From NCBI GenBank assembly GCA_016282595.1, contig JAEEKV010000050.1, positions 1 to 36,023 of the forward strand: a DNA stretch of 36,023 nucleotides, in the 5' to 3' direction. The position numbers were made by a program, and so were the translations under genes. This document shows positions 1 through 36,023 of the stretch, piece after piece. This DNA is from Lachnospiraceae bacterium (GTDB lineage: Bacteria > Bacillota > Clostridia > Lachnospirales > Lachnospiraceae). The notes below the pieces were generated by a model. It saw only the letters and a list, made by a program, of their open reading frames with translations. It had not been told where the DNA came from and ran no database searches. How positions within the stretch are numbered: position 1 is the first letter of the stretch; the number at the start of each line of letters is the position of its first letter.

Positions 1-195
1 CTTTCCTCTGTTGATGTTTCCATCCAGTCCGGAAACGGCACCGCAGTATTGAAGCAGGGAGGAGCTCCTGCGCCTCAGCCCCAGGAAGAAGCCCCTGCGC
101 CCACTGACGCAGAAGCTGTGCAGCCTCCGGAAGAGGGAGCACCGGGAGCAGAAGCACCTGCAGATGGTGAGATGTCGGAGATTCCTACAGATTGA
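1..195 (+). CDS. C-terminal fragment of an unidentified protein, truncated by window start; Pro/Ala/Glu-rich tail
   Basis: Frame 1 is open from base 1 to TGA at 193-195: LSSVDVSIQSGNGTAVLKQGGAPAPQPQEEAPAPTDAEAVQPPEEGAPGAEAPADGEMSEIPTD*. It ends just before a hairpin. Confidence 0.6.
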   Translation, partial: LSSVDVSIQSGNGTAVLKQGGAPAPQPQEEAPAPTDAEAVQPPEEGAPGAEAPADGEMSEIPTD

Positions 196-204
196 AAAGG
201 TATT

Positions 205-227
205 AAAGTTAGCGGTAGCTAACTTTT
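205..227 (+). terminator. Hairpin AAAGTTAGC-GGTA-GCTAACTTT with short T run
   Basis: Perfect 9-bp stem (205-213/218-226) 10 nt after the TGA of the upstream CDS. Confidence 0.6.
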
Positions 228-248
228 GCATATACATAGGATGATAAG

Positions 249-274
249 AAAACAGGCGCTGCGGCGTCTGTTTT
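249..274 (+). terminator. Second hairpin AAAACAGGCGC-TGCG-GCGTCTGTTTT
   Basis: 11-bp stem with one G-U pair, A-rich 5' arm and T-rich 3' arm; tandem with the hairpin at 205-227. Confidence 0.5.
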
Positions 275-335
275 GCAACGTAAAGCAATGCCCGATTCAA
301 AATACACAGGGGCAGAAAAAGTGGGAGGAAGTATC

Positions 336-3300
336 ATGGAAAAAAGAAGCAGAACGATTCTTTGGACGATCACAACGTTTGCACTGGCTATCCTCTTTGC
401 GGCAATCCCGGCGGCAAAGGTAAAAGCAGGCCCCACCTCTTATGGTATCTGGATCGGAGATCAGCAGTTTGATTCGGATCATACGAGGATCTATGATAAA
501 AACGGAGAAAGCGGCGGTGGATATGCGGAGTATGATAACGGAGATAATACCCTTACCTTCCACAACTTCGCAGGTGTAGATCCGAAGCATTTGTATAATA
601 TAGGGGATGAAGCAAATCCCGCATATGCTCAGGTTTATGCCAAAGGGAAGGGAACCTTGAACATCAAGGGAAATGCATCCCTTTTGAATGATGAAGCCAC
701 CTACGGGATTGAAGTTGTAGGCGATTTTACGGATGGTATGTATATTCTTTCCGATGCGGATATTGAAGTGTCCGGGAAATGTGCAGTTTATAGTATCGGA
801 AACCTGTACGTGCAGGGAAAACTGACGGCAACCAGTCGCAGGGAAGGGGGTAGCGCTGTACTTGCCAGTTATATTTCCGTGTACAAAGGAGCCTTAGTCA
901 ATGCGACGGTTTACGGAGGCTGGGGTGAGGCAATCCGGGCCTATGCGGCCATGGATATCGTCGGGGAAGTGAATGCGGCTGTTATTGTTGAGGATGATGC
1001 CGATTTGCCTGCTTCCGAGAAATCACAGGCCATTCATATGAGTTCCCCGGTTTCGACGCTTACATTTTCTGATGGATGTAAAGTGACTGCAACTGCAGGA
1101 GGAAAAAACGGCGTCGGTATTGTAAGTGCCGGAGGAATGGAAATCTATGAGTGTGATATTACTGCTTCCGGAACCTATGAAGCCATGAGTGCCGGAATGA
1201 TCTCTACCTATCAGGATACCTATTACAGAGATAGTGAGAATATCGTGCTAAGAGACAACCAAAAGGAATTTGTAGATAGCAAAGGCAACCCTGTCAAAAA
1301 TATACGTTTTGTAGATGTACAATGGTACGATATCTGGGTGGGAAACAGCCGTATTAACAGCGATAATTGCTACCGGATTCCCGGCATTCGGGGAGGCGGA
1401 AGTGCGACCTTTGATCCGGATAAAGGGGTTCTTACCTTCAACGGAGTTGTCAGCGGCGTGACCGGCGTAAAGGATAATAAGTCCGATGAAGATAACGCTC
1501 TGTTGTGGATTGGACAGGATATGACAATAGAAGGGGAGGCAGTGCTGAACTCCGAGGCAGCGTATCAGGCTATCCGTGTAGCACCAAACAGAACCCTTAC
1601 TATTAACGGTACAATCACAGCAAGTGGAGATGTTTACGGAGTATCGGTGGATGGAAATTCGAAGCTTGTTCTAAACGGATCCCTGCAGGCTTCAGCGAAG
1701 GAGACGAATTATTATGCCGTTAAGGCAGGTAGCATTCGAATTTCTGAAGAGGGATCTTTGGAAGCAGGCCTGAATGGTAATGCTCCCGGAATTAGTTGTA
1801 TCAATGCTCTGGTGATTGACGGCGGCTCGTTGGTTGCAAAGAATAATGGTGGTGGTGCTGCTATCGCTGTATCAAGGGATTTGGTGCTGAATGACGGTTA
1901 TGTGAATGCGGAGGGAGCAGGAAATACGGTTGCCGCCGTCTCAGTTTCGGGAGAGGCTATAGTCAATGGTGGTGTGCTGGAGGCTACCACCAAGAGCGCG
2001 ACAGATCATTCGATTCATGGAAATCTAACCGTAAATGGGGGATTGGTGAAAGCTGCCGCCACCGGAGATGATTCCTATGCGATTTATTGCGATGGGGAAA
2101 AACATTTGACAATCAATGGCGGAACCGTGGAAGCAAAGGTGACGAATAACCCGGGCTCCGGGGCTGCAGTTTATGCCCAAAAGTTATTTATGAGTGGAGG
2201 AACCCTGACGGCTGCATCCGATTATGACGGCATATATGCAAATTCGGGGCTGAACCTTTACGGAGGAAAGATCGTTGCAACCGGTTTGAATAAGGACGGA
2301 ATCTTTTCCAATAACACCATGGAAATCTCAGCAGGGGAAATAGAAGCTTCAGGGAAAACCTATGGAATCAACCTTAAAAAGAAGCTGACTATTGACGGAG
2401 GTAAAATTCTGGCAAAAGGGGATACTGCTGCGATTTATGTGCACGTAACAGATGGCATTAAGCTGCAGGGTGATGCAGCCATAAGCAGTCCGAAAAATGC
2501 ATCGATCCAATCCTTTACTTCTCCGGTGGTGTGTACAAGTGTAACCATCGATGGTATTACTTATGAAAAGGAGGTAATCATCGAGGGATCTGAGCAGTAC
2601 TCATTGTGGATAGGAAATACCCGGGTAACAGAGGGAAATGCAACAGAAATACAGGGAGTTCTGGGAGGGAAGGCCTCTTATGATCCAATGACCCATACCC
2701 TGACCTTTGCAAATGTAACCGGAATCACGGGATCTGCTCCTACAGCACCTGTACAAGCACAGATCTATTCCCTGGGTGATCTGACCATCGATGGAACAGC
2801 TGATTTAGATGCAGATACCGAATGTGTGATTTATATGGCCGGTGGCAGCAAGCTGACGATGATCGGAGATTTGACCCTTTCTTCAAATCAGAATTATTCG
2901 GTTTATGCATCTGATTTGGAAATACCGGGATCCTTGACTGCATCGTCCAAGAAGGAGACTGCTGTATATGTTGATGGCAATCTGAAGGTGTCGGGAAATT
3001 TGGATGCCACGACGGAGTCGGGAACGGCTGCTGTTCAGGTAAAAATAGGATGGGCTGATATATCCGGAAGTGTCGATGTATTTACGAAAGACGGAACCTA
3101 TGGGTTTTATGTAACAGGGGGCTCGGCTGATGTATCCGGTCAGTTGACAGCTGAGGCTACTTCAAATTGTGCATGCTACATAAAAAAAGCGCTGAATCTT
3201 ACCGGAACAGCAGACTTCAAAGCAAGTGGGGCTGAAGCCGCCCTTACTGTGGGAGGATCCGGCATCATTTCCGGAATGCTGAACGCCCGGGCCAACAAAG

Positions 3301-4541
3301 CAGAAGCTTTTATTGCAAATGGAAGCATTATTGTAAATGGCGGAAAAGTGACTGCAACTTCAACGGAAGCTTCCGGAATCAGTTCGAAAGACAATCTGGA
3401 AATTAACGCAGGATCTGTGGAAGCTACGGGAGCGACGGCAGCCATCACCGTTGTCGGGGAGATCAAATGTTATAACGGCAGTATCATCCTGTTTCCGGAG
3501 GATGCTGGATTTTCCGCAGGGAATATGATTGTCAATGGTGACGGATCGGAGGCAACCCATGTCTTGATCGGCCCGGCTCCGAAGGTTGTAGTGACCTTTG
3601 ATGTGGGTGGCATTGGCAGTGCCCCTGAAAAGCAGAGCATTACCGGGGGAAGACGTGCAACAAAACCTGCAAAGGATCCGACGGCGGAGTGTAAGGTCTT
3701 TGAGGGCTGGTATAAAGATTCCCAATGCTTGCAGGAGTACGATTTTGCCGATCCTGTACTATCTGACATAACAATCTATGCCAAGTGGAAAAGCGGGCAT
3801 GACATAAAGCCTGTAGCAAAGAAGGACGCCACCTGTGAAGAAGCAGGCAATGATGCCTATTATATCTGCAGTAAGTGCGGCAAGTGGTTTTCAGATGCAG
3901 AAGGTACGAAAGTGATCCCGGATCATAACACCATGATCCATGCAGCCCTGGGACACGACTGGGGAGAGTGGAAGATTACAAAGGAAGCCACCGGGGATGC
4001 AGAAGGACAGGAAATGCGTGTATGCTCCCGGGATAAGAATCACACCGAGACCAGAAGCATTGCCAAAAAGACGGATGCCGGAACTAAGGATCCTGCAAAG
4101 GGAGAAACCGTAAAGGATGAAAGCTCCAAGGGTATCTATCTGGTAACCTCTACGGAAGCAGGAAACCTTACCGTAACCTACGGGGGCCCTCAGGATGAAA
4201 CCGCGGCTGAACTGGTAATCCCGGATCAGATCACCATTTGCGGCAAGGCTTATAAGGTAACCGAGATCAAGGCAAACGCCTTTAAGAACAACAGGAAACT
4301 GAAAAAGATCACCATTGGTAAGAACATTAAAAAGATCGGCAAAAATGCCTTTTATGGATGCAAAAACTTAAAGAAGATTACCATTAAGACCAAGCTTCTT
4401 ACGAAAAAGAGCGTAGGGAAAAACGCCTTTGGAAAGATTCATCCCAAGGCCCAGGCAAAGGTGCCTTCCAAGAAAAAGAAAGCCTATAAGACCATCCTCA
4501 GAGCAAAAGGCATGAAGGGAAAGAGCCAGAAAGTAAAATGA
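336..4541 (+). CDS. Large secreted repeat protein: carbohydrate-binding/beta-helix-like repeats, one InlB B-repeat-like domain, C-terminal BspA-like LRR
   Basis: Signal peptide MEKRSRTILWTITTFALAILFAAIPAAKVKAG; three 'Y-[DGS]-[IL]-W-[IV]-G-x...LTF' modules; VTFDVGGIGSAP...FEGWYKDSQCLQEYDF...ITIYAKW; CSKCGKWFSD; C-terminal KVTEIKANAFKNNRKLKKITIGKNIKKIGKNAFYGCKNLKKI. SD GGGAGG precedes ATG 336, which is preferred over the ORF-track start at 273. Confidence 0.8.
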   Translation: MEKRSRTILWTITTFALAILFAAIPAAKVKAGPTSYGIWIGDQQFDSDHTRIYDKNGESGGGYAEYDNGDNTLTFHNFAGVDPKHLYNIGDEANPAYAQVYAKGKGTLNIKGNASLLNDEATYGIEVVGDFTDGMYILSDADIEVSGKCAVYSIGNLYVQGKLTATSRREGGSAVLASYISVYKGALVNATVYGGWGEAIRAYAAMDIVGEVNAAVIVEDDADLPASEKSQAIHMSSPVSTLTFSDGCKVTATAGGKNGVGIVSAGGMEIYECDITASGTYEAMSAGMISTYQDTYYRDSENIVLRDNQKEFVDSKGNPVKNIRFVDVQWYDIWVGNSRINSDNCYRIPGIRGGGSATFDPDKGVLTFNGVVSGVTGVKDNKSDEDNALLWIGQDMTIEGEAVLNSEAAYQAIRVAPNRTLTINGTITASGDVYGVSVDGNSKLVLNGSLQASAKETNYYAVKAGSIRISEEGSLEAGLNGNAPGISCINALVIDGGSLVAKNNGGGAAIAVSRDLVLNDGYVNAEGAGNTVAAVSVSGEAIVNGGVLEATTKSATDHSIHGNLTVNGGLVKAAATGDDSYAIYCDGEKHLTINGGTVEAKVTNNPGSGAAVYAQKLFMSGGTLTAASDYDGIYANSGLNLYGGKIVATGLNKDGIFSNNTMEISAGEIEASGKTYGINLKKKLTIDGGKILAKGDTAAIYVHVTDGIKLQGDAAISSPKNASIQSFTSPVVCTSVTIDGITYEKEVIIEGSEQYSLWIGNTRVTEGNATEIQGVLGGKASYDPMTHTLTFANVTGITGSAPTAPVQAQIYSLGDLTIDGTADLDADTECVIYMAGGSKLTMIGDLTLSSNQNYSVYASDLEIPGSLTASSKKETAVYVDGNLKVSGNLDATTESGTAAVQVKIGWADISGSVDVFTKDGTYGFYVTGGSADVSGQLTAEATSNCACYIKKALNLTGTADFKASGAEAALTVGGSGIISGMLNARANKAEAFIANGSIIVNGGKVTATSTEASGISSKDNLEINAGSVEATGATAAITVVGEIKCYNGSIILFPEDAGFSAGNMIVNGDGSEATHVLIGPAPKVVVTFDVGGIGSAPEKQSITGGRRATKPAKDPTAECKVFEGWYKDSQCLQEYDFADPVLSDITIYAKWKSGHDIKPVAKKDATCEEAGNDAYYICSKCGKWFSDAEGTKVIPDHNTMIHAALGHDWGEWKITKEATGDAEGQEMRVCSRDKNHTETRSIAKKTDAGTKDPAKGETVKDESSKGIYLVTSTEAGNLTVTYGGPQDETAAELVIPDQITICGKAYKVTEIKANAFKNNRKLKKITIGKNIKKIGKNAFYGCKNLKKITIKTKLLTKKSVGKNAFGKIHPKAQAKVPSKKKKAYKTILRAKGMKGKSQKVK

Positions 4542-5920
4542 TAAAACAGGAAAAACAACAGGCTGAAAGTATGTATGAGGGGAGCTTGTGGGACAAGATC
4601 CTGAAATATGCATTTCCCCTGGCGGCAACGGGCATTTTGCAGCAGCTTTTCAATGCTGCGGATATTGCGGTTGTCGGACGGTTTACCGGAGATAAAGGGG
4701 CACTGGCTATGGCGGCGGTAGGTGCCAACAGTCCCCTTGTAGGACTGGCTTTGAACCTTTTCATGGGAATTTCTCTGGGTACCAATGTCATCATTGCCAA
4801 TTCTGTGGGAAGTAAGGATGAAAGGGCCATCCGGAAAGCGGCTCATACCTCCATTGTATTTGCCCTGCTTTCAGGACTGGTTTTGGCTGTTTTGGCGGAG
4901 CTTTTTTCCGGACCTATCCTTCGTTCCCAAAGTATCCCGGAGGAAGTGCTTCCTATGGCACTTCTGTATTTCCGTGTCTATATGTTCGGAATTCCCGTGA
5001 TCATTCTGTATAACTTCATATCCGCAATTTTCCGTGGGCTGGGCAATACCAGGACGCCTTTGATGGCGCTGGTATTTTCCGGCCTGCTAAACGTCTTATT
5101 GAATCTGTTCTTTGTGCTGATCCTGCACATGACCGTGGAAGGCGTGGCAGCGGCTACCGTCCTCTCCAACGGTGTCAGCTCCGGAATCCTGCTGCGGGAT
5201 CTGAACAAGCCCGATTCTCCGGTACGCCTGAGGCGAAGAGAACTGAAGATCGACGGACAGATCCTGTCCAGGATTCTTCGCATCGGTATTCCCGCAGGGC
5301 TCCAATCATCCGTCTTTGGTTTTGCAAACATTCTGATCCAGTCGGCCATCAACAGCCTGGGAACCATTGTTATGGCAGCATCCTCTGCAGCCTTCAATAT
5401 TGAGATCTTTGTGTATCAGGTATTCAATAGCTTTGCACAGGCCACAACTACCTTCGTGGGACAGAATTTCGGTGCAGGGAAGATCAAGCGCTGTAAAAAG
5501 ACCCTGTTTTTGTGTTTGGGAGAAGGAGCAGTCTTTCTCGGCATGGCCATAGCCCTGGTGCTGTTTTTCGGAAAGCGGATGCTTTCGGTGTTCAATCCCG
5601 ATCCCCAGGTGGTGGAAGTGGGGTATGTACGTCTGCTTTTGATCTTTTCGGCCTATTACTTCAGCCTGACCTATGAGTCCCTGTCAGGGTACCTTCGTGG
5701 CTTCGGAATCTCCGTGATCCCCGCAGTCCTTACCATGATCGGCGTCTGCGGCGTCCGCATCACCTGGATCTACGCGGTGTTCCCCAGATTCCGCACCTTT
5801 TCCAATATCATGCTGGTGTATCCCCTGAGTCTTGCGACTACGGCGGTGCTGTTGCTTGTAGCGACGCTGATTCTGAGGCCTGCCAGAAAGTGGATGAAAT
5901 CCGAGAACGGTTCTGACTGA
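4538..5920 (+). CDS. MATE family efflux transporter
   Basis: 460-aa polytopic protein (WDKILKYAFPLAATGILQQLFNAADIAVVGRF...); overlaps the upstream stop (ATGA). The last codons lie in the 19-bp inverted repeat. Confidence 0.9.
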   Translation: MIKQEKQQAESMYEGSLWDKILKYAFPLAATGILQQLFNAADIAVVGRFTGDKGALAMAAVGANSPLVGLALNLFMGISLGTNVIIANSVGSKDERAIRKAAHTSIVFALLSGLVLAVLAELFSGPILRSQSIPEEVLPMALLYFRVYMFGIPVIILYNFISAIFRGLGNTRTPLMALVFSGLLNVLLNLFFVLILHMTVEGVAAATVLSNGVSSGILLRDLNKPDSPVRLRRRELKIDGQILSRILRIGIPAGLQSSVFGFANILIQSAINSLGTIVMAASSAAFNIEIFVYQVFNSFAQATTTFVGQNFGAGKIKRCKKTLFLCLGEGAVFLGMAIALVLFFGKRMLSVFNPDPQVVEVGYVRLLLIFSAYYFSLTYESLSGYLRGFGISVIPAVLTMIGVCGVRITWIYAVFPRFRTFSNIMLVYPLSLATTAVLLLVATLILRPARKWMKSENGSD

Positions 5921-6223
5921 CATAGCCATGGTTGATTATGATGGCTTTGTCGGTTCGGGTGCACTTTCACGGTCGCTTTCCGCCATATGGTGATCTTCTA
6001 AGAAAACGCAGGCCTGCGATTTACGCTATACACGGGTCGGGCCCAAATGCCATCCGGGCACTGTGGGCCCTGAATCGCACATCCGTGTGCGATTCTCCCT
6101 GATTACGGCAAGCTGCGTTTTCAAGAATCTCATCCATCTGACGGGCTTGCGCCGCGCCCGAAAAGTCACCCGCAACCTCCGCCATCATAGTTCAGTATTT
6201 GAAGATGTCAGTCAGAACCGTTC
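5905..6223. repeat. Imperfect-palindromic intergenic element with 19-bp terminal inverted repeats (MITE-like or structured RNA)
   Basis: GAACGGTTCTGACTGACAT (5905-5923) vs ATGTCAGTCAGAACCGTTC (6205-6223), perfect 19 bp. Nested inside: TATGATGGC/GCCATCATA, GGTTCGGGTG/CACCCGcAACC, GAAAACGCAG/CTGCGTTTTC. Central hairpins: GGGCCCA..TGGGCCC and GAATCGCACA-TCCG-TGTGCGATTC. TCCGAG direct repeat at 5900-5905 and 6222-6227. Confidence 0.75.
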
Positions 6224-6318
6224 CGAGCCCACTATCTGTGATACATCTATGGCAAAAAATCAGAGAATATGATATGGTATAAATTAGTAGAATTTTGCAC
6301 AGGAAAGGATGACTGAGC

Positions 6319-7431
6319 ATGGAAACAAGACCGTATGTAGCATGGGATCTGATGAACCGTTTTATGATCGACGTATTCGTGGCTTACGGAGTGCCCGAAG
6401 AGGATGCAAAGATCTGCGCCGATGTGCTTCTGGAGTCGGACAGACGCGGCATTGAAAGCCATGGCTGCAATCGGTTTAAACCCATTTACATTGACAGGAT
6501 CGAGAAGGGAACCCTGCTTCCCGTAACCAATATTGAAATTCTGAAGGAAACCCCCACCACCGTTGTCATGGATGCTCATGACGGAATGGGTATGGTGGCT
6601 TCTTATAAGATGATGCAGATGCTCATCGAAAAAGCCAAGACCTACGGCATGGCAGGCGGAGCTATTAAGAACTCTACCCACTACGGCATTGCGGGCTACT
6701 GGGCTACCATGGCAAGCAACGAAGGGCTTCTTGGGCTGACGGGAACCAATGCCCGTCCTTCCATTTCGCCTACCTTCGGCGTAGAGAATATGATGGGAAC
6801 CAATCCTCTGACCTTTGCTTTTCCCACGGATGAGGAGTTTCCCTTCTGCCTGGACTGTGCCACCTCTACGGTACAAAGAGGCAAGATCGAATACTATGCA
6901 AGAGAGGGCAAGGAAACCCCGGCAGGTATGGTGGTGACCCATGATGGCAGCACCGTGACGGATTCGGCTCAGATTTTGAAGATGCTCACGGAAGGCAAAG
7001 CGGCTCTTGCGCCCATCGGCGGAGGCCCCGGAGATGAGATGTGCGGCTATAAGGGCTATGGCTATGCAGCAGTCGTGGAGATCCTTTCCGCAGCACTGGC
7101 AGGAGGCGAGTTTATGAAGGCACTGAGTGGTGTCAGCGAGGATGGAAAGCCTCAGATGTACCATCTGGGACACTTTTTCTTCGTGGTGGATCCCAACGCC
7201 TTTATGGGAGAAGAGGTTTTCAGAAAAACCGCAGGCGATATTGTCAGAGCCCTGCGCGCCAGCAAAAAGGCCCCCGGATATGACAGGATCTATACGGCTG
7301 GAGAGAAGGAGCACGATGCCTGGCTGGAGAGAAAAGACAAGGGCGTTCCGGTGACGGAAGCAGTACAAAAGGAAATGATCGCCATGCGCGATAAGCTGAA
7401 TCTTCCCTATACCTTCCCCTTTGAAAACTAA
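6319..7431 (+). CDS. Ldh family (malate/L-lactate dehydrogenase type) NAD(P)-dependent oxidoreductase
   Basis: Family-typical segments ADVLLESDRRGIESHG, STHYGIAGYWATMA, GTNPLTFAFPT, GYKGYG. Confidence 0.88.
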   Translation: METRPYVAWDLMNRFMIDVFVAYGVPEEDAKICADVLLESDRRGIESHGCNRFKPIYIDRIEKGTLLPVTNIEILKETPTTVVMDAHDGMGMVASYKMMQMLIEKAKTYGMAGGAIKNSTHYGIAGYWATMASNEGLLGLTGTNARPSISPTFGVENMMGTNPLTFAFPTDEEFPFCLDCATSTVQRGKIEYYAREGKETPAGMVVTHDGSTVTDSAQILKMLTEGKAALAPIGGGPGDEMCGYKGYGYAAVVEILSAALAGGEFMKALSGVSEDGKPQMYHLGHFFFVVDPNAFMGEEVFRKTAGDIVRALRASKKAPGYDRIYTAGEKEHDAWLERKDKGVPVTEAVQKEMIAMRDKLNLPYTFPFEN

Positions 7432-7452
7432 AGAAATTACGGAGTCATTTCA

Positions 7453-10400
7453 ATGAACGAGATCATTCTGGAGCTATCGGCCTTCGGCATTTCGCTGTAT
7501 TGTATGGTGGATAGTCTCCATAACAGAAAGAATTTATATCTTCCCCTGGACAAAACCTGGTTGGATCGCCTGAAAAACCAGCACTTTACCTATATGCTCA
7601 TGCTGGTGATGCTGATGATCTCATCTGTAGCATCTGCCATTGAGATTGCCATGGAGCAGTATATCGGCGTCGAGAATGTGACGCTGCTTATGACGTTTAA
7701 TGAGATCTATTTTCTTTCTCATTGTACGCTGAGTTTTGTATTTACCCTGTATATCATCAACATGACAGATGTGGCGCGGGGGAAGAGTAAGTGGTTCTTT
7801 TTGTCATTTTTGAGTCCCTATTTTTTCTGCGAGCTTCTGGTGATTGTCAATCCCTTCACCAAATGGATCTTCTATATCGATGAAAACTTTAAATATCAGC
7901 GTGCCCACATGGTATGGCTTGTGTATGCAGTGGCAACCATCTATATCGTTTTGGGCATCTACTATTTTTTCAAATACAGAAGCAGACTGGTAAAATCAGA
8001 CCGGTACTCTGCATTCATTTTGATGAGTGTGGCAGTGATCGGAATCGTGATCCAGGGCTTTTCTTCCATTACGGTGGAGCTTTTCTTTGAGGCTATTTCC
8101 TTTTTGGGCTTCATGCTTCTTTTGGAGGAGCAGGGCATGGCCTTTAACAGTGAAAGGCGTTCCCGTGTCAGCAAGGGCTTCATTCTGGTAATCGCCCTCA
8201 TTTTTACCACCATTATCCTGATGAACATTAACCTGATCTACCATGCAGGTACGGATCAGGCGGAAAAGATCGGTAGGATCCAGATCGACAATCTGAAGGG
8301 AGAGTTTCAGGAGGCTATTTCCGAAGCGGAGGGAAATCTCCTTCGTTATTCCATGGGTTTGGAGCAGATGCTCAGTGACAATGCATCCCTTGATGACATT
8401 GAGGTATATATCAGGGAGCAAAAAGACTATTTTACCCAGATGAACGGAAGCAACTGTTTTAACGTGTATGCAGCCTGCAATGACTGGAGCATCATTCCGG
8501 ACTTCGATATGCCGGCCCATTACCATGCGGTGGAGCGCGTCTGGTACATCGGCGCCACCCAGAACGCCGGGGAGATCTATATTACGGAGCCCTATGTGGA
8601 TGCAGCTACCAGGGAGCTGTGCTTTACCCTGTCCTATACCTTATCCGATGAAAACGTGGTTGCGGCCATGGACTTTACCCTTTTGGGGGTGCAGGATATT
8701 GTGCAGCGGATGGGAAGTGAGGAAGGACAGATGGCCCTCATCGTAACGGATGAAGGTACCATTGTCGGCTGCTCGGATCTTACCATGCAGGGAAGAAAGC
8801 TGACGGATGTACTTCCGGAATACGAGGAGATTTTTGAATGGGTAAAAGCCTCCTCGGAGCATCACAGCTTTGACGCTACGGTAGAAGGAGCAAAAAAACA
8901 GGTCTTTTCTTCCGAAACGGGTAACGGCTGGCAGCTGATATTGGTGGAAAATTCCGAAATGCTCTACGGTAATATCTACAGGCAGATGATCATGTTAGGA
9001 GCCATCGATATCCTTATGGTTGTGGTGATCATCGTATTTTACATGGTGAGTGTAAACAACCAGGAAAAGGCGGAGCAGACCCTTTCCATGACGGAAAGCT
9101 TTATCGCCGGAATTTCCGAGGACCTGAAAAAGCCTTTGCAGGAGATCATCCGCATCAGTGATCTGTCCATCCGAGGGGAGGATGCGGACGCCGCGGAATC
9201 CCTTGTGAATATCCGGGAAACCGGAAAACTGCTGCGGGAAAAGATGGACAATCTCTTTTCCTATGCAGGTCTTATCAAGACAGGAATTGCAGAGGAGAGA
9301 AACATTAAGTCCAAGCAAATGAGCGGGCCGGGAGCCATTTCTTCCCGATATATCCGAAACGGTATCATCGGCATTTTGGCAGGGGTCCTTTTGGCCAGTC
9401 TGTTTTTGTGCCTAGTGACTACCACCAGATGGGGCGAGACCAAGATTTCCAAGGAAGCCGACAGATACAATGATGAGCTGACATCCTGGATGCAGCAGCA
9501 GATCAGCATCCTGCGCATGTTCTCGGATGTGATCATTGCAGACCCTTCCGTTTTGGATGACTACGACGAAGCCGTAAAATGGCTGGATGACATTGCCCAG
9601 AATTATTCGGATCTGTCCTTCTGCTATATGGCAAATCCTTATAACAAGGAGCATCAGGTTATCATGAACAACGGCTGGGTACCGGAGCCGGATTATAAGG
9701 TAGAAGAGCGGCAGTGGTACAAGGATACCGAGCGTTCCGGCGCGGAGTGTACCATTTCCGCACCTTACTACGATTCCCAGACGGGACTGTACTGCGTCAC
9801 CTTTTCCAGAAGCTGCTACTCCAAGGATGGAAACTTTTTGGGAATCTTCGCCATCGACTGCTTTATCGATAAGCTCATCGACGTATTGGATGATTCCTAT
9901 ACCAAGGAGGGATATGCCTTCCTGGTGGATCAGGATGGGGTTATCTTAAATCATCCGGACAAGCGCTATGAGATGAGCTCTGAGTCCAGCGTGAACATTG
10001 AGGATACGGGCTACTTTGACGTTTATCGAAACGGTAACGCCTTCTTTATGCAGGATTATGACGGAAGGTATGTGACGGCTTATGCGGCAAAGAGCGAGAT
10101 GTCCGGTTTTACCGTGGTTATGGTACAGAGCTGGTGGACGATTTACGGTGCCGTGATTTTGATGGCTATCATCTTCCTGATTATGATGGGCGGCTCCATC
10201 TTTTCCGTAGCGTATATGATCAATCGATTCATTGTCTGGCAGGAAGAGTCCAACATCCAGCTCAAGCTGGCGGCAGAGGAAGCAGTTTCTGCAGGAAAAG
10301 CAAAATCCCGCTTCCTGGCCCAGATGTCCCATGAGATCAGAACTCCTATCAATGCAGTGCTGGGTATGAATGAGATGATCCTCAGGGAATCCTCGGATGA

Positions 10401-12048
10401 TTCCATTCGGGATTATGCAGGCAACATCCAGACAGCGGGCAGAAACCTTTTGGGCCTTATCAACACCATTCTGGACTTTTCCAAGATTGAAGAGGGCAAG
10501 ATGGAGATCGTGCCTGTTCGGTATGAAACGGCGGTGATGGTGGATACTTTGATCCACTCCATCGAACAAAGAGCCGTGGATAAGGGGCTGACCTTTGAAG
10601 CCCATATTGATCCCGAGCTGCCCTGTGTTCTGTATGGTGATGATATGCGGCTTTCCCAGGTCATCATAAACCTTTTGACAAACGCCGTGAAATATACCCC
10701 CGAAGGTCGGGTGGATCTGTATATGAATAAGATCCGTGCCAATGCGGATGCGGTTTTGATCGGAGTGAAGGTAAAGGATACCGGAATGGGTATCAAGAAA
10801 GAGGACATCGGAAAGCTCTTTGAATCCTTTACCAGACTGGATGAGACCAGGAACCGGAGCATCGAAGGTACGGGACTTGGTATGGCTATCGTTACCAAGC
10901 TTTTGGAAATGATGCATTCCAATCTGTCGGTGGAAAGTGAGTACGGAAAAGGTTCGGAGTTCTCCTTTGAGGTGCAGCAGTCCATTTTGGATCCGGAGCC
11001 TTTGGGAGAATATAAAAAGAAGGCCAGGGAAATGTCCGGCCAGCGCAGTGAAGAGACCTATCTCTATGCACCTGAAGCCCGACTTTTGGTGGTGGATGAT
11101 AATGATCTGAACCTGAAGGTTATTAAGAACCTGTTAAAGCTCAATGGTATCAAGCCGGATCTGGCATCCTCCGGAGCTCAGGCACTGACCCTGTTAAAGG
11201 AGAATACCTACGATGTCGTTTTGCTGGATCATATGATGCCTCATATGGATGGTATTGAAACCCTGAACCTGGCAAAGGAGCAGGGTATCATCAAGGAGAA
11301 CGAGACGGTGATCGCCCTGACGGCCAATGCAGTTGTGGGAGCTAGAGAAAGCTATCTGGCAGCGGGCTTTGATGATTATCTTTCCAAGCCTGTGGAAGTT
11401 CGGTCCATGGAGCATGCACTTTCCAAGTATTTGCCAAAGGAGATCGTGGAATACCGTACCAAGGGTGGCAGCAATCCTTCAGGTTCCGCAGATCAGGGAG
11501 CAGCAGGTAAAACATTAACCCAGGAAACTAAGCGGGATATTTCACAGCATCCTATGCAGGATACGACGTCGGAGTCAGCGGGACAAAAGGCTGCAGCCGA
11601 GGATGAGGTTCTGGAGTTTGCGCCCGGTGGAGATGATGTTTTAGAGTTTGCACCCGGAGCTGAACAGGAAGAAACAGGGGCTTCTCAAAACACAGGAGCA
11701 GACCTTTTCGAAAGGCTGAAGGAGCTAAAGTTCCAGGTACAGGAAGGCCTTGGCTACTGCATGAATGATGAGGACTTCTACAAGGAGATCCTGGGAGATT
11801 ATGCAGATACCTGTGAGGAACGGATCGCAGAATTGTCAGCGGCTCTTGAAAAACAGGATCTGGAAACCTATCAGATCCGGGTACACGCCTTAAAGAGCGT
11901 AGCCAAATCCGTGGGAGACGGGCAGGTCTTTGAAATGGCAAGAAGTATGGAGGAGGCAGCCGCGGCTCGTGACGAAGAGCAGGTAAAAGCAGGCCACGGA
12001 CCTTTAACAGAGCGCTACAAAGCCTCTATGGAAGCCATCCGAGGATAA
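7453..12048 (+). CDS. Hybrid sensor histidine kinase: N-terminal TM region, extracellular sensor, DHp-like segment (no HATPase), second extracellular sensor, HisKA-HATPase-REC-HPt
   Basis: HisKA AQMSHEIRTPINAVLGMNEMI; HATPase RLSQVIINLLTNAVKYTPEG, DTGMGIKKED, GTGLGMAIV; REC RLLVVDDNDLN..VVLLDHMMPHMDGIETL..SKPVE; HPt IRVHALKSVAKSVGD. Starts 21 nt after the Ldh gene. Confidence 0.9.
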   Translation: MNEIILELSAFGISLYCMVDSLHNRKNLYLPLDKTWLDRLKNQHFTYMLMLVMLMISSVASAIEIAMEQYIGVENVTLLMTFNEIYFLSHCTLSFVFTLYIINMTDVARGKSKWFFLSFLSPYFFCELLVIVNPFTKWIFYIDENFKYQRAHMVWLVYAVATIYIVLGIYYFFKYRSRLVKSDRYSAFILMSVAVIGIVIQGFSSITVELFFEAISFLGFMLLLEEQGMAFNSERRSRVSKGFILVIALIFTTIILMNINLIYHAGTDQAEKIGRIQIDNLKGEFQEAISEAEGNLLRYSMGLEQMLSDNASLDDIEVYIREQKDYFTQMNGSNCFNVYAACNDWSIIPDFDMPAHYHAVERVWYIGATQNAGEIYITEPYVDAATRELCFTLSYTLSDENVVAAMDFTLLGVQDIVQRMGSEEGQMALIVTDEGTIVGCSDLTMQGRKLTDVLPEYEEIFEWVKASSEHHSFDATVEGAKKQVFSSETGNGWQLILVENSEMLYGNIYRQMIMLGAIDILMVVVIIVFYMVSVNNQEKAEQTLSMTESFIAGISEDLKKPLQEIIRISDLSIRGEDADAAESLVNIRETGKLLREKMDNLFSYAGLIKTGIAEERNIKSKQMSGPGAISSRYIRNGIIGILAGVLLASLFLCLVTTTRWGETKISKEADRYNDELTSWMQQQISILRMFSDVIIADPSVLDDYDEAVKWLDDIAQNYSDLSFCYMANPYNKEHQVIMNNGWVPEPDYKVEERQWYKDTERSGAECTISAPYYDSQTGLYCVTFSRSCYSKDGNFLGIFAIDCFIDKLIDVLDDSYTKEGYAFLVDQDGVILNHPDKRYEMSSESSVNIEDTGYFDVYRNGNAFFMQDYDGRYVTAYAAKSEMSGFTVVMVQSWWTIYGAVILMAIIFLIMMGGSIFSVAYMINRFIVWQEESNIQLKLAAEEAVSAGKAKSRFLAQMSHEIRTPINAVLGMNEMILRESSDDSIRDYAGNIQTAGRNLLGLINTILDFSKIEEGKMEIVPVRYETAVMVDTLIHSIEQRAVDKGLTFEAHIDPELPCVLYGDDMRLSQVIINLLTNAVKYTPEGRVDLYMNKIRANADAVLIGVKVKDTGMGIKKEDIGKLFESFTRLDETRNRSIEGTGLGMAIVTKLLEMMHSNLSVESEYGKGSEFSFEVQQSILDPEPLGEYKKKAREMSGQRSEETYLYAPEARLLVVDDNDLNLKVIKNLLKLNGIKPDLASSGAQALTLLKENTYDVVLLDHMMPHMDGIETLNLAKEQGIIKENETVIALTANAVVGARESYLAAGFDDYLSKPVEVRSMEHALSKYLPKEIVEYRTKGGSNPSGSADQGAAGKTLTQETKRDISQHPMQDTTSESAGQKAAAEDEVLEFAPGGDDVLEFAPGAEQEETGASQNTGADLFERLKELKFQVQEGLGYCMNDEDFYKEILGDYADTCEERIAELSAALEKQDLETYQIRVHALKSVAKSVGDGQVFEMARSMEEAAAARDEEQVKAGHGPLTERYKASMEAIRG

Positions 12049-12072
12049 AGGTCAGAGCCTGAAAGCGGATTC

Positions 12073-12101
12073 TTGACGAAAGTTGGGGGTTATCATATAA
12101 T
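12073..12101 (+). promoter_or_regulatory. Sigma70-type promoter upstream of yicC: TTGACG-17-TATAAT
   Basis: TTGACG 12073-12078, 17-bp spacer, TATAAT 12096-12101. The 5'UTR has a TATGCGC...GCGCATA hairpin (12110-12134). Confidence 0.8.
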
Positions 12102-12171
12102 AACCTATGTATGCGCACAGGAAAGACGCGCATATCAGACATAATATGGGATAGAAAGGAATGGGGTTACG

Positions 12172-13050
12172 ATGATTAAGAGTATGACCGGATTCGGCCG
12201 CGCAGAGCTGGAGGAAGATGATCGCCGGTTTACCGTGGAGATGAAATCCGTCAATCACAGATATCTGGATGTCAGCATTAAGATGCCGAAGAAGTTGAAC
12301 TTTTTCGAGAGTGCCATCCGTTCTCTTTTGAAGGAGTACATTCAAAGAGGTAAGGTGGATGTTTTCATTACCTATGAGGATTTTTCCAGACAGTCTGCAA
12401 CGGTTTGCTACCATGAAGAGGTAGCGGAAGAGTATATGAAGTATCTGGAGCAGATGGCAGAACGCTTCGGCCTGGAGAATGATGTAAGGCTTTCTGTTTT
12501 GTCCCGGTATCCCGAGGTGTTGACCCTGGAGGATGCCCAGGTGGATGAGACCCAGATCTGGAAGCTTTTGGAAAAGACCTTAAGACAGGCTGCTCAGATG
12601 TTTGTGGAGTCCAGGATCAAGGAAGGCGAGACCTTAAGAGAGGATCTCATCGGCAAGCTGGACGGCATGCTGGAGCATGTAGATTATATTGAAGAAAAAT
12701 CACCTCAGCTGGTGGAGGAATACAAGGCCAAGATTTACGACAAGGTTAAGGAATTGCTTTCGGATTCTCAGCTGGATGATAACCGCATTTTGATGGAAGT
12801 GACCCTTTATGCGGACAAGATCTGTGTGGATGAGGAAACGGTAAGGCTGCGCAGTCATATCGAAAGCACCAAGCAGATCCTGATGGAGGGCGGCAGCATC
12901 GGACGTAAGCTGGATTTTATGGCCCAGGAAATGAACCGGGAGGCTAACACCACCCTGTCCAAGGCCAACAGCCTGGATATTTCCAACCATGCCATTGAGC
13001 TGAAGACCGAGATCGAAAAGATCAGGGAACAGATCCAAAATATTGAATAA
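12172..13050 (+). CDS. yicC: YicC/YloC family endoribonuclease
   Basis: MIKSMTGFGRAE...VEMKSVNHRYLDVSIKMPK...; C-terminal GRKLDFMAQEMNREANTTLSK. Located upstream of gmk, as is common in Firmicutes. Confidence 0.93.
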   Translation: MIKSMTGFGRAELEEDDRRFTVEMKSVNHRYLDVSIKMPKKLNFFESAIRSLLKEYIQRGKVDVFITYEDFSRQSATVCYHEEVAEEYMKYLEQMAERFGLENDVRLSVLSRYPEVLTLEDAQVDETQIWKLLEKTLRQAAQMFVESRIKEGETLREDLIGKLDGMLEHVDYIEEKSPQLVEEYKAKIYDKVKELLSDSQLDDNRILMEVTLYADKICVDEETVRLRSHIESTKQILMEGGSIGRKLDFMAQEMNREANTTLSKANSLDISNHAIELKTEIEKIREQIQNIE

Positions 13051-13053
13051 AGA

Positions 13054-13241
13054 GTTACGATTCACAGTCAAATAAAAAGATGAAGCAGTTTGCAAGCTTG
13101 CTTGCGAAAACTGATTCGGATTTTTATTTGGACTGCGAAGCAGGAACTCAACCCCAACCGAACAATCAGCTGCGAATGCAGCGGTACAGGTCCGAAGGAC
13201 CGGGATTGTGAGGTGTGTGGGTGAGTTACGGTGAATCGTAC
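13054..13241 (+). ncRNA. Candidate multi-branched structured element between yicC and gmk (leader RNA or dispersed repeat)
   Basis: Outer stem TACGATTCAC (13056-13065)/GTGAATCGTA (13231-13240). Arm 1: CAGTCAAATAAAAA (13065-13078)/TTTTTATTTGgACTG (13121-13135) with inner CAGTTTGCAAGC/GCTTGCgaAAACTG. Arm 2: AACTCaACCC/GGGTGAGTT, ACAATC/GATTGT, enclosing GCTGC-gaat-GCAGC and GGTCC-gaa-GGACC. Confidence 0.55.
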
Positions 13242-13256
13242 AGATGGGGTCCATAT

Positions 13257-13901
13257 ATGGAGAAAAAAGCGGGTAATCTGATCGTGATTTCCGGCTTTTC
13301 CGGAGCGGGAAAGGGAACGATCGTCAAAAAACTGATAGAAGAGTATGACAACTACGAGCTGAGTGTGTCCATGACTACCAGAGCCCCTCGTCCCGGGGAG
13401 GTTCACGGCGTGCATTACTTCTTTTCCACGGATGAGGAGTTTGAAAAGATCATTGCCGACAACGGTATGATCGAATATGCCGGATACTGCGGACATTACT
13501 ATGGGACGCCCAGGGCCTTTGTGGAGCAAAAGCTTGCGGAGGGCAAGGATGTGATCCTGGAGATCGAGATCCAGGGAGCTCAGAAGGTGAGAAGACAGTT
13601 TCCTTCTGCCGTTTTGTTGTTTGTCATGGCGCCCAGCGCTAAGGTATTGCACCAGCGGCTTACAGGTCGTGGCACCGAGAGTGAGGAAGTGATCCGCGGA
13701 CGTATGTGGAGAGCCGTGGAGGAGTCCGAAGAGGTGGATACCTACGATTATGTGGTGATCAACGATGATCTGGAGGAGTGCGTGAAGCAGGTACACGGCA
13801 TTGTAACCGCCGCCCACGCCAGACCCTCACAGAATCAGGAGTTTATCAATACGATCAAACAGGAATTAAAGGATATCTTGAAAGGAGAAGAAGAACAATG
13901 A
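13257..13901 (+). CDS. gmk: Guanylate kinase
   Basis: NLIVISGFSGAGKGTIVKKLIEEY...SVSMTTRAPRPGEVHGVHYFF; ATG 13257 preferred over the GTG at 13215, which falls inside the structured element. Confidence 0.93.
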   Translation: MEKKAGNLIVISGFSGAGKGTIVKKLIEEYDNYELSVSMTTRAPRPGEVHGVHYFFSTDEEFEKIIADNGMIEYAGYCGHYYGTPRAFVEQKLAEGKDVILEIEIQGAQKVRRQFPSAVLLFVMAPSAKVLHQRLTGRGTESEEVIRGRMWRAVEESEEVDTYDYVVINDDLEECVKQVHGIVTAAHARPSQNQEFINTIKQELKDILKGEEEQ

Positions 13902-14158
13902 TACATCCGTCCTATTCAGAACTTATGAAGGTAGTAAACAGCGAGGTAGAGCCCGGGGAAGAGCCTGTGATCAACAGCCGCTATTCCATCGTAATGGCAA
14001 CCTCCAAAAGAGCACGTCAGCTGGTTTCCGGTGAGGAAGCACTGGTGCCCGACAGAGAAGGCGGTAAGGTAAGAAAGCCTCTGTCCATCGCAGTGGATGA
14101 GCTGAACCGCGGAATGATCAAGATTATGGGAGAGGAAAGCGCGCAGGAAGAGGAATAA
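13898..14158 (+). CDS. rpoZ: DNA-directed RNA polymerase omega subunit
   Basis: MIHPSYSELMKVVNS...NSRYSIVMATSKRARQLVSG...KPLSIAVDELNRG; ATGA overlap with gmk; SD AAAGGAGAAG. Confidence 0.9.
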   Translation: MIHPSYSELMKVVNSEVEPGEEPVINSRYSIVMATSKRARQLVSGEEALVPDREGGKVRKPLSIAVDELNRGMIKIMGEESAQEEE

Positions 14159-14173
14159 AGCGCTTATATCAGA

Positions 14174-15547
14174 ATGCAGATAATGATGATCTCACTGGGT
14201 TGTGACAAAAACCTGGTGGATACCGAAATGATGATGGGACAGCTCTCAGAGGCAGGGTTTACCTTTACAGATGACGAAACCGAGGCAGAGGTGATCATAG
14301 TCAACACCTGCTGCTTCATCGGGGACGCCAAACAGGAAAGCATCGATACCCTGATCCAGCTGGGACAGCTGAAGGAAACGGCAAAGCTGAAGGTCCTGGT
14401 GGCAGCGGGATGTCTGGCACAGCGCTACAGCCAAGAGTTCGCAACAGAGCTTGGCGAGGTAGATGTGGTACTGGGCACCATGGCCATAGACCGGATCGTG
14501 GAAGCCGTTCAGACAGCACTTCGGGAAAAAGAGAAAACAACTGCAGTCGAGCATACAGAAGATCCGGCGGAGCGATTGCAGCAGCCGGCTCTTTTTTTGG
14601 AAGATAAAAACCGTGCGGTTTACGGAAAGAAAAGAATCCTTTCCACCGGCGGTCATTATGCCTATTTAAAGATCGCAGAGGGGTGCGACAAAAACTGTAC
14701 CTACTGCGTGATCCCCAAGGTTCGGGGAAGCTTTCGCTCCGTGCCCATGGAGGTTTTGATCGAAGAAACCAAAAAACTGGCAGAGCAGGGAGCAAAGGAG
14801 CTGATCCTGGTAGCCCAGGAAACCACCCTTTACGGCGTGGATCTGTATGGGGAAAAGAAGCTGTGCGAGCTGATCAAAAAGTTGGCCGAGGTTAACGGAA
14901 TTGTCTGGATCAGATTATTGTACTGCTATCCCGAGGAGATTACCGAAGAACTGGCAGAGCTTTTTTCCACAGAGAAAAAGCTGCTTCCCTATATCGATCT
15001 TCCCATCCAGCATGCATCGGATGAGATCCTTCGAAGAATGGGACGTCGTACCAACAGAGCGGAGCTGGCAAATAAGATCCGGATGCTGCGGGAGAAAACC
15101 CCGGAGATCTGTCTTCGGACCACCCTTATTACGGGCTTTCCGGGAGAGACGGAGGAGGATGTCAACATTCTGGCGGACTTCATAGAAGAAATGCGCTTTG
15201 ACAGACTTGGGGTATTTGCTTATTCCATGGAGGAAGGAACCCCTGCGGCAGAATTCCCTGATCAGATCGAGGAAGAAGAAAAGGAGAACCGCCGCGGCTA
15301 TCTTATGGAGACTCAGCAGGAGATCGCTTTTGAAAAGGCAGCTTCCATGGTGGGAAAAGAGCTTTTGGTGATGATCGAGGGCTGGCTTTCCGATGAAGGT
15401 ACCTATGTAGGGCGCAGCTACATGGATGCTCCCGGCATTGACGGCCTTGTTTTTGTGAAATGTGAAAATGAACTGATGACCGGAGATTTTATCAAAGTCG
15501 CCATCACAGGCAGCTATGAGTATGACCTGATGGGCGAGCCGGTATGA
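14174..15547 (+). CDS. rimO: Ribosomal protein S12 methylthiotransferase RimO
   Basis: MQIMMISLGCDKNLVDTEMMMG; radical-SAM motif AEGCDKNCTYCVIPKVRG; C-terminal TRAM-like region. Confidence 0.93.
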   Translation: MQIMMISLGCDKNLVDTEMMMGQLSEAGFTFTDDETEAEVIIVNTCCFIGDAKQESIDTLIQLGQLKETAKLKVLVAAGCLAQRYSQEFATELGEVDVVLGTMAIDRIVEAVQTALREKEKTTAVEHTEDPAERLQQPALFLEDKNRAVYGKKRILSTGGHYAYLKIAEGCDKNCTYCVIPKVRGSFRSVPMEVLIEETKKLAEQGAKELILVAQETTLYGVDLYGEKKLCELIKKLAEVNGIVWIRLLYCYPEEITEELAELFSTEKKLLPYIDLPIQHASDEILRRMGRRTNRAELANKIRMLREKTPEICLRTTLITGFPGETEEDVNILADFIEEMRFDRLGVFAYSMEEGTPAAEFPDQIEEEEKENRRGYLMETQQEIAFEKAASMVGKELLVMIEGWLSDEGTYVGRSYMDAPGIDGLVFVKCENELMTGDFIKVAITGSYEYDLMGEPV

Positions 15548-15559
15548 GGATAGAAACTG

Positions 15560-16165
15560 ATGACCATGAATTTACCTAATAAACTGACTTTGCTCAGGGT
15601 ACTTTTGGTGCCCTTCTTCGTGTTTTTCTTGATGGAGGAACCAAATCACCCCTACTTTAAGTGGATCGCCCTTTTGATCTTTGCCGTAGCATCCCTGACG
15701 GATATGCTGGATGGCATGATCGCAAGAAAGTACAAGCTCATTACCAACTTCGGCAAATTCGCCGATCCCCTGGCAGATAAGATGCTGGTTGGCTCGGCCA
15801 TGATCTGTTTAAGTGTTCTTGGCTGGGTTCCTGTATGGATGACGCTGATCATCATCATCCGGGAGTTTATCATCAGCGGCTTTCGCCTGATCGCAGCTGA
15901 AAAGGGCAAAGTGATCGCAGCCGGATGGTGGGGAAAATGGAAAACGGCGGTTACCATGATCGCCATTATTTTGCAGATCGTTGTACTAAACGCCCAGGGC
16001 TTTCCGGGGAGCGCAGCCGATGAGGTGGCAAGTGCATCGCCGCTTTATGTGTATGCATGCACTTTTGTCCTGATCCTTATGTATGTGGCTACGGCGTTGA
16101 CCGTGATCTCACTCATCGATTATCTTGTGAAAAATAAAGATGTTTTAAGTGATAAAACAAACTAA
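15560..16165 (+). CDS. pgsA: CDP-diacylglycerol--glycerol-3-phosphate 3-phosphatidyltransferase
   Basis: MNLPNKLTLLRVLLVP; CDP-alcohol phosphotransferase motif DMLDGMIARKYKLITNFGKFADPLADK. Confidence 0.92.
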   Translation: MTMNLPNKLTLLRVLLVPFFVFFLMEEPNHPYFKWIALLIFAVASLTDMLDGMIARKYKLITNFGKFADPLADKMLVGSAMICLSVLGWVPVWMTLIIIIREFIISGFRLIAAEKGKVIAAGWWGKWKTAVTMIAIILQIVVLNAQGFPGSAADEVASASPLYVYACTFVLILMYVATALTVISLIDYLVKNKDVLSDKTN

Positions 16166-16189
16166 ATGGCACCTGAAAAGGAGGCAGTT

Positions 16190-17464
16190 ATGGTTGTAGA
16201 ACTGATTTCAGTCGGAACAGAGATCCTTATGGGAAATATTGTGAATACCAATGCGGCCTATCTGGCAGAGCAGGTTAATTCCATGGGTTTGGTTTGCTAC
16301 TATCAGACCACGGTGGGAGATAATGAGCAGCGCCTGACGGAGACCGTTAAGACCGCCATGGGCAGAGCCAATATCCTGATCCTTTCCGGAGGGTTGGGAC
16401 CTACCAAGGATGATCTGACAAAAGAGGTTTGTGCCAAGGTCTGCGGCAAAGAGCTTGTGGAAGACAAGGCATGGCGCCAGACCATCAAGGAGTATTTTAC
16501 CAAAAGAGGTCTGAAGCTGACGGACAATAACTGGAAGCAGGCCATGGTGCCCGAGGGCTCCATCGTTTTGGACAATCCCAACGGAACGGCACCGGGTATC
16601 ATCATCGAGACGGAGAAGAATACCCTCATCCTTCTGCCGGGACCACCCAATGAACTGATCCCCATGTTCAAGGCAAGCGTAGTACCTTACCTGCAGAAAA
16701 AGCAGGAAGCCATTATGGTATCCCAGACCGTAAAGATCGTGGGTATCGGCGAAAGCGCTGCTGCAGAGATGATCGATGATCTGTATGAAAAGCAGAGCAA
16801 TCCCACCATTGCAACCTACGCCAAGGTAGGGGAGGTTCACCTTCGTGTGACTGCAAAGGCAGAGGATGAAAAGAAGGCCAGAAAGCTATTAAAGCCTGTG
16901 ATCAAGGAACTGAAAAACAGGTTTAATGAACATATCTTTACAACGGATCCGGAGGTAACCCTGGAGCAGTCCATCGTAGATCTTCTGGTGGATAATGCGC
17001 TGACGGTTTCCACTGTGGAGTCCTGCAGCGGAGGACTGGTGGCAGGCAGACTTATTAACGTGCCCGGTGTTTCCGAGGTCTTTAAGATGGGGCATATCAC
17101 CTATTCCAACAAGGCCAAGAGAAAGATCATCGGCGTAAAGCGTTCCACTTTGGAAAAGTACGGTGCAGTCAGCGAGCAGGTGGCAGCAGAGATGGCAAAG
17201 GGAGGCTTTGGCCTTTCCAAAGCGGATGTAACGGTTTCCGTGACGGGTATTGCGGGACCTGACGGCGGCAGCGAAACCAAGCCTGTGGGCCTTGTATATA
17301 TCGGATGCTGCGTCAAAGGCAAAACCACGGTGAAGGAGTATCATTTTTCCGGAAACCGGGCAAAGATCCGGGAGGCTACAGTGGCAGCTGCATTGGTTTT
17401 GATGCGGGAGTGTGTGCTGGAATATATTTCGGAAGTAACCTTTGGCAAAAAAGAGAAACGATAA
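16190..17464 (+). CDS. cinA: CinA family protein (competence/damage-inducible; nicotinamide-nucleotide amidase domain)
   Basis: MVVELISVGTEILMGNIVNTNAAYLAEQ; GGLGPTKDDLTKE; C-terminal VESCSGGLVAGRL..SVTGIAGPDGGSETKPVGLVYIG. SD AAAGGAGG precedes ATG 16190. Confidence 0.93.
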   Translation: MVVELISVGTEILMGNIVNTNAAYLAEQVNSMGLVCYYQTTVGDNEQRLTETVKTAMGRANILILSGGLGPTKDDLTKEVCAKVCGKELVEDKAWRQTIKEYFTKRGLKLTDNNWKQAMVPEGSIVLDNPNGTAPGIIIETEKNTLILLPGPPNELIPMFKASVVPYLQKKQEAIMVSQTVKIVGIGESAAAEMIDDLYEKQSNPTIATYAKVGEVHLRVTAKAEDEKKARKLLKPVIKELKNRFNEHIFTTDPEVTLEQSIVDLLVDNALTVSTVESCSGGLVAGRLINVPGVSEVFKMGHITYSNKAKRKIIGVKRSTLEKYGAVSEQVAAEMAKGGFGLSKADVTVSVTGIAGPDGGSETKPVGLVYIGCCVKGKTTVKEYHFSGNRAKIREATVAAALVLMRECVLEYISEVTFGKKEKR

Positions 17465-17517
17465 TGTGACTTGCGTGCTACAGGGACAGTTGTCCGTAAA
17501 CAGGATGAAGGTAGTGT

Positions 17518-19380
17518 ATGAGTATGCAGGATGGAAAGTATAACAAAAGAATAGAAGAGATGACTTTGGACGAGCAGATCTGGCATTTGGAGCATCCGGG
17601 ACAGCCCTATGTGCCGCCCCAAAGTAACACCATTTATGCCAGTCCGGAGTACGGCGCTTCGCCGGATATGAAGATGGACCGGGAAGCATCGGAAAATCTG
17701 TATCAGCCCGCAGAGCAGAATACCGCAGGGGGAATCTATCGGACACCTCAGAATGGCGGGGGTACGGTGTATCAGGTACCGGCCCAGGAGAAGGTGGATG
17801 CAGGAGAGCTGGCAACGCCGGAAGAAAAGGCTGCAACCGCAGTGTATGAAGTGGTAGATCATCATACGGAAGAGGATGTATCCGTTCCGGAGGAGAAGGC
17901 TGCAACTGCAGTCTATGAGGTAGTGGATCACCATACGGAAGAAGATGTATCCGTGCCGGAAGAAAAGGCTGCGACTGCCGTCTATGAAGTGGTAGATCAC
18001 CACACGGAAGAGGATGTATCCGTCCCCGAGGAAAAGGCAGTAACTTCGATCTACGGGGCAGTGGATTTGGAAGCACAAAAAGCAGTGGGAACAAAGGCAC
18101 AGCAGCAGAGTGCTCAACCTGCAGGAAACCGGGTTGGCATTGGTGAGCCGCCCATCCCGCCCTATACAAATGGACCGATTGGTGGAGAGATTCCGCCGGA
18201 ACCGTCCGCACCTCAATTTGAAAGTGGAAGCTCTACGGCGGTGAAGGTGATCACGGCCATTGTGTTCCTTTCCCTCATTGCATTGAGCATTTTTGCGGCT
18301 CTGTTTTTATCCAAGAAATTCATGGTAGCCCAAAAGGGCGATCAGCAATATGACGCAGGCTCTGATGATCCCTGGGCGGATATCCTTGGCGGAGATGACA
18401 AAGACAAGGACGAAGAGGACAAGGACGACAAGGGTCAGAGCGAGAAAGAGAAAAAGAAGAAGGAAGAAAAAAAGAAAGAAGACAAGAAGAAGGATCAGGA
18501 GGAAGAGTCCTCCAAAGGATCAGGAAAGGACGAAACCATCGAGGATTACGATTTCGGTAAGGACCGAGAGGAACAATCCGAGGATGAGAAGGCCTCTGAC
18601 GATCAAGCTTCGGAGGAACAGTCTTCTGATGCAGAGTCAGCAGATGATGAAGAGATAGATCCCTTCTTTGAGGATACCGGAACACTTTACCAAAACCATA
18701 GTGCTTCGGAGTTTGAGGGCAAAGAGTATTACGAGGAATTCGTAGATTGCATCGATGAATCTCTTTCCTATAAAGTAAAGCGCAAGTACGCCAAGAAGCT
18801 GGATCTTGAGGAGCGCATCGGTATCACCACTTCCTATGTGCAGCTTAGCGGTGATATTCCCAATCTGGATGAGATCAACGAGCAGCTGGCGTCTTACGGA
18901 GAGTACTACATCAATTACTACATGGAAAACGAGAACGAGATTCGGGAGTACCTGAAGTATTACGGTAATATGAGCTGTCTGGCCAAGACCGTCTGCCATG
19001 TTACCTATACGGATGAGGACATGATCAGCGTGATCTTCGAGGATCAGACCGATGTGCTGGGAACCAAGGGTGTTTATGTGACAAGTGTCAACATCAATCT
19101 GAAAACCGGGACCATCCTGGACAACGGCCAGATCCTGGATCTGCCGGACGATTTCGGTAAGACCTTTAGGGAGAGGAGCCTTAAGCAAAACGGCGAAACC
19201 CCGGGAACGGATCTGTTTTCGGACGAGCAGATCATGACCCTTTTAGATGACACCTCCTCCCTCATCGTATTCTATACGCCTGTTGGGCTGGAGATCGGCT
19301 ACGAATATCAGAAGGGACAAAACAACGGCTGGCTGACCATCTCGCTTCGGGAGTACCAGCAGTATTTAAAGGGACTCTAG
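17518..19380 (+). CDS. Single-pass membrane protein with N-terminal tandem repeats, highly charged linker and DUF3298-like extracellular C-terminal domain
   Basis: TM VKVITAIVFLSLIALSIFAALFLSKK; charged tract DKDKDEEDKDDKGQSEKEKKKKEEKKKEDKKKD; C-terminal GTKGVYVTSVNINLKTGTILDNGQIL...IVFYTPVGLEIGYEY. Confidence 0.65.
   Translation: MSMQDGKYNKRIEEMTLDEQIWHLEHPGQPYVPPQSNTIYASPEYGASPDMKMDREASENLYQPAEQNTAGGIYRTPQNGGGTVYQVPAQEKVDAGELATPEEKAATAVYEVVDHHTEEDVSVPEEKAATAVYEVVDHHTEEDVSVPEEKAATAVYEVVDHHTEEDVSVPEEKAVTSIYGAVDLEAQKAVGTKAQQQSAQPAGNRVGIGEPPIPPYTNGPIGGEIPPEPSAPQFESGSSTAVKVITAIVFLSLIALSIFAALFLSKKFMVAQKGDQQYDAGSDDPWADILGGDDKDKDEEDKDDKGQSEKEKKKKEEKKKEDKKKDQEEESSKGSGKDETIEDYDFGKDREEQSEDEKASDDQASEEQSSDAESADDEEIDPFFEDTGTLYQNHSASEFEGKEYYEEFVDCIDESLSYKVKRKYAKKLDLEERIGITTSYVQLSGDIPNLDEINEQLASYGEYYINYYMENENEIREYLKYYGNMSCLAKTVCHVTYTDEDMISVIFEDQTDVLGTKGVYVTSVNINLKTGTILDNGQILDLPDDFGKTFRERSLKQNGETPGTDLFSDEQIMTLLDDTSSLIVFYTPVGLEIGYEYQKGQNNGWLTISLREYQQYLKGL
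17818..18024 (+). repeat. Three 69-bp (23-aa) in-frame tandem repeats PEEKAATAVYEVVDHHTEEDVSV, followed by a degenerate fourth
   Basis: Units at 17818-17886, 17887-17955 and 17956-18024 translate identically; fourth starts PEEKAVTSIYGAVD at 18025. Confidence 0.95.
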
Positions 19381-19416
19381 GACCCGGGGCCGGCAAAAGA
19401 GAACCCGGCAGGATCG

Positions 19417-19495
19417 ATCACGGATACCGATGTCGGAACACCAATACCGGAATACTATGCCGGAATTCTATATCGAAATACCATATCGAAATACC
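19417..19495. repeat. Degenerate ~13-bp iteron-like array (about 6 units, consensus ATRYCGGAATACC)
   Basis: ATCACGGATACCG, ATGTCGGAACACC, AATACCGGAATACT (14 nt), ATGCCGGAATTCT, ATATCGAAATACC, ATATCGAAATACC back to back. Confidence 0.6.
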
Positions 19496-19498
19496 GCG

Positions 19499-19535
19499 AA
19501 AGGGTGTCAAGAAAAAACACTTGACACCCTTTTTT
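19499..19535 (+). terminator. Intrinsic terminator AAAGGGTGTCAAG-AAAAAACA-CTTGACACCCTTT + T run
   Basis: Perfect 13-bp stem (19499-19511/19520-19532) followed by further T residues. Confidence 0.85.
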
Positions 19536-19549
19536 CTTTCGTGTATGAT
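19521..19549 (+). promoter_or_regulatory. Sigma70-type promoter TTGACA-17-TATGAT for ylxM/ffh operon, -35 embedded in the terminator 3' arm
   Basis: TTGACA 19521-19526, 17-bp spacer, TATGAT 19544-19549; ylxM ATG at 19583. Confidence 0.8.
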
Positions 19550-19582
19550 AGCAAAGGTGCCTTGTTTGACCGGAGGTTGTCT

Positions 19583-19918
19583 ATGGATCAAATAGTTGAA
19601 AAAGGACTGTTATACGATTATTACGGAAAGCTTCTGACAAAGAGACAGCAGCAGATCTATGAGGACGCGGTTTCCAATGATCTGTCCCTTTCGGAGTTGG
19701 CGGACGCTTACGAAATCTCCAGACAGGGAGTACACGATTTGCTGAAGCGCTGTGACAAGACACTGGCAGAGTATGAAGAAAAGCTCGGTTGTATCAAAAG
19801 AGACAGAGAGATCATTAAGATTGCTGACAGACTGAAAAACGAGGCAAAGACCTTATCCCCTTCCGAAATAAGTGGGATGGCAGATGAGATCCTCAGGTGT
19901 ATGAAGGAAGAAGCCTGA
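19583..19918 (+). CDS. ylxM: YlxM family putative DNA-binding/SRP-associated protein
   Basis: MDQIVEKGLLYDYYGKLLTKRQQQIYEDAVSNDLSLSELADAYEISRQGVHDLLKRCDKTL; SD CGGAGG; directly upstream of ffh. Confidence 0.9.
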   Translation: MDQIVEKGLLYDYYGKLLTKRQQQIYEDAVSNDLSLSELADAYEISRQGVHDLLKRCDKTLAEYEEKLGCIKRDREIIKIADRLKNEAKTLSPSEISGMADEILRCMKEEA

Positions 19919-19954
19919 CAGAAGCCCGGGACAGTCTTTTCATAGGAGTATTTC

Positions 19955-21355
19955 ATGGCATTTGAAAGCCTGACAGAAAAACTTCAAAATGTATTTAAGA
20001 ATCTTCGCGGTAAAGGGAAGCTGACGGAAGCAGATGTCAAAAGTGCAATGAAGGAAGTTAAAATGGCACTTTTGGAAGCGGACGTTAACTTCAAGGTAGT
20101 TAAGAACTTTGTTAAGACCGTGGAAGAGAGAGCCGTAGGCCAGGACGTTATGAGCGGCCTGAACCCCGGTCAGATGGTGATCAAGATCGTTAACGAAGAA
20201 CTTGTGAGCCTCATGGGCGGCGAGGGAGCCGAGATCCAATTGCAGCCCGGAAAAGCCATCACCGTTTTGATGATGTGCGGTCTCCAGGGTGCCGGTAAGA
20301 CCACCACCACGGCAAAGCTGGCAGGAAAGTTCAAGGTAAAGGGTAAGAAATGCCTGCTGGTAGCCTGCGATGTCTATCGTCCCGCAGCCATCAAACAGCT
20401 GCAGGTCAACGGCGAAAAGCAGGGGGTTGAGGTCTTTTCCATGGGTGATCAGCATTCCCCCGTGGATATCGCCAAGGCAGCCATTGAGCACGCCAAAAAG
20501 AACGGACATAATCTGGTAATCCTGGATACCGCAGGACGCCTGCATATCGATGAAGCCATGATGGAAGAGCTTCACGCCATCAAGGAAAACGTAGAAGTCC
20601 ATCAGACCATCCTGGTTGTGGATGTGATGACCGGTCAGGACGCGGTCAATGTGGCCAAGCAGTTTGACGAAAAGGTGGGCATCGACGGTGTGATCCTTTC
20701 CAAGATGGACGGCGACTCCAGAGGTGGTGCAGCCCTTTCCGTTAAAGCCGTAACAGGCAAGCCCATTTTCTTTGCAGGTATGGGAGAGAAGCTTTCGGAT
20801 CTGGAGCAGTTCTATCCGGACCGTATGGCAAACCGGATCCTGGGAATGGGTGATGTACTGACTCTCATTGAGAAGGCCCAGGAAAACATCGATATTTCCG
20901 AAGAGAAAGAAAAAGAGATGACGGACCGGATGAAAAAGGGCCGGTTCGATTTTGAGGATTACCTTGAGAGCATGAAGCAGATGAAGAAAATGGGAGGTCT
21001 GGCTTCGATCCTTTCCATGATGCCCGGTATGGGTATCAACGCTGCTGAGCTTGAAGGGGCCATCGATGAAAAGCAGATGGCAAGAATGGAAGCCATTGTG
21101 CTGTCCATGACAGCAGAGGAGCGAAAGAATCCCAAGCTTCTCAATCCTTCCCGCAAGCACAGAATTGCCAAAGGTGCGGGAGTGGATATTGCAGTTGTTA
21201 ACAGATTCATCAAGCAGTTCGAACAGAGCCAGAAGATGATGAAGTCCCTGCCCGGTATGATGGGCGGCGGCAAAAAAGGAAGACGCGGCGGCTTCCCTGG
21301 AATGGGAGGCATGGGCGGCCTCGGCGGTATGAAACGCGGCGGTTTTCCCTTCTAA
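19955..21355 (+). CDS. ffh: Signal recognition particle protein Ffh
   Basis: GLQGAGKTTTTAKLAGK, DVYRPAAIKQLQ, DTAGRLHIDE, and a Met/Gly-rich C-terminal M domain. Confidence 0.97.
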   Translation: MAFESLTEKLQNVFKNLRGKGKLTEADVKSAMKEVKMALLEADVNFKVVKNFVKTVEERAVGQDVMSGLNPGQMVIKIVNEELVSLMGGEGAEIQLQPGKAITVLMMCGLQGAGKTTTTAKLAGKFKVKGKKCLLVACDVYRPAAIKQLQVNGEKQGVEVFSMGDQHSPVDIAKAAIEHAKKNGHNLVILDTAGRLHIDEAMMEELHAIKENVEVHQTILVVDVMTGQDAVNVAKQFDEKVGIDGVILSKMDGDSRGGAALSVKAVTGKPIFFAGMGEKLSDLEQFYPDRMANRILGMGDVLTLIEKAQENIDISEEKEKEMTDRMKKGRFDFEDYLESMKQMKKMGGLASILSMMPGMGINAAELEGAIDEKQMARMEAIVLSMTAEERKNPKLLNPSRKHRIAKGAGVDIAVVNRFIKQFEQSQKMMKSLPGMMGGGKKGRRGGFPGMGGMGGLGGMKRGGFPF

Positions 21356-21430
21356 CTTTGATATGCAGTTCAGTAATGACTGGATGTATAGATACTAATA
21401 AAATTTTTAATTTTTTGGAGGTAAAAAGAA

Positions 21431-21667
21431 ATGGTAAAGATCAGACTGAAAAGAATGGGACAGAAGAAATCCCCCTTCTATCGTATTGTTGTAGCAGACG
21501 GTAGAGCACCCAGAGACGGAAGATTCATCGAGGAGATCGGTTACTACGATCCCAATCAGGAGCCTTCTGTTGTTAAGGTTAACGAGGAAGCAGCTAAGAA
21601 ATGGCTTGCTACCGGTGCACAGCCTACAGACGTTGTAGCAAAATTATTCAAGCAGGCGGGAATCTGA
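21431..21667 (+). CDS. rpsP: 30S ribosomal protein S16
   Basis: [41 protein letters not shown]. Confidence 0.97.
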
Positions 21668-21704
21668 TCACATCAAAACTGTTCGCAGTTCGGAGGACAA
21701 GAGT

Positions 21705-21935
21705 ATGAAAGAATTGGTAGAAGTAATTGCCAAGGCGCTTGTCGATCATCCCGATGAAGTCAATGTAACCGAAAAAGAAGACGGAAGAGACGTAACCATC
21801 GAATTGAGGGTTGCTCCTTCTGATATGGGAAAAGTGATCGGAAAACAGGGCAGGATCGCTAAGGCTATCAGAAGCGTAGTGAAGGCTGCCTCTCTGGAAT
21901 CAGGTAAGTTTGTGGATGTCCAGATTATAGAGTAA
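21705..21935 (+). CDS. khpA: KH-domain RNA-binding protein (KhpA/YlqC)
   Basis: MKELVEVIAKALVDHPDEVNVTE...SDMGKVIGKQGRIAKAIRSVVKAAS; between rpsP and rimM. Confidence 0.92.
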   Translation: MKELVEVIAKALVDHPDEVNVTEKEDGRDVTIELRVAPSDMGKVIGKQGRIAKAIRSVVKAASLESGKFVDVQIIE

Positions 21936-21956
21936 GCTAAGGCAAACAAAATGTCA

Positions 21957-21979
21957 GGGGCACCTTTTGGTGTCCCTTT
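21957..21979 (+). terminator. Intra-operonic hairpin GGGGCACC-TTTT-GGTGTCCC + TTT (weak terminator or processing site)
   Basis: 8-bp stem with one G-U pair between khpA and rimM. Confidence 0.45.
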
Positions 21980-22000
21980 CCGATATTTCAGAGGATGTAT

Positions 22001-22546
22001 ATGCAAAACAGCAACACAGATAAAAAGCAGGAACTTGAAAAGGACTATGTTTGCGTGGGTGTTTTGACAAAGCCCCACGGCGTCAAGGGCGCAGTGAAGG
22101 TCTTTCCCATGACGGATGACGTAAAGCGCTTTAAAAAGGGTCAGGAGTTTTTGCTAAGGGGAAGAAAACAGACCATTCCGGTGAAGGTGGAAACCGTTCA
22201 GTTTTTTAAGCAGATGGTGATCCTGAAGTTTGAAGGCATCAATACGCCGGAGGAGATCGAAACCTACCGCGAGGCAGAGCTTTTGGTGGATAAAGAGCAC
22301 AGAGTGGGTCTGAAACGGGATGAGTATTTCATTTCCGACATCATCGGCCTTGAGGTGGTATCCGACGAAGGAGAGCCCATCGGACAGGTGACGGATGTAC
22401 TGACCACCGGAGCCAACGAGGTACTGGTGATTGAATCGGAAGATGGACGGGAGTATTTATTTCCCTCCATTAAAGAGTGCATTCTGGGAATTGACCCGGA
22501 GGCCGGAAAGGTTACGGCACACATCATGCCGGGACTCATGGATTGA
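22001..22546 (+). CDS. rimM: Ribosome maturation factor RimM
   Basis: VCVGVLTKPHGVKGAVKVFPMTDD; DIIGLEVVSDEGEPIGQVTDVLTTGANEVLVIE. ATG 22001 is 6 nt after SD GAGG; 21995 is an alternative start. Confidence 0.93.
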   Translation: MQNSNTDKKQELEKDYVCVGVLTKPHGVKGAVKVFPMTDDVKRFKKGQEFLLRGRKQTIPVKVETVQFFKQMVILKFEGINTPEEIETYREAELLVDKEHRVGLKRDEYFISDIIGLEVVSDEGEPIGQVTDVLTTGANEVLVIESEDGREYLFPSIKECILGIDPEAGKVTAHIMPGLMD

Positions 22547-22580
22547 TACTTGCAGGAGGCTATGAGCAGGAGCAGGTTAT

Positions 22581-23429
22581 ATGAAATTTGAGATTTTGAC
22601 ATTGTTTCCGGAGATGATCATGGACAGTCTTCGCACCAGCATTTTGGGGCGGGCCATGGAAAAAGGCATCATTTCGGCAAAGGCCGTAAACATCCGGGAC
22701 TATGCTGACAATAAACATCACAGCGTGGATGACTATACCTATGGGGGCGGTGCCGGGATGCTGATGCAGGCCCAGCCTGTCTATGACTGTATCCATGCGG
22801 TGCTGACAGAGGATGCAGAGAAGATCGAAGAGGAGACGGAAAAATCCGTCCGGGACATTCTCAAGGAACGAAAGCAAACCCGCGTTATCTACGTAACGCC
22901 CCAGGGCCGGGTATTCGACCAGGCCATGGCAGAGGAGTTTTCCAAGGCGGAGGAATTGATCTTTCTTTGCGGCCACTATGAGGGCATTGACGAAAGGGTG
23001 CTGGAGGAGACGGTGACGGACTATGTTTCCATCGGTGACTATGTCCTTACGGGAGGAGAGCTTCCGGCGCTTGTGATGATCGACGCCATTTCCCGTCTGA
23101 TCCCGGGGGTTCTGGGCAGCGAGGAAAGCGCACCCGGAGATTCCTTCCAAAACGGACTTTTGGAGTATCCTCAGTATTCCCGTCCGGCGGTATGGCACGG
23201 CAAGGAAGTTCCGAAGATCCTGCTTTCCGGGGATCACGCCAAGGTGGATGCCTGGAGGTTGGAGCAGTCCATTGAGCGTACCAGGGAAAGAAGACCGGAT
23301 CTGTTTGCAGCCTGGGAGGCTGCGGAGCAGGAGCGGATTGAGAGGGAAAAGGCAGAAAAGCTGCGGCTGAAGGAAGAGAGACGCAGATTAAGGGAGTTAA
23401 ACGATGATAGGAGCCAGGGAACTGTGTAA
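22581..23429 (+). CDS. trmD: tRNA (guanine-N1-)-methyltransferase
   Basis: MKFEILTLFPEMI; LCGHYEGIDERV; SIGDYVLTGGELPA; charged C-terminal extension overlapping the next gene. Confidence 0.95.
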   Translation: MKFEILTLFPEMIMDSLRTSILGRAMEKGIISAKAVNIRDYADNKHHSVDDYTYGGGAGMLMQAQPVYDCIHAVLTEDAEKIEEETEKSVRDILKERKQTRVIYVTPQGRVFDQAMAEEFSKAEELIFLCGHYEGIDERVLEETVTDYVSIGDYVLTGGELPALVMIDAISRLIPGVLGSEESAPGDSFQNGLLEYPQYSRPAVWHGKEVPKILLSGDHAKVDAWRLEQSIERTRERRPDLFAAWEAAEQERIEREKAEKLRLKEERRRLRELNDDRSQGTV

Positions 23430-24207
23430 GCAGTTTGAACGAAATGTCCTGACAGAGGAAGAGAAAAAGGGACGTCGGAAAAAGAGCAAAAAGGAAACCT
23501 TTTATGCGGTGGATCATATCTCCTTTGAGGTACAGGAAGGGGAGATCCTGGGGATCCTGGGTCCTAACGGTGCAGGAAAAACCACCCTCCTTCGTATGCT
23601 GGGTTCTTTGATGCAGCCCACCAGCGGATCTGTGTATATCAAGGACAAGGATGGGAATCTTATCACCGATCCCGTGGAGCAAAAGCGAAACATCGGCTAT
23701 CTGTCCGGTAATACCAAGCTTTATCACAGATTAAGTGTCAGGGAGATGCTCATGGGCATGGCCCAGATCTACGGCATTGAAAAAGCAGCCGCCGAGGAGC
23801 GCATTGAGAAGATCAGCTCCATTCTGGATATGGACAGCTTTCTGGATAACCGCATTGAGCGGCTTTCCACAGGACAGACGCAGAGGGCTTCTATTTCCCG
23901 TACCCTGATTCACAGTCCGGGGATCTACATTTTTGACGAGCCTACCCTGGGACTGGATATCCTCAGTGCCGATGCCATCGTATCCTTTATGAAAAGCCAG
24001 AAGGAAGAGGGCAAGAGCGTTTTATACTCCACCCATTATCTGGAGGAGGCTCAGTTTTTGTGTGACCGTATCATCATGATGGGAAGCGGACGCATCATCT
24101 GCGAGGGAACCCCTAAGGAGATCATGGAAAAGTTAGCAGCAGATAACCTCCGCGAAGCCTTCCACAAGGTGATGAAGCCGGATGAGAACAGGGGGGCAGA
24201 GCAGTGA
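23404..24207 (+). CDS. ABC transporter ATP-binding protein (NatA-like)
   Basis: Walker A GPNGAGKTT; signature LSTGQTQRASISRTL; Walker B IYIFDEPTLGLD. Overlaps trmD by 26 nt. Confidence 0.9.
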   Translation: MIGARELCKQFERNVLTEEEKKGRRKKSKKETFYAVDHISFEVQEGEILGILGPNGAGKTTLLRMLGSLMQPTSGSVYIKDKDGNLITDPVEQKRNIGYLSGNTKLYHRLSVREMLMGMAQIYGIEKAAAEERIEKISSILDMDSFLDNRIERLSTGQTQRASISRTLIHSPGIYIFDEPTLGLDILSADAIVSFMKSQKEEGKSVLYSTHYLEEAQFLCDRIIMMGSGRIICEGTPKEIMEKLAADNLREAFHKVMKPDENRGAEQ

Positions 24208-26240
24208 GAACAGAGACCATACGCTCTCTTTTGAAAAGAGAGCTTCTGGATATTATTCGGGACAAAAAGACGGTAGCCATGATGGTGGTATTGCCCATCC
24301 TGCTTTATCCCCTTCTGATTGTGGGAATGGCAGTGCTGTTTAGCTCCATCAACCAGTCCCAGACGGAAAAAGAATACAAGGTTTCCATTACGGCGGATGC
24401 GAAGGTAGAGGCAGAGCTTATCAAACTTTCCAAAAGTGAAAGAGACGAGATTGGGTATGATCTGAACTTCCAGCTGGGCTCCCAGATCGGAGAGGACGAA
24501 GCCGCCCTGAAGGAAGCTTTGGAGAATAAAACCATCCTGGCCTATGCCAAAGAGGAGAGCGAAGGAAACTATAAGATCTGCTACCTGTCGGCTTCCAATG
24601 ATAGCGTCATTGCAAAGAACGCTCTGCAGAAGGTCTTTTCTATCTATGAAGATGGTCTGAGAAAAGAGCGGCTTACAGAGGCGGGACTGGATGTAAACAC
24701 CATCTTAGAGCCCATCGAAGTTTCCGGCAAGGACCTGTCCTCTGCAGAGGAATCCATGGGCAACCAGATCGGATCCCTGTTGCCCTTTTTCATCATTACC
24801 AGTGTGCTTTTAGGCGCCATGTATCCGGCTATCGATGTGACGGCGGGAGAGAAGGAAAGGGGAACTCTGGAGACCCTGCTCACCCTTCCGGTGACCAACC
24901 TGGAGTTGATCCTGTCCAAGTTTTTGGCGGTGTCCCTGATTTCCTGTGTATCCGCCTTTTTGAACATCTTTTCCATGGGAGGAGCCATGGTCTTTCTGGT
25001 ATCCAGCTCCCTCATGGCATCTTCGGATCTGAATATTAATATGGACTATGCCGTATTTTTACCGGGTATCGGCTTTACCCTTTTGGTTATGGTCTTTTTC
25101 TCCCTGCTGGTAACGGCGGTATGCATGAGTACCTGCATCTTTGCCCGCAGCTTTAAGGAGGCCAATAACTATTCCACTCCGGTGATGCTGATCTTTATGT
25201 TCGGCAGCTACGCAAGCCTGTTGCCGGATCTGGAGCTGACCCAGAAGACAGCTGCAATTCCCATTGTCAACGTGGCCCTGATGATCAAGAGCCTCTTTGG
25301 CTTTACCAATGATTATGGTCTTTTTGCCATTGTGCTCTTTACCAATGCAGCCTACAGCTTTTTGGCGGTGCTGCTTATGAGCAGGCTTTATAACAGCGAG
25401 GCGGTGTTGTTTTCCGAGGGCTTTTCCTCCATCAGGCTCTTTACCAGAAGAAGCGATATGAAGGAAAACCAGATGCCCGGCGGGGGTGATGTGATCCTGG
25501 TGCTGGCGATAACCCTGCTTGCCATGATCTACCTTGGCACCTTTGCGGTGGCGAAGTGGGGCTTTTGGGGCGTGGCAGTGCAGCAGATGATGATCCTTCT
25601 GGTGCCCCTTGGCTATGCGTGGTATATCAAGGCAGATAAAAAGCGACTCTTTTCCGTAAAGCGGCCTAAGCTGCTGCATGTGATAGGCGGACTTTTGATG
25701 TTCGTGGGAGCCTTTGTACTGGCTATGATTGTGGGAAGTCTTCTGGCACCCTATTTTCCCCAGAGTGCGGAGAACCTACAGGATCTCAGCAGCTTTCTGG
25801 ATTCCTCGGGCTCCAAGGTCATTACGGCCATAGTCATCGCCCTCATGCCTGCCATGGGAGAGGAGCTTTTATTCAGAGGCTTTTTAATGGGAACGCTGAA
25901 GCCCAAGGCAAAGCCCCTGGTGGTCATCGCTACCGTTGCCATCCTGTTTGCGGCCTATCATATGAGTATCCTGCGGTTCTTTACGGTGGGGATCATCGGC
26001 CTATCCTTTACCATAGCGGCTTACAAGTCCGAGAGCATTTTCGTATCCATGCTCATGCATTTTTGCAATAACCTCACCGCCTGCCTGGTGCAGTGGTATC
26101 CGGATTCCGTCTTAAAGCTTTTGAATGCAGATCCGGACGTTGCCAACAGCCCCATGACGGGAGTGGCGCTTCTTGCGGGGGCGATGGTATCGGTGATCGT
26201 CGGCTACCTGCTGCTTTCCCGAAAAAAAGTGCTTGCATGA
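24204..26240 (+). CDS. ABC-2 type permease (NatB-like) fused to a C-terminal CPBP/Abi intramembrane metalloprotease-like domain
   Basis: N-terminal ABC-2 permease (MAVLFSSINQ...VTAGEKERGTLETLLTLPVTNLELILSKF); C-terminal MPAMGEELLFRGFLMGTL...AAYHMS...SMLMHFCNNL. Confidence 0.87.
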   Translation: MRTETIRSLLKRELLDIIRDKKTVAMMVVLPILLYPLLIVGMAVLFSSINQSQTEKEYKVSITADAKVEAELIKLSKSERDEIGYDLNFQLGSQIGEDEAALKEALENKTILAYAKEESEGNYKICYLSASNDSVIAKNALQKVFSIYEDGLRKERLTEAGLDVNTILEPIEVSGKDLSSAEESMGNQIGSLLPFFIITSVLLGAMYPAIDVTAGEKERGTLETLLTLPVTNLELILSKFLAVSLISCVSAFLNIFSMGGAMVFLVSSSLMASSDLNINMDYAVFLPGIGFTLLVMVFFSLLVTAVCMSTCIFARSFKEANNYSTPVMLIFMFGSYASLLPDLELTQKTAAIPIVNVALMIKSLFGFTNDYGLFAIVLFTNAAYSFLAVLLMSRLYNSEAVLFSEGFSSIRLFTRRSDMKENQMPGGGDVILVLAITLLAMIYLGTFAVAKWGFWGVAVQQMMILLVPLGYAWYIKADKKRLFSVKRPKLLHVIGGLLMFVGAFVLAMIVGSLLAPYFPQSAENLQDLSSFLDSSGSKVITAIVIALMPAMGEELLFRGFLMGTLKPKAKPLVVIATVAILFAAYHMSILRFFTVGIIGLSFTIAAYKSESIFVSMLMHFCNNLTACLVQWYPDSVLKLLNADPDVANSPMTGVALLAGAMVSVIVGYLLLSRKKVLA

Positions 26241-26261
26241 TCCGCGTTCCTGTGGTAGAAT
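26233..26261 (+). promoter_or_regulatory. Promoter TTGCAT-17-TAGAAT (extended -10 TGG) for rplS, starting inside the upstream CDS end
   Basis: TTGCAT 26233-26238, TAGAAT 26256-26261, TG at 26253-26254; ~130-nt leader before rplS. Confidence 0.65.
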
Positions 26262-26392
26262 ACTGACGTTGCACAAATGGGATGGTCCGCTGTGTGAATG
26301 ATGAAACCGCTGAAACATAAGGCGTTTGGCAGATACGATCTGCGATCATAAGACATAAGAACATCAGGCTTTTATGTAAAAGGAGAAAAGAT

Positions 26393-26740
26393 ATGAACGA
26401 CATTATCAAAGAGATCGAAGAGCAGCAGCTCAAAGAGAGCGTTGGCGAGTTCAACGTAGGTGATACCGTAAAGGTTCACGGCAAGATCAAGGAAGGTAAC
26501 CGCGAGAGAATTCAGATCTTTGAGGGTACCGTAGTTAAGAGACAGGGCGGAAGCAATCGTGAGACCTTCACGGTTCGTAAGACCTCCGGTGGTATCGGCG
26601 TAGAGAAGACCTGGCCCCTTCACTCTCCCAATGTAGAGAAGATCGAAGTGGTACGCAGAGGTAAAGTAAGACGTGCGAAACTGAACTACCTGAAGGGTCG
26701 TGTAGGTAAGAGAGCGAAAGTAAAAGAGCTTCGCGGCTGA
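26393..26740 (+). CDS. rplS: 50S ribosomal protein L19
   Basis: [32 protein letters not shown]...[54 protein letters not shown]. Confidence 0.97.
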
Positions 26741-26767
26741 GCATAACGTTACGTATGAGAGCAGAAG

Positions 26768-26810
26768 GCTCCGGTCCGTACTTGGATCGGAGCTTTATCT
26801 TTTGCTTTTT
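26768..26810 (+). terminator. Intrinsic terminator GCTCCGGTCC-GTACTT-GGATCGGAGC + T-rich tail after rplS
   Basis: 10-bp stem with one G-U pair followed by TTTATCTTTTGCTTTTTT. Confidence 0.8.
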
Positions 26811-26848
26811 TCCCATCCTTGTAGTAGTATAGAAGTTGGTGAAACAGT

Positions 26849-27436
26849 ATGAGACGAAGAAAAAGCAAGGGCCTGTCCTTTTATCAAAAGAAGAAGCGGA
26901 TCAACTCCTCTACCATGCATGAGGCGTTGTCCTATGTGTTTATCACCCTGGCGGCGGTGGTGGTGGCCTTCGTGCTGATCTACTGCGTCGGGATGCGAAC
27001 CAGCGTCATTGGCGTGGCAATGCAGCCCACCCTGTCTAACGGCCAGCAGATTCTGGTAAATCGTCTTTTGTACCGCATTGTGGCACCCAAGAGCGGAGAC
27101 GTGGTGGTGTTTTTGCCCAACGGCAATACCAACGCCCATTACTATGTGAAGCGTGTGGTAGCGGTGCCCGGGGATGATGTGCAGATCAAGGACGGAGCCG
27201 TCTATGTGAACGGACTGAAGTTCAAGGAGTATCCCTTTGACAAGATCCAGAATGCAGGAATTGCAGACGAGCTTTTAACCATGCAGCAGGATGAGTTCTT
27301 TGTCATGGGAGACAATGTTAATAACAGTGAAGACAGCAGGGCTGATAACATCGGCCCGGTGAAGCGTAAGGATATCTACGGAAAGGTATGGTTTCATCTG
27401 GGGGACGGAACCCGGAAGATGGGGCTGATGGAATAA
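26849..27436 (+). CDS. Signal peptidase I-like protein with Ser->Ala at the catalytic nucleophile position (putative pseudoenzyme)
   Basis: S26 family landmarks VIGVAMQPTL, YYVKRVVAVPGD, DEFFVMGDNVNNSEDSR; canonical box is GxSMxPTL, here GVAMQPTL (codon GCA). Confidence 0.85.
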   Translation: MRRRKSKGLSFYQKKKRINSSTMHEALSYVFITLAAVVVAFVLIYCVGMRTSVIGVAMQPTLSNGQQILVNRLLYRIVAPKSGDVVVFLPNGNTNAHYYVKRVVAVPGDDVQIKDGAVYVNGLKFKEYPFDKIQNAGIADELLTMQQDEFFVMGDNVNNSEDSRADNIGPVKRKDIYGKVWFHLGDGTRKMGLME

Positions 27437-27437
27437 T

Positions 27438-28331
27438 ATGGAGTATCAATGGTACCCCGGGCATATGACGAAAGCCCGGAGAATGATGCAGGAAAATATC
27501 AAGCTCATCGATCTGGTTATCGAGCTTGTGGATGCCAGGATCCCCGGTGCCAGCCGCAATCCGGACATCGACGAGCTGGGAGGCGGAAAGCCCAGGCTGG
27601 TACTGATGAACAAGGCGGATCTGGCGGATGAGAGAAAAACCGCTGCCTGGGTTCGCTATTTTGAAGACCGGGGCTGCTTTGTCATTCCCCTGGATGCCAG
27701 AAGCCGAAACGGCATGAAGGCCATTGACAGGAAGGTGGAGCTGGCCTGTCAGGAAAAGATCCAAAGAGACAGAAGCCGCGGGATCTTAAACCGTCCCGTC
27801 AGAGCGATGGTGGTGGGAATCCCCAACGTGGGCAAATCCACTTTTATCAATTCCTTTGCAAAAAAAGCGGTAGCCAAAACCGGAAACAAGCCCGGCGTTA
27901 CAAAGGGCAAGCAGTGGATCCGGATGTCAAAGACCCTGGAGCTTTTGGATACCCCCGGTATCCTGTGGCCCAAGATGGGAGATCAGCAGACGGGTTTGTA
28001 CCTGGCTTTGATCGGCTCCATGAACGATGAGATCCTGGATCCGGAAAAAATGGCCTTAAGCCTCATTGCTCTGTTGCAGGAGCAGTATCCCGGCGTCATC
28101 GAGAAGCGCTACGGCTTTACGGATCTGGTGCTTTCCGATGAGGATGAGGGAATGGCAATCCGTATGCTGGAAGAGATCGCAAAGGTGCGGGGATGCCTGA
28201 AAAAAGGACAGGAAGCGGATCTGACAAAAGCGGCGGGGCTGTTTTTGGAGGATTTCAGATCGGGACGCCTGGGTAGGATCACTCTGGAGCAGATTCCGAC
28301 AGAAAAAGAAGAGGAAGAAGAGAATCAATAA
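27438..28331 (+). CDS. rbgA: Ribosome biogenesis GTPase RbgA (YlqF)
   Basis: YPGHMTKARRMM; circularly permuted GTPase motifs NKADL, GIPNVGKST, DTPGI. Confidence 0.95.
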   Translation: MEYQWYPGHMTKARRMMQENIKLIDLVIELVDARIPGASRNPDIDELGGGKPRLVLMNKADLADERKTAAWVRYFEDRGCFVIPLDARSRNGMKAIDRKVELACQEKIQRDRSRGILNRPVRAMVVGIPNVGKSTFINSFAKKAVAKTGNKPGVTKGKQWIRMSKTLELLDTPGILWPKMGDQQTGLYLALIGSMNDEILDPEKMALSLIALLQEQYPGVIEKRYGFTDLVLSDEDEGMAIRMLEEIAKVRGCLKKGQEADLTKAAGLFLEDFRSGRLGRITLEQIPTEKEEEEENQ

Positions 28332-28352
28332 GGATACGAGGGTTGTAAGGAA

Positions 28353-28922
28353 ATGGCAGAGACAACAAAGAAACGGAAAAAGAGAAAGAATAACGGTGTA
28401 TTGCGGGATGTGATCAGCTTCAGCATTTATCTGCTTTCGGTGCTGATCCTGACCTATCTGGTGATCACCTTTGTGGTACAAAGAACCGTGGTAACGGGAG
28501 ATTCCATGAGCCCTACCTTGAGCGACGGTGACAACATTCTGGTGGGCAAGCTGGACTATCGGTTCCGAACCCCCAAGCGCTTTGATGTGGTGGTTTTCCC
28601 TTACAGCTATGAAAAGAATACCTACTATATCAAACGGATCATCGGTATGCCGGGAGAGACGGTTACCATCAACGAGCGGGGAGAGATCTTTATCAACGAC
28701 CAGAAGCTGGATGAGACCTATGGTGCGGAGGTGATCCGCAATCCGGGACTGGCACTGGACAACGTTTATCTGAAATCTGACGAGTACTTTGTGCTGGGAG
28801 ATAACCGCAATCACAGTGCAGACAGCCGGGATCCTTCCATCGGTCCCGTAAAGGCAGATGCCATTGTGGGAAAAGCCATCTTTCGGACCTATCCGTTTTC
28901 CGGATGGGGATCCGTGAAATAA
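28353..28922 (+). CDS. lepB: Signal peptidase I (canonical active-site residues)
   Basis: VVTGDSMSPTLSDGD; TYYIKRIIGMPGE; DEYFVLGDNRNHSADSR. Confidence 0.93.
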   Translation: MAETTKKRKKRKNNGVLRDVISFSIYLLSVLILTYLVITFVVQRTVVTGDSMSPTLSDGDNILVGKLDYRFRTPKRFDVVVFPYSYEKNTYYIKRIIGMPGETVTINERGEIFINDQKLDETYGAEVIRNPGLALDNVYLKSDEYFVLGDNRNHSADSRDPSIGPVKADAIVGKAIFRTYPFSGWGSVK

Positions 28923-28941
28923 TCGACATGGGGGTAGCAAA

Positions 28942-29736
28942 GTGAGTGAGCAGAAGATCGGGGAAATAAGAGACATTTATCAGGCAGCGGATGAGATCAT
29001 GCTGCCTGCTTTTATTAGAGAATATGCATCTGACGGACGAAGCGGCGTACAGGCCTTGGTGAAAAAGGCCGAAAAGCGTCTTGCAGATCTGGAAAAAGAG
29101 CGGGCCAGAATGCAGGTTATGAGTGAGTTTGAGGACAGATACTGTGAGTTTAGCTGTATCTGCGGCATTGACGAGGCGGGCAGAGGTCCCCTGGCAGGTC
29201 CTGTGGTAGCAGGAGCCGTGGTGCTGGATCCCACCGTAGAGATCCTATATTTAAATGACAGCAAGAAGCTGACTGCAGCAAAAAGAGAGGAGCTTTACCA
29301 TGAGATCCGGGAAAAAGCCCTTGCCAGTGCAGTTGGCATCGTAGGCCCTGAGGTCATTGATGAGATCAATATCCTGCAGGCAACCTATGAAGCCATGCGC
29401 ATAGCGGTTCACAATTTAGGCGTTGTGCCCGATATATTATTAAATGATGCGGTTCACATTCCGGAGCTTCCCATGAAGCAGGTTGCCATCGTCAAGGGGG
29501 ATGCCAGAAGCAAGTCCATTGCGGCAGCCTCCATTCTGGCAAAGGTTACCAGGGACCGGATCATGGTTGAGTATGATGCAAAGTATCCGGAATACGGATT
29601 TGCGGGACATAAGGGTTATGGCTCAGCGGCCCATATCAAGGCCCTGGAGGAGTTTGGCCCCACCCCCATCCATCGGATGAGTTTTCTGACGCACTTTAAG
29701 CTGGGAGAAGCAAAGTATGGCCCTGAACATCGGTAA
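28942..29736 (+). CDS. rnhB: Ribonuclease HII
   Basis: ICGIDEAGRGPLAGPVVAGAVVL; GDARSKSIAAASILAKVTRDRIM; GTG start. Confidence 0.95.
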   Translation: MSEQKIGEIRDIYQAADEIMLPAFIREYASDGRSGVQALVKKAEKRLADLEKERARMQVMSEFEDRYCEFSCICGIDEAGRGPLAGPVVAGAVVLDPTVEILYLNDSKKLTAAKREELYHEIREKALASAVGIVGPEVIDEINILQATYEAMRIAVHNLGVVPDILLNDAVHIPELPMKQVAIVKGDARSKSIAAASILAKVTRDRIMVEYDAKYPEYGFAGHKGYGSAAHIKALEEFGPTPIHRMSFLTHFKLGEAKYGPEHR

Positions 29737-31543
29737 TCTCTTTACAAGACAACCGAATATCAATACGGGAGAGACCGGAGCACCTGCCCAGACAGGATCC
29801 GTTTCTTCCGCTGCTTCCGGCGGCGGACAAGGTCAAAGTCTTCCCGTAGGCTCCATAGTCAGCGGACAGGTGGTAAAGACTGAGGGGGATACCGTGACCC
29901 TCCGCACCGATGCCGGTCAGGATATCCAGGCAAAAATGGAATCCACCGCTTCCTTGTCAAAGGGGAGCTATATCAGCTTTGAAGTCAGCGGGGTATCGGA
30001 TTCCCAGATCACCCTGAAACCCCTGTTTACCAATACAGCAGCAGGTTCTTCCACCATGTCGGCAGCGCTTTCCCAGGCAGGGATCCCGGAGGATGCCAAT
30101 TCCTTCGGTATGGTTCGGTCCATGATGGAAAACGGCATGTCCATAGACAAATCCTCCCTGCAGTCCATGTACCGGTTGGCCAATGCCCATCCCGAAACCC
30201 TTGGGGAAAATATCGTGAATATGACCAAGCTGGGATTGCCTCTTACAGAGGAGAACATCACCCAGTTTGAAGCTTATAAAAACCTGGAGCACCAGATAGG
30301 CGGTGCGGTTACGGAGGTTTCTGAATCCCTTTCCGAAGCCATTGATCTTCTGGCATCAGGAGGGAATGATACCAAGACTCTTTCCTTTATCAGTGAGGTG
30401 ACGGAGCTTTTAACCCAAAATGCAGAGGGCGCTCAGGAAGCTGTAACCACAGGCAATGCCGTATCTCAGGAGCCCAATGCTTTTTTGCAGATCCTGGATG
30501 AAGCCGTGACTATGGAGGAAGCGGGAGAGGCAGCCGCACCGGAAAAGCAGGCGGCTTTGCAGGAAGGCGCACAGGACCTTTCGGCAAAGGAAGCAGCCGA
30601 GCCAAAGAACCCCATGGATGAACTGATGAAGGCCCTGTCTGCGGCGTCGGAAAAACTGAGTGAGCAGGAAACCGCCGGATCTGCCCAGGGGGGGCAAAAG
30701 GTAGTCATTCAGGATGAGAGCCTCCAGCAAATGGCAAAAGCCTCACCGGATGGGGTAATGACAGAGCAGGATAAACTCATGGCAAAGCTGACGGATCAGG
30801 TTCCGGAAGGAAAGCTCCTGACGGAGATTGCAGACGGCTTAAAGGAGCTTCTGGAAAAGGGCTCTGATCCCCAAACTGCGGCAAAGCTCCAAAAAGCCAC
30901 AGGGCTTTTGCAGACAACCGGCTTTAAGAATCTGTTATCGGAGGAGCTTTCCAAGGCCTGGAAGCTGGATCCCCAGACTGTGGCGGATAAAGGCAAGGTC
31001 CAGGAGTTTTACGAAAAGCTCAGGGACCAAAGCGCCGGACTGGAGCATGCAGCCCAGAATTCTCTTGGGAAGGAAAGCCAGCTTTTTGAGCAGGCCTCCA
31101 ATATCCGGCAGAATGTGGATTTTATGAATCAGCTGAACCAGACAGCAGCCTATGTACAGCTTCCCCTTCGCCTGAACGGGGATGATGCCCATGGGGACCT
31201 GTATGTCTATACCAATAAGAAGTCCATGGCAGCAAAGGATGGCAAGATCAGTGCCTTTTTGCATCTGGATATGGACCATATGGGCCCGGTGGATGTCTAT
31301 GTGGCTATGGAGCAGCAGAAGGTATCCACGAACTTTTACCTGCGGGACGATGAGATGATTGATTTTATCTCCGAGAATATCGGGATCCTCAATGATCGTC
31401 TGGCGGATAAGGGTTATGATATGACCTGTGAGGTGAAGCAAAAGCCTGCCAAGGAGCCGGAGAAGAACGTGATGAACGAGATCCTGGAGGATCACAGGGA
31501 CAGATTTTTGATCGGAAGCAAATCATTTGATGTACTGGCGTAA
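29717..31543 (+). CDS. FliK-like protein (flagellar hook-length control C-terminal-like domain), YlqG-like position
   Basis: Low-complexity Ala/Glu/Gln-rich N-terminus; C-terminal YVQLPLRLNGDDAHGDLYVYTNKK...SAFLHLDMDHMGPVDVYVAMEQQKVSTNFYL. Downstream of rnhB and upstream of an FlhB-C-like gene. Confidence 0.6.
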   Translation: MALNIGNLFTRQPNINTGETGAPAQTGSVSSAASGGGQGQSLPVGSIVSGQVVKTEGDTVTLRTDAGQDIQAKMESTASLSKGSYISFEVSGVSDSQITLKPLFTNTAAGSSTMSAALSQAGIPEDANSFGMVRSMMENGMSIDKSSLQSMYRLANAHPETLGENIVNMTKLGLPLTEENITQFEAYKNLEHQIGGAVTEVSESLSEAIDLLASGGNDTKTLSFISEVTELLTQNAEGAQEAVTTGNAVSQEPNAFLQILDEAVTMEEAGEAAAPEKQAALQEGAQDLSAKEAAEPKNPMDELMKALSAASEKLSEQETAGSAQGGQKVVIQDESLQQMAKASPDGVMTEQDKLMAKLTDQVPEGKLLTEIADGLKELLEKGSDPQTAAKLQKATGLLQTTGFKNLLSEELSKAWKLDPQTVADKGKVQEFYEKLRDQSAGLEHAAQNSLGKESQLFEQASNIRQNVDFMNQLNQTAAYVQLPLRLNGDDAHGDLYVYTNKKSMAAKDGKISAFLHLDMDHMGPVDVYVAMEQQKVSTNFYLRDDEMIDFISENIGILNDRLADKGYDMTCEVKQKPAKEPEKNVMNEILEDHRDRFLIGSKSFDVLA

Positions 31544-31582
31544 GTAATAGGCCGAGACAACACATTTAACCAGAGGATAACT

Positions 31583-31891
31583 ATGGCAACCTACAGAAAG
31601 CCACAACAAAAAACGGCGGTGGCTCTGACCTACGATCCGGATACCGATGCGCCAAAGGTGGTAGCCACCGGAAAAGGCGTGTTGGCAGAGCGGATCATCA
31701 AAGAGGCAGAGGACAATAAGATCCCCATACATAAGGACTCCAAGCTGGCGGACACCCTTTCCAAACTGGAAATCGGAGAGATGATCCCGCCGGAGCTGTA
31801 TGAAGTCGTGGCGGAGATCCTTGTTTTTGTGGACCAGATGGATAAGATCCGTGGCAAGATCGAGGAGCATAATAAGAATAAGAAGAAGTAA
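31583..31891 (+). CDS. FlhB/EscU cytoplasmic-domain-like protein (YlqH-like)
   Basis: TAVALTYDPDTDAPKVVATGKGVLAERIIKEAEDNKIPIHKDSKLADTLSKLEIGEMIPPELYEVVAEILVFV matches the FlhB C-terminal domain pattern after NPTH. Confidence 0.88.
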   Translation: MATYRKPQQKTAVALTYDPDTDAPKVVATGKGVLAERIIKEAEDNKIPIHKDSKLADTLSKLEIGEMIPPELYEVVAEILVFVDQMDKIRGKIEEHNKNKKK

Positions 31892-31902
31892 CGGTGTTAT
31901 AT

Positions 31903-32262
31903 ATGAATAAAAGAAGTGTGGGAAGCGCAAGGGAAAAGTTAGCAAGTGCTTACCTGATGAAACAGGGAGTCCGTATCACAGACCGCAATTTCAGGGTCCG
32001 GCAGGGTGAGATCGATCTGATCGGCTATGATGGGGACGTCCTTGTTTTTTTTGAAGTCAAATACAGAAAAAGTGCAGCCTACGGACTTCCTCAGGAAGCG
32101 GTGGGACGTAATAAGCAGCTTCAGATTTGCAAGGTGGCGGCTTTTTACCGAAATTTCCATAAGATTCCCGGGGATACACCCCTGCGTTATGACGTGGTAG
32201 CCATTCTGGGAGAAGAGGTGACCTGGATCAAAAATGCCTTCCCGGAGCGTATCGGATGGTAG
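31903..32262 (+). CDS. YraN family (UPF0102) nuclease-like protein
   Basis: GSAREKLASAYLMKQGVRITDRNFRVRQGEIDLIGYDGDVLVFFEVKYRKS. Confidence 0.92.
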   Translation: MNKRSVGSAREKLASAYLMKQGVRITDRNFRVRQGEIDLIGYDGDVLVFFEVKYRKSAAYGLPQEAVGRNKQLQICKVAAFYRNFHKIPGDTPLRYDVVAILGEEVTWIKNAFPERIGW

Positions 32263-32307
32263 GGCAAAGTGGACGCAGAAAAGACACAGAAAAGACGGCT
32301 CGGGATG

Positions 32308-32336
32308 TTGTATTCGTATATTGAAAATGGTAAAAT
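32308..32336 (+). promoter_or_regulatory. Putative promoter TTGTAT-17-TAAAAT upstream of trxA
   Basis: TTGTAT 32308-32313, 17-bp spacer, TAAAAT 32331-32336. Confidence 0.55.
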
Positions 32337-32400
32337 TGGGACAGTGCGGAGCGTGTAACGATCCGTAATCAAAAGATAATAATAAAGGAGGGCGATAAAC

Positions 32401-32712
32401 ATGGCAGTAGTAGAAATTACAAGTGCAAATTTTGATGAGGTAGTAGGAAAGAGTCCGGTTCCCGTATTGGTGGATTTCTGGGCATCCTGGTGCGGACCCT
32501 GCAAGATGCTTTCTCCCATTGTGGATCAGGTATCCGAGACCGCAGAGGGCTTTGCGGTAGGCAAGGTGAATGTAGATGACGAGGGAGAACTGGCTGAGAA
32601 GTTCGGTATCAATTCCATCCCCTGTCTGATCCTGTTTAAAGACGGCCAGGAAGCAGGCAGATCCGTAGGCTTTATCCCCAAGGATAAGGTTCAGGAGTTT
32701 GCAAAAAGCTGA
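32401..32712 (+). CDS. trxA: Thioredoxin
   Basis: VLVDFWASWCGPCKMLSPIVDQV; SD AAAGGAGGG. Confidence 0.95.
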   Translation: MAVVEITSANFDEVVGKSPVPVLVDFWASWCGPCKMLSPIVDQVSETAEGFAVGKVNVDDEGELAEKFGINSIPCLILFKDGQEAGRSVGFIPKDKVQEFAKS

Positions 32713-32740
32713 GTAGGCGTCTTACAGGAAGGATAGGAAT

Positions 32741-33658
32741 ATGGCAGAAAAGTTTGACATTATCATTGTAGGAGCAGGTACTGCGGGACTTTCCGCAGCA
32801 ATCTATGCCACCCGTAGCGGCAAAAGCGTACTGGTACTGGAAGAGATGGCTTACGGCGGGCAGATCATCAATACACCGGAGGTGGCCAATTATCCCGGGA
32901 TCGCCAAGATCTCAGGCTTTGATTTTGCCCAGGGACTCTATGACCAGGCTACAGGCCTGGGAGCAAGAGTAGAGTTTTACAGTGTCTCTGAGGTTGCGGA
33001 TCAGGGCAGCATAAAGATGGTAAAAACCGACGGCGGCGACTTTGAAGCAGGCGCGGTGATCCTGGCAACAGGAGCCAAGAACAGACCCCTCGGTATGCCT
33101 CATGAAGAGGAGTGGATCGGCAGCGGCATTTCCTATTGTGCAACCTGCGACGGTGCTTTTTTCAAAGGAAAGACCGTGGCAGTGGCAGGCGGCGGTAATA
33201 CGGCCCTGGAGGATGCCATCTTTTTGTCCGGCTATTGCGAGAAGGTCTATCTCATCCACAGAAGATCGGAGCTTCGGGGAGAAAAGCATCTCCAGGAAGC
33301 CCTTCGAAAAAAAGAAAACGTGGAGTTTGTTTTAAACGTTGCCATCAAGGATCTTGCAGGCAGCGATCATTTAGAGGCGGTTGTGGTAACGGATAAGGAG
33401 ACCGGAGAGGACAGAAGCCTGGAGGTGGCGGGGCTTTTCGTAGCCATCGGCCAGATGCCCAAGAATGAGCGCTTTGCGGATCTGGTAGAGCTGGATCAGG
33501 GGGGCTATATCGTAGCCGGAGAAGACTGCAAAACCAGCCATGAGGGCATCTTTGTGGCAGGAGACTGCAGGACCAAGGCCGTAAGACAGCTTACCACCGC
33601 AGCATCAGACGGCGCTGTTGCAGCACTGGCGGCATGCGCTTACCTGGAGCAGCAGTAA
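32741..33658 (+). CDS. trxB: Thioredoxin-disulfide reductase
   Basis: FDIIIVGAGTAGLSAAIYATRSG; redox motif CATCDGAFF; GGGNTALEDAIFLS. Confidence 0.95.
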   Translation: MAEKFDIIIVGAGTAGLSAAIYATRSGKSVLVLEEMAYGGQIINTPEVANYPGIAKISGFDFAQGLYDQATGLGARVEFYSVSEVADQGSIKMVKTDGGDFEAGAVILATGAKNRPLGMPHEEEWIGSGISYCATCDGAFFKGKTVAVAGGGNTALEDAIFLSGYCEKVYLIHRRSELRGEKHLQEALRKKENVEFVLNVAIKDLAGSDHLEAVVVTDKETGEDRSLEVAGLFVAIGQMPKNERFADLVELDQGGYIVAGEDCKTSHEGIFVAGDCRTKAVRQLTTAASDGAVAALAACAYLEQQ

Positions 33659-33705
33659 CCCCCGGAAAATACCGAAAATATGCGAAAAAACGGGGCTTCG
33701 GCCTC

Positions 33706-33734
33706 TTGCAAACACGGCAGCGGTGTGTTACAAT
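33706..33734 (+). promoter_or_regulatory. Putative promoter TTGCAA-17-TACAAT
   Basis: TTGCAA 33706-33711, 17-bp spacer, TACAAT 33729-33734; preceded by a GGGGC-TTCG-GCCTC hairpin. Confidence 0.65.
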
Positions 33735-33831
33735 GAAACCATCTATAAACTGTTGTCATGGCGTCATGGATGAAAGGAATCATCCGGATCACGCAGTGTG
33801 ATCGCGCCCCACAAATCAAGGAGGAATGTAT

Positions 33832-34458
33832 ATGAGCAGTGTATCAGGTGTAAGCAGTAACTCGTACAGTAATTACAGTACATCTTCTGCCGGGAAGACT
33901 GCATCCGCCAAGTCAGCGCAGGACAGTAGCGCGGCTTCTTCGAATGCAAACGCAACGGCTTCTTCCGGAGTGGTTTATGAGCCCTCCAAAGAAGGCAAGC
34001 AGGCACTTTCCGCAGCCAAAGGAGATCGCAGTGCCATCGTGGCAGAGCTGAAGGCAGCCAATGAGCAGCGCATCCAGCAGATGACCGATCTGGTGCATAA
34101 GATGATCTCGGATCAGGGTGCAACCCTGGGTAAGGCAGACAGTATTTGGAGCTTTTTGGCAAAGGGTGATTTTACCGTAGATCCCCAGACCAAGGCACAG
34201 GCCCAGAAGGATATCGCAGAGGACGGCTATTGGGGCGTTGAGCAGACCTCACAGAGGATCTTCGATTTTGCAATGGCCCTGACCGGCGGTGATGCCGACA
34301 AGATGGAAAAGATGCGAGGCGCCTTTGAAAAGGGCTTTGCGCAGGCTACCAAGACCTGGGGCAAGGAGCTTCCGGAGATCAGCCAGAAGACATACGGTGC
34401 AGTGCAGAGTCTGTTTGACAACTATAAGAATCAGATGGAGTCGGGTGCTGTTTCATAA
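33832..34458 (+). CDS. Conserved hypothetical protein; Ser/Ala-rich N-terminus and helical C-terminal domain (possibly DUF5610-like)
   Basis: MSSVSGVSSNSYSNYSTSSAGKTASAKSAQDSS...GYWGVEQTSQRIFDFAMALTGGDADKMEKMRGAFEKGFAQATKTWGKELPEIS; SD AAGGAGG. Family assignment is from memory only. Confidence 0.55.
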   Translation: MSSVSGVSSNSYSNYSTSSAGKTASAKSAQDSSAASSNANATASSGVVYEPSKEGKQALSAAKGDRSAIVAELKAANEQRIQQMTDLVHKMISDQGATLGKADSIWSFLAKGDFTVDPQTKAQAQKDIAEDGYWGVEQTSQRIFDFAMALTGGDADKMEKMRGAFEKGFAQATKTWGKELPEISQKTYGAVQSLFDNYKNQMESGAVS

Positions 34459-34489
34459 GGGAAAAGAGAAAGAGAATTCACAAGATATG

Positions 34490-34520
34490 GGGGTTTGCCA
34501 AATGGCAAGCCCCTACTTTT
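34490..34520 (+). terminator. Terminator-like hairpin GGGGTTTGCC-AAAT-GGCAAGCCCC + TACTTTT
   Basis: 10-bp stem with one G-U pair after the hypothetical CDS. Confidence 0.7.
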
Positions 34521-34543
34521 ATGGATGTAATTTACATAAATGC

Positions 34544-34572
34544 TTGCATATTTTACAACTTTATGATAATAT
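34544..34572 (+). promoter_or_regulatory. Putative tRNA promoter TTGCAT-17-TAATAT
   Basis: TTGCAT 34544-34549, TAATAT 34567-34572, about 32 nt before the tRNA 5' end. Confidence 0.55.
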
Positions 34573-34603
34573 ATCAACTGTGTGTAATAAATTTGTAACA
34601 TTT

Positions 34604-34675
34604 GTACCCATAGTTTAACGGATAAAACAGTGGATTCCGGTTCCACCGATGGGGGTTCGATTCCTCTTGGGTACA
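34604..34675 (+). tRNA. tRNA-Arg (anticodon CCG)
   Basis: Acceptor GTACCCA/TGGGTAC; anticodon arm GTGGA-TTCCGGT-TCCAC; T arm GGGGG-TTCGATT-CCTCT; discriminator A; CCA not encoded (followed by TGC). Confidence 0.9.
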
Positions 34676-34767
34676 TGCTGGTACCCTGCAAATGCAGGCA
34701 ATGCCGAAGAAAGCAGTATGAAACTTACTGTAGAAGCGTAGTAGTGGCAAAAAACAGTAATGGAGGA

Positions 34768-36023
34768 ATGAAAATGGAACAGATTGGTTGGTTTTTCCAG
34801 AATCTGTCTGCAAGGCTTCGAAAAGATAAGCGGTTTGCAGGACGGTTTTGGATGGGCTGTCTGGCAGTTGTTCTTGTTGTTGTGGTGATCATCGTTTTAG
34901 CATCCTGCGGAAAGGATGAGGAAGACGCTGATAAGCCGGGCAACACAGGTGACGGAACCCAGACGGCAGAGGAAGTGGATTATACACCCCCTTCACAGGA
35001 GGAACTTCCCCTGGAAGAGGATGCACATCCGGATGTCAATGAACTTGTGACTCAGTATCTGACAGCAGTTGCTGCAGGCGATACCGCTACGGTATCCAAC
35101 CTTAAGCAGCCCATTGCAAAAGAGGAGCTCATCAAGGTTCAGATCGAAGCACCGGATCTGGAAGGGTTCAACAACATCAAGGTTTATACCAAGAACGGTC
35201 CCCTTCCCAATACCTACGTAGCCATCATTTATTATGAGATTAAGTTCAAGAACATTGATCGTATGGCTCCGGGTATGACTACCTATTACATTATGCCCAA
35301 GGCGGACGGCAGCCTTTGCATCAACGGCGGAGATATCGATCCGAGAGTTGAGGATTACCTGAAGGCAGTTGTAGCCCATGATGATGTAAAAGAGCTTCTG
35401 GAGACGGTTAACACCAGATACTCCGAGGCGATTGAAGAGAGCAATGCACTCAAGAGCTTCATGGAAGTATATTCTTCCAATGTAGAGCAGAAAGTCAGCG
35501 AGCAGATGGCAGCCGAGCAGGCAGCTGAGTCCGGCGGCGAAGGAGTAGATGCCGCAGCAGCAGCTCCTACAGAGCAGATCTGTACTGCTATTGAGACCGT
35601 CAATGTCAGAAGCTCTGACAGTGAGAACGGCGAAAAGATCGGCAAGCTGCAGCAGGGTGAGAAGGTAACCCGCTACGAAGAGCTGGAGAACGGCTGGAGC
35701 CGCGTCAGCTACAACGGCAGCGAAGCCTTTGTAAAGAGTGAGTTCCTGAAAGTAGATGAGGCTCCCGCAGCAGATGATGGCGGCGAGGCTTCCGCAGACA
35801 ACGGCGAAGGTGGCGAGACTGCTACCCAGACTGAGGCAGCACCTGCAACCACAGCTGCAGACCTCGAAGGAAAGAGCACCGTTACGGCAAAAGAGTCCGT
35901 TAACGTTCGTAAGTCCGCATCCCAGGATTCCGAGAAGATCGGCGTTGCTTACCAGGGCGAGCACTTCAAGCTCCTCCAGGCACAGGGCGACGGCTGGTGC
36001 AAGATCGAATTCAATGGACAGAC
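34768..36023 (+). CDS. SH3b-domain protein, likely membrane-anchored or lipoprotein (truncated by window end)
   Basis: Open frame to window end, absent from the ORF track for lack of a stop. CLAVVLVVVVIIVLASCGKDEED (TM/lipobox-like); two SH3b-like repeats: TAIETVNVRSSDSENGEKIGKLQQGEKVTRYEELENGWSRVSYNGSEAFVKSEFL and TAKESVNVRKSASQDSEKIGVAYQGEHFKLLQAQGDGWCKIEFNGQ. Confidence 0.85.
   Translation, partial: MKMEQIGWFFQNLSARLRKDKRFAGRFWMGCLAVVLVVVVIIVLASCGKDEEDADKPGNTGDGTQTAEEVDYTPPSQEELPLEEDAHPDVNELVTQYLTAVAAGDTATVSNLKQPIAKEELIKVQIEAPDLEGFNNIKVYTKNGPLPNTYVAIIYYEIKFKNIDRMAPGMTTYYIMPKADGSLCINGGDIDPRVEDYLKAVVAHDDVKELLETVNTRYSEAIEESNALKSFMEVYSSNVEQKVSEQMAAEQAAESGGEGVDAAAAAPTEQICTAIETVNVRSSDSENGEKIGKLQQGEKVTRYEELENGWSRVSYNGSEAFVKSEFLKVDEAPAADDGGEASADNGEGGETATQTEAAPATTAADLEGKSTVTAKESVNVRKSASQDSEKIGVAYQGEHFKLLQAQGDGWCKIEFNGQ

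Follow-up and report, generated by a model that had tools for sequence, protein, structure and literature searches.

A long palindrome at the 3' end of a MATE gene, in the 36,023-nucleotide stretch of Lachnospiraceae DNA analysed here (the window), is best explained as a full-length but old copy of a non-autonomous transposon that spreads a putative CsrA-decoy RNA, a reading to which we give a probability of roughly 0.6. Its parts differ in firmness. That the RNA family TwoAYGGAY (Rfam RF01731) is the interior of a miniature transposon is well supported, and the assignment of the element to the MITEs is very probable, while the role of the RNA as a CsrA decoy, which it resembles, is somewhat favoured. 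The first-pass annotation of this DNA had offered two alternatives, a MITE-like element and a large structured RNA, and could name no family; the evidence supports both halves at once, since the element comes from a mobile family whose members carry terminal inverted repeats and duplicate 7 bp of their target, and its interior is a known structured RNA.

The palindrome itself is real and strongly non-random. Inspection of the sequence recovered the perfect 19-bp inverted repeats at 5905-5923 and 6205-6223 and the two apical hairpins (Table 1), both as originally described, and the nested stems reported for the interior are likewise present, the 341-nt stretch folding at -152.6 kcal/mol against -103.6 +/- 5.6 kcal/mol for shuffled sequences (z = -8.8; 0 of 100 shuffles as good). 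The element contains no ORF, in agreement with the earlier reading. The placement between the MATE and Ldh genes needs qualification: the element does otherwise sit between them, but the stop codon of the MATE ORF (4538-5920) falls within the left terminal repeat, so that the element begins in the end of the gene and is not strictly intergenic. In a boundary fit the best borders were 5907 and 6221, with terminal repeats perfect over 17 of 17 positions and a scored complementarity of 14 out of 14; the combined score of 13.0 lay above that of every one of 300 mismatched flank pairs, the best of which reached 11.5. The 6-bp direct repeat TCCGAG, once guessed to be a target-site duplication, survives as the six matching positions of a 7-bp duplication. 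An inverted duplication of the MATE gene end was also considered as a source of the arms (the MATE protein of genome G003 ends similarly, in GSE*) and dropped, the terminal repeat and the 6/7 target duplication being simpler.

Table 1. Features of the palindromic element, in window coordinates
Feature	Position	Strand	Basis
Whole element, 315 bp, full-length but old TwoAYGGAY miniature-transposon copy	5907..6221	-	Boundary fit; length is the mode of TIR-bounded members (303-315 bp); G001 ortholog fits 314 bp
Left terminal inverted repeat ACGGTTCTGACTGACAT	5907..5923	.	71 nt outside Rfam hit, against 71-74 nt in the family elements compared
Right terminal inverted repeat ATGTCAGTCAGAACCGT	6205..6221	.	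75 nt outside Rfam hit; 14/14 complementarity
Left target-site duplication TCCGAGA	5900..5906	+	6/7 identical to right copy; family duplication 7 bp
Right target-site duplication TCCGAGC	6222..6228	+	Boundary fit; decayed to 4/7 in G001 ortholog
Part common to other copies in the same genome; 97% identical in orthologous copy	5951..6183	-	BLASTN and ortholog comparison
TwoAYGGAY RNA, Rfam RF01731	5978..6146	-	59.5 bits (gathering 43), full model 1-168
Apical hairpin 1, GCAC-ACGGAT-GTGC on minus strand, GGA at 6082-6084	6072..6095	-	CsrA SELEX site shape (PMC7652899)
Apical hairpin 2, CCCGGATGG in its loop; second GGA (6053-6055) 29 nt from first GGA	6039..6070	-	Spacing of 27-31 nt prevails among copies
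Left outer arm, locus-specific, pairs with 6184-6204	5924..5950	.	Absent from other copies in genome; paired in fold
Right outer arm, locus-specific	6184..6204	.	Genome copy comparison, fold, ortholog
MATE stop codon inside left terminal repeat	5918..5920	+	ORF 4538-5920; Pfam MatE

A scan of the window element for promoters and terminators returned no terminator and two weak promoter-like matches inside the element ends, against 0.8 expected. These hexamers point inward from both ends (6211-6184 on the minus strand, 5913-5942 on the plus strand), and the minus-strand -10 is, by eye, apparently not kept in the orthologous copy of genome G001. The locus as a whole is flanked by a 1422-aa BspA-type leucine-rich-repeat protein (273-4541) and by a 1531-aa Cache hybrid histidine kinase with receiver and Hpt domains (7453-12048).

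The identity of the interior emerged from the Rfam comparison that had been proposed as a check, which gave a full-model match to RF01731 on the minus strand, the RNA-like strand of the element; both hairpins with AYGGAY-like loops are present in the window copy, as ACGGAT and CCGGAT. TwoAYGGAY was found computationally in 2010 in the human gut, gamma-Proteobacteria and Clostridiales (Weinberg et al. 2010, PMC2864571), and its binding by CsrA was proposed in 2014 from a motif search, the authors calling for validation (PMC4333381). Rfam assigns the family to clan CL00106 together with CsrB, whose membership we confirmed by scanning E. coli csrB, and gives it the type label Cis-reg; about half of the element lies outside the Rfam model. 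No description of RF01731 as a mobile element was found in the literature searched.

That the element is mobile is indicated by its distribution. BLASTN against the genome of the window (G000; 2.9 Mb, 84% complete) returned nine matches, the window copy included, so that it is neither single-copy nor without homologs, and the same genome holds five RF01731 hits; homology among these copies ends at about 5951 and 6183, the outer arms being specific to each locus. RF01731 is present in eight of 61 relatives, and a single genome may have as many as 20 matches. Comparison with empty sites, also suggested at the outset, was informative at two conserved gene pairs: the ilvD-ilvB site is filled in G004, the genes lying 47-115 bp apart in six congeners, and the pgk-tpiA site is filled in G006 and empty in G001, G005 and G002. 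Multiple dispersed copies and empty sites, as expected of a MITE, are both found. The 53 copies compared share no neighbour gene and show no orientation bias (classes 18/14/11/9). These observations bear on the possibility that the RNA regulates a neighbouring gene in cis, here MATE or Ldh, for which the Rfam type label and the retention of the element between these genes in the sister species G001 could be cited. The neighbours, however, vary by copy across all four orientation classes, conserved operons contain empty sites, and the Rfam strand is antisense to both MATE and Ldh; we hold cis-regulation to be highly improbable, and the Cis-reg label looks wrong.

Some arrangements of copies deserve separate mention. 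In one relative (L138, G028:C2, about 8100-11550) a 3.4-kb insertion that adjoins parS-like TGTTTCACGTGAAACA sites has three TwoAYGGAY copies, placed within it and at or close to its ends, the whole block being missing in congeners; the elements may help to mobilise or bound accessory genes. In another (L070 and L071, G014:C47 and C33) copies facing opposite ways form two pairs, at distances of about 240-300 bp, with cores 85-88% identical and arms unrelated.

In several genera the outermost stem of the copies reads GATTCGGGTGTCAAAAGG, and scanning genome contigs with this end yielded 115 stretches, mostly from Lachnospiraceae. Sixty-six elements in Lachnospiraceae contigs are bounded by inverted copies of it, the 18-bp repeats being conserved in active relatives; the match between their flanking 7-mers is 71%, and 43% when the flanks are permuted, 21 duplications are perfect, and direct-repeat lengths of 3-6 and 8-11 remain at background. 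RF01731 occurs in 18 of 18 full-length loci tested (295-315 bp) and in 0 of 18 shorter ones, which for this reason look like internally deleted derivatives. The window copy gave no nhmmer match to a sequence profile of the full-length elements, and since its ends read ACGGTTCTGACTGACAT, not recognisably GATTCGGGTGTCAAAAGG, it is assigned to the family by core, layout and duplication, and not to the GATTCGGGTGTCAAAAGG subfamily. ORFs near the 115 TIR loci included no recurrent transposase, and no parent insertion sequence was found. No neighbour gene recurs among the copies either, and carriage by plasmid or phage was rejected, the collections searched giving no match to the element.

Two further groups extend the family. 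Short elements of 38-245 bp (L254, L262, L266, L270, L275, L295, L313, L316, L324 and others) share the 18-bp ends and in many cases show 7-bp duplications, but lack the TwoAYGGAY core; within the MITE family they form a second class, a deleted one, whose targets look like TTTCCTA..TAGGAAA. The copies in G010 (L015 to L056) have other ends (AACTTCC...GGAAGTT) and make up a subfamily, in which AACTTCC sometimes recurs about 30 bp outside the first.

The copies that have aged in place suggest that the core is retained by the host. The window locus is orthologous in G001 (82.6% over 3.1 kb), where the core (5951-6183) is 97.0% identical beside 82.8% for MATE, 84.0% for Ldh and about 80% for the outer arms, a level of identity that at 17% divergence has a probability of about 1e-11; in a second orthologous pair the core is 97.9% identical and the flanking genes 83-90%. 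Orthologous cores (0.97, 0.98) are closer to each other than either is to paralogs of its own genome (0.83-0.90), which indicates descent and not conversion. The core looks constrained and is probably kept by purifying selection, as judged from one well-controlled ortholog pair with the support of the second.

The outer stem drifts and yet stays paired. Between the window copy and its G001 ortholog there are four two-sided compensatory pairs, two of them inside the 19-bp repeat, so that the compensatory changes whose absence was named earlier as an argument against RNA function do occur; 11 predicted outer-stem pairs are broken in the same comparison, so that pairing is imperfect in places. 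Paralogous arms are near shuffled identity, each pairing best with its own partner, as do 16 of 17 copies in G028 (own arm -63 kcal/mol, arm of another copy -26 kcal/mol). Arms so specific to each copy and so well matched to their own partners could have been supplied by host hairpins or terminators into which the core inserted. The long wide-gap inverted repeats in about 390 kb of G014 and 396 kb of G028, however, are nearly all TwoAYGGAY copies, which assigns the arms to the element and leaves no pool of empty hairpins, and recently active families share both arms and ends and finish in a target duplication; with no such reservoir, and with active copies bringing their own ends, we rejected this origin as scarcely credible. 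Other long inverted repeats, with gaps of about 95 bp and not of RF01731, were seen at L119 (about 10632-11366, G014:C47) and L136 (3110-3275), possibly another hairpin family.

Complementarity of the arms might alternatively be maintained by mutation, through template switching that corrects quasi-palindromes, and not by selection on the RNA stem. Correction of this kind is well established as a mutational mechanism, and both the almost perfect pairing of paralogous arms at shuffled identity and the four two-sided changes in the ortholog pair are consistent with it. It leaves the conservation of the core unexplained, however, and the non-Watson-Crick oppositions on the GGA strand, where G-U exceeds A-C (200 versus 142, p = 0.002; the second batch alone not significant), weakly support selection at the level of RNA; we regard a mutational origin of the pairing as improbable.

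The connection to CsrA rests on the company that the element keeps and on the shape of its loops. Among 395 genomes of the family that are at least 90% complete, CsrA is encoded in 56 of 59 RF01731 carriers and in 143 of 336 non-carriers (odds ratio 25, p = 1.6e-15, without tree correction), the carrier-list search scoring few candidates per genome, such that carriers may be missed; at the genus level the figures are 50 of 51 carrier genera versus 96 of 229 non-carrier genera. Flagellin is present in 59 of 60 carriers, and CsrA and flagellin so nearly coincide that, as correlates of the element, they are inseparable. The exceptions for CsrA are the incomplete assemblies G000, G179 and G335, all with flagellin, and one closed genome, G305, whose only copy is accompanied by neither CsrA nor flagellin. 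CsrA and FliW were not found in G000 (84% complete, flagellin present), G001 or G006, for which an assembly gap is possible at about 80% completeness, although three misses are noteworthy. At least two GGA hairpin loops, mostly 27-31 nt apart in the manner of CsrA sites, are found in 104 of 146 copies (71%) and at least one in 138, against about 10% and about 48% of shuffled cores; the remaining 29% or so, with fewer than two, include many copies with intact ends. In hairpin 1 of the window copy the six-base loop is closed by AC/GU (AC-ACGGAT-GT), as in CsrA SELEX ligands (PMC7652899), on a stem longer than is typical of those ligands.

The same data may be read without any function for the host, the GGA loops and the long hairpin serving the DNA element, for example where a transposase or host factor recognises it, and the association with CsrA reflecting carrier lineages that are flagellated relatives. 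Terminal repeats, target duplications and internally deleted derivatives are ordinary MITE biology, and the near coincidence of CsrA and flagellin means that the trait is clade-structured. A purely selfish MITE would not, however, be expected to leave old orthologous relics with cores at 97-98% beside genes at 83-84%, and the recurrence of GGA loops in most copies across many genera, together with the G-U excess already described, also speaks against it. We consider it unlikely, though less so than the other alternatives weighed here.

The preferred reading, a transposon that spreads a putative decoy RNA, would operate as follows. A MITE of flagellated Lachnospiraceae, acted on through its 17-18-bp terminal repeats by a transposase that is absent, would have inserted at the 3' end of the MATE gene, duplicating 7 bp, as the anatomy of the locus shows. 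Its interior encodes the TwoAYGGAY RNA, which would be transcribed from a neighbouring gene or from a start of its own, and the transcribed strand is predicted to fold into a hairpin of about 300 nt with two GGA loops about 29 nt apart, to which a CsrA dimer could bind. Several dispersed copies would then jointly titrate CsrA as decoys, the host probably keeping the core under purifying selection while the arms drift and stay paired. The broader proposal, that a transposable element spread a CsrA-antagonist RNA through flagellated Lachnospiraceae as a dispersed mobile decoy pool of variable copy number, possibly beside FliW, we advance tentatively, at slightly less than even odds. A CsrB-like function carried by a MITE is not described in the literature searched. 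A review of 2020 left open whether FliW and sRNAs act jointly on CsrA in any species (PMC7652899), a question that the CsrA reading of TwoAYGGAY touches; and for a family orphaned since 2010, identity as a transposon interior accounts for its patchy occurrence in multiple copies and opens the CsrA idea to direct testing.

Compared with known systems, the element shares with bacterial MITEs its short, apparently non-autonomous, TIR-bounded form, its target duplication, its multiple intergenic copies and its internally deleted derivatives, and differs in a core apparently under purifying selection after insertion and in carriers that coincide with one RNA-binding protein. With TwoAYGGAY as described it shares an apex that matches all 168 model positions on the minus strand; TwoAYGGAY has been described as an orphan RNA, whereas here it forms the interior of a transposable element of about 310 bp with terminal repeats and target duplications. 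The CsrA-sequestering sRNAs CsrB, RsmY and RsmZ resemble it in the GGA of hairpin loops, in paired sites and in membership of clan CL00106, but have many sites each where the TwoAYGGAY RNA has about two, and come from one or two fixed genes, not from dispersed mobile copies numbering up to 20 Rfam matches per genome. TwoAYGGAY, moreover, is found in Firmicutes that have CsrA, in which one would expect a protein antagonist such as FliW and in which binding of CsrA by the RNA is predicted.
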